A stretch of 64,000 nucleotides of DNA from Caldilineae bacterium (lineage in GTDB: Bacteria; Chloroflexota; Anaerolineae; DUEN01). Shown in pieces: positions 1 to 64,000 of the stretch (its first letter is position 1; the number at the start of each line of letters is the position of its first letter). The DNA is taken from assembly GCA_011176545.1 (NCBI GenBank), contig DUEN01000103.1:1-64000 (forward strand), written 5' to 3'. The notes beneath the pieces are model-generated. The model ran no database searches. It saw only the letters and a program-made list of their open reading frames with translations, and was not told where the DNA came from. The position numbers and the translations under genes were made by a program.

Positions 1-45
1 AATCTCGGAGGCCCTTGATCCCATCGCTTTGTGGTACAATGAAAG

Positions 46-107
46 TGTTACCCATGTCTCCGAACACTTGTAACCCATGTCCCCGAACACCTGTTACCCA
101 TCTCCCC
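46..107. repeat. Tandem 23-bp repeat, about 2.7 copies (TGTTACCCATGTCTCCGAACACT / TGTAACCCATGTCCCCGAACACC / TGTTACCCATCTCCCC)
   Basis: Direct reading; period of 23 bp with few mismatches. Confidence 0.85.
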
Positions 108-276
108 AGTCTATACACCAGGGAGAAGGGGGCTTGGTTGGGCTTGTGGTCCCCTTTCCCCACTGATGGCCTGGTTCCTCTCTCCGATTCTTGACCGGCC
201 CCTCCCTTCTCTCTACAATGGGAGCGCGGCGGTTACCCACAAGTGCGACATGGATGGCTTCATCACATTCCTTCTT

Positions 277-348
277 ACCGCAGAGACACCGAGGGCGCAG
301 AGCGCCACTCGTATTTTTCGTACTCTGCGTTCTTTGCGTCTCAGCGGT
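277..348. repeat. Dispersed inverted repeat family A (ACCGCAGAGACaCCGAGGGCGCAGAG ... CTCTGCGTtCTTTGCGTCTCAGCGGT)
   Basis: Self-complementary arms; related copies at about 14751, 26166 and 56211. Confidence 0.75.
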
Positions 349-412
349 GAGATATGGGTCATCACCGGAAAGGGAACGAGCTGATCATCGTCACGCGTAA
401 AGGAGTTCGTTT

Positions 413-2374
413 ATGGCTGAGAAGACCGCATGTCAGTGGAAGATTGAGAAGCAGATTTATTATCCCCTGATCACGGAGGTCATGCCATCGCCGGATGGCC
501 GGCGGGTCGTCTACGCGGTGCGGGAGCCGCTGATGACCGACGATAAGAGCGAGTTCCTGACCCATCTCTATCTGGCCCCGACGGACGGCGGCGATCCCGT
601 CCAGCTCACCTTCGGCGAGTACAGTAACCGCGGCGCCCAGTGGTCGCCGGACGGCCGGTATATCGCCTTCCTCTCCACCCGCAGCGGCAAGGCCAACATC
701 TACGTCATGCGCGCCGACGGGGGCGAGGCCTGGACATTGACCCGCTATGAGAAGACGGACGTGGCCGCGCTGAAGTGGTCCCCCGACGGCAAACAGATCG
801 CCTTCACCATGGTCGAGCCGCCGTCGGAGGAAAAGGAGAAGGCGCAGAAGGCCAAGAATGATCCCAAGCTATGGGATGAGGACTTCGACTTTCAACATCT
901 ATACGTGGTGCCCTTCGTCGAGGGGCCGCGAACGCTGCCCGAGGCTCGGCAGATCACACATGGCCGCATGCACGTGATAGACTTCGACTGGCTACCCGAT
1001 GGTCGCACGCTGGCCTTCACCCATCGGCCGACGCCCATGGCCGAGGACTGGCCGGAGACACGGCTGTCCCTCATCGCTACGGACGAGGACGATGCGACGC
1101 CGCGAGAGCTGGCCGTGATCGCCGATCTACAGGCGAAGCCGGCCGTCTCCCCGGATGGGCAATGGATCGCCTGCGCCACCAGTGATCGACCCATCCGCTG
1201 GGCGTTTGCCGGGCGCATCGTGCTCTACCCGGTGAACGGAGGTGAGCCGCGGCCGCTTGCCTACACGCCCGACGGCCAATCGTCCCTGATCGGTTGGTCC
1301 GAAGATGGGAAGGAGGTGTACGCCTGGGAATACAGCGGCGTAAGCTCGCAGATCTGGGCGCTGCCCGTCACCGGGGAGCCTGGCCGCGCCGTTACCGATA
1401 ATGAACGGCTCAAGACGCTTCCAGGCATCAACCGTCGTGGGCAGATCGCCTTCGTTGGCCAGGACTTCCATGAGCCGAACGCGGTCCACCTGCTGGACCC
1501 GGCGACCGGCAAGGCACAGTGCGTCGCCCGGCCGGCCATGCCTGAGGATTGGCCTGATGCCCCGCTGCCCAAGGCCGAGGTGATCCGCTGGAAGGCGCCC
1601 GATGGCCTGGAGATCGAGGGCATCCTCATCTACCCACTAGATTACGAGCCCGGGCGACGCTACCCGCTGATCCTGGAAATCCACGGCGGGCCAGCAGGCG
1701 TCTTCTCCCGGGGCTTCGTCGCCTCGCCGGAGCGGTATGCCAACGCCGTCGCGCTGGCCGAGCGCGGCTTCGTCGTGTTGCGTCCCAACCCGCGTGGCTC
1801 CTCCGGCTACGGCAAGGAATTCCGATTTGCCAACCACGCCGACTGGGGCGGCGGCGACTACGCCGATCTCATGGCCGGGGTGGATTACCTAATCGAGCAG
1901 GGCATCGCCGATCCGGATCGGCTGGGCGTGCTCGGGTGGAGCTACGGCGGCTATATGACGTCCTGGATCATCAGCCATACCGATCGCTTCAAGGCCGCGT
2001 GCGTGGGAGCGGGCGTCACCAACTTGATCGCCATGAACGGCACCAGCGACATCCCCAGCTTCCTGCCGGATTATTTCGACTACGAGTTCTGGGATAACCT
2101 GCAGCCTTATCTGGATCACTCCCCCATCTTTCATGCGAAGGGGGTGAGCACGCCGACGCTGATCCAGCACGGGGAGGAAGATGAGCGGGTGCCGCTCGGA
2201 CAGGGGCGTGAGCTATACAACGCGCTGAAACGGCAGGGCGTGCCGGTAAAGATGGTCATCTACCCCCGGCAGAAGCACAGCATCGAGGAGCCACGGCTGG
2301 CCATCGATGTGAGACAACGGGCTGTGGAATGGCTAGAACGGTGGATCCTGGGACAAGATGGGGAGCATGACTGA
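413..2374 (+). CDS. S9 family peptidase (dipeptidyl aminopeptidase/acylaminoacyl-peptidase type)
   Basis: WD40-like beta-propeller repeats (WSPDGRYIAF), catalytic GWSYGGYMTSW and C-terminal HGEEDERVP / KHSIEEP. Confidence 0.93.
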   Translation: MAEKTACQWKIEKQIYYPLITEVMPSPDGRRVVYAVREPLMTDDKSEFLTHLYLAPTDGGDPVQLTFGEYSNRGAQWSPDGRYIAFLSTRSGKANIYVMRADGGEAWTLTRYEKTDVAALKWSPDGKQIAFTMVEPPSEEKEKAQKAKNDPKLWDEDFDFQHLYVVPFVEGPRTLPEARQITHGRMHVIDFDWLPDGRTLAFTHRPTPMAEDWPETRLSLIATDEDDATPRELAVIADLQAKPAVSPDGQWIACATSDRPIRWAFAGRIVLYPVNGGEPRPLAYTPDGQSSLIGWSEDGKEVYAWEYSGVSSQIWALPVTGEPGRAVTDNERLKTLPGINRRGQIAFVGQDFHEPNAVHLLDPATGKAQCVARPAMPEDWPDAPLPKAEVIRWKAPDGLEIEGILIYPLDYEPGRRYPLILEIHGGPAGVFSRGFVASPERYANAVALAERGFVVLRPNPRGSSGYGKEFRFANHADWGGGDYADLMAGVDYLIEQGIADPDRLGVLGWSYGGYMTSWIISHTDRFKAACVGAGVTNLIAMNGTSDIPSFLPDYFDYEFWDNLQPYLDHSPIFHAKGVSTPTLIQHGEEDERVPLGQGRELYNALKRQGVPVKMVIYPRQKHSIEEPRLAIDVRQRAVEWLERWILGQDGEHD

Positions 2375-2450
2375 GGTCAAAATAGCCCGACTTACCTCTC
2401 AGGAGAGCGCATCTTACAGGGGCGCGGCAAGCTGCGCCCCTGGCGGTCAT

Positions 2451-3431
2451 TTGACAGATGAGCAGAGACCGCAGCCTCGCTTCTGGGTGCGCCACATCCC
2501 CGTCTACGGCGATCTGATCCTGGCGCCCATGGCCGGGTTCTCCGACCTACCCTATCGCTCGATCTGCCGAGAGCTCGGCTCGGCCATGAGCTATACGGAG
2601 TTCGTGTCGGCCAACACCGTCATCCACCAGAGAGCACTGACTGATCGTGCCTTGCGGCGGTTGCGCTATAAACCGGAAGAGCGGCCCGTGGTCTTCCAGA
2701 TCGCCGGCGCCGACGAGGACGCCATCGTAGAGGCCGCCAAGCGCATCGAAGAGCTGGAGCCGGATATCATCGACTTGAACCTGGGATGCCCGGCGCGGCG
2801 CGTGTGCGCAGGAGGGGCCGGAGCCGCCCTCCTGCGAGATCCGGCCAAGGTCGCCCGCATCTTTCGCAAATTGACGGCCGCGCTGTCCGTTCCCGTCACG
2901 GGCAAGATCCGTCTGGGGTGGGACGCCCAGAGCCGCAACTATTTGGAGGTCGCCCGGGCGATGGAGGAGAACGGCGCGGCGTTGATCGCCGTACACGCCC
3001 GGACGCGGGATCAGGACTACAGCCAGCCGGCCTCATGGGAGGCCATCGCCGAGATCAAGCAGATGGTCTCTGTGCCCGTCATCGGGAATGGCGACGCGAT
3101 CACGGTGGCCGATATCGAACGTATGCTCGTCGAGACCGGCTGCGACGCCGTCATGGTCGGCCGCGGCGCCATGGGACATCCCTGGATCTTCCAGCGGATC
3201 GATCGCGATCAGGTGCCTATCGAGGAAAAGATCGCGATGATCCGCCGCCATCTGCGGGAGATGTTAGCCTTCTACGGCGAGCCGTTGGGGCTCATCCTGA
3301 TGCGAAAGCACATCCCGTGCTACCTGAAGGGCCACTATCGGATCCGTCGCCTCCGCCACTCCCTGCTCCGTTGCGAGGACGTGGAGACGTTCCACCGCCT
3401 CCTGGACGAGCTGGCCCAGACTCTCAAATAG
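2451..3431 (+). CDS. dus: tRNA-dihydrouridine synthase
   Basis: LAPMAGFSDLPYRSICRELG, DLNLGCPARRVCAGGAGAALL, HARTRDQDYSQPASWEAI. TTG start at 2451 preferred over the ORF-track start 2358 because a palindrome (2417-2442) lies in the extension. Confidence 0.9.
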   Translation: MTDEQRPQPRFWVRHIPVYGDLILAPMAGFSDLPYRSICRELGSAMSYTEFVSANTVIHQRALTDRALRRLRYKPEERPVVFQIAGADEDAIVEAAKRIEELEPDIIDLNLGCPARRVCAGGAGAALLRDPAKVARIFRKLTAALSVPVTGKIRLGWDAQSRNYLEVARAMEENGAALIAVHARTRDQDYSQPASWEAIAEIKQMVSVPVIGNGDAITVADIERMLVETGCDAVMVGRGAMGHPWIFQRIDRDQVPIEEKIAMIRRHLREMLAFYGEPLGLILMRKHIPCYLKGHYRIRRLRHSLLRCEDVETFHRLLDELAQTLK

Positions 3432-3462
3432 AAGCCCGGCTTCTGACAGAAGCCGGGCTTCT
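3430..3462. terminator. Bidirectional hairpin AGAAGCCCGGCTTCT-GAC-AGAAGCCGGGCTTCT between convergent genes
   Basis: Perfect 15-bp stem between dus and the DapB-like gene. Confidence 0.75.
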
Positions 3463-3475
3463 GATATCTAACGTG

Positions 3476-4471
3476 TCACCAATAATGTACCGGCGGCAGG
3501 TCCCGCATGGTGACCAGGCCGGGCGGGGCCGTGACTACGCGTGGGATCACGTTCACCGCCATGGCCACCGTCGCCAGGTCACCATTGGTCCCCCGCAGCA
3601 CGACCTCCAGATCCGGCTTCCCCTCGATGAGGATGATATCCTGCTCATCGCCAGCCTCTAGCGCGGCGATGAAGGTGAGCACGATGAATTCGCCCGATTC
3701 TGTGTAGCCGCGGCCGATCTGCTTCAGCCCGCGCACCTGGCCTGGCTTCACCTCGACATACGGGGTATAAATCGGGTGCTCGGCCAGCACGGGCTCCATG
3801 TGCTCCTCATAGTGCACTAACCGTCGCCCCAACGTATCGGCGATGTGATCCATCGACTCCCGCAATCCCACATGCCCCATGCGGCCGGTCGCCATCTTCT
3901 CCTGAAACGCCTCGGGTGTCATCCCCGCGCCGATCTTAAGCTGAAACGGCCCCCGCCGTTTGGAGGCATCGACCACCCGGGTCACCGCGATGTGATCCAC
4001 AGACTGACAGATGGCGGTCAGGGTAATGGGCAGCGTGTCCATGAGGAAGCCGGGATTTACCCCGGTGCCCAGAACCGTCTTCCCGCAACGCCGGGCGACC
4101 GCGTCGATCTCCTCCGCCTCCGTCGGATGGGCGATCCAGGGGAAGGACAACTCCTCCGCTGTGGAGACCACGTCCAACCCGGCCTCCAGGATCTCGGTGA
4201 TCTGGGGTTTGAACAACTTGAAGTAGGAGCTGGTGGAATGCACGGCGACGTCGGCGGATGTCTCAGCCAGCACCTCGCTCAGGCGGGCGCGTATGGGGAA
4301 GCCCAGTGGCCGCTCCAAGCCGATCACCTCGCCAGCGTCGCGGCCGACCTTTTGCGGATCGATGTCCACCGCGCCCACCAGCGTCAACCCGCGGCGTTCC
4401 ACCACATGTCGGGCGATGGCGCTGCCGATGGGGCCAAGGCCGTATTGCACCACGCGAATGGGATCAGCCAT
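3476..4471 (-). CDS. NAD(P)-dependent dehydrogenase, dihydrodipicolinate reductase / 2,4-diaminopentanoate dehydrogenase-like
   Basis: N-terminal IRVVQYGLGPIGSAIARHVVERRGLTLVGAVDID Rossmann motif; start MADPIRV at 4471. Confidence 0.7.
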   Translation of the reverse strand: MADPIRVVQYGLGPIGSAIARHVVERRGLTLVGAVDIDPQKVGRDAGEVIGLERPLGFPIRARLSEVLAETSADVAVHSTSSYFKLFKPQITEILEAGLDVVSTAEELSFPWIAHPTEAEEIDAVARRCGKTVLGTGVNPGFLMDTLPITLTAICQSVDHIAVTRVVDASKRRGPFQLKIGAGMTPEAFQEKMATGRMGHVGLRESMDHIADTLGRRLVHYEEHMEPVLAEHPIYTPYVEVKPGQVRGLKQIGRGYTESGEFIVLTFIAALEAGDEQDIILIEGKPDLEVVLRGTNGDLATVAMAVNVIPRVVTAPPGLVTMRDLPPVHYW

Positions 4472-4640
4472 GAGTTCACCTCCCGGCGGGGGAATATAAC
4501 ACGCCCGCGTGAGAGGAGCAACCCGCGCGACCTTTCCAGGCACAACGAGGGATCATCGGCCCCTCGCGAGATCAGCGTTGGAGTCTTTCTCATGCGCTGT
4601 TACAGAGATGGAAAAGTCCGACGGATGAGCATGAGATTAT

Positions 4641-4669
4641 TTGACATCGCTACTTACGTGGACTATAAT
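4641..4669 (+). promoter_or_regulatory. Consensus sigma70-type promoter: TTGACA - 17 bp - TATAAT
   Basis: Direct reading: -35 at 4641-4646, -10 at 4664-4669. Confidence 0.8.
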
Positions 4670-4675
4670 GAATGT

Positions 4676-4689
4676 TGACAGCGCTGTCA
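4676..4689. promoter_or_regulatory. LacI-type operator TGACAGCGCTGTCA (perfect 14-bp palindrome)
   Basis: Starts at the predicted +1 of lacI; identical copy at 5799-5812. Confidence 0.75.
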
Positions 4690-4719
4690 TACCCGCACAT
4701 CGGGAGGACATTAGATCCA

Positions 4720-5748
4720 GTGTCCGTCACCATCTTCGATGTGGCCAGGCATGTGGGTGTCTCCATCAAGACAGTCTCCCGCGTCATCAACAATGACCCC
4801 GTCGTCAGCGAGGATACTCGTGCCAAAGTGATGGCCGCTGTGCGGGAATTGGGTTACGTTCCTAATGTCTCCGCTCGGCGTCTGGCCAGTCGGCGTTCCT
4901 ACGTCGTCGGTCTTGTCTTCCATAACGCCACCTGGGCCTATATCACCGAAGTTCAACAGGGGGTGTTGGAGACCTGCCGTAAAGAAGGATACGGCATGCT
5001 CATCCATCCCTGCAATGCGAAGAAATCAGAAGACCAACAAGAGATCTTACGCCTGGTAGCCCAGCAGCAAGTAGATGGGTTTATCTTCACTCCGCCGTGT
5101 GATAACGCAGTGGCTCTTCTAGAGGAACTCGAGGCCCGGCGTATTCCCTTTGTCCGCCTCACCCCTTGTGTCCGCCAGGGCCCCTCGCCTTTCGTCGCAG
5201 CGGACGATTGGCGCGGGGCATACGAGATGACCGAGCATCTGATCAATCTGGGTCACCGACGGATTGGCTTCATCATGGGAAACCCTGATCACCAGGCCAG
5301 TCATGATCGGTTGGCGGGCTTCAAGGCCGCCCTGGAAGCCCATAGGATCCCTTTCAATCCTGCGTTGATCCAGCAAGGAGATTTTCAATTTGAATCTGGG
5401 GTTACATGTGCTCGAGCGTTGCTGGGGATGGAGCCAAGGCCGACCGCCATCTTCGCCAGCAATGACGATATGGCGGCAGGTGTGCTGGCAGTAGCCCATC
5501 AGATGGGGATCTCGATCCCTGCGGACCTCTCCGTGGCTGGATTTGATGACGTCCCTTTGGCCCGACAAGTCTGGCCAGCTTTGACCACGATTCGTCAGCC
5601 GATATATGAGATCGCCGTATCCGCCGCTCAATTACTGATCCGTTTGCTGAAAGGGGAATCCGTAGAGACCTCCTTCTATGAACTTCCCACCACTCTCATC
5701 GTTCGGGAGTCAACGGGGCCGGTAGGGGATCCTGAATCCCTCGGCTAA
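4720..5748 (+). CDS. LacI family transcriptional regulator
   Basis: VTIFDVARHVGVSIKTVSRVINNDPVVSEDTRAKV helix-turn-helix; periplasmic-binding-like domain. GTG start at 4720 with upstream GGGAGG. Confidence 0.93.
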   Translation: MSVTIFDVARHVGVSIKTVSRVINNDPVVSEDTRAKVMAAVRELGYVPNVSARRLASRRSYVVGLVFHNATWAYITEVQQGVLETCRKEGYGMLIHPCNAKKSEDQQEILRLVAQQQVDGFIFTPPCDNAVALLEELEARRIPFVRLTPCVRQGPSPFVAADDWRGAYEMTEHLINLGHRRIGFIMGNPDHQASHDRLAGFKAALEAHRIPFNPALIQQGDFQFESGVTCARALLGMEPRPTAIFASNDDMAAGVLAVAHQMGISIPADLSVAGFDDVPLARQVWPALTTIRQPIYEIAVSAAQLLIRLLKGESVETSFYELPTTLIVRESTGPVGDPESLG

Positions 5749-5778
5749 GGCACACGAGGCGGCAGAGGAAGGCGTTGT

Positions 5779-6720
5779 ATGAAAATGCAACAAGTGATTG
5801 ACAGCGCTGTCACAACCATCAGAAGGCCACGAGTTTCGCGTTTACAGCGCCGCGAGTGGCTGGCGGCTGCCCTTTTCATCGCGCCCAATATGATCGGCCT
5901 AGTGGTATTCATCTTGGGGCCGGTCATCGCGGGCTTTCTGCTCAGCTTCACCAAATGGGATATGCTCAGCCCACCGGAATGGATAGGGCTTGAGAACTAT
6001 CGTGCCTTGTTGTTCGATGACCCCTTGTTCTGGCTAACCCTGAAAAACACGCTCTACTATACCGTGCTGGTCATCCCCATCGGCACGACCATCTCCCTAG
6101 GTTTAGCCCTGGCGCTCAACACTTCCCTGAAGGGCGTCGCCATTTATCGGACGATCTTCTTCATCCCCGTAGTTGCCTCCGCCGTTGCCGTCGCGGTCGT
6201 CTGGAAGTGGGTATTTCAGCCGGATTTCGGTTTATTGAACGCATTGTTGCGCTCCATCGGGATTAAACCGCAAGGATGGCTCAATGATCCAAGTCAAGCT
6301 ATGCCCTCTGTCGCGGCAGTAGCTATCTGGCAAGGCATGGGCTATAACATGGTCATCTTCCTGGCGGGTCTAAAGGGCATCCCCAGGCACCTTTATGAGG
6401 CTGCCGCTCTCGACGGCGCGAGGGGATGGCAGCGCTTCTGGTATATTACGTTGCCCCTTCTGACTCCTACGCTCTTTTTCGTGCTCATCATGTCCATCAT
6501 TTCCTCCTTCCAGGTCTTCGCTCAGGTCTTCGTCATGACGCAAGGCGGGCCCGGTAACGCGACTCGGGTATACGTGTACTACCTATGGGAGAATGCCTTC
6601 TCTTGGTTTAAGATGGGATACGCCTCTGCTATGGCATACATCCTATTCCTGATCATTTTGGTCATCACCATATTACAAGTGAAATTCTTAGGACGGCGCG
6701 TGCAATATGAACTAGGCTAA
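5779..6720 (+). CDS. Carbohydrate ABC transporter permease (MalF type)
   Basis: LAAALFIAPNMIGLVVFILGPVIAGFLLSFTKWD; EAAALDGARGWQRFWYITLPLL. Confidence 0.92.
   Translation: MKMQQVIDSAVTTIRRPRVSRLQRREWLAAALFIAPNMIGLVVFILGPVIAGFLLSFTKWDMLSPPEWIGLENYRALLFDDPLFWLTLKNTLYYTVLVIPIGTTISLGLALALNTSLKGVAIYRTIFFIPVVASAVAVAVVWKWVFQPDFGLLNALLRSIGIKPQGWLNDPSQAMPSVAAVAIWQGMGYNMVIFLAGLKGIPRHLYEAAALDGARGWQRFWYITLPLLTPTLFFVLIMSIISSFQVFAQVFVMTQGGPGNATRVYVYYLWENAFSWFKMGYASAMAYILFLIILVITILQVKFLGRRVQYELG
5799..5812. promoter_or_regulatory. Second LacI-type operator TGACAGCGCTGTCA, inside the 5' coding part of the permease ORF
   Basis: Identical to 4676-4689. Confidence 0.65.
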
Positions 6721-6732
6721 AGGGGGAACGGG

Positions 6733-7566
6733 ATGGTTATCAAACGGCAGATGCTTCATTTGATCGGACATATCGGCCTTAGCCTCGTCGCCCTCACCTG
6801 TTTGTTCCCTTACTTCTGGATGGTGAGCACCTCCTTTAAGCTGAAGGGGCACGTCTTCGCCTTTCCGCCGGAGTGGATCCCCAATCCGGCGACGCTAGAT
6901 GCCTATCGTCGGCTATTCACCTACATCCCGTTCTTCCGTCAATTTCTGAACACGGTGTTCGTATGTGTAACGATCGTCATCGGTCAATTGATATTCTCTT
7001 CGATGGGCGCCTACGCCTTTGCCCGGCTGCGTTTCCCCGGCCGCGACGTGTTGTTCCTAGCCTACCTTGCCACGATGATGGTCCCGGGACAGGTCACCTT
7101 GATCCCCTCTTACGTGTTGATGCGGATATTGGGATGGATCAACACCTATTGGGCGTTGATCGGCCCGCCGTTCCTGGGCAGCGCCTTCGCCACCTTCTTC
7201 CTGCGCCAGTTTATGATGACCATCCCGGTGGAGCTGGAAGACGCCGCGCGTATCGACGGAGCGGGTTACTTTCGCATCTATAGCACGATCATGTTGCCGC
7301 TGATCCGGCCCGCACTCGCCACCATCGCCGTCTTCGCCTTCGTCTACTTCTGGAACGATTTCCTGTGGCCGTTGGTGGTCATCAACTCGGAGGAGAAGAA
7401 GGTGCTCACCGTGGCCATCGCTACCCTCGCACAGAGCTATTACGGCGTCGACTGGCCGGTGATGATGGCAGGCGCCGTCCTTTCCGTGCTACCCCTTCTG
7501 CTGATCTTCTTCTCAGCACAACGCTACTTCGTGGAGGGCATCGTGATGAGCGGCTTGAAGGGATGA
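6733..7566 (+). CDS. Carbohydrate ABC transporter permease (MalG type)
   Basis: LEDAARIDGAGYFRIYSTIMLPLIRPALATIAVFAFVYFWNDFLWPL EAA-loop signature. Confidence 0.93.
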   Translation: MVIKRQMLHLIGHIGLSLVALTCLFPYFWMVSTSFKLKGHVFAFPPEWIPNPATLDAYRRLFTYIPFFRQFLNTVFVCVTIVIGQLIFSSMGAYAFARLRFPGRDVLFLAYLATMMVPGQVTLIPSYVLMRILGWINTYWALIGPPFLGSAFATFFLRQFMMTIPVELEDAARIDGAGYFRIYSTIMLPLIRPALATIAVFAFVYFWNDFLWPLVVINSEEKKVLTVAIATLAQSYYGVDWPVMMAGAVLSVLPLLLIFFSAQRYFVEGIVMSGLKG

Positions 7567-7726
7567 CGCTTGCGACCGGAGAGCCGACGAGGCGACCACA
7601 GCGGAGATGCTCGGAAGGGAGGTGATAGCCCGCTCTTATCTGGATGCGGGGTAGATCCATTACCGCGAACGACGTAGTCAATTCGCGGAAGGAGGATCGG
7701 CCTTACGCAAGATCAATCTAACATAT

Positions 7727-9112
7727 ATGAGGAGGAGGGCACAGATGTTTGGTCGAATGGATAAAGGCACTCGCTGTATGTCGGTTCTGGCACTGCTCAC
7801 CGTGGCGTCTCTGCTCATCGTTGCCTGCGCGCCCATGGCGGCGACGCCAGCCCCTTCAGCCGCCACCCAACCACCAGCTCCGGAGGAGGAAAAGCCGACG
7901 AAGCTCGTCGTCGCCTCGTTCTATCCGGTAGATAAGGTATCCGGATGGGATGGTCTGGTCGAGCGCTTCAAGGAGAAGCACCCCAACGTTGAGATCGAAG
8001 TACAGGTGACCACCTTCGAGCAATATCTGCCGAAATTGCTCAGCCAGATCGCAGGTGGCGTCGCCCCCGACGTAGTCGCGGTGGAGAACACCCCGTTCCC
8101 GCAGTTCGTCCAGAAGGGGATCTTGGAGGATCTGACGCCGTTCCTGGAGAACACGCCCGGCTTCTCTCTCGATGACTTCTTCCCTCACCTCATCGATCGC
8201 TACACCGTGGAGGGGAAAGTCTACGGCATCCCCTACGATGCACAACCCAACGCCATCCTTTATTACAACCCGGCCATCTTCGACGAAGAGGGGGTGGAGT
8301 ACCCGAACAAGGATTGGACCTGGTATGATTTGCTGGAGGCCGCCAAAAAGCTGACGAAAGTGGACGCAGATGGCAATGTGGAGCGATATGGCTGGGATAT
8401 CTGCGGCAACAACTGGGCCTACTTCGTCTACTCCAACGGCGGGGGGATCGTAGATGATGTCAAGCATCCGACGCGCTCCCGATTGGATGAGCCGGAGGCC
8501 ATCGAAGGCGTCCAATTCTACGTGGATATGATGTATAAGCACAAGGTGGCCCCTAGCCCACAGACCCTGGAGTCCCTTGGCGGCTACCAGGCCACGGCCA
8601 ACCTCTTCATCGCCGGCAAGACGGCCATGTTCCAATGCGGCTTCTGGATCGCCGTGGAGCATCCGGAAGAGTTTAAGGATATGGGGGTACGCATCGCCAT
8701 GGGGCCGATGGGTCCCAATAAGACGCGTGCCTACCCGACCGGTGGGACCGCCTATGCCATCCTGAAGTCGTCGAAGAACAAGAAACTGGCCTGGGAGTTC
8801 ATCACCTTCTTCCTGGGACCGGTGGGCTACGAAGAGGCGTATAAGGCGGCCAAGCTCGGGGCCATCTATCCTCCAGCGCACATCCCGTCCTTCGAGTGGT
8901 ACATGCAGCAGCCTATTGAGTTCGTGGACACACTGGAGCCGAACAAGGAGGCCCTCAACTACATCATCTTCGCCCCTGCCGATTTGCGCTGGCCGGAGAT
9001 CAACTCCAAGTGTGTCCAGCCGGAGATGGATCTCATCCTGCGCAATGAGAAGCCCGTCGAACCGACGATGAAATCCATCGCCGAGTGCGTAAATGCGGAG
9101 CTGGCTAAATAG
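7727..9112 (+). CDS. Sugar ABC transporter substrate-binding lipoprotein
   Basis: Lipobox VASLLIVACAP; FKEKHPNVEIEVQVTTFEQYLPKLLSQIAGG. Confidence 0.92.
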   Translation: MRRRAQMFGRMDKGTRCMSVLALLTVASLLIVACAPMAATPAPSAATQPPAPEEEKPTKLVVASFYPVDKVSGWDGLVERFKEKHPNVEIEVQVTTFEQYLPKLLSQIAGGVAPDVVAVENTPFPQFVQKGILEDLTPFLENTPGFSLDDFFPHLIDRYTVEGKVYGIPYDAQPNAILYYNPAIFDEEGVEYPNKDWTWYDLLEAAKKLTKVDADGNVERYGWDICGNNWAYFVYSNGGGIVDDVKHPTRSRLDEPEAIEGVQFYVDMMYKHKVAPSPQTLESLGGYQATANLFIAGKTAMFQCGFWIAVEHPEEFKDMGVRIAMGPMGPNKTRAYPTGGTAYAILKSSKNKKLAWEFITFFLGPVGYEEAYKAAKLGAIYPPAHIPSFEWYMQQPIEFVDTLEPNKEALNYIIFAPADLRWPEINSKCVQPEMDLILRNEKPVEPTMKSIAECVNAELAK

Positions 9113-9141
9113 TCCGCTTGTTTTGTCTCAACTAGGTGCTG

Positions 9142-9175
9142 GGGGATAGCGGAGGCAATGCCCTCCGCTATCCCC
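9142..9175. terminator. GC-rich hairpin GGGGATAGCGGAGG-loop-CCTCCGCTATCCCC after the binding-protein gene, no U-tract
   Basis: 14-bp perfect stem. Confidence 0.55.
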
Positions 9176-9413
9176 TAAAGCGCAGGATTGCTGCCGAAAG
9201 TTGTGATGGTCTCCTAAAGTCGTGGTGATCTCCCTATGAGGTTGGTGCGCTCACAAGAGATCGTCTGCAGCTCGGCGCCGCATACGCATAAATGATGGCA
9301 CCTGAAGGCCCTTTCCCAGGCGCCGGGATTTATTCGCCGCCTGCACCATCTGTAGAGGCACCAACATACATTAGGGAGACCACTAAGATTGCGCTCAGAG
9401 AGGATCTGATTCT

Positions 9414-11849
9414 ATGTCCACCTCGCGATCACGACGCTTCTGGCCTGTCCCATCTTGCGCCTGGCATCGCCGCTTAGGTGATCGACCCGATCTGGCCTGT
9501 CATGTGCGTGATGTGGCAGGCGTCTACGATACGGCGGCCCGCACGAAGAAGGGGCTGCCTTTGGGTGGGATTGGCTCCGGGAATTTCATGTTCAACCTGT
9601 GCGGCTCCTTCGGCCCTTGGCAGATGAAGCCCGGGCGATACGAGGAGCGCTTTTTGCCTCAGGCCGCCTTCCATATTCGAGAACAAGTAGAGGGACAAGA
9701 GACTGTCGCCCGCACCCTGGCGATGGAAGACGTGCTTCCCGCCTGGAATCGACTGAAGGTGGGAGAGGGCGACTATTACGCTCTCTTCCCTCGCGGGTGG
9801 TGCACGTACGATGTCTTCGACACGGATATCTCTTTGCTCTTCTTCAGCCCGGTCATCAAGGACAATTATCGGGAGACCAGCCTTCCCGTGGCGCTCTTCC
9901 TCTTCCGCGTCTACAACCCTGGCCCCGCTCGGGCGACGGTCTCCGTCATGTTTACGTTCCCGAACGCCCCGTACACTGGTCCATTGAACCTGAAGCTCGG
10001 CCAAGACGTAGGTGAGCCAGATGAAAGGGTGCCGGCGGAACTCGCACAGGCCCTCGAGGAAGCATGGGGGCAGCTCGCGCGGAAATTGGAGGCATTGGGG
10101 CGCCCACGCCAGGGACTACGCAACGAGCTGGCCGAGGAACCCAGAGATGGGATTACGGCCGTAGTGATGCGCGCGGACGATCCCGCCAACCCGCCTGAGA
10201 CCCAAGGCACGGAGTGGTGCATCGCCGCATTGGGGCCAGCGACCTATCTCATCTCCTGGGATGGCGCTGGGGACGGGGACGACGTGTGGGAGGATTTCGT
10301 AACCGATGGAGCGTTGGGCAACCGAGATCTGGCACCCGATAGCGAGGAGCCCTCTGGCGCTGTGGCGTTGCGGGTCGCGCTGGCCCCGGGCGAGGAGGCC
10401 ATGCTGCCCTTCGCCCTGACCTGGCATTTCCCCCAAGTGGAGTTCGCCCAGGGGACCCGCTGGTGGCGTCGATACACGGAGTTCTTTCCCCCGGAGCCAG
10501 GCCAATCCTTCGCCATGGCGAAGGAGGCGCTACAACGCTACGAGGCCTGGCTGAATGCGGTCGAGGAGTGGACACGACCCATCGTGGAAAGTCCCGTATA
10601 TCCGGATTGGCTGAAGCAAGGCGCCCTGAACGAGCTGTACTATACGACCTTTGGCGGCTCCTTCTGGGAGAACGGCTGCATCACGAAGCCCAAGCGCTTT
10701 GGGGCACGCCCGGGGCAGCACCTGCATTTCGTCATGGAATGTCAGGAGTATCGATGGGCCGAGACCTTCGATGTGCGTCATCACATCTCCCGCTCTTATC
10801 GCGAGCTGTGGCCTGAAATCGAGCGGGACATCCTCTTGGTTTATGCAGATTTCATCATGGATACGCCGGACGGCAGCGTTCCCCACGACGCGGGGACCCC
10901 CGATGGTGATCCATTCTTTAAATACGATGGCTATGTGGAGGGCTATCCATTCGTTGAGGACACCTCCCGTACTACGACGCCCTGGTCGGAGTTCTCGCCC
11001 AAGTTCATCCAGCAGGTGTACGCCTATTGGCACAAGACGAGGGATGACGCCTTCCTGGATGAGGTTTGGCCAGCGGTGGCGCGCACCTTCCGCTATCAGC
11101 AGACGACGGACGTGGACGGCGACGGGATCACCGAGATGAAAAGCTCTGAGTACCGCGACAATAAGCTCTTCAACGCCGTCCTGTGGATCGGTGCGCTGGA
11201 GGCGCTCATCGCTATGGCGGAGCATCGAGGGGACGAGGCCATAGCTCAAGAGGCCCGCGCGGAGATGGCGAAGGCCCGTCGGAGTGCAGAGGTGCAATTT
11301 TGGAACGAGGAGCTGGGGTATTACCAGTTCAACGCCGAGAACGCCGACATCATGGGCGATGCCTTCATCGGCCAACGTTACGTGGATGTGACCGGGCTGC
11401 CACCGGTGTTGGATCCGGAGCGCATGACCTCGCACTACCGCCAGGTCTTCCGCAGAGCATCTCTCCCGTTGCCGGATACGGATGGCGATGGCGTGGGGAA
11501 CCTGGGCGTTGGCAACGCGCTGCGCCCCGATGGTTCCCCAGGGGTAGGGGATAGCGAGTTCCGACATGAGTACGAGGTCTGGACTGGAGTGAGCTACTCG
11601 TTGGCGGCCAACCTATATCATTGGGGGAAGCGCATCCAGGATGGCGCCCTGCAGGCAGCTGCCCTCCTGATCGGTTGGGGGGTCTATCAGCAGACTTGGC
11701 TTAACGAGGCGACGGCCTACTGGTTCAGCACCCCAGAAGCCTGGCAGATCGATGATCCAACCCGCTGCCGGGCGCTCATGTATCAGCGTGCGCGCGCCAT
11801 CTGGGAATTGCTGATGGAGGTTCACGATCCATACGAGAGGCGGGGATAA
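9414..11849 (+). CDS. GH116-type glycoside hydrolase (non-lysosomal glucosylceramidase / beta-glucosidase family)
   Basis: KKGLPLGGIGSGNFMFNLCGSFGPWQ; SYRELWPEIERDIL; TDVDGDGITEMKSSEYRDN; EVWTGVSYSLAA. Confidence 0.8.
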   Translation: MSTSRSRRFWPVPSCAWHRRLGDRPDLACHVRDVAGVYDTAARTKKGLPLGGIGSGNFMFNLCGSFGPWQMKPGRYEERFLPQAAFHIREQVEGQETVARTLAMEDVLPAWNRLKVGEGDYYALFPRGWCTYDVFDTDISLLFFSPVIKDNYRETSLPVALFLFRVYNPGPARATVSVMFTFPNAPYTGPLNLKLGQDVGEPDERVPAELAQALEEAWGQLARKLEALGRPRQGLRNELAEEPRDGITAVVMRADDPANPPETQGTEWCIAALGPATYLISWDGAGDGDDVWEDFVTDGALGNRDLAPDSEEPSGAVALRVALAPGEEAMLPFALTWHFPQVEFAQGTRWWRRYTEFFPPEPGQSFAMAKEALQRYEAWLNAVEEWTRPIVESPVYPDWLKQGALNELYYTTFGGSFWENGCITKPKRFGARPGQHLHFVMECQEYRWAETFDVRHHISRSYRELWPEIERDILLVYADFIMDTPDGSVPHDAGTPDGDPFFKYDGYVEGYPFVEDTSRTTTPWSEFSPKFIQQVYAYWHKTRDDAFLDEVWPAVARTFRYQQTTDVDGDGITEMKSSEYRDNKLFNAVLWIGALEALIAMAEHRGDEAIAQEARAEMAKARRSAEVQFWNEELGYYQFNAENADIMGDAFIGQRYVDVTGLPPVLDPERMTSHYRQVFRRASLPLPDTDGDGVGNLGVGNALRPDGSPGVGDSEFRHEYEVWTGVSYSLAANLYHWGKRIQDGALQAAALLIGWGVYQQTWLNEATAYWFSTPEAWQIDDPTRCRALMYQRARAIWELLMEVHDPYERRG

Positions 11850-12899
11850 ATGGCAGCAGAAGCCATGAATTCAGTGGAGCGGACCTGGACGGTCCTTCGG
11901 GGAGGGATCCCTGACCGGGTTCCGGTGGATCTGCATAACTTCATGATGACGGCCTATGCCTCCGGCATCCCTTTTCCCGAGTTCCTTCAAAACGGCGAGG
12001 CTATGGCCGAGGGACAGATCCAGGCTTGGCGCGAGTTCGGCCATGACGTATTGTTGATCGAGAACGGCACGGCGGCCCTGGCCGAGGCCTGCGGCTGCGG
12101 CGTCGAATATCTCAAGGATAGCGCCCCAGTGGTCAAAGAGCCAGCCCTTAAAAGCCTGGACGACGTGGATAAGCTGAGAATGCCCGATCCCTATAAGGAT
12201 CATCCCCTGCCTGAGCTTTTGAAGGCTACACGTATCGTCGTACAGGAGATCGGCGATAAGGCATTCATCATAGGACGGGCTGATCAAGGGCCGTTTTCCC
12301 TGGCCTCACTCCTCTTGGGAATGGAAGAATTCCTGTTGCAAATCACCCTCAACGAGAAGCCGGAGCAGATCCATCGCCTGCTAGAGTTCTGTCTGGAAGC
12401 CTCCTATCGGTATGCGGTGGCGCAGATGGAACAGGGCGCACACATCACTTCCATCGGCGAGTCGCTGGCCGGCCCTGATGTCTGCTCGCCTAAGGTCTAT
12501 CTAGAATACGAATGGCCCTATGCAAAGAGGCTAGTCGAGCGCCTGAAGAAGAAGGACATCCTCTTAGCATACCACATCTGCGGCGATACCACCCCGATCG
12601 TCCATAAGATGGTGGAGACGGGCGCGGCGATACTCGAACTGGATCAGAAGACTGATATGCGCACGGCGAAGGAAGCGACGCGAGGCAAGGCTACCCTCTT
12701 AGGGCCGGTCGATCCCAACGACGTCATGGCTCTAGGCACGCCGGAGCTGGTGGAGGAGAAGTGTCGGGAGGCGATCGAGATCCTGGCGCCAGAAGGCGGC
12801 TTCATCCTGGGGCCTGGATGTGCCCTGCCGCCCAAGACCCCGCCTGAGAACATCCACGCGATGATCGAGGCCGCCCGTCGCTACGGCCGATATACGTGA
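11850..12899 (+). CDS. Uroporphyrinogen decarboxylase (URO-D)-family protein, MtaA/CmuA-like
   Basis: MNSVERTWTVLRGGIPDRVPVDL; LLGPVDPNDVMALGTPELVEEKCREAIEILAPEGGFILGPGCALPPKTPPENIHAM. Confidence 0.88.
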   Translation: MAAEAMNSVERTWTVLRGGIPDRVPVDLHNFMMTAYASGIPFPEFLQNGEAMAEGQIQAWREFGHDVLLIENGTAALAEACGCGVEYLKDSAPVVKEPALKSLDDVDKLRMPDPYKDHPLPELLKATRIVVQEIGDKAFIIGRADQGPFSLASLLLGMEEFLLQITLNEKPEQIHRLLEFCLEASYRYAVAQMEQGAHITSIGESLAGPDVCSPKVYLEYEWPYAKRLVERLKKKDILLAYHICGDTTPIVHKMVETGAAILELDQKTDMRTAKEATRGKATLLGPVDPNDVMALGTPELVEEKCREAIEILAPEGGFILGPGCALPPKTPPENIHAMIEAARRYGRYT

Positions 12900-12926
12900 G
12901 GCCCGCGCAGTTCCAACCAATGACGC

Positions 12927-12961
12927 AAAAACCCCGGCTTCTTCGAGAAGCCGGGGTTTTT
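12927..12961 (+). terminator. Rho-independent terminator AAAAACCCCGGCTTCT-TCG-AGAAGCCGGGGTTTTT
   Basis: Perfect stem with T-run. Confidence 0.85.
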
Positions 12962-13137
12962 CTGCGTTCTCAAGAGGCATAAGCCGTCTCATTCGGCGAC
13001 GGATGAATTCCGCCGCCTGGGCAATACCCCCAAGTGCCCCCATTTTACGGCGCCGATCCACAAGCGACCTCTTGTATCCCGAACCGCGACACGGGTATGT
13101 TATAATTCCTCCACACATCTCCCACAGGAGGTCCCAC

Positions 13138-14685
13138 ATGCGCTTTCCCCGCGCGTCTGGCGTCTTGCTTCATCCGACCAGCCTCCCTGGCTCGCCCGGC
13201 ATCGGCGACCTGGGGCACGCTGCCTACCGATTCGTCGATTTCCTGGCCGCGGCGGGCCAGCGTTACTGGCAGGTGCTCCCCCTCGGTCCCACCGGCTACG
13301 GCGACTCCCCCTACCAGTGCTTCTCCGCCTTCGCCGGGAATCCACTCCTGATCAGCCCTGAGCGGCTGGTCGAGGAGGGGCTGCTGGACCCCGAGCACCT
13401 GGCCGACATCCCCGCGTTCGATCCGCATCGTGTCGACTTCGGTCGCGTCATCCCCTGGAAGCGAGCGCTGCTGCGCTCCTCCTTCGATTACTTCCAACAG
13501 CACGCCGCGCCGCACCTGCGCGACGAGTTCGAGGGGTTCTGTCACGAGGAAGCGAGCTGGCTGGAGGATTTCGCCCTCTTCATGGCGCTCAAGGACGAGC
13601 ATCACGGCGCGCCGTGGTGGGAATGGGAGCGGGCGCTGCGCGTCCGGGAGTCCAGCGCGCTGCAGGATGCCAGGAGCCGCCTAGCCGATGCCATGTCCTT
13701 CTACCGCTACCAACAGTGGCTGTTCCTCCGCCAGTGGCGGGCGCTGAAGGCGTACGCCAACGAACAGGGCGTGCACATCATCGGCGACATCCCCATCTTC
13801 GTCGCCCGGGATAGCGCGGACGCCTGGGCGAACCCGCACCTGTTCCACTTCGACGAGGAGGGCCATCCCACGGTGGTGGCCGGGGTGCCGCCCGACTACT
13901 TCAGCCCCACCGGCCAGCTTTGGGGCAACCCGCTTTACCGCTGGGACGTGATGCGGGAGGACGGCTACGCCTGGTGGATCGAGCGCTTTCGCGCCATCTT
14001 CCGGCTAGTGGACGTGGCGCGGTTAGACCACTTTCGCGGCTTCGAGGCGTACTGGGAGGTCCCGGCCGGGGAGGACACGGCCATCAACGGCCGCTGGGTC
14101 AAGGGGCCAGGCGCCCACTTCTTCGAGACGGTGCTGGCCGCCCTGGGCGATCTGCCCATCATCGCCGAGGACCTGGGGTTCATCACGCCCGAGGTGACCG
14201 CCTTGCGGGATCGATTCGGCTTCCCGGGCATGAAGGTGCTTCAGTTCGCCTTTGGCACGGACGGCTTCGACCCGTACCTGCCGCACAACTACCCACGCAA
14301 CTGCGTCGTGTACACGGGCACCCACGACAACGACACCACTGTCGGCTGGTTCCGGCACAGCTCTACGCCGGAGGAGCGCGCCTTCGCGTTGCGTTATCTG
14401 CGCTCGGACGGCTCCGACATCGCCTGGGACATGATCCATCTGGCGTGGACCTCCGTGGCCGACACGGCCATCGCCCCCATGCAGGACCTGCTTCGCCTGG
14501 ACTCCGACGCCCGCATGAACCTGCCGGGCAGCTTCGGCGGCAACTGGCAGTGGCGATGTCCGCCGGACGCGCTCACAGACAAGCTGATCGCGGCGCTGCG
14601 GGACCTGACGGACATCTGCGCCCGGAATCCCGCCGCGCGTACGGACCGACGCTCGATCCATGTGATGGAATCAGACGCCGAATAG
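13138..14685 (+). CDS. malQ: 4-alpha-glucanotransferase
   Basis: RASGVLLHPTSLPGSPGIGDLG; DIPIFVARDSADAWANP; VARLDHFRGFEAYWEVP; IAEDLGFITPEV; YTGTHDNDTTVGWF. RBS AGGAGGT. Confidence 0.96.
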   Translation: MRFPRASGVLLHPTSLPGSPGIGDLGHAAYRFVDFLAAAGQRYWQVLPLGPTGYGDSPYQCFSAFAGNPLLISPERLVEEGLLDPEHLADIPAFDPHRVDFGRVIPWKRALLRSSFDYFQQHAAPHLRDEFEGFCHEEASWLEDFALFMALKDEHHGAPWWEWERALRVRESSALQDARSRLADAMSFYRYQQWLFLRQWRALKAYANEQGVHIIGDIPIFVARDSADAWANPHLFHFDEEGHPTVVAGVPPDYFSPTGQLWGNPLYRWDVMREDGYAWWIERFRAIFRLVDVARLDHFRGFEAYWEVPAGEDTAINGRWVKGPGAHFFETVLAALGDLPIIAEDLGFITPEVTALRDRFGFPGMKVLQFAFGTDGFDPYLPHNYPRNCVVYTGTHDNDTTVGWFRHSSTPEERAFALRYLRSDGSDIAWDMIHLAWTSVADTAIAPMQDLLRLDSDARMNLPGSFGGNWQWRCPPDALTDKLIAALRDLTDICARNPAARTDRRSIHVMESDAE

Positions 14686-14686
14686 A

Positions 14687-14719
14687 AGACCCCCGGCATC
14701 TTGCAGATGCCGGGGGTCT
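14687..14719. terminator. Hairpin AGACCCCCGGCATCT ... AGATGCCGGGGGTCT after malQ
   Basis: 15-bp inverted repeat. Confidence 0.7.
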
Positions 14720-14750
14720 AAGCGATCATGCGTAATGCTCTCTTAATATT

Positions 14751-14793
14751 TTCCTCTCCGCGCCCTCTGCGTCTCGGCGGTGAGATATGAGGA
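14751..14793. repeat. Dispersed repeat family A, right arm only (CCCTCTGCGTCTCGGCGGTGAGATATGAGGATCAT)
   Basis: Matches the right arm and flank of the copy at 277-360. Confidence 0.65.
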
Positions 14794-15831
14794 TCATCCC
14801 TTGATCGCGCCCACCAACAGGCCGCGGGCGATGTAGCGCTCCAGCGCGATGGCCATGGCGATGACCGGGATGATCATGATGAGGATCAGCACCGACATGT
14901 ACCACCATTGCGGCCCGCGAGTGGCGTTCTGCGCGGCCACGGTTAAGGGCAACGTCTGCGCGTTCGCGCTGCTCAGGAACAGCGCCAGCAGATACTCGTT
15001 CCAGGCGAACACCAGCACGAAGAGGAACGTCGCCACCAGGCCAGGCATCGAGAGGGGCAATACGATGGACCAGAAGATGCGATAAGGTGACGCGCCGTCG
15101 ATGGCCGCGCACTCCTCGATCTCAATGGGGATCGACTGGAAGTAATCCCGCATCAGCCAGACCACAATGGGCAGGTTAGTGGCCACATACGTGATGACCA
15201 GCGCCGTCCGGGTATCCAACAGGCCCAGACGCTGGAAGAGGATGTAGATCGGGATCACCACGGCCACCGGGGGCAGGATGCGCTGGGAGATCATCCAGAA
15301 GGCGATGTCGTCGTTCTTTAGGTGGCGTCGAAAGCGCTTGCCGATGGTCTGCGCCAGCAGGAGGAACACGGCGATGGCGGCCGCCACGGCCACCTGCCAT
15401 GGAGCCCCCAGGGTGATCGCCACGATGGCCAACGCCACACATCCGATGAAAAGCAGGATCGTCCCCAGCCGCGGCCGATATTCGAACCGCACCAGCGCAT
15501 ACGAGGCCGCGGTGCCCAGCGCCAACGAGAGCACCGAGCTGGTCAATCCCACGATGACGGTGTTCGCGTAGGGGCGCAACGTATCATTGCGTAGATCGAA
15601 GAAGATATAATGCCAGGCATGCAGCGAGGGCTTGAAATCGATGAAAGGCAGATAAACCGGCCCGTCGTTCACATGGATCGGCAGCTTGAAAGAGGTGATC
15701 AGCAGCCAGTATAGCGGGAACAGGACGACGAAAGACCACATCCCCAGGATGAGATAGGACACGACCATCCCCATCGGGGAGGGGACAAAGGGCGAGAAAT
15801 TCCAACGACGCCAACGCACCAACTTGATCAT
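14794..15831 (-). CDS. Carbohydrate ABC transporter permease (MalG type)
   Basis: MVVSYLILGMWSFVVLFPLYWLLITSFK; IEECAAIDGASPYRIFWSIVLPLSMPGLVATFLFVLVFAWNEYLLAL. Confidence 0.92.
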   Translation of the reverse strand: MIKLVRWRRWNFSPFVPSPMGMVVSYLILGMWSFVVLFPLYWLLITSFKLPIHVNDGPVYLPFIDFKPSLHAWHYIFFDLRNDTLRPYANTVIVGLTSSVLSLALGTAASYALVRFEYRPRLGTILLFIGCVALAIVAITLGAPWQVAVAAAIAVFLLLAQTIGKRFRRHLKNDDIAFWMISQRILPPVAVVIPIYILFQRLGLLDTRTALVITYVATNLPIVVWLMRDYFQSIPIEIEECAAIDGASPYRIFWSIVLPLSMPGLVATFLFVLVFAWNEYLLALFLSSANAQTLPLTVAAQNATRGPQWWYMSVLILIMIIPVIAMAIALERYIARGLLVGAIKG

Positions 15832-15854
15832 AATCCGTCCTCAGATCCTCACCA

Positions 15855-17027
15855 TTACAAGACTTCCAACACTCGGCGCCGAATGATATTCACGGTGACC
15901 AGGGCGACGAAGGTCACGACCAGCAACAACAGATAGGCGACCGCGGCCGAGCCCCCCACATCTAGCGTACGCCAGGTCATGAACGCCTGCAGAGTCAGCG
16001 ACTCCGTGGCTGTGCCCGGCCCCCCGTTCGTCAACACGTTGGGCAGATCGATGATCTTAAAGGCCTCGATGAGCCGGATCAGGATCAGTGTCGTGCTCAC
16101 CGGCAGGATGGTGGGTATGGTGATGTGTCGGAAGATCTGCCATCGGCTGGCCCCATCCACCAGTGCCGCCTCGATGGGCTCGATGGGCTGGCTCTCCAAC
16201 GCGGCCAGCAACACGATGAACATGAACGGCGTCCACTGCCAGATATCGCCGATCATGACGGCCGCGCGAGCGGTCCACGGGTTGTTCACCCATGAAGTCT
16301 CCGCCAGGCCGAAGGCCCGCCAGATGGGCGTGAACGGCCCCTTGGTGAAATCGGTCAGCATGCGGAACATGTACGCGATGCCCACCGGCGTGATCATCAT
16401 GGGCAGCAGGAAGACGACGCGGAAGAAACGCCGGCCGGGGATCTGCTGAATGCACAGCAAGGCCAGGACCAGCCCCAGGAGATACTGGATGGTCACGCCG
16501 CCGAAGACGTAGATCAGCGTCACCACTAGGGTCCCCGGACGGCCGCCAGGGCTCAGCGATCGCACCAGGAGCCACACTCCCGCGCCGGTGATCACGCTGG
16601 CCACCAGGCGCCAGAAGAAGCCCATCACCGAGGCGTTCCCGCCGCGCGCGTACCGGACCAGCATGTAGGCCAGCCATAAGACGACCGCCCCGAAGATCCC
16701 CCATCCCAGGGGAGAGGGATCGACCAGCACCCCCATGAAGTGCGTCTTCTCGCTGCCGACGAACAGCTTTCGGTAATTGGCCAGCCCCACGAAGCTGAGC
16801 TTGAACCCGCCCTTGATGAACTGCAGCCGGGTCAGCGAGAGGTATAAGGAGACGATGAGGGGGAAGATGGAAAGGAACAGGATGACCAGGACGCTGGGCA
16901 TCAAGAACGATGCGCTGGCCATGCGCTCCAGCCGTGCGCCTAATCGCCTGACGCGACTTACAGCTACAGCAGATTCGAGGCCCGGCTCGGGCTGAGCCGG
17001 GCCTCGAGCGGATTCCGTGATCGCCAT
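15855..17027 (-). CDS. Carbohydrate ABC transporter permease (MalF type)
   Basis: SFLMPSVLVILFLSIFPLIVSLYLSLTRLQF; EAALVDGASRWQIFRHITIPTILPVS. Confidence 0.9.
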   Translation of the reverse strand: MAITESARGPAQPEPGLESAVAVSRVRRLGARLERMASASFLMPSVLVILFLSIFPLIVSLYLSLTRLQFIKGGFKLSFVGLANYRKLFVGSEKTHFMGVLVDPSPLGWGIFGAVVLWLAYMLVRYARGGNASVMGFFWRLVASVITGAGVWLLVRSLSPGGRPGTLVVTLIYVFGGVTIQYLLGLVLALLCIQQIPGRRFFRVVFLLPMMITPVGIAYMFRMLTDFTKGPFTPIWRAFGLAETSWVNNPWTARAAVMIGDIWQWTPFMFIVLLAALESQPIEPIEAALVDGASRWQIFRHITIPTILPVSTTLILIRLIEAFKIIDLPNVLTNGGPGTATESLTLQAFMTWRTLDVGGSAAVAYLLLLVVTFVALVTVNIIRRRVLEVL

Positions 17028-17043
17028 CGTATGGTCCTCGACC

Positions 17044-18585
17044 TCACTCCTTTGGGATGCTCAACGAAGACTTATAAGCCTCCAGCTGGGCCTCCCGCCC
17101 GAGCTCCTCGGTGATCTCCTCCCAGCCGTTGTAGATCTGCTCCATGGTCTCCTCGAGCGTCAGCTCACCGGCCAGGAACTGGGAGATCGCCTTGTCCAGC
17201 ACGATCTGCTGATAGCGCTGGTTCTGCGGGATACGGAGGTCCAGCACCATGTTGGGGCTCTCCAGGCTGGCCTTGATGGCGCCCAGGTAGTCCTTAGCGG
17301 CCTCCTCGCTCATGCCGGCCTTGATCCACAGATCCAGGTTCTCGAACTGGGAGATGCGGTACGGGTTGAAGCCCGTCTTCCCGATGGTCACGTCCACGTT
17401 GGCCTGGGCCGGCTGGCTCATGTAGGACAGGAAGGCGTAGGCCGCGTCCTTAACCTTCGGATCCGCGGCTGCGTTAATGGCGCCCGACCAGCCGCCGAAG
17501 GCCGCGTACGGCGCGTGGTTCACGCCGTTGATCGCGTACGGGCAGAGCTCCTCATTGCACTCCTCGAACTGCATGGTCTCCCGGTTCAGCACCTTGGTGG
17601 TGCCGGGCAGGATCACCGCGCCCACCTTATCGATGACCTTGGAGGTCTCCGGATCGATGGCCAGGGTGCCGATGTCACCCCAGTCGATGGAGAGAGCACA
17701 GCGCCCGGAGGTGAACAGGGCTCGCGTGTCCCCCACGTCCAGGTTCAGCTCATCCGGCGGGCCGTAGTTCGTGGTCTCCTTGTAGATCTCCAGCGCACGG
17801 GCAAAAGCGTCGTTCTTGGTCAGCGGCTCCATGTTATCCAGCCGGAAGAACGAGCCCTGGCGCGTGCCCTTGCTCTGCAGGAACCCGGCCGCCACGGACC
17901 ACACCATCCAATAAGCCTGCGCGTTGCGCTTCTTGGAGATGCAGGAACCATAATCCGGCTCGCCGTCGCCATTCAGGTCCCGGCCATGGAAGGTCTTGGC
18001 GATGTTGAGGTAATCCTCCCAGGTCTCCGGCGGGGCCAGGCCCTCTTGCTCCAGCAGATCCTTCCGGTAGTAGACCATCTGGAAATCGCCGTCCAGCGGG
18101 ATCGTGTAGATACGGCCCTCATAGGTGGCGCTGAAGTTGCGGAAGAACGGGGCGATGTCCTCCCACTGGAGTGCCTCATCCGCCGCGATCCGGTCGGTCA
18201 GGTCCTCCAAATAGCCGGGGATGATGAAGTCCACCATCCACTGCGGGGCGAACACGAAGGCGTCGAAGCTGTTCGTCCCCGTGGCCAGATCCGTCAGGAT
18301 CTTCTGATACAGATCGCTGAAGGGGACGGTGATGACGTTGATCTTCGCGCCGGTCAGCTTCTCGAAGTCTGGACCGCGCCGCTGCAGCGGCTCGGCGATC
18401 TGGGGCCCCGTGAAGGTGACGATGTTCACCTCAATCCCTTCAAAGGGCTTGGCCTCTTCGGCCGGCGCGGCCTCCTCCTTTGGCACTTCCGCCGGTGCCG
18501 GCGTCACCATAGGCTGACAGGCACTGACCACCAGGACCAGGATGCCTATCAGGGATAGCAACAGGACGGACTTGTGACGCAACAT
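17044..18585 (-). CDS. Extracellular solute-binding lipoprotein (sugar ABC importer)
   Basis: LIGILVLVVSACQP lipobox; FVFAPQWMVDFIIPGYLEDLTD. Confidence 0.9.
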   Translation of the reverse strand: MLRHKSVLLLSLIGILVLVVSACQPMVTPAPAEVPKEEAAPAEEAKPFEGIEVNIVTFTGPQIAEPLQRRGPDFEKLTGAKINVITVPFSDLYQKILTDLATGTNSFDAFVFAPQWMVDFIIPGYLEDLTDRIAADEALQWEDIAPFFRNFSATYEGRIYTIPLDGDFQMVYYRKDLLEQEGLAPPETWEDYLNIAKTFHGRDLNGDGEPDYGSCISKKRNAQAYWMVWSVAAGFLQSKGTRQGSFFRLDNMEPLTKNDAFARALEIYKETTNYGPPDELNLDVGDTRALFTSGRCALSIDWGDIGTLAIDPETSKVIDKVGAVILPGTTKVLNRETMQFEECNEELCPYAINGVNHAPYAAFGGWSGAINAAADPKVKDAAYAFLSYMSQPAQANVDVTIGKTGFNPYRISQFENLDLWIKAGMSEEAAKDYLGAIKASLESPNMVLDLRIPQNQRYQQIVLDKAISQFLAGELTLEETMEQIYNGWEEITEELGREAQLEAYKSSLSIPKE

Positions 18586-18952
18586 GGTCTGCCCCTCCTT
18601 CTACAACGTTTTAGGCCCGGACCACTCGCTGTCCGGACCGGCCGATGATCCCAGAGCGCGCTAGCGGTCCACGCGCCCCTACCGCCAATCCGGGGGAGCT
18701 CGAAGCAAAAGATCGGCGGATCTCACTTCCTCAAGATGCTTCATGGATGACATGATTGGGTTCCAAACAGCGATCACAAGTTCAAAAGCGGCGACCAAGC
18801 GGATACAACTCGAAGCGAACAGTGGCTACATACCCAAGCACGTCGTCCACACTTCACGATGGGGGCACATTAAGTGTATAGCGATCAGGACGACCTGTCA
18901 AGCCCTGGTTTCATCCACCGGAACAGCGCGGCTTATTTCTCCGCGAATGACT

Positions 18953-18980
18953 TGACATATGTTTAGGAAAAGGTAATATG
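18953..18980 (+). promoter_or_regulatory. Promoter candidate TTGACA - 16 bp - TAATAT upstream of the moaD-like gene
   Basis: Direct reading. Confidence 0.6.
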
Positions 18981-19036
18981 GAGACGTGCTCCGTATATCG
19001 GCTAAGTGGATCGTTAAACGGCCACGAAGCAGTCCC

Positions 19037-19315
19037 ATGCGAGTTCGAGTATACGCCACTTTGCGCGATCTATTGGGCGCGAGAGAAGTCACCCTGGATC
19101 TCGATGGCGAGACGCCGGTGCGAGAGGTGCTCCAGCGACTGACCGAGGCCTATCCGGCGCTGGCCGAGAAGCTGTGGGATGACCAGGGGAATCCCACAGG
19201 CTTCGTTCGCGTGTTGCTCAACGGCAGGCTACTGGAATACCTCGACGGGATGGATACCCTGGTCAAGGATACGGATGAGATCAGCCTCTTCCCGCCGGTC
19301 GGCGGCGGCCGGTGA
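19037..19315 (+). CDS. MoaD/ThiS family ubiquitin-like sulfur carrier protein
   Basis: MRVRVYATLRDLLGAREVTLDLDGETPVREVLQRL ... VLLNGRLLEYLDGMDTLVKDTDEISLFPPVGGGR; the GG motif is followed by Arg. Confidence 0.85.
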   Translation: MRVRVYATLRDLLGAREVTLDLDGETPVREVLQRLTEAYPALAEKLWDDQGNPTGFVRVLLNGRLLEYLDGMDTLVKDTDEISLFPPVGGGR

Positions 19316-19565
19316 TGTCACGCTAAGACTGCGAGGCATCGGCGTCCGGCTGGTCACCGGATACCTCATCGACCTCGGCGGTCAGGAGATCATGCCCGGC
19401 TACGTTGTGGGGGATGGCTGGGAATCATACATCTCCCCAGGTGAGCCGGTGTACGTGGGCTCCATTCGGCTGGGTGTGACCGAGGTCCGATTTAAAGGCT
19501 CCCCCGAAGTCCTCGAACCGCTCCTGAGCCGGTTTGAGATGAAGGTGCTGCGTGCAGGCGGATGA
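19275..19565 (+). CDS. Small conserved-looking hypothetical protein overlapping both neighbours
   Basis: ORF overlaps the moaD-like end and the globin-fusion start; GVRLVTGYLIDLGGQEIMPGYVVGDGWESYISPGEPVYVGSIRLGVTEVRFKG. Confidence 0.5.
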   Translation: MRSASSRRSAAAGDVTLRLRGIGVRLVTGYLIDLGGQEIMPGYVVGDGWESYISPGEPVYVGSIRLGVTEVRFKGSPEVLEPLLSRFEMKVLRAGG

Positions 19566-19587
19566 ACAGGACGAGAGGAGGTCGGAT

Positions 19588-20493
19588 TTGAGCGGAGCGA
19601 ATGGCCACCCCTCACCGATAGAGCTTACCGGATTGATGGCTCCCCCCGAGGAACAATGGCATCATCTGCGTAGCTTCCTGGATCTCAACCAGGCCGATCT
19701 GGACGCCATGGCCCAGACGGTCGAGATCCTTCTGCGTCACGGCCCAGAATTCGTCGTAGGCGCCTACGATCATCTGCTTCACTTCGAGGAGACGGCCGCG
19801 ATCCTGGGTTGGGAACAGGGTGCCGATCCGGAGCACCTGGCCGAGCGACGACGCTTCTTCACCATCTGGCTGGCGCGCACGCTAGGCATAGACCTCAGCG
19901 ACGATATGGCCCGGTATCTGTTTCGGGCCGGCAAATACCATGCCGGGCACGGGCCACGCCGCATCCACGTCCCGGAGATCTACGTGACCGGCGCGATCAG
20001 CCTGGTGCAAGCCAGCTTCGCTCGCTACCTGGCGGCCGAGATGACCGACGCGGCCTTGGTCGCGCAGGCCCTGGCGGGATGGAACAAGCTCCTCACCATG
20101 CATCTACATCTGATGAGCGTGGGCTATCGCGTGGCGCGGGACTGGGATGACGGGGAAATCCAGGTGACGGTCACTCTGTACGGCCGGATGCGCGCCATCG
20201 CCCAAGCCGAGCGCGTGACGCTGCGCGTGCCCGAGGATGCCCGCAGCGAACATGTGCTGCGTAAGTTCTTCAACTACTTCCCCGAGGCGCGGGCCGAGGT
20301 GTTCGACGTGGACTGGGAGGACGGCTACCGATTCGATGATCGCGGGACCCCATGGATGACCGTAGACCGGGTCTATCGTCCCCGGCATAACTGGAACATC
20401 CGGCTGAACGGGCGCAATCTGGAGTACATCGGCGGGTTGATGGCGCCCGTCCACGATGGGGATGAGGTGAACATCTTCCCACCGGGCCGATAA
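19588..20493 (+). CDS. Protoglobin (globin-coupled-sensor type) domain fused to a C-terminal MoaD/ThiS-like domain
   Basis: N-terminal LRSFLDLNQADLDAMAQTVEILLRHGPEFVVGAYDHLLHFEETAAIL and YLFRAGKYHAGHGPRRIHVPEIYVTGAISLVQASFARYL (candidate proximal His). C-terminal VTVTLYGRMRAIAQAERVTLRVPEDA ... NIRLNGRNLEYIGGLMAPVHDGDEVNIFPPGR. TTG start with GAGGAGG RBS; GTG at 19552 possible. Confidence 0.8.
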   Translation: MSGANGHPSPIELTGLMAPPEEQWHHLRSFLDLNQADLDAMAQTVEILLRHGPEFVVGAYDHLLHFEETAAILGWEQGADPEHLAERRRFFTIWLARTLGIDLSDDMARYLFRAGKYHAGHGPRRIHVPEIYVTGAISLVQASFARYLAAEMTDAALVAQALAGWNKLLTMHLHLMSVGYRVARDWDDGEIQVTVTLYGRMRAIAQAERVTLRVPEDARSEHVLRKFFNYFPEARAEVFDVDWEDGYRFDDRGTPWMTVDRVYRPRHNWNIRLNGRNLEYIGGLMAPVHDGDEVNIFPPGR

Positions 20494-20509
20494 ATTCCCG
20501 GAGAGAGCA

Positions 20510-20747
20510 GTAGGGGCGCAGCACCGCTGCGCCTCATGCTCATCAAGTTAACAGCATGTGTAGGGACAGCCCTTATGGCTGTCCTGAATCTGGAGGTATC
20601 GGTAGGCAACACGATCCTCTGTAGGAGCGACCGGCCGGTCGCTCCTACATTATGTAAAGGCAATACGCGCGTTGTCTCTACGTTTCTGTCATGTATACCA
20701 ATTATGAGCGATTATCATGCAATAGGGGCGCACGGCCGTGCGCCCCT
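20510..20747. repeat. Cluster of four GTAGGGGCG-type palindromes (20510-20534, 20560-20586, 20620-20649, 20724-20747)
   Basis: e.g. TGTAGGAGCGACCGGCCGGTCGCTCCTACA (perfect 30 bp) and AGGGGCGCACGGCCGTGCGCCCCT (perfect 24 bp). Confidence 0.85.
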
Positions 20748-20799
20748 GCGTTTCTGTCGGATATGTTGAGGGCTCAGCGGCGCCGAACCCTCGCCATCA

Positions 20800-22617
20800 T
20801 CATAGGATCCCCAGCTCCTTCAGCTTGCTCTCCGGCACCACGCCGTTCTCCCAGCCGCGCGCCCGATAGTACTCCTCCAGCATCTTATCCAGCTCGCAGA
20901 CATGCCCCTTGGAGCCCGACTCCTGCGATGGCTCCTCCAGGAAGCGGGCCGGCAACGTATCGTCCTTGCCATCGAACCCGCAGAGGTTGTTATAATACCG
21001 CTCCAGGTTGTAGATCCGCTCGCCGGTCTTGAGCACATCGTCCGCGGTGAAGGGCACGCCGACGAAGGTCGAATACTGCTGGGCGTACTCCTCGGCGCCC
21101 TCGGCGAAGGCCGAGAATTTGCAGATATCCAGGCTATCGGAGAAGGCGTGCAGGTCCTGTAAGGTCTTCAACAGCTCGCCCTTGCCCTCCCAGGCCAGTG
21201 GATCGGTCTTCAGCGGGATCAGGCCCAGCTCGCTGGCGGGAGTGTAGCCGCGCAGGTGGCAGGCGCCGCGGTTGCTGGTGGCGTAGGCCACACCCATGCC
21301 TTTCAGGCCGCGCGGGTCATAGGCCGGGATCCCCATCCCCTTGACGGCCATGGCCAGCTCGGGATGGCCCAGCTTCTCCGCGGCCGCGCCCGTGCCCTCA
21401 GCCAAGATATCGCCGATCCCCTCGCGGAAGGCGATCTTGCGCATCAGCTCCACCATGCCGTGGGCATCGCCCCAGGAGAGGCCCTCGCCTTCAGCGGCGT
21501 AGCCGCGCTGGGTATATTCCATATACATGGCCAGCACATCGCCGATCTCAATGGCGTCATAGCCCCAGTCGTTGCATCGATCGATCATATAGGCGATGGC
21601 GCAGGCATCATCGTTGCCGCACATCGCGCCCAGCGACCACGCCGGCTCGTATTCCAAGCTCTCCATATGGATCTTGAAGTCGCCTTCCTTAACCTCGACC
21701 TCCTTCTTGCAGGCCACGGGACAGGCGTGGCAGGTGGGGTTCTTGACCAGGATATGTTCCTTCACCCACTCGCCGCTGATCTTCTCGCCCTTCTCGCCGA
21801 AGCTAGTCGTCTGCGCGTTACGCGTCGGCAGGGCGCCCATATTGTTGGTAATGTTCATCAGCACGTTGGTGCCGTAGACCGAGAGGCCGCCCTTGCGCGG
21901 CGCGGTTACGTTCGCCTCGTCCATGATAGTAGCCAACGCCCGTCGATGGGCCTCCCGGAAACCATCCCGGTCCTTCGGCCGTGGCCGATCCTCATGCTTC
22001 CCCCTGATGACGATGGCCTTTAGCTTCTTGCTGCCGCCCACACAGCCGGTGCCACCACGCCCTGAGGCCCGGTCGTTCTCGTTGACCCAGCAAGCGAACT
22101 TAACCAGGTTCTCGCCCGCCTGGCCGATGGCGATGATGCTCAGGTTCTCCTCGCCATGGCGCTCCTGCAGGATCTTGACAGTCTCGTGGACCCCCTTGCC
22201 CCACAGATCACTGGCGTCCCGCAGCTCGACCTGGCCGTTCTCCACGTAGGCGTAGACCGGCTTCTCCGCCTTGCCCTTAAAGACCAGCCCATCGAAGCCC
22301 GCCCATTTCAGCCGGGCGGCTGACCAGCCGCCATGATGGGAGTCAACGATGGTCCCCGTGAGCGGCGACTTGGTCACAATAGCCATGCGCCCGCTCATGT
22401 TGACATCCGTGCCGGTCAACGGGCCGGTCATGAAGCACAGGATGTTGTCCGGTGATAGGGGATCTACCTGCGGGCCGTTGTCGAACACGTACTTCACGCC
22501 CAGCCCGCGTCCGCCGATGTATTTGCGGGCGTCTTCCTCATCGATTGGCCTGTAATCGACTTTGCCTGTGGTCAGGTCGATCCAGGCCACCCGGTTGGCA
22601 TATCCGCCTAGTTCCAT
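20800..22617 (-). CDS. Aldehyde:ferredoxin oxidoreductase family protein (tungsten-pterin enzyme family)
   Basis: WIDLTTGKVDYRPIDEEDARKYIGGRGLGVKYVFD; GPLTGTDVNMSGRMAIVTKSPLTG; CHACPVACKK; AIEIGDVLAMYME; NLERYYNNLCGFDGKDDTLPARF. Confidence 0.95.
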   Translation of the reverse strand: MELGGYANRVAWIDLTTGKVDYRPIDEEDARKYIGGRGLGVKYVFDNGPQVDPLSPDNILCFMTGPLTGTDVNMSGRMAIVTKSPLTGTIVDSHHGGWSAARLKWAGFDGLVFKGKAEKPVYAYVENGQVELRDASDLWGKGVHETVKILQERHGEENLSIIAIGQAGENLVKFACWVNENDRASGRGGTGCVGGSKKLKAIVIRGKHEDRPRPKDRDGFREAHRRALATIMDEANVTAPRKGGLSVYGTNVLMNITNNMGALPTRNAQTTSFGEKGEKISGEWVKEHILVKNPTCHACPVACKKEVEVKEGDFKIHMESLEYEPAWSLGAMCGNDDACAIAYMIDRCNDWGYDAIEIGDVLAMYMEYTQRGYAAEGEGLSWGDAHGMVELMRKIAFREGIGDILAEGTGAAAEKLGHPELAMAVKGMGIPAYDPRGLKGMGVAYATSNRGACHLRGYTPASELGLIPLKTDPLAWEGKGELLKTLQDLHAFSDSLDICKFSAFAEGAEEYAQQYSTFVGVPFTADDVLKTGERIYNLERYYNNLCGFDGKDDTLPARFLEEPSQESGSKGHVCELDKMLEEYYRARGWENGVVPESKLKELGIL

Positions 22618-22954
22618 GATGCACCCCCTTTCTGGAGATCACAGACCGAACGCGCCTGATTGATTAAGGAGGCTCTGCTATCAAGGTGGCTTTTAAAAAT
22701 TGGGCAAGGGGAAAAGCGATGCAAGCACATTATATACCAACCCATCAGGCGACGCAAGGCATTTGACGATGCGGCGGCGTAACCTTTTCAGTGAAAATTG
22801 CTGCAAGGGGCTTTAAGGGGCCCTTATTCCCCGTCCCCATGAAACCCCTGAGCCAGCTTTCACTTCGCCTTCCGCGCCAAGCGTGGTAAGATATGACGAT
22901 GTAGCATGTCGCCAGAATGTAGACCTATATCGAGCAACGTCGAGGGGGAAAACG

Positions 22955-24658
22955 ATGCAGAGTGACATCCATCTCATGGTCCAATCGCGAGCTGCGTTGA
23001 GAAAGCTGGAACCCGCCGTCCAACGTCGTCTGGAGGACGCTGCCCACATCGTGGAGCGAATCTGGGCGAGGGACGCGAGTCTATGGAAAGACGAGCCCAG
23101 CCATCAAAAGATTATCCGCAACCGGCTGGGATGGCTGGATATCGCCGGGAAGATGCGAGAGCGCGTTGACGAGCTGAAGGCCCTGGCTCACGAGGTGTGG
23201 TCGGAGGGCTTTCGGGATGTCTTGCTCCTGGGCATGGGTGGGAGCAGCCTGTGCGTCGAGGTATTTCGCCAGGTCTACGGTCCGCAGCCGAACGCGCCCC
23301 GGTTATGGGTGCTGGATACCACTCATCCGGACACCATTCGCAGGCTGGAGAAACAGATCGATTTGGAACGTACGCTCTTCATCGTCTCCAGTAAGGCAGG
23401 GACGACCACGGAGACCCGCTCGTTCGAGGCCTATTTCCTCGATCAGGTCCGTAAGCACCGTGGAGAGGAAGCAGGGCGACAGTTCATCGCCATCACCGAT
23501 CCGGACACGCCATTGGCCGCGTTCGCCAGGGAGCAGCATTATCGGCATCTCTTCCTGAATCCGCCGGATATCGGCGGGCGATATTCCGGGCTCTCCTACT
23601 TCGGGCAAGTCCCCGCGGCCCTGGCCGGCATCGACATCGCCAGGATGCTCGATCAGGCGGAGGTGATGATCCAGGCGTGCAAGCCACACGTGCCCGCACA
23701 GGAGAACCCGGGAGCGTGGCTGGGCGTCATCATGGGGGAGGCAGCGCTGGCCGGCCGAGACAAGCTGACCATCATCGTCCCGCCGCAACTGGCGAGCTTC
23801 GGACTGTGGGTGGAACAGCTTCTCGCCGAGAGTACGGGCAAGGAGGGCAAGGGGATCGTGCCGATCGCTGGCGAGGAGGTGGGGCCGCCGGACGTGTACG
23901 GGGACGATCGCCTGTTCGTGTATCTGACGGTTGAGGGGGCGCACGGTCTGGATGACCGGGTGGCCGCGCTGGAGGAGGCCGGACATCCGGTGGTGTACCT
24001 GCACATGCCCGGCATCTCCTGGATCGGCGCTGAGTTTTATCGCTGGGAGATAGCGACGGCCGTGGCGGGAGCCATCCTGGGCATCAACCCGTTCGATGAG
24101 CCCAATGTGGCGGAGTCTAAGGAGAATACCCGAAAGGCGCTGGAGCGCTATACCGCGGAGGGACGTCTTCCCGAGGAGGAGCCTGCCCTGGTCGCGAACG
24201 GCGTGGCGCTCTATGGTCAGGGGGTCCAGGCGGATTCCTGGGAGGAAGCCTTGCGGGCACATCTGCGCCAGGCGCGGCCGGGTGAGTACGTTGCCTTCAT
24301 GGCCTACCTGGACTCCGCCGGCCTCTATGAGGATACATTGCAGGCGATCCGTCTGAAGGTACGGGAGGCGCTGCGGGTCGCCACTACCCTGGGTTACGGA
24401 CCGCGATTTCTGCACTCCACGGGCCAGCTCCATAAGGGCGGCCCTGACAGCGGCGTGTTCGTGCAGATCACGGACGGGGCGGAGGATCTCCCGATCCCAG
24501 GGAAGCCCTATACGTTCGGTACATTGATCGCCGCGCAGGCGTTGGGGGATCTCCAATCGTTACGGGCACGAGGCCGGCGGGTGATCCGGCTGCATCTGAA
24601 GCGGGACACGACAGAGGGCCTGGAGCGCGTCCTGCGGGCGGTAGAGGACCTAAAATAG
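22955..24658 (+). CDS. pgi: Glucose-6-phosphate isomerase (the long form otherwise found fused to transaldolase)
   Basis: VLLLGMGGSSLCVEVF; VVSSKAGTTTETRSFEAYF; YSGLSYFGQVPAALAGID; HSTGQLHKGGPDSGVFVQIT. Confidence 0.88.
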   Translation: MQSDIHLMVQSRAALRKLEPAVQRRLEDAAHIVERIWARDASLWKDEPSHQKIIRNRLGWLDIAGKMRERVDELKALAHEVWSEGFRDVLLLGMGGSSLCVEVFRQVYGPQPNAPRLWVLDTTHPDTIRRLEKQIDLERTLFIVSSKAGTTTETRSFEAYFLDQVRKHRGEEAGRQFIAITDPDTPLAAFAREQHYRHLFLNPPDIGGRYSGLSYFGQVPAALAGIDIARMLDQAEVMIQACKPHVPAQENPGAWLGVIMGEAALAGRDKLTIIVPPQLASFGLWVEQLLAESTGKEGKGIVPIAGEEVGPPDVYGDDRLFVYLTVEGAHGLDDRVAALEEAGHPVVYLHMPGISWIGAEFYRWEIATAVAGAILGINPFDEPNVAESKENTRKALERYTAEGRLPEEEPALVANGVALYGQGVQADSWEEALRAHLRQARPGEYVAFMAYLDSAGLYEDTLQAIRLKVREALRVATTLGYGPRFLHSTGQLHKGGPDSGVFVQITDGAEDLPIPGKPYTFGTLIAAQALGDLQSLRARGRRVIRLHLKRDTTEGLERVLRAVEDLK

Positions 24659-24667
24659 CGAAATAGC

Positions 24668-24699
24668 ACGGAGGGGCGATTCATGAATCGCCCCTCCGT
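24668..24699. terminator. Perfect 32-bp palindrome ACGGAGGGGCGATTCATGAATCGCCCCTCCGT between convergent pgi and osmC-like genes (repeat family B)
   Basis: Direct reading. Confidence 0.7.
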
Positions 24700-24705
24700 C
24701 TCCCG

Positions 24706-25143
24706 TCAGCCTCTCCGAGATCTCTCTTCGCCGTCTACGATTTCGAAATCACTGGTGACCTTCACGGTGGGCTTCAGCGTGTTGAGCACGGAGCAGTACT
24801 TCTCCTCGGAGAGCTGGATGGCCCGCTCTACCTTTCTCGGGTTCACCGGGCCTTTGACGATGTAGTGAAGATGGATGCTGGTGAACGCGTAGGGCGGATC
24901 CGACATCTGTTCACCCGTGCAGAGGACCTCCAGCCCCTCCATCGGCTCCCGCTGCTTGGTGAGGATCATGACCACGTCGTAGGCGGAGCAGGAGGCGGCC
25001 GCCAGGAGCAGTAGGTCGGACGGTTTCAGCCCATCCCATTCCGGCTCCCGCTCTGGCCAGCTCCCCATGACGAGCGGGTGACCGAGGGAATCCACCCCCG
25101 TCATCAACTGCGACGCGACCCACTTGACCGCTACAGTGCCCAT
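24706..25143 (-). CDS. OsmC family protein
   Basis: LGHPLVMGSWPEREPEWDGLKPSDLLLLAAASCSAYDVVMIL. Confidence 0.88.
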   Translation of the reverse strand: MGTVAVKWVASQLMTGVDSLGHPLVMGSWPEREPEWDGLKPSDLLLLAAASCSAYDVVMILTKQREPMEGLEVLCTGEQMSDPPYAFTSIHLHYIVKGPVNPRKVERAIQLSEEKYCSVLNTLKPTVKVTSDFEIVDGEERSRRG

Positions 25144-25162
25144 GAAGACCTCCTCTACATCT

Positions 25163-25190
25163 GGGAGGCGCAGCGGTGCTGCGCCCCTAC
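25163..25190. repeat. Repeat family B palindrome GGGAGGCGCAGCGGTGCTGCGCCCCTAC
   Basis: Imperfect inverted repeat matching the family at 20510 and 63328. Confidence 0.75.
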
Positions 25191-25341
25191 ATCTCTGATC
25201 TGAAATATCGCCGGGACAACGCATACATTATCCGCACCCCGGTCTGAATGCTACGTAAGGACATCATTGCTACGATATCGTCCATGTCGATATGAACGTC
25301 CGAGATATCCCGACATCTCATGCGATCAAACGTCTCCCTAC

Positions 25342-26130
25342 TCATAAGAGCTCACCACGCAGCACGGTGACGGCCTGTCCCCCCAAGATCACCCGCTCGC
25401 CGGCCAGCTGGACGCGCACGATCCCGCCGCGGGCGGACGCCTGATAGCCAGTGAGCTCTTCCTTGCCCAGTCGGGAGCCCCAATATGGGCCGAGACAGCA
25501 ATGCGCTGAGCCCGTGACCGGGTCCTCATCGACGCCTACCTGCGGGGCGAAGAAGCGAGAGACGAAGTCGTACCCGGGGGATGCCGCCCGCGCTGTGACG
25601 ATCACGCCGCGGGTCGAAACCTTCCGCAGCGCGGAGAAGTCTGGCTGCAGCTCCCGTACAGCCTCCTCTGTCGCTAACTCCACGAGGTAGTCGAAGCGGT
25701 TTCTCCCCACGTATACGGGCGAGCCCCCCAGGGCCTCGATCAACTCGTCGGGAGGCGTCGTGGGCTGTTCCGGCTCAGCCGGGAAGTCCATCTCGATCCA
25801 TTTCCCGCGGCGTTCGGCCGTGAGCAGCCCGCTCCGCGTATGAAAGCGCGCCGGCTGAGCCGACTTTAGGTATCCCGCCTCCCATAGCACATGGGCGCTG
25901 GCCAGCGTGGCATGGCCACACAGATCAACCTCGACGGTCGGCGTAAACCAACGCAGCTCGAAGCCATCGTCCACCCGGCGCAGGAAGGCCGTCTCGGACA
26001 GGTTCATCTCGCGGGCGACGTCCTGCATCCATCGCGCCTCCTTGGGCTCAGACAGGATACAGACGGCGGCTGGATTCCCGGAGAAAGCCTTATCCGTGAA
26101 GGCGTCCACCTGAAAGATCGGAAAGCCCAT
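25342..26130 (-). CDS. PhzF family isomerase/epimerase
   Basis: FQVDAFTDKAFSGNPAAVCIL; MNLSETAFL; LRWFTPTVEVDLCGHATLASAHVLWE; VDEDPVTGSAHCCLGPYW. Confidence 0.95.
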   Translation of the reverse strand: MGFPIFQVDAFTDKAFSGNPAAVCILSEPKEARWMQDVAREMNLSETAFLRRVDDGFELRWFTPTVEVDLCGHATLASAHVLWEAGYLKSAQPARFHTRSGLLTAERRGKWIEMDFPAEPEQPTTPPDELIEALGGSPVYVGRNRFDYLVELATEEAVRELQPDFSALRKVSTRGVIVTARAASPGYDFVSRFFAPQVGVDEDPVTGSAHCCLGPYWGSRLGKEELTGYQASARGGIVRVQLAGERVILGGQAVTVLRGELL

Positions 26131-26165
26131 CTCCCCTCCTCACAGATGCTAGTGATCCATAAAAG

Positions 26166-26300
26166 CACCGCAGAGACGCCGAGAGCGCAGAGACTTCGAA
26201 GTCCTGATTTAGGAATTCCCATGCATAAAGCACTTTCAGTTACGAAACTTATCTCCTCGGCAAATTTTCTCAGCGTCCTCTGCGTCTTGGCGGTCCTTTT
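26166..26300. repeat. Dispersed repeat family A, both arms (CACCGCAGAGACGCCGAGAGCGCAGAGA ... CTCAGCGTCCTCTGCGTCTTGGCGGT)
   Basis: Inverted arms about 70 bp apart. Confidence 0.7.
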
Positions 26301-26406
26301 AGGAGACTCTAACGTAGGCCTGTGCGTTGTGCGCCGCAGTATACGCCTGCTGGTGTGAGCTGTCAACGCGCTGGCGATTCGTGGATCGCCCCTCCACCGC
26401 CTGAAA

Positions 26407-27288
26407 TCACCCGATCTCAGGGCCGGCGATGGCGAATTGCCACTCGGGCCGCCCGAAAGGTCCAGAGCCTCCCAGATACATCCGCACGAAGGGGCGTTGC
26501 TCGGTAAACCCAAGATCCCGGAGGAAGGCGATCCACCCCTGCTGGTACAGCGGGACGTCCAGGATGACCCCCTTGCTTCCGATATGGCTCAAGGCAGCCA
26601 GGAGCAAAGCCCGCGCGGCCTCCTCACCCTCGGCTACCACCGGGCCGATCTGATCGAAGCGGCTCCCTGGGCGGCCCAGGCAATAGCCGACGATCTCCTC
26701 CCCTGACTTCGCGAGGAAGGCGAACTGCGGGGCCCGACGCAGGAGCGAGCGCAGGATCATCTCCCTCTCCGCGCCGAAGACGGAGGCGTCCAGGCGAACC
26801 AGCGCCGGGAACACGTCCTCGGTCACCTGATGGCAGGCGGGCGAGGAGGGAAGCGTCAGGGCATTGGGCCGACACCCCATACGCAGAAGCCGATATTCCT
26901 CCTTAAACCCCAACAGGTCATACAGTTTCCTGCCCAGCGGCGTTGCGTCCAGGCGGACCGGGCCGATATCCTGCACCGCACGGATGGCTGCCTTCAGCAG
27001 CGCCGTGCCGATGCCGCGACGCCGGTAGGCTGGATCCACGAGCGCCATGCCGATCCAGCTGAAACGCCGCTGATAGGTCACCGTCGTCACCGTCCCGGCA
27101 TCCACGCCGTCATACGCTGCCACGAAGCATCCACGAGAGCTGGCACGCAGCAGCATCTCCCAGTCGGCTTCGAGCTGATTCCAGCCGGCCGCCTCCTTGA
27201 GCCGCATCCCTAGAGGGATATCCTGGAACGTCATGGGGCGTAGGGTGATCCGCTCGATGGAGTCAGCTCGGTCCTTCCGCATCTTCAT
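26407..27288 (-). CDS. GNAT family N-acetyltransferase (probable double GNAT fold)
   Basis: ITLRPMTFQDIPLGMRL; IGMALVDPAYRRRGIGTALLKAAI; second half with IVGYCLGRPGSRFDQIGPVVAEGEEAARALL. Confidence 0.85.
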   Translation of the reverse strand: MKMRKDRADSIERITLRPMTFQDIPLGMRLKEAAGWNQLEADWEMLLRASSRGCFVAAYDGVDAGTVTTVTYQRRFSWIGMALVDPAYRRRGIGTALLKAAIRAVQDIGPVRLDATPLGRKLYDLLGFKEEYRLLRMGCRPNALTLPSSPACHQVTEDVFPALVRLDASVFGAEREMILRSLLRRAPQFAFLAKSGEEIVGYCLGRPGSRFDQIGPVVAEGEEAARALLLAALSHIGSKGVILDVPLYQQGWIAFLRDLGFTEQRPFVRMYLGGSGPFGRPEWQFAIAGPEIG

Positions 27289-27325
27289 GCCCCTATCACG
27301 CCATCCTAAATCGGCGGTAACACAG

Positions 27326-27370
27326 ACAAACGGCCGGACATCAGGTGTCTCCCTGACTCCGGCCGTTTGT
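27326..27370 (-). terminator. Hairpin ACAAACGGCCGGA ... TCCGGCCGTTTGT with nested TCAGG/CCTGA
   Basis: 13-bp stem downstream of the mevalonate-entry genes. Confidence 0.55.
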
Positions 27371-27405
27371 GACCAACTCCAGGACAACGGCGGGAAAGGT
27401 CAGCC

Positions 27406-27801
27406 TTATCTCAACTGCGGCCGAAATTTATAACCATACAGGATCTGGCCCTCAGGGCCATCCTCTTTGAGCTTACGCGTGACCATCTCCACCGGCATGC
27501 CGATCTGGACTTCCCCCGGACGGACATCCGTGAGTTGCGCCGTCACCATGGGTCCCTCCTCCAGTTTGATGAGGGCCACCGTGTACGGCACGTATTCCTC
27601 GAATCCCTCGGGGGCGTCATACATGGTGGAGAAGGAGAAGACCTCCCCACGCCCACTCAGCGCGTGGGCCGTCTGCGCCTGCTCCGCGCAATGCGGGCAT
27701 GTATCCCTCGGCGGGAACAGCACGCGGCCGCATGTATCGCAGACCTCTCCCACCAATCGGTATCTTTGCTGGCGAACGCGCCATTCACGTGCGATGTGCA
27801 T
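27406..27801 (-). CDS. Zn-ribbon/OB-fold DUF35-type acyl-CoA-binding protein
   Basis: REWRVRQQRYRLVGEVCDTCGRVLFPPRDTCPHC; GEVFSFSTMYDAPEGFEEYVPYTVALIKLEEGPMVTAQL. Confidence 0.92.
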   Translation of the reverse strand: MHIAREWRVRQQRYRLVGEVCDTCGRVLFPPRDTCPHCAEQAQTAHALSGRGEVFSFSTMYDAPEGFEEYVPYTVALIKLEEGPMVTAQLTDVRPGEVQIGMPVEMVTRKLKEDGPEGQILYGYKFRPQLR

Positions 27802-27967
27802 GACCGTGCATCCTCCTCGAGATTCGCATTTTCAGGCTGTCCCTATTCTACCGAAAAACGACTCTCATGAACTATCACTCCAGAGAGTCGTTCCCCTTTG
27901 GCAGTTTTTGACAGCTTTTACATTTGCCATGCTGCACAGGGATACACACATGGTGGTGCCATGCCCC

Positions 27968-29137
27968 CTAATCAAGGGCCTCCAGGATATGCGTGATCGC
28001 TGTGGCGCCGCTGCCACCGACGTTCTGCGCCATGCCAATCCGCGCGTCCTGCACCTGATTGGGGCCGGCGCGGCCGGTCAACTGCTGCACCACCTCCACG
28101 ATCTGATAGATGCCCGTGGCCCCGACGGGATGGCCGCGTGCCTTAAGCCCCCCCATCGTGGAGATTGGGATGCGGCCCTCGATGGAGATCTCGCCATCCA
28201 TCGCCAGCAGGGTCCCCTTGCCCCGCCGGGCGAACCCGGCCGCCTCAAGGGATAGCGCGGCTGTGATGCTAAACGCGTCATGGAGCTCAAACAGGTCGAT
28301 GTCGGAAGGCCGCACGCCAGCCTGAGCGTATGCCTTCTGGCTCGATAGAAACACCGCCTCCAGGAAGAGCGGATCCCGTCGGTCGTGAATGGCCACGGAA
28401 TCCGTGACGATGGCCGAGCCCATGACGCGCACAAGCCCATGTTTCTGTCGCGCTCGCCGGGCGAGCTCGCTGTCGGCCGGGGCGAGCACGACGGCCGCGG
28501 CCCCGTCACAGATGGGCGATGAGTCCAACAGGTTGATGGGGTCGGCGATCATGGGGGCCTGGCGATAGGCCTCCAATGTGATAGGACGTTGGAACATCGC
28601 GTTAGGGTTCCCGGCCGCGTTGCGATGCGCGTTGATGGCGAAGCCGGCGAAGGCGTCATGGGGCACGTCATATTCGTACATATAACGCCGCATCAGCAGA
28701 GCGTTCAGGGCTACGAAGGAGACGCCCTGGCCAGCCTCGTACTCCTGATCCGCCGCCATCGCCAGCGCGGAGGTGATCACTTCCGATGGGCTGTCCGTCA
28801 TCTTCTCCACGCCGACGACCACGACCACGTCGTGCAGCCCGCCGGCCACGGCGATGTAGCCGATGCGAAACGCGGCCGCCCCTGAGCCACACGCCGCCTC
28901 TATCTTCACAGCTTCAATGCCGCGCAGCCCCGCGAAATCCGCGATCAACGCCCCCAGGTGCTCCTGTCCGGTCAACTCCCCAGAGAGCATATTCCCCACA
29001 TACAGGGCATCGGGACGCTCCACCCCAGCCTCCTCCAGCGCGGCCTGCACCGCGTCGTGCGCGAGATGTCGCAGCGAGCGCTCCCAATGCTCACCTACAG
29101 GGGTCTGGCCGATGCCGATGATCGCCACATCACGCAT
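27968..29137 (-). CDS. Thiolase family protein (archaeal-type acetyl-CoA acetyltransferase)
   Basis: VAIIGIGQTPVGEHWERSLRHLAHDAVQAALEEAG; EAACGSGAAAFRIGYIAV; NLLDSSPICDGAAAVVLAPA; GGLKARGHPVGATGIYQIVEVVQQL. Confidence 0.94.
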   Translation of the reverse strand: MRDVAIIGIGQTPVGEHWERSLRHLAHDAVQAALEEAGVERPDALYVGNMLSGELTGQEHLGALIADFAGLRGIEAVKIEAACGSGAAAFRIGYIAVAGGLHDVVVVVGVEKMTDSPSEVITSALAMAADQEYEAGQGVSFVALNALLMRRYMYEYDVPHDAFAGFAINAHRNAAGNPNAMFQRPITLEAYRQAPMIADPINLLDSSPICDGAAAVVLAPADSELARRARQKHGLVRVMGSAIVTDSVAIHDRRDPLFLEAVFLSSQKAYAQAGVRPSDIDLFELHDAFSITAALSLEAAGFARRGKGTLLAMDGEISIEGRIPISTMGGLKARGHPVGATGIYQIVEVVQQLTGRAGPNQVQDARIGMAQNVGGSGATAITHILEALD

Positions 29138-29143
29138 CCCGTC

Positions 29144-30193
29144 TCACCTCGTCAGCAGCTTTCCCCGAAAGCGCGCGTATGTCGCGTAGTCGATCGCCTG
29201 CCTCCGAGCGATGTATTCCCTGGTCAACGGCGCCCGATCACGACGTTCCTCGATGTGTTCCGTCACGACCAGGGATAAGGCGTCGCTACCGGCCCCAGAG
29301 CCAAAGCTGACTAGGAGGATCCGATCCCCCGGCTTGGCCTCGTCCAATACAGCTGCAAGGCCCAGCAGCGACGAGCCAGCATAAGCGTTGCCAATGTGAT
29401 CGACCAGCAGGCCAGCTTCGATCTGCTCCGGGCGAAAGCCCAGCATCCTGGCCACCCGCCGGGGGAATTTGGCATTGGGTTGATGGAACACGGCGTATCG
29501 GAAATCACCTGGCTTAAGATCCAACTCGGCCAGCAATTGCCGCGCGGCTGAGATGATGTGGTGGAAATAGGCCGGCTGGCCCGTGAAACGCTGACCATGA
29601 CTGGGATATCGGGCGCACGATCGCCGCCAGAAGTCCGGCGTATCGGTGACATATGAGACGGACCCCTCGAACACGGCGAGGCTTTCCTCAGCCGGCCCGA
29701 TCACAAAGGCCGCGCCGCCGGCGCCGGCCGTATACTCCAGGGCATCCCCCGGCCGCCCCTGGGCCGCGTCCGTGCCGATGCTCAGAGCGTAATCCGCCAT
29801 GCCTGAGCCCACCAGCCCGATAGCCGCCTGAATCGCCTCCGTCCCGGCTTTGCAGGCGAACTCCCAGTCGGCCGCCTGGGTGAACGGCACCGCGCCGATG
29901 GCCTCCGCCACGATGGTAGCCGTGGGCTTCACAGCGTAGGGGTGCGACTCGCTGCCCACCCACACGGCCCGGATCAAGGTGGGATCGATCCCGGCACGAG
30001 CCAGTGCGTTACGCGCGGCCTCGATGGACATCGTCGCCGTGTCCTCATCCAACCCGGGTACGGCCTTCTCCTCGATCGGCAATGGGCTCTGGCCATTGCT
30101 CCATACCTGCGCCACCTCAATGGCCGGCAGGCGATAACGGGGCACATACGCCCCATACCCTACAACCCCCACGGACCGGATCGGCTTTAACAT
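29144..30193 (-). CDS. Hydroxymethylglutaryl-CoA synthase (archaeal type)
   Basis: [67 protein letters not shown]; start MLKPIRSVG. Confidence 0.92.
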
Positions 30194-30194
30194 C

Positions 30195-30234
30195 CCCCAA
30201 TCTCCAATTCCCAATCTCTAATCTCTACCCCGAT
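30195..30234. repeat. GAGATT(A/G)G-type short tandem repeat (family C)
   Basis: Minus strand reads TAGAGATTAGAGATTGGGAATTGGAGATTGGGGGATG; related copy at 51697-51755. Confidence 0.7.
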
Positions 30235-31516
30235 AGTCCGCTAACAGTTCCTGCGCCCGATCGAGCCGAATGACCCGCTCAGCCACCATGCGATCCACCA
30301 CCCAGTCGATCTCGTCCCCGACGGCGCCCGCGGCGATGGCCACCTGCCGCGCGTGCAGCTCCATGTGCCCGCGCTGAATCCCCTCCGTCGCCAGGGCCCG
30401 AATGGCGGCCAGGTTCTGCGCCAGTCCCACGGCGACCGTCACCTCCGCCAGCTCGCGGGCCGTCTCAACGCCCAGGATGCGCAGCGCCAGCCGGGCCGTC
30501 GGATGGACGCGGGTGGCGCCGCCCACCGTGCCCAAGGCGAGGGGCATCTCCAGGCGCCCCACCAGGTTGCCTTCCGCGTCCTTCTCCCAGACCGAAAGGG
30601 ACCGGTATCGGCCATCGCGGGCAGCGTAGGCGTGCGCGCCGGCTTCCACGGCCCGCCAATCGTTCCCCGTGGCGATCACCACCGCGTCCACGCCATTCAT
30701 GATCCCCTTGTTATGCGTCGCCGCGCGATAAGGATCCACCGCGGCCAGCGCGTGCGCCTCGACGATGCGATCGACCACCAGCGGCCCCGGGAAGTCCTTC
30801 GTCTCCAGGGCATGGGGCGGGATCACGCAACGCGCCCGCGCCATGCGCCGATCGGCCAGATTGGAGAGGATGCGGAGGTTCACGCGGCCTCCGGTGATCT
30901 CCTCAACCACCGGGGCCAGGCTCTCACACGCCGTGTTGACCGTGTTGGCGCCCATAGCATCGCGACAATCATACAGCAGGTGGATCACCAGCATGGGGCC
31001 CACGGGGCTTTCCGGCACGATGCGCGCCTCGATATCGCGCGCGCCCCCGCCCAGGCGAACGATCACCGGATCCGTCCGGTTCGCCAAGTCCAACAGGCGT
31101 TGCTTTTGGGCCAGAACGGCCGCCCGGGCGACCTCCACATCCTCTAGATCGAGCACCTGGATCTGACCGATCATGACCGGCTCGTCGGTCTCGGCGTGAA
31201 AGCCTCCCCCCTCACGCGCCAGTCGAGCGGCGTAGCTGGCACCCGCCACCACCGAGGGCTCCTCGATGGCCATGGGGATCAGGTAGTCCCGCCCGTTGAT
31301 CAAAAAGTTGACGGCGATGCCCAACGGCAGGGCGTGCAGGCCGATTACGTTCTCGATCATCTTGTCCGCCTGAGCCAGGGTGAGGCTTTGGCGCAACATC
31401 GCCGTCTCCGCCTCGTCAAGCCCGGCCCACTCGGCGACGATCCGCGTACGCTCTTCGACGCTTAGCTTGTAGAAGCCGCTCAATCGAGACGATGGCACTT
31501 GTCCCTCCACATACAA
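30218..31516 (-). CDS. Hydroxymethylglutaryl-CoA reductase, class II-like
   Basis: SRLSGFYKLSVEERTRIV; MENVIGLHALPLGIAVNFLINGRDYLIPMAIEEPSVVAGASYAARLA; DCRDAMGANTVNTACE; ATHNKGIMNGVDAVVIATGNDWRAVEAGAHAYAAR. Confidence 0.96.
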   Translation of the reverse strand: MYVEGQVPSSRLSGFYKLSVEERTRIVAEWAGLDEAETAMLRQSLTLAQADKMIENVIGLHALPLGIAVNFLINGRDYLIPMAIEEPSVVAGASYAARLAREGGGFHAETDEPVMIGQIQVLDLEDVEVARAAVLAQKQRLLDLANRTDPVIVRLGGGARDIEARIVPESPVGPMLVIHLLYDCRDAMGANTVNTACESLAPVVEEITGGRVNLRILSNLADRRMARARCVIPPHALETKDFPGPLVVDRIVEAHALAAVDPYRAATHNKGIMNGVDAVVIATGNDWRAVEAGAHAYAARDGRYRSLSVWEKDAEGNLVGRLEMPLALGTVGGATRVHPTARLALRILGVETARELAEVTVAVGLAQNLAAIRALATEGIQRGHMELHARQVAIAAGAVGDEIDWVVDRMVAERVIRLDRAQELLADYRGRD

Positions 31517-31679
31517 AAGGCCCCATGATCGGAGCCCATTTGCCTTCTATCTTCGCCCAGCCTCATCGCCCGCCTATCGTTCCAGGCGACCTGAGCCTCG
31601 ACACTTTACCCCACGCGCGCTGTCAAAATCTATCAGATCCCTTCCAATTCCCACCAGATCGAAGCCGACCCCCGACTAT

Positions 31680-33095
31680 CTACATCCCAGGCCGCGATAT
31701 CTGCACTACGATCTCGATCATCATCCGAACCACGCCGTCGAGCAGTTGGGGAATCAGCGCTAAGCCACCCGAGAGGACGACGCCGACGATGAGCAGAAGC
31801 CCAGAAGAGAGCCGCTCCCTGGGGATGAGCCGCCTGGATGGAGGGAGAGGAGCCCAGAAGGATTGAAGGAGCCGGAGATAGCCCAGGCTCACTCCCAGCT
31901 GCCCGACTACGATGAGCAAGCCCCAGACGGGACGTGTGCGCAGGAGCGTCTGGATCAACGTCCAACGGAGCCCGAACGAGGCGGTCAGGGGAAAGCCAGC
32001 CAGCCCCAGGCCTCCCACCAAGATGGCCAGGACCGTCCACGGAAGCCGACGCATCAGCCCGCGCACCGCCTCCAGATCGTCCGCGATCCCATGGGATTCC
32101 AGGTTCGTGAACCCGTACGCGCTCAAGAAGAGACTCAATGCCCTTCCCACGAACAGCGCCGCGGCCATGCGCCACTCCAGCGGCGCACCCAGGCCGAACC
32201 CTACCAGGAAGACGCCCCAATCGTGCAGCGCGGCGTAGGCCCAGAGACGTCGCGCCCGGCCAGCCGACAGCGCGCCCATCGCCCCCCAGAGCAGCGTGAT
32301 GAGCCCCGTCGCCGTCAGCGCGCGGCTGACCGCCATATGTTCCGATAGCCAGGGCCACTGCAGGAAGACGTCCCAGATCAGGTGCAACACGACGACCTGC
32401 CCCCCTACAGCCAGGAACGCCCCCACAACAGGCGGGGCCTCGGCCAGCAGGGAGACGAAAGGCGCGTGTAGGGGCACCGGCGCCAACAACACCAGAAGGG
32501 AGATCCCGATCAGCCAGGTGGCCATCCGCAGATACGTCGCGTCATCAGGACGGAGGGCCATCTCCTGGACATGCCACCCCGCGACCAACATCAACATGAA
32601 GGCTGCAAGGGGCCACCAGACCTGGCGAAAGGCCGCCCGCGTCGGCGCGGTGCGCCCAGCCTGCACGATGAAGGCAGAGAGACAACTCGCGGCGAGCAGG
32701 CCAGTTAACGTCCCCATCATCGGGTGCACGATGACGGCCCCAGCCCACAGGGCCAGGATCACTAGGCCGATAGGGACGAAGGAACGCCCCGATGAACGCA
32801 GCCGAATCCCGGCAAAGGCGGCCAACGCCGCCAACCCCAGCATAGTCAGCACCGGGCGCTCGGCTCCAGTCACCACTAACGTATAGCCCAAACCCTCAAG
32901 CGGCCGGTTGAGGAGCACGGGATGCCCCCATACCGAGACGACCCGATCCAGAGGCCAGCGCAAGCTGAGCATGGCTAAGAGGATTCCTGCCACGGCGCCG
33001 GCCAGGGCGGACATAAACGCCCACCTCCGTAGAGGATAAACGAGGACGGCCAAAAGGGTCAGCCCTCCCACAATCAACTCCGCGCCGGTGATCAC
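31680..33095 (-). CDS. Proton-conducting membrane transporter, NuoN/NuoM/HyfB-F-like
   Basis: About 14 hydrophobic helices; WRMAAALFVGRALSLFLSAYGFTNL; GLGLAGFPLTASFGLRWTLIQTL. Confidence 0.75.
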   Translation of the reverse strand: MITGAELIVGGLTLLAVLVYPLRRWAFMSALAGAVAGILLAMLSLRWPLDRVVSVWGHPVLLNRPLEGLGYTLVVTGAERPVLTMLGLAALAAFAGIRLRSSGRSFVPIGLVILALWAGAVIVHPMMGTLTGLLAASCLSAFIVQAGRTAPTRAAFRQVWWPLAAFMLMLVAGWHVQEMALRPDDATYLRMATWLIGISLLVLLAPVPLHAPFVSLLAEAPPVVGAFLAVGGQVVVLHLIWDVFLQWPWLSEHMAVSRALTATGLITLLWGAMGALSAGRARRLWAYAALHDWGVFLVGFGLGAPLEWRMAAALFVGRALSLFLSAYGFTNLESHGIADDLEAVRGLMRRLPWTVLAILVGGLGLAGFPLTASFGLRWTLIQTLLRTRPVWGLLIVVGQLGVSLGYLRLLQSFWAPLPPSRRLIPRERLSSGLLLIVGVVLSGGLALIPQLLDGVVRMMIEIVVQISRPGM

Positions 33096-33766
33096 CGGTT
33101 CCCCCCTCTATCGGGCTGAAGCCGTAACCCTTCAACGGTCATGAGATACGCACACACCAAGCCGACTAGCAGCTTGGCGGTCCCAATCGTGCCCTCGATC
33201 ATCGCGTCGCGCTCCAAGGCGGGGTAATAAAGGTGCAACGCCTCCAGCCACCAGATGAGCCCTATGCCCGACGTCAAGGGCTCATTGCCCAGGGCTAGCA
33301 CCAGAACCCCCATGGCCACCAGCCAGGTGCCTGCGAAGACGAGGTCAGGGTCCAGACCATAGAGCGGTAATCGGATGCGGAGGAAGATGAGCAACCCGGC
33401 GATAAATCCCACCATCACCAGCCGGAGGATCCCTCGCGCTGAGGGCGAGGGCCACCGCCAGCGTAGCCAGCGCACGGGCCGTTGTCCCCATCCGCCCATG
33501 CGTGCCGACAGGAACCACATGATCGCGATCAGCGTCCCGATCATGAGCCGGAGGAAGGCCCATTCCGGCGGCAGGAAGCGCGTCGCGAACACGGTGAGGA
33601 TGATCGATTGGCCGATGATGCCCACCACGATCACGCGCCAATCGGCGATGATCGCCATCAGCCCTGTTAACAGGGCGAGAAGGATCACCCCCGCCAGGCC
33701 GTTCAAGAAGGCCAGAGGCGTGACCAAATGATTCAACCAGGGCAGAAACGAGGCGGACTCCATCAC
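33092..33766 (-). CDS. Small multi-pass membrane protein, possibly HyfE/NuoK-like
   Basis: Hydrophobic profile and position between two NuoL/M/N-like genes; 4-nt overlap with the downstream gene. Confidence 0.45.
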   Translation of the reverse strand: MMESASFLPWLNHLVTPLAFLNGLAGVILLALLTGLMAIIADWRVIVVGIIGQSIILTVFATRFLPPEWAFLRLMIGTLIAIMWFLSARMGGWGQRPVRWLRWRWPSPSARGILRLVMVGFIAGLLIFLRIRLPLYGLDPDLVFAGTWLVAMGVLVLALGNEPLTSGIGLIWWLEALHLYYPALERDAMIEGTIGTAKLLVGLVCAYLMTVEGLRLQPDRGGNR

Positions 33767-33767
33767 T

Positions 33768-35444
33768 TCAACCCACAGGGCTTAACAAGAACCAAGCGAG
33801 TACCAACAACAGTAGTAGCCAGCCCAGATATCCTTCGCCTTCAGTGATTCGCAACACCTCTCGCCAGAAGGCCAGGATCGCCAGCAGAACCACGTGTATC
33901 AGGCCATATACCCAGTCCAGGCGCGCCACACGGGCGACGCCACGCTGCATCTCCTGCCATCCGAACCAGGCCGGCCGCTGAAGGCGGCTTAACCCAAAAC
34001 CCAACAGGGAAACGGCCAACAGCCGGATCCAGGCCGCAAGGGGCATCCCCCTCGCCAGTGCCAGAATCCCGCCGGGGGCCTCTTCCGTTCCGATCAGATG
34101 CGCCATGATCGCCGGTTGGAGGCCAATGGCTAACACCGGGACGGCCAACGAGATGGAGGCGATGAGCAGGCGAGTCTGAGGGCCAGACACGCGCCTCGGC
34201 AGCGGCCTCAAGGGCTGTCGCCAGCCTCGCAGCAGCGTCGCGAGCAACAAGATCTCCGCCCCCGTCACGGTCCCCCAAAACCCCAGGTGTTCCCGTAATG
34301 GCGCCGAACGTGCCACCCCTACCAGCTCCATGAAGCCCACTGTCGCCGGGTATCCCAACAACGTCAGGATCGCGATGGCTGCAGGCCACCGCCCGCCCCA
34401 ATCCTCATTCACCAGGCGCGCCACATAGAGCAAGGCCATCCCCAGGCCAAAGGCGAACAACCCGCCAGCGACGGCGAGCGTGCTCTGTCCCGGCCACAGG
34501 ATCACGGCCAGAAGGATAAAGCCAGCGCGATTGGCCGCGATCAAGTCCAGGGATCGCCCCTCACCCGGTTCGATCCAGGCCGCCAGGGCACTTCCGAGCA
34601 GGGAAAGGGCCAGGAATCCCATCCACGGCAGCCCGTCCAGCCACGCGGTGATCGAGGCGAGGTTAAGCATCCCCAGCAACCATAGCCCCACCATGGCGGG
34701 GATCAGGTAGATCGGGAGACGCCCGGCTATAAAGGACAGCCGACTATGCGTCAGCCAACCGTGAAACGGATAGACCGCGGCGCGCAGGGCGATCGCCAGG
34801 ATCAGCATCCCTTGCACTAACGGAGTGAAGGCGGCCGTCGACAGCGGGCTCATCACCAGGGCGGGCCCGGAGAGCGAGCAAGCCAGCGCCATGAAGAGAG
34901 CGCTGGCCGCGCTCAGCCCCACACGGCCCGTCTCCACCCGCTGCGTGGGCTCCAGCGCGAGACGAGCCAGGGCCACCGATTCCATCAGCACCCACATGCT
35001 GGCCAGCGTCAACAAATTGTCCGCAAAGAGGACCGAGATGGTCGTCGCGGTCAAAGCCAAGTCAGCCGCCCGATAGTAAGGCGCCAGCCGGCCCCCTTCG
35101 TCCCATGCCAGCAAGAAGAGCACCCACGCGAGCAACAGGACCACCAGCCCGCCGGACCAGGCCCATGCGTCGATCCGCCAGACGAGCCCGCCCTCGATGT
35201 CAAAGAGGATGGACGTCCAGGGGCGTCCCACGAGGATGGCCGCGCGCGGGGTGCGGAGCGCGATCAGGACGCCCCCGGCACCCGCGAGGGCAAGGGAGGC
35301 TATCACCGGAATGGGACGTCGCCACGGGAAGGCGTGCGACAGAACAAGGGCCAGCGCCCCTATGCCCAAGATGAGCGCCGGCCCTAACGGCTGGATCAGC
35401 CAGGACAACCTATCCTCCGGCCCGTGAATTGACAGGGAGATCAA
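33768..35444 (-). CDS. Proton-conducting membrane transporter, NuoL/HyfB-like
   Basis: LFADNLLTLASMWVLMESVALARLAL; AAVYPFHGWLTHSRLSF; GYPATVGFMELVGV. Confidence 0.75.
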   Translation of the reverse strand: MISLSIHGPEDRLSWLIQPLGPALILGIGALALVLSHAFPWRRPIPVIASLALAGAGGVLIALRTPRAAILVGRPWTSILFDIEGGLVWRIDAWAWSGGLVVLLLAWVLFLLAWDEGGRLAPYYRAADLALTATTISVLFADNLLTLASMWVLMESVALARLALEPTQRVETGRVGLSAASALFMALACSLSGPALVMSPLSTAAFTPLVQGMLILAIALRAAVYPFHGWLTHSRLSFIAGRLPIYLIPAMVGLWLLGMLNLASITAWLDGLPWMGFLALSLLGSALAAWIEPGEGRSLDLIAANRAGFILLAVILWPGQSTLAVAGGLFAFGLGMALLYVARLVNEDWGGRWPAAIAILTLLGYPATVGFMELVGVARSAPLREHLGFWGTVTGAEILLLATLLRGWRQPLRPLPRRVSGPQTRLLIASISLAVPVLAIGLQPAIMAHLIGTEEAPGGILALARGMPLAAWIRLLAVSLLGFGLSRLQRPAWFGWQEMQRGVARVARLDWVYGLIHVVLLAILAFWREVLRITEGEGYLGWLLLLLVLAWFLLSPVG

Positions 35445-35504
35445 GCCTCCTCAATCCTCCCCGTCAGTTAAATTCTACCATACCACCAGAGGGCCAGCAA
35501 ACCG

Positions 35505-35533
35505 TTGACAGAGCCCATGCTCAATGCTAGAAT
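35505..35533 (+). promoter_or_regulatory. Promoter TTGACA - 17 bp - TAGAAT upstream of the M48 peptidase
   Basis: -35 at 35505-35510, -10 at 35528-35533; implies the ORF-track start (35505) is too early. Confidence 0.7.
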
Positions 35534-35561
35534 GAGACTCATGATCCAGGGGACCGCAATC

Positions 35562-36740
35562 ATGGACGAGCCGATCACCGAAGCGCGATTGGACCCGGAA
35601 CGCCAGCGACAGGCTCGTGAATACGCCCGTCTTCAGCGTCGATTACTGCTCATTGACCTGGTCTTCGGCTTGGCTTTTCTATTGGCCTGGTGGCTCAGCG
35701 GCCTCACCTTCCTCCTCCGCGATGCTGTAGCAAGCTTTCCCGCCTGGCTGGGTTTGATCCTCTACATGATCCCCCTGGGGGGCGCTTACGCCATCCTGCG
35801 ATTCCCATTAAGCTGGTACGGCGGCTTCGTCCTCCCTCATCGGTATGGACTGTCCACGCAATCGCTCCGCTCATGGCTCGCCGACGAGGCGAAGGGTTTT
35901 CTCGTCGGAGGGGTGATCCTGCTCCTCCTGCTGGAGGCCATTTACGCTCTGCTACGCCTTCAATCGGACCGGTGGTGGTTGTGGGCGGCCCTGGTCTATC
36001 TGGTCTTCGCCGTGCTCCTGGCGAACCTGGCCCCCGTGCTCATCGCTCCCCTCTTCTACAAGTTCGTACCCCTCAGCGAACGGTCCGACGATCCCCAGCA
36101 GCAGGAGCGAGATCGCGCGCTGGCGGAGCGCCTGATCCGGCTGGCCGAGCGGGCGGGGACGCGGGTGCGCGGGGTTTACGCTTTCGACATGAGCCGGACC
36201 ACCACGGCCGCCAACGCGGGGCTGATGGGGCTGGGCAACACGCGTCGCATCGTCATAGGAGACACCCTGTTAGATCGCTATACGCCCGATGAGATCGAGG
36301 CGGTCCTGGCTCACGAGTTGGGTCACCACGTCCACGGCGACCTGGGGAAGGGTATCCTCGTCCTCTCCGCGCTCACGCTGGTAGGGTTCTATCTGGCGCA
36401 TGTGGCCCTGCGATGGGGGATCGAGCGCTTTGGCTTTCAGGGCATGGCCGATCTGGCCGCCATCCCCTGGTTCGCCCTGGTCATGGGCGGCTTCGCCCTG
36501 GTGACGCTGCCCCTGCAAAACGCCTGGTCTCGCTGGCGAGAACGCAAAGCAGATCGGTACGCCCTGGAAGCGACGGGCCGCCCTGACGCCTTCACCTTCG
36601 CGATGGCGCGCCTGGCGAACCAGAACCTGACCGAGGCCGAGCCGCCGCGCTGGGTCGTCTGGCTGTTGCATAGCCACCCGCCCATCGGCGAGCGGTTACG
36701 CATGGCAGAGGGGTGGAAGAGAGTAAAACGTAAAGAGTAA
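35562..36740 (+). CDS. M48 family metallopeptidase (Ste24/CAAX-protease-like)
   Basis: VLAHELGHHVHGDLGKG HExxH; DMSRTTTAANAGLMGLGNTRRIVIGDTLL; ERKADRYALEATG; LHSHPPIGERLRM. Confidence 0.93.
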   Translation: MDEPITEARLDPERQRQAREYARLQRRLLLIDLVFGLAFLLAWWLSGLTFLLRDAVASFPAWLGLILYMIPLGGAYAILRFPLSWYGGFVLPHRYGLSTQSLRSWLADEAKGFLVGGVILLLLLEAIYALLRLQSDRWWLWAALVYLVFAVLLANLAPVLIAPLFYKFVPLSERSDDPQQQERDRALAERLIRLAERAGTRVRGVYAFDMSRTTTAANAGLMGLGNTRRIVIGDTLLDRYTPDEIEAVLAHELGHHVHGDLGKGILVLSALTLVGFYLAHVALRWGIERFGFQGMADLAAIPWFALVMGGFALVTLPLQNAWSRWRERKADRYALEATGRPDAFTFAMARLANQNLTEAEPPRWVVWLLHSHPPIGERLRMAEGWKRVKRKE

Positions 36741-36750
36741 AGCGTAAGTG
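36717..36750. repeat. Short tandem-like repeat GAGTAAAACGTAAAGAGTAAAGCGTAAG (family D)
   Basis: Overlaps the 3' end of the M48 gene and the gap before ftcD. Confidence 0.6.
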
Positions 36751-36759
36751 AGGGGAGGT

Positions 36760-37674
36760 ATGCAGCCGATCGTCGAATGCGTGCCCAATTTCTCGGAAGG
36801 ACGACGTCCCGAGGTGATCCAGGCGATCCGAGACGCTATCGCCGCCGTTCCAGGGGTTCGCATCCTGGATATCCACTCCGATGTAGACCACAATCGCTCC
36901 GTGATCACGTTCGCTGGGGCACCCGAACCCGTGTTGGAGGCCGCGTTTCAGGGGATCGCCACGGCGGCCCGGCTTATCGATATGGAACAGCACCGCGGCG
37001 AACATCCCCGGCTGGGCGCGGCCGACGTGGTGCCCTTCATCCCCATCCGCGGCGTCACCATGGACGATTGCGTGGCATTAGCCCGACGGTTGGGGCAGCG
37101 CGTCGGCGAGGAGCTGGGTATCCCCGTCTATCTGTATGAGGCGGCCGCTACCAGGCCAGATCGCGTGAACCTAGCCGATGTACGTCGCGGCGAGTACGAG
37201 CGGTTGAAGGAGGAGATCGTCACGAACCCAGATCGAGCACCAGACTTCGGCCCCTGCCGCGTCGGGTCGGCCGGCGCCTGTATCATCGGCGCGCGCCAGC
37301 CGCTCATCGCCTTCAACATCTACTTAAACACGGACGACGTGTCCATCGCCAAGGCCATCGCCCGGGCGGTGCGCCACTCCAGCGGCGGATTGCGCTACGT
37401 GAAGGCGCTGGGCGTGAAGGTGGGCGGGCTGGCCCAGGTGACGATGAACCTCACCGACTTCCGGCACACGCCATTGCACCGGGTCGTGGAGATGGTGCGG
37501 CGCGAGGCGATGCGATATGGGGTCACCATTCGGCGCAGCGAGCTGGTGGGGCTTATCCCCCAACAGGCGATATTAGATGCGGCCGCGTGGTACCTGCAAC
37601 TCGATGACCTCACGCCGGATCGGATCCTGGAGAATCGCCTATTCGGCGAGGAATCGGAGATGGACACCGAATAG
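36760..37674 (+). CDS. ftcD: Glutamate formimidoyltransferase
   Basis: MQPIVECVPNFSEGRRPEVIQAI; DIHSDVDHNRSVITFAG; EHPRLGAADVVPFIPIRGVTMDDCVALARRLG; MNLTDFRHTPLHRV. Confidence 0.95.
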   Translation: MQPIVECVPNFSEGRRPEVIQAIRDAIAAVPGVRILDIHSDVDHNRSVITFAGAPEPVLEAAFQGIATAARLIDMEQHRGEHPRLGAADVVPFIPIRGVTMDDCVALARRLGQRVGEELGIPVYLYEAAATRPDRVNLADVRRGEYERLKEEIVTNPDRAPDFGPCRVGSAGACIIGARQPLIAFNIYLNTDDVSIAKAIARAVRHSSGGLRYVKALGVKVGGLAQVTMNLTDFRHTPLHRVVEMVRREAMRYGVTIRRSELVGLIPQQAILDAAAWYLQLDDLTPDRILENRLFGEESEMDTE

Positions 37675-37704
37675 CCTGCGATCTATCTAGGGAAGAGCTT
37701 GGAT

Positions 37705-37738
37705 CAGCGGCCCAGCATGTTAGGCCGCTGCTTTTTTG
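37705..37738 (+). terminator. Rho-independent terminator CAGCGGCC-loop-GGCCGCTGCTTTTTT
   Basis: Stem plus T-run after ftcD. Confidence 0.85.
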
Positions 37739-38106
37739 TTACGGAGGTCGTACCTTCGACCACCTCCACCCAATAAGGCGAGTCTCTTACCCGCCATCTT
37801 ATGGCCGGTATAGAAACCAGTCCTACATTAGTATTCCCCATCATGCAAATAGGACGCTTTGACAACAACCACGGTTAAGTGTGGAGCTACCAAGCAACGC
37901 ATGTGCTGAGCTTATTCCCCACTTAACGAAGAAGGTCACGCCTTCGACCATCCCCACGCCCACGTAAGAAAGGCCCTCCAGCTTTTCGAGAGCCAGGATT
38001 CCCCAGCTGCTCTTCCCGAGGTGGACCGCGCCCAAATCGTCAAATAAATAGTACTACAGTACCACGCAATTGAACCTTAAAATTTGGATCTTTTCGCAAA
38101 AAACGC

Positions 38107-38135
38107 TTGTTCGGCCTAGTGGATCATGTTATAAT
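38107..38135 (+). promoter_or_regulatory. Promoter TTGTTC - 17 bp - TATAAT upstream of mraZ
   Basis: Direct reading. Confidence 0.7.
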
Positions 38136-38163
38136 GTTGGTGGGACAAAGTGGTGCGGTATGG

Positions 38164-38196
38164 GAGGGTTGTAGCCCCAAGTGGGGCGCAACCCTC
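38164..38196 (+). other. Leader hairpin GAGGGTTG-TA-GCCCC-AAGT-GGGGC-G-CAACCCTC in the mraZ 5' UTR
   Basis: 8-bp + 5-bp stem with small internal loop, between the promoter and the mraZ ATG. Confidence 0.7.
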
Positions 38197-38223
38197 TCTA
38201 CTACTTAGGATTCGACCGAACAA

Positions 38224-38652
38224 ATGTTTCTCGGACACCACATCCACAACCTTGATGATAAGGGACGCCTGACCATTCCCGCCAAATACCGTGAGGATTT
38301 GGCCGAGGGTATGGTGGTTACACGCGGCAACCAGAGACAGATCGTCCTTTATCCGCTACGCGAATGGCAGGCGTTATGCGAACGGATCGATGCGCTTCCA
38401 AAACTGGACAGGCGAGCGAGCAACATCCGACGCCTCGTGTACGCTTACGCCGAAGATTTGACGATGGATCGGCAAGGCCGGATCATCATCCCTTCGCACC
38501 TGCGGGAATTCGCCCACATCGAGAACGAAGTCCTCATCGTGGGCCTGAACTCGTACATCGAGCTATGGGCTCCCGATATGTGGCGCGAGGTCGAGTCCGC
38601 ACTTGAGGATGATTCCTTCGAAAGGGAATACTTCGAGACGTTGAACATCTAA
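38224..38652 (+). CDS. mraZ: Transcriptional regulator MraZ
   Basis: MFLGHHIHNLDDKGRLTIPAKYREDL; DLTMDRQGRIIIPSHLREFAHIENEVLIVGLNSYIELWA. Confidence 0.97.
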   Translation: MFLGHHIHNLDDKGRLTIPAKYREDLAEGMVVTRGNQRQIVLYPLREWQALCERIDALPKLDRRASNIRRLVYAYAEDLTMDRQGRIIIPSHLREFAHIENEVLIVGLNSYIELWAPDMWREVESALEDDSFEREYFETLNI

Positions 38653-38654
38653 CT

Positions 38655-39617
38655 GTGACGCCTGAAGATATACCGAACATGACCCATCACCAGCCGGTGA
38701 TGGTGGCTGAAGTATTAGAGGGCCTAGCCCTTCGCCCGGGTGATGACGTGATCGATGCGACGATAGGGGGAGGAGGACACGCGGCGGCTATGCTTCAAGC
38801 GATCGCCCCGGACGGGCGCCTCTTAGGTTTGGATGCGGATCCAGACGCCATTACCCGCTGCCAGCAGCGGTTCGCGGAGGAGATCTCTGCCGGGCGTGTC
38901 ATACTGGCCCATGCGAATTTTACCAGACTTCGCGAAATCGCTCAAGCCTACGATTTCGCCAACGTAGCTGGCGTTCTTTTCGATCTGGGGCTCTCTTCCT
39001 TCCACCTGACCGATCCGACGCGAGGGTTCAGCTTTCAGATGGTCGGCCCCCTCGACATGCGCTTTGACCCATCTCAAGGGGTTCCGGCCAGCGTGCTCAT
39101 CAACAGGCTCTCTGAGCGAGAGCTGGCCGATCTGATATATCGTTACGGCGAAGAACGCCACGCGCGTCGCATAGCGCGCGCCATCGTACAGGCACGTCCC
39201 ATTCGGAACACCCGCCATCTGGCCCAGGTGATCGCTGCTGCTGTCGGGAGCTGGCGGGAGCGCATCCATCCAGCGACCCGTACCTTTCAGGCGCTGCGGA
39301 TCGCGGTGAATCAAGAACTGGAAGCGCTGGAATCCGCACTCCCGCAGGCGGTCGCCCTGCTACGCCCGGGAGGAAGGCTGGCGGTCATCGCCTTCCACTC
39401 GCTGGAGGACCGCATCGTGAAACGCTTCTTCCAGCGAGAATCGCGAGATTGCATCTGCCCTCCTAGAATGCCGGTTTGCACGTGCGGCCATAAGGCAACG
39501 CTGCGCATCATCACCCGACGACCGCAACGCCCAAGCACGGAGGAGGTGGCTCGTAACCCGCGGAGCCGCAGCGCGCGACTCCGCATCGCGGAGCGGCTGC
39601 CAGCTCCACAAGGATAA
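38655..39617 (+). CDS. rsmH: 16S rRNA (cytosine1402-N4)-methyltransferase
   Basis: HQPVMVAEVLEGLALRPGDDVIDATIGGGGHAAAML; DLGLSSFHLTDPTRGFSF; FHSLEDRIVKRFFQRES. Confidence 0.97.
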   Translation: MTPEDIPNMTHHQPVMVAEVLEGLALRPGDDVIDATIGGGGHAAAMLQAIAPDGRLLGLDADPDAITRCQQRFAEEISAGRVILAHANFTRLREIAQAYDFANVAGVLFDLGLSSFHLTDPTRGFSFQMVGPLDMRFDPSQGVPASVLINRLSERELADLIYRYGEERHARRIARAIVQARPIRNTRHLAQVIAAAVGSWRERIHPATRTFQALRIAVNQELEALESALPQAVALLRPGGRLAVIAFHSLEDRIVKRFFQRESRDCICPPRMPVCTCGHKATLRIITRRPQRPSTEEVARNPRSRSARLRIAERLPAPQG

Positions 39618-39667
39618 GCCTGAGGTGGCTTACACTCCCTGGTGGGAAGTTGGTCAGGAGAAGGGAT

Positions 39668-40141
39668 ATGTTGCAACGCACCTCAAACCCTTTCCCAGCG
39701 CTAACCTGGTGGACAGGTTTACGACGTAGAGCGATCTCAGAGGATATCTACCTCTTTTTTAGCTTCCTGGCCGTGCTGACCATCCTCTGTTGCGCCATTT
39801 ACGCCTATGTGCGCATCGCAAGCGAGATCGCGACGACGCGAGCCCATATTGCCGAACTTCAGGCCGAGTATCAACGTCTGGAGAGGGAGAACGCCGAACT
39901 CGTCCGCCAGATCGGGCCCTACATCAGTATCAGCCGCATCGAAGAACGCGCGAAGGCCCTCGGCTATGGGCCACCGGAGGAGCGGATGCTCGTTCGGGTC
40001 CAAAGGATCGACAATGCGGTCGCGAGCGTTCCAGTTGCCGCTGAGTCGGCCTCTCACCTTTCATGGTGGCAGGAGGTTTTAGACTGGGCTTCAAGGCAGT
40101 TATATCCTCGCGCTCCCGCCTACGCCCAGGTGAAACGCTGA
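39668..40141 (+). CDS. FtsL/DivIC-like septum formation initiator protein
   Basis: Single TM, coiled coil AELQAEYQRLERENAELVRQI, YISISRIEERAKALGYGPP; position in dcw. Confidence 0.75.
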   Translation: MLQRTSNPFPALTWWTGLRRRAISEDIYLFFSFLAVLTILCCAIYAYVRIASEIATTRAHIAELQAEYQRLERENAELVRQIGPYISISRIEERAKALGYGPPEERMLVRVQRIDNAVASVPVAAESASHLSWWQEVLDWASRQLYPRAPAYAQVKR

Positions 40142-40150
40142 GGATGTCCT

Positions 40151-41869
40151 ATGATCGTTGAGGACTCCTCCAAGCGCCTACAAGGCCGGGTCCTCCTTAT
40201 CATCGTCATATTGACGGGAATATTACTCGTCCTCGCAGCGCAACTGATCTCCATCCAAGCGCTGGGAGGTGGGCTGGTCCCAATCACACCTGAGCCCCCT
40301 CTCGCCTCAACGCCATCAGCGACAGAAGAGAGCACGAAGCCGCCCACCTACCGCTCCCGTGGGAACATCCTGGACCGCAGCGGGTATCTCCTAGCCACGG
40401 ACATTTATCAATGGGAAGTGTCGGTATCCTTGAACCTCATAGAGGACAGGGAGCAGATCGCCCAGACCCTGGCCCCCCTGCTGGGACTGTCGTCTGATGA
40501 GATCTTAAATGAGATGGCGGAAGCGGAGATGCCTCAATATGTCCCCCTGGCCCGAGGCATCGATGAAGCCACTGGCGAGAAGATCGTCGATATGGGACTG
40601 CTCGGCGTGCGCGCCGATCCGTATCCACGGCGCTACTATCCCCAGGGCTCCCTGGCCGCCCACGTCCTGGGCTTCGTGACTTTGGACAGCAGATCCTTCT
40701 ATGGCGTGGAGGAGTTTTACCAGGAATTCCTGACAGGTCTCAGCGTTTTACGTCATGTTGAATACAGCGATGTCGCCCTGCCGTCCTACTTCTATCCCTT
40801 CGTCCCTTCGCCGGTGGGGCGAGATCTGATCTTGACTCTGGACGCCAGGATCCAGTATCTGGTAGAGCGGGAGTTACAACAGGCCGTGGCGGAGTATGAG
40901 GCTCAAGGGGGGACGGTGATCGTCCTCGACCCTAAAACCGGGGACGTGCTGGCGATGGCCAACGAGCCCCACTTCGATCCCAACTACTACAACAACTGTG
41001 ATCTCGCGTGGTGGCTCAACCAGGCTATAGGACGTATCTTTGAGCCGGGCTCGGTCGTCAAGGTCCTCACACTGGCGGCCGGCCTGGATTCAAAGGCCAT
41101 CACGCTGGATCAGACGTTCGTAGACAAAGGCTCCCTGGAGGTAGGCGGATACACCATACAAAACTCCGATCGTCGCGCCCATGGCGTGGTCACCCTGACT
41201 GATATCCTGGCCAAGTCCCTCAACGTGGGCGCCGCACAAGTGAGCCTGGCCATGGGGCCGGATGTTTTCTACCAATATCTGCATCGATTCGGATTCGGCA
41301 GAGTGACGGAGATCGATCTGGCTCGCGAGGTCTCGGGCCGTCTTAAGACGCCGGATGATCCCGAGTGGAGCTTATCGGATCTGGCTGCGAACGCTTATGG
41401 TCAAGGCGTCTCCGTCACCCCCATACAATTGATCACGGCGGTATCCGCGATCGCCAACGACGGCGTCGCCATGCACCCCAGAGTGGTCCGCATGATGGTC
41501 GATCAGGGGAAGATCATCCCGTTGCATCCGCGACCCTACCCTCGGGCCATATCGGTAGAAACCGCCCGCGCCATGAGATCTCTCATGGCGGAGGCCACAG
41601 CCCGCGGAATTGACGAAGACCTTGTCCCGGGGTATAAGGTAGCTGGGAAGACGGGCACAGCACAGATCCCCACACGTAGCGGCTACAGTGACGAAGTGAT
41701 CACCTCCTACGTCGCCTTCTTACCAGCCGACGATCCGCAGGCCATCGTCCTGGTCACGCTTTATCAGCCTGCTCGCGCCACGTGGGCCAGCGAGGTAGCC
41801 GTGCCGGTGTTCCAGCGCATCGCGACCAAGCTGGTACGTCTGCTTGAGATCCCGCCTGATCAACCGTAG
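40151..41869 (+). CDS. Penicillin-binding protein 2 / FtsI-type transpeptidase
   Basis: RGNILDRSGYLLATD; FEPGSVVKVLTLAAGLD (SxxK); KSLNVGAAQ; KVAGKTGTAQIP. Confidence 0.95.
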   Translation: MIVEDSSKRLQGRVLLIIVILTGILLVLAAQLISIQALGGGLVPITPEPPLASTPSATEESTKPPTYRSRGNILDRSGYLLATDIYQWEVSVSLNLIEDREQIAQTLAPLLGLSSDEILNEMAEAEMPQYVPLARGIDEATGEKIVDMGLLGVRADPYPRRYYPQGSLAAHVLGFVTLDSRSFYGVEEFYQEFLTGLSVLRHVEYSDVALPSYFYPFVPSPVGRDLILTLDARIQYLVERELQQAVAEYEAQGGTVIVLDPKTGDVLAMANEPHFDPNYYNNCDLAWWLNQAIGRIFEPGSVVKVLTLAAGLDSKAITLDQTFVDKGSLEVGGYTIQNSDRRAHGVVTLTDILAKSLNVGAAQVSLAMGPDVFYQYLHRFGFGRVTEIDLAREVSGRLKTPDDPEWSLSDLAANAYGQGVSVTPIQLITAVSAIANDGVAMHPRVVRMMVDQGKIIPLHPRPYPRAISVETARAMRSLMAEATARGIDEDLVPGYKVAGKTGTAQIPTRSGYSDEVITSYVAFLPADDPQAIVLVTLYQPARATWASEVAVPVFQRIATKLVRLLEIPPDQP

Positions 41870-41893
41870 ACGAATCGAGGATAGGGGGATGCC

Positions 41894-43357
41894 GTGACGC
41901 AGCTTACCCTGGCGGACGTCTGGTCGGCCCTCTGCCAGCGACCAGCTCCGGAGCAATTGAGCGCGAGAAAGGTCACTGAGGTCGTTATCGACTCTCGCCT
42001 AGTGAAGGAGGGGGCGCTCTTCGTCGCGCTGCGCGGGGAGCGCGCGGATGGGCATGACTACGTCCAGGAGGCTCTCCAGGCCGGCGCCATCGGCGCCCTC
42101 ATACAACGGATTCCCCAGGGGACGGAGCGCCTGGCAAGTGTGTTGGACACGACCACCGGCGAGTGGCTGCAGCCCCTCGCGGATCCCGGCCGGGACGCCA
42201 TCCTCTTCCTGGTCCCGGATAGCCTCGTTGGGCTTCAACAGCTGGCGGCCGCCTGGCGGGCCCGGTTCTCGCCGCGCGTGATCGGCGTCACCGGGAGCGT
42301 CGGGAAGACATCGACCAAGGAGATGATCGCCTGCGTCCTTAAGCGACGGTATCGCGTGCTCAAGAGTATGGGTAACTATAATAATGAAATCGGCCTGCCA
42401 TTAACGCTGCTCTCCCTCAAGCCGGATCACGAGCGAGTCGTCCTGGAGATGGGAATGTATGCGCTGGGGGAGATCGCCCAGTTGTGCGCCATCAGCAGGC
42501 CCCACGTCGGCGTGGTGACCAACGTCGGCCCGAGCCATCTGGAACGTCTGGGCACGATAGAGCGCATCGCCCAGGCCAAGGCGGAGTTGGTCCAGGCTTT
42601 GCCTCCGGCGCCCGAGGGCGTCGCTGTGCTGAACCACGACGATCCTCTGGTGCGAGCTATGGCGGATCAGACCCAGGCGCGCGTCTTCTTCTACGGGCTG
42701 ACGCCGGATTGCGATCTATGGGCCGATGAGATCGAGAGCGCCGGGTTACAGGGGATCCGCTTTCGCTTCCACCACCGCGGTGAGACGTTACACGTGAAGG
42801 TCCCCTTGTTGGGGAGGCACAGCGTGCACACCGCGTTGCGCGCCGCCGCCGTCGGCCTCGTCGAGGGGCTGAGCTGGGACGAGATCATCTCCGGTCTGCA
42901 AGATGTATCGGGCCAGCTGCGGCTGGTGGTCGTGCAGGGCATCCGCGGGACTACATTGATCGATGATACGTATAACGCCAGTCCAGCTTCGACCATCGCA
43001 GCGTTGAACCTGCTGGCGGATCTTACGCCTGAGGGTGACGGCCGACGCATCGCCGTACTGGGCGATATGCTGGAGTTAGGGAGCTACGAAGAGGAGGGAC
43101 ACATCATCGTCGGACGACGGGCCGCCGACGTGGTGCAGAAGCTTATCACCGTGGGGCGGAGGGCTCACCTGATCGGCCAGGAAGCCATCGCCTCCGGGTT
43201 AGATCCGTCCGACGTCACCATCGTTGATACGAACGAGGAGGCTTTGGCGACTCTGCGGGACATAGTGCATAATGGGGACATTATCCTGGTCAAAGGCTCG
43301 CGTGCTCAGCATATGGAACAGATCGTGAACGCGCTCAGCCGACGGGGTAACGGCTGA
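41894..43357 (+). CDS. murF: UDP-N-acetylmuramoyl-tripeptide--D-alanyl-D-alanine ligase
   Basis: [53 protein letters not shown]. Confidence 0.94.
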
Positions 43358-44361
43358 TGGCTTATTCGCTGACCTTAGGGACGATCTCTTTCTTCCTGGC
43401 CGTCATCTGGGGGCGGCCTCTCATCAATCTATTGAAACGCTACGGCATCGGCAAGCAGATCCGGATCGAGGGCCCCAGCAGCCACCAGGTGAAGACCGGC
43501 ACGCCGACGACGGGAGGGTTGATGATCATCATCCCCGTCGTGCTCATCACGGGCGCTCTCAACGTGGCGAACCTGTTGGGTTTCAACTATATCGGGCAGT
43601 CCACGCTGCTCTTGATGGGCTGCATGCTCATGTTCGGGCTGCTGGGCTTCATCGACGACCTGGAAGGGGTCCGCGGGAAGCGTGCCAGGGGCGAAGGGCT
43701 GATGGCTCGCTCCAAGGCGTGGTGGCAGGTCGTATTCGCCACGGTGATCGCCCTGGTGCTGTACTTCGGGCCGCCCGAGCTGGATTACGTGGGCATCCCG
43801 ACCGTACGGGAATTCGTTCACATCGGCCCGGTGATGCTGCCGATCTCGATCTTCATCATCGTTGGGGCATCCAACGCGGTGAACTTGAGCGATGGGCTGG
43901 ACGCCCTGGCTGGGAGCGTGTCGGCCATCGCCTTTGTCGCCTATGGGATCATCGCCCACCTGCAGGGGCAGACGTGGCTCGTGGCGTTCGCCTTCACCGT
44001 CGTGGGGGCGTTACTGGCGTTCCTATGGTACAACGCCCACCCGGCCGAGCTGTTTATGGGAGACACGGGGGCCCTGGCCGTAGGGGCCACCCTGGGCGTG
44101 GTCGCGCTGATGACCGGGCAGTGGCTTCTGCTTCCGATCATCGCCATCATCCCGGTGGCCGAGGCCCTGTCCGTCATCCTGCAGGTGGTCTACTTCAAAT
44201 ACACGAAGCGTCGCTATGGGGAGGGCCGCCGCCTGTTTAAGATGGCCCCCCTTCATCATCACTTCGAGCTCCTGGGCTGGTCGGAGACCCAGGTAGTCCA
44301 GCGATTCTGGCTGGTCTCGATCCTTTGCGCGATGCTGGGGATCGCCCTGGCCTTGCTGTGA
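43357..44361 (+). CDS. mraY: Phospho-N-acetylmuramoyl-pentapeptide-transferase
   Basis: [83 protein letters not shown]. Confidence 0.97.
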
Positions 44362-44383
44362 TGAGGCAAGCGCGGGGGATGTC

Positions 44384-45808
44384 ATGATGAGTTGGGATGG
44401 GAAGTCCGTGGTCATCCTGGGTTTGGCTCGCCAGGGCATGGCGCTGGCCCGCTTTTTCACCACGCAGGGTGCCCGGGTGACCGTGAGCGATCAGAAGCCC
44501 GCCTCAGCGCTGACGGAGGCCCTGGCCGCGCTCAAAGGGCTGCCCATCCGATACGTGCTGGGGGGGCATCCGGAAAGCCTGCTCGACCACTGCGACCTGC
44601 TCTGTCTCAGCGGCGGGGTGCCCACGGACCTGCCCATCGTCCAAGCCGCTCGGGAGCGCGGTATCCCCTTGAGCAACGATACCCAGCTCACGCTGGAACG
44701 CTCGCTGGCCCCCGTCATCGGCATCACCGGATCGGCCGGGAAGACGACGACCACCACGCTGGTGGGGGAGATCCTGCGGGCCGCGGGCATGACCGTGCAC
44801 GTGGGAGGAAATATCGGTACGCCGCTGATCGATCGACTGGAGGATGTGGCGCCGACCGACTGGCTGGTCTTGGAGATGTCCAGCTTCCAATTGGAGCTGT
44901 GCACGCTCAGCCCCCACATCGCGGCCATACTCAACGTGACCCCCAATCATCTGGACCGCCATCCCTCCATGAACCATTATATGGCGGCGAAGGCCAACAT
45001 TCTGCGCTGGCAACGGGCGGAGGATGTAGCTGTATTAGGGGTAGACGATGAGATCACCGGCGCGTGGTGGCGCCTTGGGAAGGTGGATATCCCCGCGGGC
45101 CGGGGACAGCCTGCGCTCGCCTTTCCCCTGGCGGCCCGGCGCGTCGGATTCAGCGGCCATCAGGATGTGCCTCATGGCGCTTTCACGCGCGATGGGTGGA
45201 TCATCTGGCGGGCCGGAGACGTCGAGGAGATGGTGTTACCCATCACGGATATCCGGCTGCGCGGCTGGCACAACGTGCTCAACATCCTCGCCGCCTGCGC
45301 CATTGCGGGGGCCGCGGGCGCGCCCGCATGGGCGATGGCCCAGGCTGTGCGTTCCTTCCGCGGCGTCGCGCACCGGCTGGAGGTCGTGCGAGAGCGTGAT
45401 GGCGTGATGTGGGTCAACGACTCCATCGCGACGGCTCCTGAGCGCGCTATCGCCGCGCTGCGATCCTTCGAGGAGCCCATCGTGCTCCTGGCCGGCGGAC
45501 GGGACAAGAAGCTGCCCTGGGACGCGTTCGCCAGGGAGGTCCACCGGAGGGTGCGCTATCTCATCTGCTTTGGCGAGGCCGGCCCCATGATCGCCCGCCA
45601 GGTGCAGTCGCAGGCCATGCGTGTAACCGACGGCCGATTGCGGGAGGTCTCCGTGTGTGATGGCCTGGAGGCGGCCGTGCGGTTGGCGGCCCGGGTAGCG
45701 CGGCCGGGAGAGGTCGTGCTGCTCTCACCGGGAGGTACCAGTTTTGATGCCTATCGAGACTTCGCTGAGCGCGGCGAGCACTTTCGCCGCCTCGTACAAG
45801 ACCTGTGA
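44384..45808 (+). CDS. murD: UDP-N-acetylmuramoylalanine--D-glutamate ligase
   Basis: VIGITGSAGKTTTTTLVGEIL; LVLEMSSFQLE; NVTPNHLDRHPSMNHYMAAKANIL; VWVNDSIATAPERAIAAL; LLSPGGTSFDAYRDFAERGEHF. Confidence 0.95.
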   Translation: MMSWDGKSVVILGLARQGMALARFFTTQGARVTVSDQKPASALTEALAALKGLPIRYVLGGHPESLLDHCDLLCLSGGVPTDLPIVQAARERGIPLSNDTQLTLERSLAPVIGITGSAGKTTTTTLVGEILRAAGMTVHVGGNIGTPLIDRLEDVAPTDWLVLEMSSFQLELCTLSPHIAAILNVTPNHLDRHPSMNHYMAAKANILRWQRAEDVAVLGVDDEITGAWWRLGKVDIPAGRGQPALAFPLAARRVGFSGHQDVPHGAFTRDGWIIWRAGDVEEMVLPITDIRLRGWHNVLNILAACAIAGAAGAPAWAMAQAVRSFRGVAHRLEVVRERDGVMWVNDSIATAPERAIAALRSFEEPIVLLAGGRDKKLPWDAFAREVHRRVRYLICFGEAGPMIARQVQSQAMRVTDGRLREVSVCDGLEAAVRLAARVARPGEVVLLSPGGTSFDAYRDFAERGEHFRRLVQDL

Positions 45809-47073
45809 GGGATCTGAGCATGAGTAGGCAGGCTCGTGCGCAACGAGGCGTCGATCTGGCCTTGCTCGCGATCGTGGTCAGCCTGTTGGCCCTCGGTATC
45901 CTTTCCGTGTATGGCGCCAGCTATGCGGCGGCGCAACGCTTAGTGGGCGATCCCACCTACTTTTTCTCCCGGCAGCTCATATGGGCGCTAATCGGGGTGG
46001 TCGCCATGATCGTCGCCGCGTCCATAGACTACAGTATATGGCGTCAGCTCGCCATCCCCATCATGATCCTCGCCCTCATCCTGCTGGTCCTTGTGCTCAT
46101 CATAGGCGAGGAGCGCTTCGGAGCGAGGCGGACGCTCCTCCATGGCAGGGTGCAGCCCAGCGAGCTGGCGAAGATCGCGGTCATCATCTATATCGCTGCC
46201 TGGCTAGCCAGCCGTGAAAAGGTGCTGAGGGACGTCCGGCTGGGCCTGATTCCCTTCGCCGTGTTGCTCGGCCTCATCACGCTGTTGATCGTGGCGGAGC
46301 CGGATATCAGCACGTCAGCCGTGATCATCGCCACCGCCATGACCATGTTCTTCATCGCCGGGGCGGATCTCAAGCAGGTCGGCATCGCCATCACGGTGAT
46401 GGCGATCACCTTCGCCTTGCTGGTCACCCAATCGGGATACGCCCGGGATCGCGTCATGGCGTTTTGGGATTTCTGGCAGGGCTCGGGCCACGATTCCGAG
46501 AAGACCTATCACACCAACCTGGCCATACGCATGCTCATGCAGGGAGGCTGGATAGGGGCGGGAGGACCTGGTGCCAGCCAGTTAGATCCCCAGGCGCAGA
46601 TCCCGCTCTCATGGAGCGATGCTATCCTGGCCATCGTCGGGCGAGACATGGGGCTGATCGGGACGCTGTTGATCCTCGGCCTCTTCGCCGGGCTCATGTA
46701 TCGCGGGTTCCGCATCGCGCTCCATGCCGATGATAACTTCGGCACATTGCTGGCCTCCGGGGTCACCTTTTGGCTCGTGTTTCAGGCCATCATCAACGTC
46801 GCCGTCATCACGGCCATCATACCGTTTACCGGCATGCCCTTACCGTTCATCAGCTATGGCGGCTCTTCCATGCTCGCGGCGATGACCGGCATCGGGCTGC
46901 TGTTGAGCGTATCTCGCGGCACGCGTTGGAAGGGGGAGGATCTTGCGCGTCTTGCTTTCGGGCGGAGGGACTGGGGGCCACGTCTATCCGGGGCTCGCGG
47001 TCGCTCGCGCGCTACTCGACGATCACCACGGCGAAACGCCCGCTCCCGCAAGCCTCGAACGAAAGAGGCATAG
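45805..47073 (+). CDS. ftsW: FtsW/RodA/SpoVE family SEDS protein
   Basis: QRGVDLALLAIVVSLLALGILSVYGAS; LHGRVQPSELAKIAVIIYIAAWL; TGMPLPFISYGGSSMLAAMTGIGLLLSVSR. Confidence 0.94.
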   Translation: MRDLSMSRQARAQRGVDLALLAIVVSLLALGILSVYGASYAAAQRLVGDPTYFFSRQLIWALIGVVAMIVAASIDYSIWRQLAIPIMILALILLVLVLIIGEERFGARRTLLHGRVQPSELAKIAVIIYIAAWLASREKVLRDVRLGLIPFAVLLGLITLLIVAEPDISTSAVIIATAMTMFFIAGADLKQVGIAITVMAITFALLVTQSGYARDRVMAFWDFWQGSGHDSEKTYHTNLAIRMLMQGGWIGAGGPGASQLDPQAQIPLSWSDAILAIVGRDMGLIGTLLILGLFAGLMYRGFRIALHADDNFGTLLASGVTFWLVFQAIINVAVITAIIPFTGMPLPFISYGGSSMLAAMTGIGLLLSVSRGTRWKGEDLARLAFGRRDWGPRLSGARGRSRATRRSPRRNARSRKPRTKEA

Positions 47074-48082
47074 CATCCTGTACGCGGGCCATCCCAGGGG
47101 CGTTGAAAAGCGCCTGGTCGAGCGCGCCGGCCTGACCTTCGCCGCCGTAGACAGCGGCCAGCTCCGAGGCCGGGCGCCGTGGGCCATCGCGGCCAGCCTG
47201 TGGCGCATCCAGCGGGGCGTCCGTCAGGCCAGGCGCGTCATACGCGCGTTCCGCCCTGACGTGGTGTTCATCACCGGAGCATACGTGACGGCTCCTGTGG
47301 CCATCGCCGCGAGCATGGCCCATGTGCCGTTGTTGATCTACCTGCCGGATCTAACACCCGGGCTAGCGGTGCGCTGGCTGAGCCTTCTGGCGCAGAAGGT
47401 GGCCGTCTCCTTTGAGCCGGCTGCCAGGTACTTCCCCGGGAAGGCCGTCGTGACCGGCTATCCCGTGCGCGCCGAGCTCGTGGCGGCGGCCGCGGATCCG
47501 GCGGCTGCCAGGCGCCGCCTGGGGCTCCATGACGGGAAGCCCGTGTTGCTAGTGATGGGGGGGAGCCACGGCGCGCGCAGCATCAATCAAGCTGTCTGCG
47601 CCGCGCTGCCGACCCTGCTGGAGCATGCCCAGGTGATCCACGTCACCGGTCATCTAGACTGGCCATGGGTGAGCCGCGAGGGAGAGTGCCTGCCCGCCGC
47701 CTTGCGTGGAGACTATCACCCTTATCCCTATCTCCACGAGGAGCTGGCCGATGCGCTGGCGGCAGCGGATCTGCTCGTCAACCGGGCGGGGGCGTCTAAC
47801 CTCGGCGAGCTACCCGCGGTCGGGCTGCCCGCGGTATTGGTGCCCTATCCCCATGCAGGCCGACATCAGCACATTAACGCGGCCTTCCTGGTAGAACAAG
47901 GCGCGGCCCGGCTGGTCGAGGATGAGGCGCTAGCACATGAACTTGTCCCGACCGTGTTAGAGCTCCTGAAGGATACGGCAGTCCGTCAGCGGATGGCCGA
48001 AGCGGCGCGATCGCTGGCACGCACGGATGCAACGAGGCGAATCATCGATCTGATGAGCAGCATGGTAAAGGAGAGACGGTGA
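46943..48082 (+). CDS. murG: UDP-GlcNAc--N-acetylmuramyl-(pentapeptide) pyrophosphoryl-undecaprenol GlcNAc transferase
   Basis: TTG start; MRVLLSGGGTGGHVYPGLAVARALL; VMGGSHGARSINQAV; LVNRAGASNLGELPAVGLPAVLVPYPHAGRHQHINAAFL. Confidence 0.95.
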   Translation: MRVLLSGGGTGGHVYPGLAVARALLDDHHGETPAPASLERKRHSILYAGHPRGVEKRLVERAGLTFAAVDSGQLRGRAPWAIAASLWRIQRGVRQARRVIRAFRPDVVFITGAYVTAPVAIAASMAHVPLLIYLPDLTPGLAVRWLSLLAQKVAVSFEPAARYFPGKAVVTGYPVRAELVAAAADPAAARRRLGLHDGKPVLLVMGGSHGARSINQAVCAALPTLLEHAQVIHVTGHLDWPWVSREGECLPAALRGDYHPYPYLHEELADALAAADLLVNRAGASNLGELPAVGLPAVLVPYPHAGRHQHINAAFLVEQGAARLVEDEALAHELVPTVLELLKDTAVRQRMAEAARSLARTDATRRIIDLMSSMVKERR

Positions 48083-48714
48083 ATAGCACGGAAGCTCTAA
48101 TCGCTCTCGGGGCGATCCTATTGATCTTCGGATATCTGGGCTTCCGGCATGGTTCCCGGGCCGAGCTCACCACCCTGGCGCTGATCCTGGGATTGCGCTG
48201 GCTGCTCGAGCGACGGGGAGATGAGCTCGTCCTCTGGATCAACCGTCTGTACCAGGCCTTCCTGTTCCTTCGACGCGGTGGCCTGACCGCCGAGGACCCG
48301 TCCCGGGTTTTCGCCACGGTGCGTTCGGCGCAGCCCCTGATCTCGGCTGATTTCAAACCAACCTTCCTGGTCGGACTCACCGTGCTGGTCGTCATCGCGG
48401 CCTACGCCATCGGACGCCTGCTTCGGGCGGGATCTTCGCTGATCGGTATGCTTCTGGGCCTGGTCAACGGATACATCATCATCCAGTTCTTCGTGAGCCT
48501 GTTGCCGCGGAGGTTGCCGGAGCCGCTTTCGATCTTGATGGGACGTCCCTCCCCCGCGGGCGACGAAGAGATCCGGGCGATGACCGCGCCGGTACGTCAC
48601 CTCCTCAGCGAGTACGACACATACGTCGTTCTGGCCATCGTCGGCGTGATCCTCATCTGGGTGGTGGGATCCATTCAGCCCGCGAAGGGTGGACAATCAG
48701 GGGGCAAAGGCTAA
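48079..48714 (+). CDS. Small multi-pass membrane protein (CvpA-like organisation), dcw-embedded
   Basis: About 4-5 hydrophobic segments; GFRHGSRAELTTLALILGLRWLLERR; LRAGSSLIGMLLGLVNGYIIIQFF; 4-nt overlap with murG. Confidence 0.75.
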   Translation: MNSTEALIALGAILLIFGYLGFRHGSRAELTTLALILGLRWLLERRGDELVLWINRLYQAFLFLRRGGLTAEDPSRVFATVRSAQPLISADFKPTFLVGLTVLVVIAAYAIGRLLRAGSSLIGMLLGLVNGYIIIQFFVSLLPRRLPEPLSILMGRPSPAGDEEIRAMTAPVRHLLSEYDTYVVLAIVGVILIWVVGSIQPAKGGQSGGKG

Positions 48715-48752
48715 CCGGCGCAGGATGGTGTGTGGGCTATGGAGAGGCCACT

Positions 48753-49301
48753 ATGAGCCCGATCGAGTTTTATTGGATCACCTTGACGGTCGCCTTCGGA
48801 TTCATAGGCGCGGCGCGCGGCTATCCGCGCGAACTCGGCGTGACGACGGTGATGCTCATCGCCATCCTCGTCCTGAAGCGGTTCGGTACGCCGTTGATGA
48901 GCCTCCTCGACAAGCAATTGGGTCCCTTGCTGGGGGTACAGATCCTGCAGCAGCCTGACAGCAACCTGATCCAGTACCTCATCTATACTGGGTTCTTTCT
49001 CGCCGTCGTCTTCGCGGCCTACGCCGGGGAGACGCTGACGTTCAGAGGCCAACCCGCGAGAGGGGGCGTGGGCATGCTGATTAGCATCGCCAACGGCCTG
49101 GTCAACGGATACCTGATCAACGGCACGCTCTGGTATTACCTGGATAAATACGATTATCCCATACAACGGTGGGATCTCTTTAAGCCGCCGTTGACGGATT
49201 TGGCCCAGGAGATGGTCAGGTATCTACCGCCGCGCGTCCTGGATACGACGATGCTCATCGGCCTCATCGGGATCCTGACGTTATTGAGGATTCGCAAATG
49301 A
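48753..49301 (+). CDS. Second small multi-pass membrane protein, apparent paralogue of the preceding one
   Basis: GAARGYPRELGVTTVMLIAILVLKRFG; GVGMLISIANGLVNGYLINGTLWYYL; 4-nt overlap with murC. Confidence 0.75.
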   Translation: MSPIEFYWITLTVAFGFIGAARGYPRELGVTTVMLIAILVLKRFGTPLMSLLDKQLGPLLGVQILQQPDSNLIQYLIYTGFFLAVVFAAYAGETLTFRGQPARGGVGMLISIANGLVNGYLINGTLWYYLDKYDYPIQRWDLFKPPLTDLAQEMVRYLPPRVLDTTMLIGLIGILTLLRIRK

Positions 49302-50788
49302 GCGGACAGTTACCGATTCGACTGGCCCTTCCAAAGGTCGCGGAGGAGGTCCTATCCCGACCCGATGCGCATATCCACCTGGTAGGCATTGGCGGCGCTG
49401 GCCTCTCGGCCATCGCGACGATCCTCCTGGAGCGCGGCTATCGGGTCTCCGGCAGCGATCTGCGGGATACGGCCACGACGGCGCGATTGGCGGAGGCGGG
49501 GGCGAGGGTCTACATCGGACATGAGGCCGGGCAGGTGGAAGGAGCCGACCTGGTCTTGATCTCGTCCGCGGTGCCGCCTGATAATCCGGAGTTACAGGCG
49601 GCCCTGCGTCGGGGCATCCCCGTGGTCAAGCGGGCCCAATTCCTGGGCGCCCTCATGCGAGGGCGTACGGGGATCGCCGTCGCCGGATCCCACGGGAAGA
49701 CGACCACGACGGCCATGATCGCGACAACGCTTCTGGCCGCGAGACTTGACCCCGACTTCATCATCGGCGGGACGCTGCCCGGCCTGGAACGCAACGCTCG
49801 GGCCGGCCGCGGGGGCTATTTCGTCATTGAGGCCGACGAGTACGATCGCATGTTCCTGGGGCTGCGCCCCCAGATCGCTGTCGTCACCAACGTCGAATGG
49901 GATCATGTCGATTGCTATCCGACGCCGGAGGATCTCCTTCAGGCCTTTCGCGCCTTCGTCGATCAACTGCCAAGGGATGGGCTCCTCGTCGCGTGTATCG
50001 ATGATCCCGTCGCTCGCGAGCTGGCGGCGGAACGGGCCAGCGCCAGACGCCCGGTGACCACCTATGGCTTCGGCTGGCAGGCCGCGTGGCAGGCCCGCAT
50101 ATTGGTGGCCAACCGGGAGGGGGGCACGGATTGCCAGATATGGCACCACGGCCAACAGGTGACGACATTGCGGCTCAGCATACCCGGCCGCCACAACGTG
50201 CTCAACGCGTTGGCCACGTTCGCGGTGGCCGATCACCTGGGAATTCATCCAGAAATTACTGCTTCAAACCTTAAGAATTTTGCAGGGGTGCGCCGTCGCT
50301 TCGAACTCAAGGGAATGATGTATGATATAATAGTCATAGACGATTACGCCCATCACCCCAGCGAGGTCAAAGCGACCCTCGCCGCCGCTCGACAGCGATA
50401 TCCTGAGCGGGTGATCTGGGCGGTCTTTCAACCTCATACGTACAGCCGCACGCGAGCGCTTCTGGAGGCGTTCGCGGATTGCTTCGCAGAGGCGGAGCAC
50501 GTCCTGGTAACGGACATATACGCAGCACGCGAGCGGGATACGCAGGGCGTGCATGCGTCACAGTTGGTCGAGCTGGCCGGCCGGAAGCACCCGGATGTCC
50601 GTTACGTCGGTGGGCTGGACGACGCGGTGAAAACGCTACTGGAGGAGTTGCGGCCCGGCGACGTGCTGCTGACGTTAGGAGCAGGCGATGGATATCAAAT
50701 AGGCGAACGCGTGCTGGCCGCCCTACGGAAGAGAGCCCGGCAGAAGCCGCTCATGCCTGAAGGGGCCCTCCGGAGGTTTCGGTCATGA
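49298..50788 (+). CDS. murC: UDP-N-acetylmuramate--L-alanine ligase
   Basis: HLVGIGGAGLSAIATILLERGYRVSGSDL; GSHGKTTTTAMIATTLL; IDDYAHHPSEVKATLAAARQRYP; FQPHTYSRTRALLEAFADCF. Confidence 0.97.
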   Translation: MSGQLPIRLALPKVAEEVLSRPDAHIHLVGIGGAGLSAIATILLERGYRVSGSDLRDTATTARLAEAGARVYIGHEAGQVEGADLVLISSAVPPDNPELQAALRRGIPVVKRAQFLGALMRGRTGIAVAGSHGKTTTTAMIATTLLAARLDPDFIIGGTLPGLERNARAGRGGYFVIEADEYDRMFLGLRPQIAVVTNVEWDHVDCYPTPEDLLQAFRAFVDQLPRDGLLVACIDDPVARELAAERASARRPVTTYGFGWQAAWQARILVANREGGTDCQIWHHGQQVTTLRLSIPGRHNVLNALATFAVADHLGIHPEITASNLKNFAGVRRRFELKGMMYDIIVIDDYAHHPSEVKATLAAARQRYPERVIWAVFQPHTYSRTRALLEAFADCFAEAEHVLVTDIYAARERDTQGVHASQLVELAGRKHPDVRYVGGLDDAVKTLLEELRPGDVLLTLGAGDGYQIGERVLAALRKRARQKPLMPEGALRRFRS

Positions 50789-51738
50789 CTGTGGCGACCG
50801 CGATGAGGCTGACAGACCTTCAGACGGCCCTGCAGCGTGCGGGTCTCACGGCCCAGCGCGGTGTCCCCCTGCGTTTGTATACCTCCTTTCGTATCGGCGG
50901 GCCAGCCGATCTATTGATCACCGTGCACACCATCGATGACTTGGCGCGCGCGCTGATCGCCGCCCACGAGCATGGTGTACCCTGGTGGGTCCTGGGCGGC
51001 GGCACCAATGTTCTGGTGAGTGACGCTGGCGTGCGTGGCCTGACCATCCTCAATCGCTGTCGCCGCGTCGAGATCAGGGCTGACCGCCGGATATATGTGG
51101 AATCGGGCGCGCCGCTGGCCGGGCTGGCACGCGAGACGATCCAGGCCAGCCTCAGCGGGCTGGAGTGGGCGATCGGCGTGCCAGGCACGATAGGCGGCGC
51201 GATCGTCGGAAACGCTGGCGCCCATGGCGGCTGCATCGCGGATCATCTGCACGCCATCGAGATGCTCCATCCCACCGGGGAGCGGGCGGTCTATCCGGCC
51301 GAGGAGTTGGGCCTGAGCTATCGCAGTAGCCGGTTGAAGACGGGAGAGCTGAGGGGCGTCATTCTGAGCGCCACGTTCCAGATGCTCCCCGAGGCGCCTG
51401 AGGTGCTGCGTGAGCGGGCCGAAGCCTACCTGGCTCACCGACGCAAGTCGCAGCCCGTGGACGCCAGCGCTGGTAGCATCTTCCGCAATCCGCCTGGGGA
51501 TTTCGCCGGACGGCTGATTGAAGAGGCCGGATTGAAAGGGGCCCGAGAGGGAGCGGCGCAGATCTCACCCATACATGCGAACTTCATCGTTAACCTAGGC
51601 GGCGCCACCGCGGCCGACGTCATCCGACTCATCAGGAGGGCCCAAAGCGCCGTCTATGAGAGGTTTGGCGTGCGATTGGAGCCGGAGATTCAGATGGTTG
51701 GAGATTGGGGGATAAGAGATTGGGAGATTAGAGATTAG
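50785..51738 (+). CDS. murB: UDP-N-acetylenolpyruvoylglucosamine reductase
   Basis: LRLYTSFRIGGPADLLI; WVLGGGTNVLVSDAGVRGLTI; GIPGTIGG-like GVPGTIGGAIVGNAGAHGG; AGSIFRNPPGDFAGRLIEEAGLKG. Confidence 0.96.
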   Translation: MTVATAMRLTDLQTALQRAGLTAQRGVPLRLYTSFRIGGPADLLITVHTIDDLARALIAAHEHGVPWWVLGGGTNVLVSDAGVRGLTILNRCRRVEIRADRRIYVESGAPLAGLARETIQASLSGLEWAIGVPGTIGGAIVGNAGAHGGCIADHLHAIEMLHPTGERAVYPAEELGLSYRSSRLKTGELRGVILSATFQMLPEAPEVLRERAEAYLAHRRKSQPVDASAGSIFRNPPGDFAGRLIEEAGLKGAREGAAQISPIHANFIVNLGGATAADVIRLIRRAQSAVYERFGVRLEPEIQMVGDWGIRDWEIRD

Positions 51739-51755
51739 AGATTAGGAGATTGGGG
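51697..51755. repeat. GAGATT(A/G)G short tandem repeat (family C) spanning the murB 3' end
   Basis: GGTTGGAGATTGGGGGATAAGAGATTGGGAGATTAGAGATTAGAGATTAGGAGATTGGGG. Confidence 0.85.
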
Positions 51756-52868
51756 ATGGCGAAGCTGCGGGTGGGGGTGCTTTTCGGTGGACGTTCCGGT
51801 GAACATGAGGTGAGCCTGGCGTCCGCGCGCTCGATCATGGATGCCATGGATCCAGACCGGTATGAGATCGTGCCCATCGGCATCACTCGATCTGGCCGAT
51901 GGATCACATCGCGGCGCTCTCTGGACATGCTTGAGGCGGCCGTGGGCAGCGAGGTCAGCGCCGCGGAGATCGAGGCTAGGCTGGAGGCCGAGGCGAGCCC
52001 GTTCCCAGATCTGGCCGCGCTGGCCGAGCTGGACGTCATCTTCCCTGTGCTGCATGGGCCTTACGGCGAGGACGGCACAGTGCAGGGACTTCTGGAGCTC
52101 ATCGGCGTGCCTTATGTCGGATGCGGGGTCGCCAGCTCAGCCGTGGGCATGGACAAGGCGCTGATGAAGGCCACGTTCGCGGCTTATGGGCTGCCTCAGG
52201 TGCACTATCGAGTGGTCCTGCGTCGGGACTGGGAGGCGGATCCGGATCGCGTGATCCGGGACATAGAAGACGCGCTTCCTTACCCCATGTTCGTGAAGCC
52301 TGCGAATCTGGGATCCAGCGTGGGGATCACCAAGGCCCACAACCGGGATGAGCTGATCGCCGGGCTGTCCGAGGCAGCCCGCTATGACAGGAAGCTCATC
52401 GTCGAGGAGGGGATCGATCGGGCGAGGGAGATCGAGTGTAGCGTCCTGGGGAACGACCAACCCGAGGCATCCCTCCCCGGGGAGATCATCCCCAGCCGGG
52501 AGTTTTACGACTACGCGGCCAAATACCTGGACAACGCCTCCAAATTGCTGATCCCGGCGCCCATCTCGGCGGAGCAGACGCGGTTAGTCCAGGAGCTGGC
52601 CGTAGCCGCCTTCAAGGCGCTGGACGGTGCTGGCATGGCCCGTGTGGATTTCCTGCTCTCTCGAGACGACGGTCGCATTTATGTCAATGAAGTGAACACG
52701 ATCCCAGGGTTCACGAGCATCAGCATGTATCCCAAGCTATGGGAGGCCACCGGGCTGCCCTATCCCCGCCTGATCGATCGTCTGATCGAGCTGGCATTGG
52801 AACGACACGCGGACCGGTCGCGATGCGAGACGGCGGTCGGACCGGCGCGAGATATTGAGCACGCTTGA
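51756..52868 (+). CDS. ddl: D-alanine--D-alanine ligase
   Basis: VGVLFGGRSGEHEVSLASARSIM; FPVLHGPYGEDGTVQGLLEL; MFVKPANLGSSVGITKAHN; YVNEVNTIPGFTSISMYPKLWEATGLPYPRLIDRLI. Confidence 0.97.
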   Translation: MAKLRVGVLFGGRSGEHEVSLASARSIMDAMDPDRYEIVPIGITRSGRWITSRRSLDMLEAAVGSEVSAAEIEARLEAEASPFPDLAALAELDVIFPVLHGPYGEDGTVQGLLELIGVPYVGCGVASSAVGMDKALMKATFAAYGLPQVHYRVVLRRDWEADPDRVIRDIEDALPYPMFVKPANLGSSVGITKAHNRDELIAGLSEAARYDRKLIVEEGIDRAREIECSVLGNDQPEASLPGEIIPSREFYDYAAKYLDNASKLLIPAPISAEQTRLVQELAVAAFKALDGAGMARVDFLLSRDDGRIYVNEVNTIPGFTSISMYPKLWEATGLPYPRLIDRLIELALERHADRSRCETAVGPARDIEHA

Positions 52869-52873
52869 CGCCC

Positions 52874-53677
52874 ATGAGCAGACGTCGTCGGCGACGAGCA
52901 TCGATGGTCCTGGTCCATCCGGTCGATGGGAAGCTCCGTGGCCGGCCTATCAACACGCTGGCCCGGCGCCTGGGGCTCCGTCGGCTGATCACGCAGAGCA
53001 GGCAGGCTGGCCGCTTCGTGAGCCTGACCTTGCTGGTCGGGCTGCTCGCGATCCTGGCCGAATGTTTCATGAGCTACTCATTCTTCGTATACGAGGCCGA
53101 TATCCGGGGAAACCATTTACTGTCATACGAAGTGCTATACGAGGCCAGCGGCATCGACGGGTACAGCATCTTTTGGATCGATCCCAAGGCTGTAGAGGCA
53201 TCCCTGGAGGCTCTGCCATACGTCCGAGAGGCCAGAGTACGCAGCTGGCTTCCCAATCGGGTAGAGATCACTATCCAGGAGCGGGAGCCGATGCTCCTGT
53301 GGCGGACCAAGGGCAAGGCATTGTGGGCAGATTGGGATGGCGTGACCATGGAGCCGATCCGGGATCTCCCCGGCCTGATCCGGTTGGAGGATGAATTGGC
53401 GGAGGCCGTGGGGCCGGACGGCCATCTGGATCCGAACATCATCCTGGGAATACGAGGCATTCGTCAGCTCTTGCCGGAAGTGGACCTCTTCTATTACAAT
53501 CGCCTAAATGGGCTGCACTTCACCACCCCCGATGGGGTCGAGGTCCGTCTGGGCGATGGGCAGGATATGGCATACAAGGTCCAGCTCTTCGATGCCATAC
53601 GCCGTCAGGCGAGGATAGAAGGCCGTAGCGTCCATCTGATCGACGTGCGCTACCCAGAGAGCCCATTCATACGATGA
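52874..53677 (+). CDS. ftsQ: Cell division protein FtsQ (POTRA domain)
   Basis: VSYEVLYEASGIDGYSIFWIDPKAVEASLEALPYVREARVRSWLPNRVEITIQEREPMLLWR. Confidence 0.88.
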   Translation: MSRRRRRRASMVLVHPVDGKLRGRPINTLARRLGLRRLITQSRQAGRFVSLTLLVGLLAILAECFMSYSFFVYEADIRGNHLLSYEVLYEASGIDGYSIFWIDPKAVEASLEALPYVREARVRSWLPNRVEITIQEREPMLLWRTKGKALWADWDGVTMEPIRDLPGLIRLEDELAEAVGPDGHLDPNIILGIRGIRQLLPEVDLFYYNRLNGLHFTTPDGVEVRLGDGQDMAYKVQLFDAIRRQARIEGRSVHLIDVRYPESPFIR

Positions 53678-54888
53678 CTGAGCTGATCGCTGGTCTAGAC
53701 ATCGGTACAACTAAGATCTGCGCCGTGATCGGCGAGGTGGACGAGGAAGACCAGGTGTACATCCTGGGCGTGGGCGAGGTGCCCTCCCGGGGGATGCGCC
53801 GGGGCGTGGTCGTCAACGTCGCCGAGGCCACGGCTGCCATCGGCGAGGCTGTGGAGGAAGCGGAACGCGAGGCTCAGATGCCCATGCAAAGCGCGTATGT
53901 GGGCATCTCCGGCGCGCACATCGCCGCGACGCCCAGCCGCGGCGTGGTGGCCATCGGCCGCGGCCGCAGCATCACCGTCGATGATGTGGAACGGGCCCTG
54001 GAGGCGGCGCGCGCCATCGCGATCCCTCACAATCGGGAGATCATCCATACGCTCGCTCGCTCGTTCACCGTGGATGAGCAAGAGGGCGTGCGGGATCCGA
54101 TCGGCATGGTGGCCTATCGCCTGGAGGTGGACGCTCAGATCATCACCGGCGCCTCCTCGGCGGTACAGAACCTGATCCGCTGCGTGCAGGCGCACGGCAT
54201 CGCCATCGACGATCTGGTGTTACAGCCGCTGGCCTCCGGTACTGCCGTGTTGACCAACGCCGAGCGAGAGATGGGTGTCGCCTTGGCGGACATAGGCGGG
54301 GGGACCACGGATATCGCCATCTTTCTGGAGGGCACGCTCTGGCACACCGTGGTGTTGGACGTGGGGGGCAACCACATGACCCAGGATGTGGCCGTGGGGC
54401 TGCGTGCGCCTTTCGAGACGGCCGAGGAGCTCAAGAAGCGGTACGGGCACGTGCTGCCCGAACGAGTCGCGGCTGATGAGGAGGTCACGGCCTCCCTGTT
54501 CGGCGAGAACGGCGCGCAGTCCGTGTCCCGGCGCTTCCTCTCGCAGATCTTGCAGGCCCGCGTGGAGGAGATTCTGGAGCTCATCTTGCGCGAGGTCAAA
54601 CGATCGGGTTATGATGGGCTACTCCCGGCTGGGGTGGTGCTGACCGGCGGCGTCGCGCAGACCGCCGGGTTACGCGATCTCAGCCGAGATGTGTTACAAT
54701 TGCCTGTACGTATCGGCTTGCCGAACGGGCTGGGTGGGGCCCAGCTGGCTAACCCCGCTTATGCCACGGCTGTCGGCCTGATTCAGTGGGGGCTTCAGCA
54801 GCGGCGGTCTCGCCCCTTGCGGCGGACGGCCACTTCCCCCTTGCTCGAGCGCATCATCGCCTGGCTGCGTACGCTATTGCCTGGCTGA
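53674..54888 (+). CDS. ftsA: Cell division protein FtsA
   Basis: [27 protein letters not shown]-like [52 protein letters not shown]. Confidence 0.94.
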
Positions 54889-55085
54889 GCTCAGGACGAT
54901 CCGACAGTCGGGGACGCGAGGAATGGCTGGCTGCATCGTCGCACGTCATCCGGCGAAGGGAGGTCCCATTGACTGGCCAAAGCATGCACTGGCACGAAGG
55001 GGAGGTCCTGTCGCGGTCACCGCGCACGGAATATCAAACCAATGGGGGCATGTCCTGCGCCCTGCGCACGGAAAGGAGTGAAGAG

Positions 55086-56159
55086 ATGGCTCGGAGAATG
55101 GAGACGACACACGTGGAGAACCCGGCACAGATCAAAGTCATTGGCGTGGGCGGCGGTGGATCCAACGCCGTGAACCGCATGATCGAGGAAGGCATACAGG
55201 GCGTGGAGTTCATCGCCGTGAACACGGATGCCCAGGCATTGATGTTGTCCAACGCGCCACAACGGCTTCGCATCGGGGACAAGTTGACCAAGGGATTGGG
55301 CGCGGGCGGTGATCCCGAGATCGGCCGCCGGGCAGCCGAGGAGTCCGCGGAGGAGATCAAAAACCTGCTCAAGGGCGCAGATATGGTCTTCGTCACGTGC
55401 GGCTTGGGCGGCGGGACCGGCACGGGGGCCGCGCCGATCATCGCCGAGATATCCAAGGAGCTGGGCGCCCTGACCATCGGGGTCGTCACCCGGCCGTTCA
55501 CTTTCGAGGGCAGCCGGCGACGACAGGTCGCTGAGGAAGGATTGGAACTGCTCAAACAGGCGGTGGACACCCTCATCGCCATCCCCAATGATCGGCTATT
55601 ACAGATCGTGGATAAGAAGGCATCCATCCAGACGGCCTTCCGGGTAGCAGATGATGTCCTGCGCCAGGGCATCCAAGGCATCTCCGAGCTCATCACGGTA
55701 CCTGGCCTCATCAATCTAGACTTCGCCGATGTGCGCGCCATCATGAACGAAGGTGGGTCGGCTTTGATGGCCATCGGGCGGGCTCAAGGCGAGGGGCGCG
55801 CCCAGGAGGCGGCGCAGCAAGCCATCAGCAGCGCGCTGCTGGACGTCACCATCGACGGGGCTCGCGGCATCCTGTTCAACGTCACGGGCGGCAACGACCT
55901 GAGCCTCTTCGAGGTGAACGAGGCGGCCGAGATCATCCGTGCCACCGCGGATCCCGAGGCCAACATCATCTTCGGCGCCGTCATCGATCCCGAGATGCAG
56001 GATGAGATCCGGATCACCGTGATCGCCACCGGCTTCGACACCGCCGCTGAGCAGCGTCAACCTCGTCGCAGCGATGGGAAGACCATCGACTTTCCGGTTC
56101 GCACCTTCGATCGAGACGACCTCGATATCCCTGCCTTTCTACGCCGCGCCCGTGGCTGA
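55086..56159 (+). CDS. ftsZ: Cell division protein FtsZ
   Basis: [73 protein letters not shown]-terminal [14 protein letters not shown]. Confidence 0.98.
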
Positions 56160-56210
56160 TAGGACCGACTCGGGGGCTCAGCAGCCGCCATGCATCGAGG
56201 ATGACCCACA

Positions 56211-56287
56211 TCTCACCGCAGAGATGCGGTGAGCGCGAAGGGATACGGTATATCCCGGGCGTTCTCCGTGTCTCTGCGGTGAGGGAA
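56211..56287. repeat. Dispersed repeat family A, both arms (CTCACCGCAGAGAT... / ...CCGTGTCTCTGCGGTGAG)
   Basis: Inverted repeat; relatives at 277, 14751 and 26166. Confidence 0.75.
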
Positions 56288-56521
56288 ATATGGCCAAACA
56301 TACACGCGATGCGTGGGCCATCATCGACTCATCGAAGGGATATTCAGCATAGCTCATCTTGCCATCTCAAAGTGACCTGCGCTCTCAGAGAAGCCATCTC
56401 GTACCATCGCTGAGCCCCCGGGCCTAGCCTCTGACCACAGGTTTAAGCTTAAAATTTTCGTCCGAGAAACCGACGAGGCAGAGGATGTTCTGAAGTATGT
56501 GGTATACTTTTCCTATCGCCT

Positions 56522-56537
56522 CTACTACATATCGTGT
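56522..56537. promoter_or_regulatory. NrdR box 1 candidate CTACTACATATCGTGT
   Basis: 12/16 to ACACWATATATWGTGT by hand alignment. Confidence 0.6.
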
Positions 56538-56553
56538 TATTATTGTCAATACC

Positions 56554-56569
56554 ACACTATATATAGGGT
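56554..56569. promoter_or_regulatory. NrdR box 2 candidate ACACTATATATAGGGT
   Basis: 15/16 to ACACWATATATWGTGT by hand alignment; 32 bp from box 1. Confidence 0.8.
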
Positions 56570-56808
56570 GGTATTCTAAAAATTATCTGACAGCAGATGG
56601 CGCCACGCTGAGCGACACCATGACGAGAGGATTAACCTTTTCTTGCCATGAGGATCATAGTTATGTGAATTCTCGCTGATGAGTGTCGTTCGATGAGGCA
56701 GGCTAGGGGAATACGGTAAGATCGGGTGACCGGTACCTTTGAAGGTGCCAGCTCTGACCCTCAGGAAGCCATCCGAGGCGCCCCCAAATCCTGTGACGAG
56801 GGTAGGAT

Positions 56809-57297
56809 ATGCGATGTCCACACTGCGGTGAAAGCGATACGCGAGTGATCGACACTCGGGCCACGGGGAATAGCGTCCGTCGTCGCCGGGAATGCCAGAA
56901 ATGCGGTCAGCGCTTCACCACGTATGAGAACATCGCGCCGACGTTGAACATTATCAAGCGGGATGGCCGGCGCGAGTCTTGGGATCGCCAGAAGGTCCTT
57001 AACGGCATTCGCATCGCCTGTACCAAGAGGCCCGTCGCCATGGCGGACATCGAGGGGCTCGTGGATCAGGTGGAAGAGTACGTGCTGAGCCTAGGACGGG
57101 CGGAGATTCCCAGCAGCGTTGTGGGTGAAAAGGTCTTGGAGGGATTGAAGACGCTAGATCCTGTGGCCTACATTCGCTTTGCCTCAGTGTATCTGGATCT
57201 GCCCGATCTCTACGCCTTACGGGCGGAGATCGATCGCCTTCTGGAGGGGGAGCCTGAGCCGGTCCGGCCATTAGAGCGCCAGGCCGTCGGCGGGTAG
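56809..57297 (+). CDS. nrdR: Transcriptional repressor NrdR
   Basis: MRCPHCGESDTRVIDTRATGNSVRRRRECQKCGQRFTTYENI Zn ribbon + ATP-cone domain. Confidence 0.97.
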   Translation: MRCPHCGESDTRVIDTRATGNSVRRRRECQKCGQRFTTYENIAPTLNIIKRDGRRESWDRQKVLNGIRIACTKRPVAMADIEGLVDQVEEYVLSLGRAEIPSSVVGEKVLEGLKTLDPVAYIRFASVYLDLPDLYALRAEIDRLLEGEPEPVRPLERQAVGG

Positions 57298-57487
57298 CCG
57301 TCCTCATCGGCACCGCTAGGCGGGTCTGCTACCTCAGCAAAGCAGAATTCCGAACATACTCTTGCTCGGTGGGTTGGGTGGGGCAACCCATCGGACGCAG
57401 GATCATAAACGATCTTTCAACATCAGAGATTTGGGCGCCGCATCTCCTTGGAAAGCCGCGGTGTCCACTTTAGGAGGAGAAGCCAGA

Positions 57488-60400
57488 ATGAGCACCGCCG
57501 ACATCATCAACACGCTCAAAGTGCAAGCTGATCGCCCGGCCAAGGTCGGCCAGTGGAGCGAGGCGGCCCTGCGCGTCTTGAGGGAACGCTACCTGCTCCG
57601 CAACGAGGCCGGGGAGGTCATCGAGACGCCAGAAGACATGTGCTGGCGGGTCGCGATGGCCATCGCTCAGGGCGAGGCGAAGCACGGAGCGGACGAGGCC
57701 ACCGTGCGAGCCTGGGCCGAGCGATTCTATGACCTCATGGTAGAGCGAAAGTTCCTCCCTAATTCCCCCACGATGATGAACGCGGGCAAGGGGAACAACC
57801 TGCAATATTCAGCCTGCTATGTCCTCCCGGTCGGGGACTCGATGGAGGAGATCTTCGACGCGATTAAGAACGCGGCCCTGATCCACAAGTCGGGGGGCGG
57901 GACGGGCTTCGCCTTCAGCCGCCTGCGTCCCGCGGGCAGCCTGGTCCGTTCGTCCGGCGGCAAGGCCAGCGGCCCCGTCAGCTTCCTGCGCGTGTTTAAC
58001 GCGGCCACCGAGGCGGTGAAGCAGGGCGGAACGCGGCGAGGGGCCAACATGGGCATCCTCCGGGTGGACCATCCCGATATCGAGGAGTTCATCACCTGCA
58101 AACTGGATGGCAGCATCACCAACTTTAACATCTCGGTCGCCGCCACGGATGCGTTCATGCGCGCGGTGATGGAGGATACTGAATATGAGATCCTGGCCCA
58201 GCCTGGCTGGCCGGACGGCAAGGGGGGCCGATATCAGGGTGGCGAGGTCATCGGCCGCAAGCGCGCTCGGGATGTCTTCCAGAAGATCGTGGAGGCCGCC
58301 TGGCGCACGGGCGACCCGGGGATGATCTTCATCGATCGCATCAACGCTTCCCCGGCCAACCCCACGCCAGCGCTGGGCCAGATCGAAGCGACCAATCCCT
58401 GCGTGGCCGGCGACACGTGGGTCTTAACGGAATCTGGCCCGCGGCAGGTGCGCGAGCTAGTGGGCAAGCCGTGTCGGGTGATCGTCCAGGGATACGCGTG
58501 GAACACCGGCCCCGAGGGGTTCTTCGCGACGGGCAAGAAGCCGGTGTTGCGCCTGCGGACGAAGGAGGGGCATACCCTTCGTCTGACCGCCAACCACCTG
58601 GTGGCGCGGGTGACGCGACGCACCCGTTGGACGCTGGAGGTGGAGTGGGCCGAGGCTGGGGAGCTGAAGCCCGGTGATGAGATCGTGTTGCACAATCACC
58701 GCAATCTGGAAGGCTGGGAAGGCCCCGGGACGGAGGAGGAGGGCTATCTGATCGGCCTGCTCCTGGGCGATGGCACTTTGAAAAAGGAAGCCGCTGTGCT
58801 CAGCGTATGGGGGGCTGAGGACGAACGAGAGCCCGTGTTGGCCCAGGCGGAGCGTTACATCCGCACATTGCCGCATCGGTCGGATTCCGCTAGATGGCAT
58901 CCGGTGGCCGGACGTGATGAATGGCGGATGGAGTCCACTGCGCTGCGGGATCTGGCCTTCCGCCTGGACATGGGGATTGGGCACAAGTCATGGACGCCGA
59001 CCATCGAGCGTACCTCCAGCAACTTCTATCGCGGCTTTCTGCGCGGCCTGTTCGACGCGGATGGCTCCGTACAGGGCTCCCGAGAGAAGGGCGTATCCAT
59101 CCGCCTCAGCCAGAGCGATCGCAACGTCCTGGAAGGCGTGCAGCGTATGCTGCTCAGGCTGGGGATCCATTCGCACATCTACTCGCGGCGCGAGGCCGGG
59201 GAAGCGTTGCTCCCCGAGGGCCACGATGGCGCGCGCTTCTATCCCACGCAGCCGCAATACGAGCTCATCATCTCGAACGACAACATCCTCCTCTTCGCCG
59301 AGCAGATAGGGTTCACCGATCCGGCGAAGCGAGCGGCGTTGGATCGGCTGTTGAGTGCATACAGGCGCTTGTTGAACCGTGAGCGGTTTATCGCCCGGGT
59401 GGAGGCTGTGGAGCCGGACGGAATCGAAGAGGTGTATGACGTGCGCGTCCCCGGCGTGCACGCCTTTGATGCTAATGGCCTGTATGTGCACAATTGCGGG
59501 GAACAGCCTCTATTGCCGAATGAGGCGTGCAATCTCGGCTCGATCAACCTGCTGCGGTTCGTCAAGCCGGCGGGGCAGAGGGAGAAGCACCAAAACGGTC
59601 ACCAGCCGGAGCGCCATCCCGGGATCGACTGGGAGGAGCTGGAGCGCGTCGTACGCTTGAGCGTGCGCTTCCTGGATGATGTCATCGAGGTGAACCCATA
59701 TCCGCTCCCAGAGGTGCGGAAGGCCGTCGAGGGCAATCGACGCATCGGCCTGGGCGTCATGGGCTGGGCGGACGTGCTCTTCGCCCTGGGCATCCCCTAC
59801 GACAGCGAGGAGGCATTGGAGCTGGCCCACCAGGTGATGGGCTTCATTAATGAGATCGGACATGACGAGTCGGCGCGGCTGGCCGAGGAACGCGGGCCGT
59901 TCCCCAACTGGCCCCAGTCGATCTACGCCGACGATCGTCCGCTGCGTAACGCCACGGTGACGACCATCGCTCCGACGGGCACCATCAGCATCATCGCTGG
60001 CGCGTCCTCCGGCATCGAGCCGCTCTTCGCCCTCGCCTTCTCGCACATCGTGGGCGAACGTCATCTCACCTTCATCGATCCCGTGTTCGAGCAGGTGGCC
60101 CGCGAGCGCGGGTTCTACTCCGAGGAGCTGATGGAAAAGGTCGCGGAGACCGGGACTCTTCAGGGGATCACGGACCTTCCAGAGGATGTGCGGCGGGTCT
60201 TCGTCACCGCCCACGAGATCGCCCCCGAATGGCATGTGAGGATGCAGGCCGCCTTCCAGGCCCACACGGACAACGCGGTGAGTAAGACGATCAATCTGCC
60301 CAACAGTGCGACGATAGAGGATGTTGCCAACGCTTACCTGCTAGCTTACAAGGAAGGATGCCTGGGGATCACGGTGTTCCGGGATGGCTGCAAGGGCACG

Positions 60401-61033
60401 CAGGTGCTCCACGCGGGCACCAAGAGCACGGATAAGGGCGCCATCGAGGACGAGCAAGAGGCGAAGAAGGTCGTGACCAAGGCCCCTGTCCCGATGCTCG
60501 GCCAGCTCTCGCCGGATGGGTATTATCAGAAGAAGCCCCGGCCGCGAGTCCTACATGGTACCACGTATCGATGGACCACGCCACTGGGCACGGCCTATGT
60601 GACGATCAACTCCGACAGTAGTGGGCAGCCCTTCGAGGTCTTCCTTAACGTGGGTAAAGCGGGTTCGGATGTTGCCGCGGTATCCGAGGCGTTGGGTAGG
60701 CTGATCTCGCTGATCCTGCGTCTTCCCTCCTCGCTTGCCCCACGGGAACGTCTGGAAGAGGTGGTGGAGCAATTGGCTGGAATCGGCGGCGGGCGACCGT
60801 TGGGCTTCGGTCCCAACGCTGTCCGCTCACTGCCTGACGCGATCTCGCAAGTGCTGGCGGAGTACCTGAAGGGCGAGGCCCCCGAGAAGCCGGCGGAAGA
60901 GGTCGAAGTGGCGCAGCTCTCATTGCCCTTGGACCGCCCCACGGGCGATCTATGTCCTGAGTGTGGGCAGGCGACCCTCGTGTTCGAGGAGGGGTGCAAA
61001 AAGTGCCTCTCATGCGGCTTTAGTGAGTGCTAA
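57488..61033 (+). CDS. nrdJ: Adenosylcobalamin-dependent (class II) ribonucleoside-diphosphate reductase, intein-containing
   Basis: [96 protein letters not shown]-terminal [26 protein letters not shown]. Confidence 0.95.
58400..59494 (+). mobile_element. Intein (365 aa) with LAGLIDADG homing endonuclease domain, inserted in NrdJ at ATNP^CGEQPL
   Basis: Block [21 protein letters not shown]; block [17 protein letters not shown] motifs [10 protein letters not shown] and [12 protein letters not shown]; block [24 protein letters not shown] followed by Cys+1. Confidence 0.95.
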
Positions 61034-61049
61034 CGATGGGTAAGATAAG

Positions 61050-61083
61050 AGAACCCCGGCTTCTTCGAAGAAGCCGGGGTTCT
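61050..61083 (+). terminator. Hairpin AGAACCCCGGCTTCTTCGAAGAAGCCGGGGTTCT after nrdJ
   Basis: Perfect inverted repeat with following TCTT. Confidence 0.75.
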
Positions 61084-61157
61084 TCTTATGGAAAGGCCAT
61101 GAGTGGCAACCGTTTCTTCTTGACGCTCGCTGCCCTTGTGTGTATACTGCAACATGC

Positions 61158-61234
<77 letters not shown>

Positions 61235-61235
61235 C

Positions 61236-61308
61236 GCGGGAGTAGCTCAGGTGGTAGAGCATCGGCCTTCCAAGCCGAGTGTCGCGGGTTCGAGTCCCGT
61301 CTCCCGCT
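61236..61308 (+). tRNA. tRNA-Gly (anticodon TCC), CCA not encoded
   Basis: GCGGGAG...TCGGC-CTTCCAA-GCCGA...GGTTCGAGTCC...CTCCCGC-T, then TCC. Confidence 0.95.
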
Positions 61309-61316
61309 TCCTTTTC

Positions 61317-61392
61317 GGGCCCCTAGCTCAGCGGTCAGAGCGGCCGGCTCATAACCGGTTGGTCCTCGGTTCGAATCCGAGGGGGCCCACCA
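61317..61392 (+). tRNA. tRNA with CAT anticodon (elongator Met or lysidine-modified Ile2), CCA encoded
   Basis: GGGCCCC...GCCGG-CTCATAA-CCGGT...GGTTCGAATCC...GGGGCCC-A-CCA. Confidence 0.93.
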
Positions 61393-61558
61393 TCTTCGGT
61401 GAGCTCCAGTCATCTTGGACTGGAGTTCGTTCTTCTTCCACGAAAGACACCATGATTAGTTCGCACGATGCCGGATCAGGGAGAACATTCCCCGTTCTTT
61501 TTTTGCGCCTCTGTCGTGTATCCGTCCTATATCTGATATCATGATGCAGAGGTGAGCT

Positions 61559-63313
61559 ATGCTTTATCCACAATCGAATCCTCTACGCCAGAGTATTGAC
61601 CTCTCCGGATTCTGGGACTTCCGCTTCGATCCCGAGGATGCTGGGCTCTCGGCTGGATGGGCCAATGGCTTCACGGGGGGCTATCCTATCGCCGTCCCGG
61701 CCAGCTGGAACGATCAGTTCGAGGACTGGCGCGATTACCTGGGGCCGGCGTGGTACCAAACCCGCTTCGACCTGCCCTGGGGATGGGAGGAGCGCCGGGT
61801 GTATCTGCGCTTCGGCTCCGTCAACTACCTGGCCGAGATATGGCTCAACGGCGTACGTCTGGGCCAACACGAGGGGGGACACCTGCCCTTCGAGTTCGAT
61901 ATTACCCCACATGTCAAGCGAGAGGGCAATCTCCTGGTCGTGCGCGTGGAAGGGGAGCTGGCGCCTGATCGCGTGCCGCCGGGAAATGTGCCACCCGACC
62001 CTCTGGACACGTTCGCGGGCATCAACTATCCCGACACCACCTTCGACTTCTTCCCGTTCTGCGGTATCCACCGCCCTGTGTTACTCTACGCCGTCCCTTA
62101 CGATGCCATCGCGGATCTCACGGTGGTCACGGAGATCGTGGAAAACCGCGGCATCGTGCGCGTGCACCTGGACCGCACGACGGCGGATTCGGCGACGGCG
62201 CGGTTCGTGCTGCGCGGACATGGCACTGAGGTTATGGCCGAGCTGCCGGCCGCCGAGGAGACGGTGGAGGCCGTGCTCACGGTGCCCGGCGCCGCCTTCT
62301 GGTCCCCCGAAGAGCCCAACCTGTACGAGCTCGCCGTCGAGCTGATGCGCGGCGGCGAGGCGTTCGATCGCTACACGCTCCCGGTGGGCATCCGCACCAT
62401 CGCCGTAGAAGGCGACGCGTTACTGCTCAACGGTCGGCCGCTCATGCTCAAGGGGTTCGGCCGCCACGAGGACTTCCCCATCACGGGAAGGGGGCTGGTG
62501 CCCGCCGTCATCGTCAAGGACTACGCGCTGATGAAGTGGATCGGCGCCAACTCCTTCCGCACATCGCACTATCCATACTCCGAGCAGATGATGGACCTGG
62601 CCGATCGTTTGGGCTTCCTGGTGATCGACGAGACGCCGGCGGTGGGATTGTTCTTCCGAGAAGAAGGGCTGGAGCGGCGTCTGGAACTGTGCCGCCAGTA
62701 TGTGCGGGAGCTCATCGCCCGCGACAAGAACCATCCCAGCGTGATCATGTGGAGCCTGGCGAACGAGCCGCACTCCAAGCGGCCCGCGGCCAAGGCCTTC
62801 TTCCGCGACCTGTACGACCTGGCCAAGTCGCTGGATCCCACCCGGCCGGTGACCGTGGTCAGCATGTTGGGGGAGACCGAGGAGGCCTTCGAGTTCTGCG
62901 ACGTGGTATGCCTCAATCGATACTATGGATGGTACACGGAGTGCGGGCAGTTGGATAAGGGGTGTAGGAAGCTCTCGGAGGAGCTGGACGCGCTGCATGC
63001 GAAGTATCCCAAGCCGCTGATCCTGACCGAGTTCGGCGCGGATACGATCCCGGGATGCCACGCCCAACCGCCGGAGATGTTTAGCGAGGAATATCAGGCG
63101 GAGATGCTGACCCGCTATATCGAGATATTGAACAGCAAGCCCTACGTCGTGGGCCAGCACGTCTGGAACATGTGCGACTTTAAGACGGGACAGTCGGTGC
63201 GTCGCATGGGCGGGTTCAACTATAAGGGCGTGTTCACCCGCGACCGCCGTCCCAAGCTGGCCGCGCACCGTTTGCGCGAGCTTTGGACGGGGGAAGGGAC
63301 GAAGGGCGGATGA
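61559..63313 (+). CDS. uidA: Beta-glucuronidase / GH2 family
   Basis: IDLSGFWDFRFDPEDAGLSAGWANGF; VPASWNDQFEDWRDYLGPAWYQTRFDLP; GFGRHEDFPITGRGL; NSFRTSHYPYSEQMMDLADRLGFLVIDETPAVGL; NHPSVIMWSLANEP; ILTEFGADTIPG. Confidence 0.94.
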   Translation: MLYPQSNPLRQSIDLSGFWDFRFDPEDAGLSAGWANGFTGGYPIAVPASWNDQFEDWRDYLGPAWYQTRFDLPWGWEERRVYLRFGSVNYLAEIWLNGVRLGQHEGGHLPFEFDITPHVKREGNLLVVRVEGELAPDRVPPGNVPPDPLDTFAGINYPDTTFDFFPFCGIHRPVLLYAVPYDAIADLTVVTEIVENRGIVRVHLDRTTADSATARFVLRGHGTEVMAELPAAEETVEAVLTVPGAAFWSPEEPNLYELAVELMRGGEAFDRYTLPVGIRTIAVEGDALLLNGRPLMLKGFGRHEDFPITGRGLVPAVIVKDYALMKWIGANSFRTSHYPYSEQMMDLADRLGFLVIDETPAVGLFFREEGLERRLELCRQYVRELIARDKNHPSVIMWSLANEPHSKRPAAKAFFRDLYDLAKSLDPTRPVTVVSMLGETEEAFEFCDVVCLNRYYGWYTECGQLDKGCRKLSEELDALHAKYPKPLILTEFGADTIPGCHAQPPEMFSEEYQAEMLTRYIEILNSKPYVVGQHVWNMCDFKTGQSVRRMGGFNYKGVFTRDRRPKLAAHRLRELWTGEGTKGG

Positions 63314-63327
63314 CGATTGATCTGCAA

Positions 63328-63353
63328 GTAGGGGCGCAGCATGCTGCGCCCTA
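63328..63353. repeat. Repeat family B palindrome GTAGGGGCGCAGCATGCTGCGCCCTAC
   Basis: Near-perfect inverted repeat downstream of uidA. Confidence 0.8.
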
Positions 63354-63425
63354 CCCCACGGTTCCATGCGCACCTACCTTGAGCCCTTCGCTGTGGTCTA
63401 ATTATGAACCTCACGAGGAGGATGA

Positions 63426-64000
63426 ATGATGAATACAGAATGTATGTTGTTCCGTAACACGGCTGCCCATACGGGGCGTAAGCGCGTCATCACGCCGGAG
63501 AACTCCGATCTGGAGTATCTCTCCTACGGGCGTACGATCCTGAAGGCCGGCGATGAGCCCGTGACTTTCAACACTGGCGATGAGGAGGTCGTCCTCCTCT
63601 GCATGAACGGAGAGGGCACCATCGAGGCCGGCGGGCAGACGTATACCCTGAAGAAGTGGGACGCCCTCTTCGCCGCGGCCGGCGTTGACCTGAAGCTCAG
63701 CACCGAGAGCTCCGTGGACTTCCTGGAGTGCGCGGCCCCGACGGAAAAGAAGGGCACCGTGCAGTTCGTGCCTTTCGACAGCGTGAAGGATGATCCCAAG
63801 CTGGCGGGGGTGTACGGTGAGGTGCCTTTCCAGCGTACCATCTATAAGATCATCGATGACAATGTGGACGCCTCCCGTCTGCTGGTAGGCGTGACCTTCA
63901 GCGAGCCGGGCAACTGGACATCGTGGCCGCCACATGAGCACGCCGACACCAAAGAGGAGATCTACGTCTATTGCGATATGCCCACACCGGCTTTCGGCGT
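63426..64000 (+). CDS. 5-deoxy-glucuronate isomerase (IolB)-like cupin protein, truncated by the window end
   Basis: GNWTSWPPHEHADTKEEIYVYCDMPTPAFG; bicupin-like N-terminus; GAGGAGG RBS. Confidence 0.8.
   Translation, partial: MMNTECMLFRNTAAHTGRKRVITPENSDLEYLSYGRTILKAGDEPVTFNTGDEEVVLLCMNGEGTIEAGGQTYTLKKWDALFAAAGVDLKLSTESSVDFLECAAPTEKKGTVQFVPFDSVKDDPKLAGVYGEVPFQRTIYKIIDDNVDASRLLVGVTFSEPGNWTSWPPHEHADTKEEIYVYCDMPTPAFG

Follow-up and report, generated by a model that had tools for sequence, protein, structure and literature searches.

A protoglobin fused to a MoaD-like domain, recurring beside tungsten-enzyme and nitrogen-oxide respiration genes

Globin-coupled sensors and protoglobins (among them AfGcHK, HemAT, DosC/BpeGReg, MaPgb and ApPgb) belong to one globin family, represented by the Pfam profile PF11563. 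The sensors have an N-terminal globin and a C-terminal partner, a kinase, MCP, cyclase or similar domain, and are known to drive signalling and taxis enzymes. MoaD, SAMP1 and SAMP3 are sulfur carriers (PF02597, NF041918, TIGR01687) that have the beta-grasp fold, an NGR...GG...D..FPP core and a C-terminal diglycine for adenylation and thiocarboxylation. Some MoaDs are linked to genes for tungsten-type aldehyde:ferredoxin oxidoreductase (AOR) and have been described as likely tungsten-cofactor partners (PMC1779556; PMC6365974). AOR-linked MoaD and MoaD-DUF1952 proteins include Thermus 1V8C, Aromatoleum aorD/aorE and Thermococcus UblC (TK1065). Deletion of the AOR-linked ubiquitin-like protein (Ubl) of Thermococcus approximately halves AOR activity and, in one medium, abolishes FOR activity (PMC11323500).

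The DUF2249/DUF1858 proteins DrpA and DrpB of T. thermophilus regulate Pnar and Pdnr, and mutants lacking them show altered nar expression and a NarG whose activity is reduced to a tenth or lost, from which the authors of that study infer a role in maturation (PMC6282519).

We describe a gene that joins the first two of these systems in one polypeptide and that recurs near the other two. The globin-coupled sensor, the MoaD-like Ubl and the AOR-linked MoaD are already known kinds, and their union is the new part: in the open-licence literature we found no paper joining a protoglobin with a MoaD or ubiquitin-like domain in this way. A MoaD-like output domain is thus new for globin-coupled sensors within the literature searched, which does not prove its absence elsewhere. 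Sequence records from Thermus go no further than the labels 'protoglobin domain-containing protein' and 'hypothetical protein'.

The fusion gene and its two domains

The window, that is, the whole 64,000-nucleotide stretch of Caldilineae bacterium DNA that was analysed, contains the following features at the locus.

18952-18979, plus strand: promoter-like site before the MoaD-DUF1952-fusion gene run, a consensus match only
19037-19315, plus strand: AOR-linked MoaD/SAMP1-like protein, ending ...FPPVGGGR
19311-19565, plus strand: DUF1952 domain ending LRAGG, in the +1 frame relative to the MoaD reading frame
19588-20493, plus strand: protoglobin-MoaD fusion protein, TTG start, ~301 aa
19648-20130, plus strand: Protoglobin domain PF11563, residues 33-193
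19765-19767, plus strand: Tyr codon (Y72, invariant), by alignment to AfGcHK at the position of the B10 Tyr on the distal side in sensor globins
19939-19941, plus strand: His codon (H130, invariant) within KYH, candidate proximal haem ligand
20158-20490, plus strand: MoaD/SAMP1-like beta-grasp domain, including a family-specific hairpin with an invariant Trp
20479-20490, plus strand: invariant C-terminal PPGR in place of the diglycine tail
20800-22617, minus strand: tungsten-type AOR, assigned by profile, convergent with the fusion

An earlier note on this DNA, made from the sequence alone, had read the gene as a protoglobin sensor joined to a MoaD-like domain that lacks the diglycine, with a start at TTG 19588. 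Profile searches, an AlphaFold2 model, Foldseek and homologues agree that it is a real two-domain gene. The open frame extends from GTG 19552 as far as its stop at 20493. We prefer TTG 19588, as the note did, because AGGAGG lies just 5′ of it and the ATG of an 81% identical homologue aligns there, and the mature product is therefore ~301 aa. Residue numbers here (H130, Y72, W106 and domain limits) are counted from 19552; 12 is subtracted for the TTG start. Full-length homologues of 46-81% identity in many genomes rule out a frameshift, a chimera or an assembly artefact confined to this strain. Viral contigs searched for the fusion gave no match.

The N-terminal half matches PF11563 with an E-value of 8.1e-18 (65 bits, the cut-off being 25), and in Foldseek it resembles AfGcHK and other sensor globins and protoglobins (TMt 0.84-0.90), with the 3-over-3 globin fold. 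An insertion in its FG loop resembles that of true protoglobins. The His in KYH, which the note had proposed as the proximal ligand, lines up with the proximal His of both AfGcHK and ApPgb; H130, Y72, W106 and the PPGR end are invariant across 32 aligned Chloroflexota sequences, and the His and Tyr are also kept in the Thermus homologues. The structure model contains no haem; from these alignments the protein probably binds it.

For the C-terminal half of the window copy alone, the PF02597 ThiS match (0.0046) is below the Pfam cut-off. The NCBIfam profiles SAMP1 (3.8e-9) and moaD_arch (2.1e-7) match this half more clearly, and ThiS is matched by all 16 family members aligned (best 2.8e-9). Foldseek finds SAMP1 (TM 0.83), Pfu MoaD (0.81) and HVO_2177, so that a beta-grasp fold of the ThiS/MoaD superfamily stands where the note had placed it. 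The AlphaFold2 model, built from 33 homologues (pLDDT 89.8, pTM 0.86), closes the globin half with a helix at residues 167-199, and the opening beta strand of the MoaD domain starts at 203.

The fusion differs from both parent families. Unlike globin-coupled sensors, it has no middle domain and its partner is a MoaD-like beta-grasp domain, not an output domain of a described signalling type. Unlike the MoaD/SAMP carriers, it sits behind a globin, has an extra hairpin with an invariant Trp and ends in PPGR, a tail two residues shorter than FPPVxGG. PPGR ends every homologue seen, never Gly-Gly, whether among the 32 aligned sequences, in a second Chloroflexota class or in Thermus, which rules out decay of the diglycine in a single copy; the ending that the note had remarked on is strictly conserved in two phyla. 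AOR-linked MoaDs adjoining the fusions keep their glycines (FP[PA]VGGG or similar). Because these MoaDs of the same loci retain Gly-Gly, PPGR is a trait of the fusion family and not of the lineage.

Full-length fusions were found in 31 named Anaerolineae contigs in one genome scan and in 11 of 100 related genomes, and three genomes of the phylum from outside class Anaerolineae also carry one; most genomes compared are metagenome assemblies. Outside Chloroflexota, where plasmid records were searched and one pattern-limited scan of genome contigs was made, plasmids of Thermus thermophilus and T. brockianus carry a 35% identical, almost full-length homologue with the same His, Tyr and PPGR; the Thermus homologue has the accession WP_014511187.

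Tungsten oxidoreductase, MoaD and DUF1952 neighbours

The gene order in the window is MoaD, DUF1952, fusion and then the convergent AOR. The earlier note had pointed to the AOR and overlooked the upstream Gly-Gly-ending MoaD (19037-19315) and the DUF1952 domain that follows it (to 19565). The AOR is assigned by profile and by similarity to 9q1t and 1aor, its closest solved structure being Haloferax WOR83 (9q1t). Two perfect palindromes without a loop lie between the fusion and the AOR, one at 20620-20649 (15-base arms) and one at 20724-20747 (12-base arms), the latter forming the stem of a terminator-like site.

Pfam gives no match for the window DUF1952 copy alone. It is identified through PF09189 matches in the homologous genes of four genomes, and a profile of the family matches the MoaD-related protein 1V8C of Thermus in its C-terminal half (E 3e-11). 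The window copy, in the +1 frame and without a clear start codon, possibly reflects a frameshift, a rare start or a split fusion. DUF1952 beside an AOR-linked MoaD almost always ends L/M-R-A/G-G-G, a second diglycine-like tail, as observed at 19311-19565 and at five further loci; at three of those five it is fused in frame to MoaD. The MoaD and MoaD-DUF1952 proteins carry no globin, and at the fusion locus they are neighbours of the fusion, not the fusion itself.

Neighbourhood genes were called by a simple composition score with profile checks. One AOR subfamily lies within ~6 kb of the fusion at 16 of 38 loci; in the window (18986-22617) the AOR is accompanied by an adjacent MoaD-like gene, and 15 further loci have the AOR, most with the MoaD-DUF1952 pair. 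The fusion gene shares linkage to AOR with the AOR-linked MoaDs described before (PMC1779556). Several arrangements occur: MoaD-DUF1952-fusion convergent with AOR; fusion and AOR co-directional with MoaD-DUF1952 facing them; fusion and AOR divergent in one genome; and the two 4 kb apart in another. The subfamily (at least 61% identical) is distinct and, with rare exceptions, was seen in a single copy per genome. Of the 11 fusion genomes 10 have it, whereas in the whole set of genomes it occurs in 21 of 100 (Fisher p 2e-7; since these counts share ancestry, the family-level p of 2e-5 is the safer figure), and the sole fusion genome without it is 70% complete. In several fusion genomes the AOR lies elsewhere, not beside the fusion. 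The link to a tungsten AOR made in the earlier note is therefore borne out by neighbourhood and by co-occurrence alike.

AOR-family genes in general are found in 86 of 100 genomes at E 1e-30, and some Anaerolineae genomes have at least 13. It is very unlikely that the MoaD-like domain now serves an entirely different purpose and that the AOR link reflects nothing but a shared microaerobic or denitrifying life-style, for although AOR-family genes are common in the class and about eight loci have neither partner nearby, only the one subfamily accompanies the fusion, and it is physically adjacent at 16 loci in several gene orders.

Elsewhere in the window, at 27406-31516 on the minus strand, genes for a thiolase, an OB-fold ChsH2-like protein and HMG-CoA reductase lie together in one run and may represent a cluster for a bacterial mevalonate pathway.

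Nitrogen-oxide respiration genes near the fusion

A second recurrent context, unseen in the earlier note, consists of nar genes with drpAB (in Thermus), nosZDFY(L), DUF2249 genes and genes for haem-copper-like membrane proteins. The Thermus homologue sits in the nar cluster of megaplasmids. Upstream of it are narCGHJI, a NarK-type transporter, a DUF2249 and a DUF1858-DUF2249 protein and a haem-copper-like membrane protein of 144 aa; downstream are a protein with multiple membrane helices and a DUF59 Fe-S assembly protein. The two DUF2249 proteins (72 and 273 aa) fit the published DrpA and DrpB in size, domains and position, and are gene neighbours of the globin-MoaD gene, from which they differ in family. 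In the strains read here, the drpB gene overlaps the next reading frame by one base, and that frame stops two bases before the fusion. Since the published drp mutants are cassette insertions (PMC6282519), a polar effect on the fusion gene is possible if strain NAR1 itself carries the fusion.

In Chloroflexota the fusion comes after nosZ-nosDF-nosY(-nosL) cluster genes at three Anaerolineae loci; at two of these, NosD and NosF (an ABC ATPase) form one polypeptide. In the second Chloroflexota class, DUF2249 is directly upstream of the fusion in two of three genomes. Haem-copper-like membrane proteins are encoded near the fusion at 11 loci. This recurrent family has short (~140 aa) and long (~410 aa) forms, the long form with a conserved HAHSH motif; its similarity to COX1 is weak, and it gave no Pfam family above the cut-off and no solved structure of a relative. 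Crp/Fnr genes adjoin the fusion at three loci. The co-occurrence of nosZ with the fusion is weak (6/11 against 14/89, p 0.0075).

About eight of the 38 loci have neither AOR nor the nitrogen-oxide context nearby. No operon partner common to all solo loci was found, the neighbours at five of them belonging to unrelated families; on wider comparison, many solo loci have haem-copper-like membrane proteins, nos genes or DUF2249.

Mapped on the tree of the fusion, the AOR label needs at least six changes and the nitrogen-oxide label at least five, both fewer than in any of 500 shuffles. The contexts therefore cluster, but each has been gained or lost several times, and both links were made or kept repeatedly. 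The note had proposed gas- or redox-responsive control of the AOR or of cofactor synthesis. Its AOR link holds, but AOR is one of two recurrent partners, since nar, nos and DUF2249 clusters also recur. Given these contexts, NO is no less likely than O2 to be the ligand.

How the fusion might act

Our leading but tentative reading, to which we give somewhat less than an even chance, is that a haem-based sensor of NO/O2 uses its MoaD face to dock on the machinery that matures Mo/W enzymes. What the loci share is a soluble globin that keeps its haem-ligand residues, a MoaD fold closely joined to it and unable to carry sulfur, and neighbours that are either Mo/W enzymes or respiration that makes and uses NO. 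The N-terminal globin of this cytosolic protein would bind NO and/or O2 at a haem ligated by the His, with the Tyr in its distal pocket. The globin's long final helix is predicted to run almost directly into the MoaD/SAMP1-like domain, so ligand binding could be relayed as an altered shape or oligomeric state. Because it ends in PPGR, the MoaD-like domain cannot be a sulfur carrier or a conjugated tag; it may instead be a docking module with the usual targets of MoaD-type proteins, here the machinery for maturing Mo/W-pterin enzymes or loading their cofactor. Candidate targets would be AOR, with its dedicated MoaD-DUF1952 pair, and nitrate reductase in Thermus. Docking and release would then gate the output of active Mo/W enzyme by NO or O2, in whichever direction.

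Besides the two folds, the conserved His, Tyr and PPGR and the repeated linkage to AOR, the position of the Thermus copy in the nar cluster, just downstream of drpAB with their inferred maturation role (PMC6282519), supports this docking reading, as do the precedents that an AOR-linked Ubl affects W-enzyme activity in Thermococcus (PMC11323500) and that SAMP1 attached to MoaE inhibits MPT synthase (PMC4443979). Against it weigh the roughly eight loci without either context, the fusion genomes in which AOR lies elsewhere, the weak co-occurrence with nosZ, and the nos loci, whose enzyme is a copper enzyme and whose Mo/W link is therefore indirect; in addition, the drp phenotype of Thermus may be unrelated to the fusion gene.

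The same linkage to O2- and NO-sensitive enzymes and to denitrification clusters would be expected of a tethered scavenger, a globin for binding or oxidising NO, or for taking up O2, which the MoaD-like domain merely brings to a sensitive AOR or nitrate reductase for protection. Protoglobins bind O2, CO and NO in vitro (PMC3680402). We consider a scavenger unlikely: the unit encodes no reductase partner for NO dioxygenation, and the rigid, direct join to a conserved output-like domain, as modelled, looks more like a sensor.

The regulators near the fusion allow a different role, as an adaptor in transcription that senses NO or O2 and acts through DrpA/DrpB, other DUF2249 proteins or Crp/Fnr, the MoaD fold serving as a generic protein-protein module. 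DrpA and DrpB, which control Pnar and Pdnr (PMC6282519), are encoded upstream of the fusion in the same gene run, DUF2249 is directly upstream in two genomes of the second Chloroflexota class, and Crp/Fnr genes adjoin three other loci. This is nonetheless distinctly unlikely, as the AOR loci have no conserved regulator gene beside the fusion and the AOR-MoaD-DUF1952 link is left unexplained.

The earlier note had suggested a non-conjugating regulatory or decoy carrier. Its non-conjugating part fits the missing diglycine. A pure decoy, whose MoaD-like domain would occupy MoaE or the E1 (MoeB) and lower molybdopterin synthesis in one ligand state of the globin, fares worse and is less likely than a docking sensor; we rate it as more doubtful still than the transcriptional adaptor. 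It accords with a MoaD fold lacking Gly-Gly and with SAMP1-linked MoaE being an inactive form of MPT synthase (PMC4443979), but loss of Gly-Gly would suffice for a decoy, yet PPGR is invariant in two phyla. Moreover, this genome (92.7% complete) yielded a single MoaE, and it is fused to a Gly-Gly MoaD of its own. That polypeptide (contig C178, L087:1015-1776, minus strand) has its MoaD at the N-terminus and its Gly-Gly internal (FPPVSGG-TDAKRR), and its gene adjoins genes for an apparent MoaC and for an ABC ATPase; like mycobacterial MoaX, it probably has to be cleaved.

Taken to its full extent, the docking reading describes a haem gas sensor with a catalytically dead ubiquitin/MoaD-like output that would control loading or activation of W/Mo enzymes, a direct, non-transcriptional NO/O2 route reaching from Chloroflexota to Thermus; in this broad form it is possible, though we lean towards doubt. 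An output of sulfur-carrier fold would constitute a new output class for globin-coupled sensors. If the reading is true, gas sensing would be linked to Mo/W-cofactor enzymes, and there would be a concrete answer to how facultative and microaerobic bacteria adjust tungsten enzymes sensitive to O2 and NO, and also nitrate reductase, to their surroundings. In Thermus the fusion gene shares its gene run with drpAB, mutants of which produce a nitrate reductase whose inactivity has had no explanation (PMC6282519), and the idea is therefore testable in a transformable organism. The interest of the fusion rests on this testability, on its conservation and on its wide spread in Anaerolineae; its recurrence beside a tungsten enzyme or genes of nitrate and nitrous-oxide respiration suggests an undescribed form of gas control over metal-cofactor enzymes.
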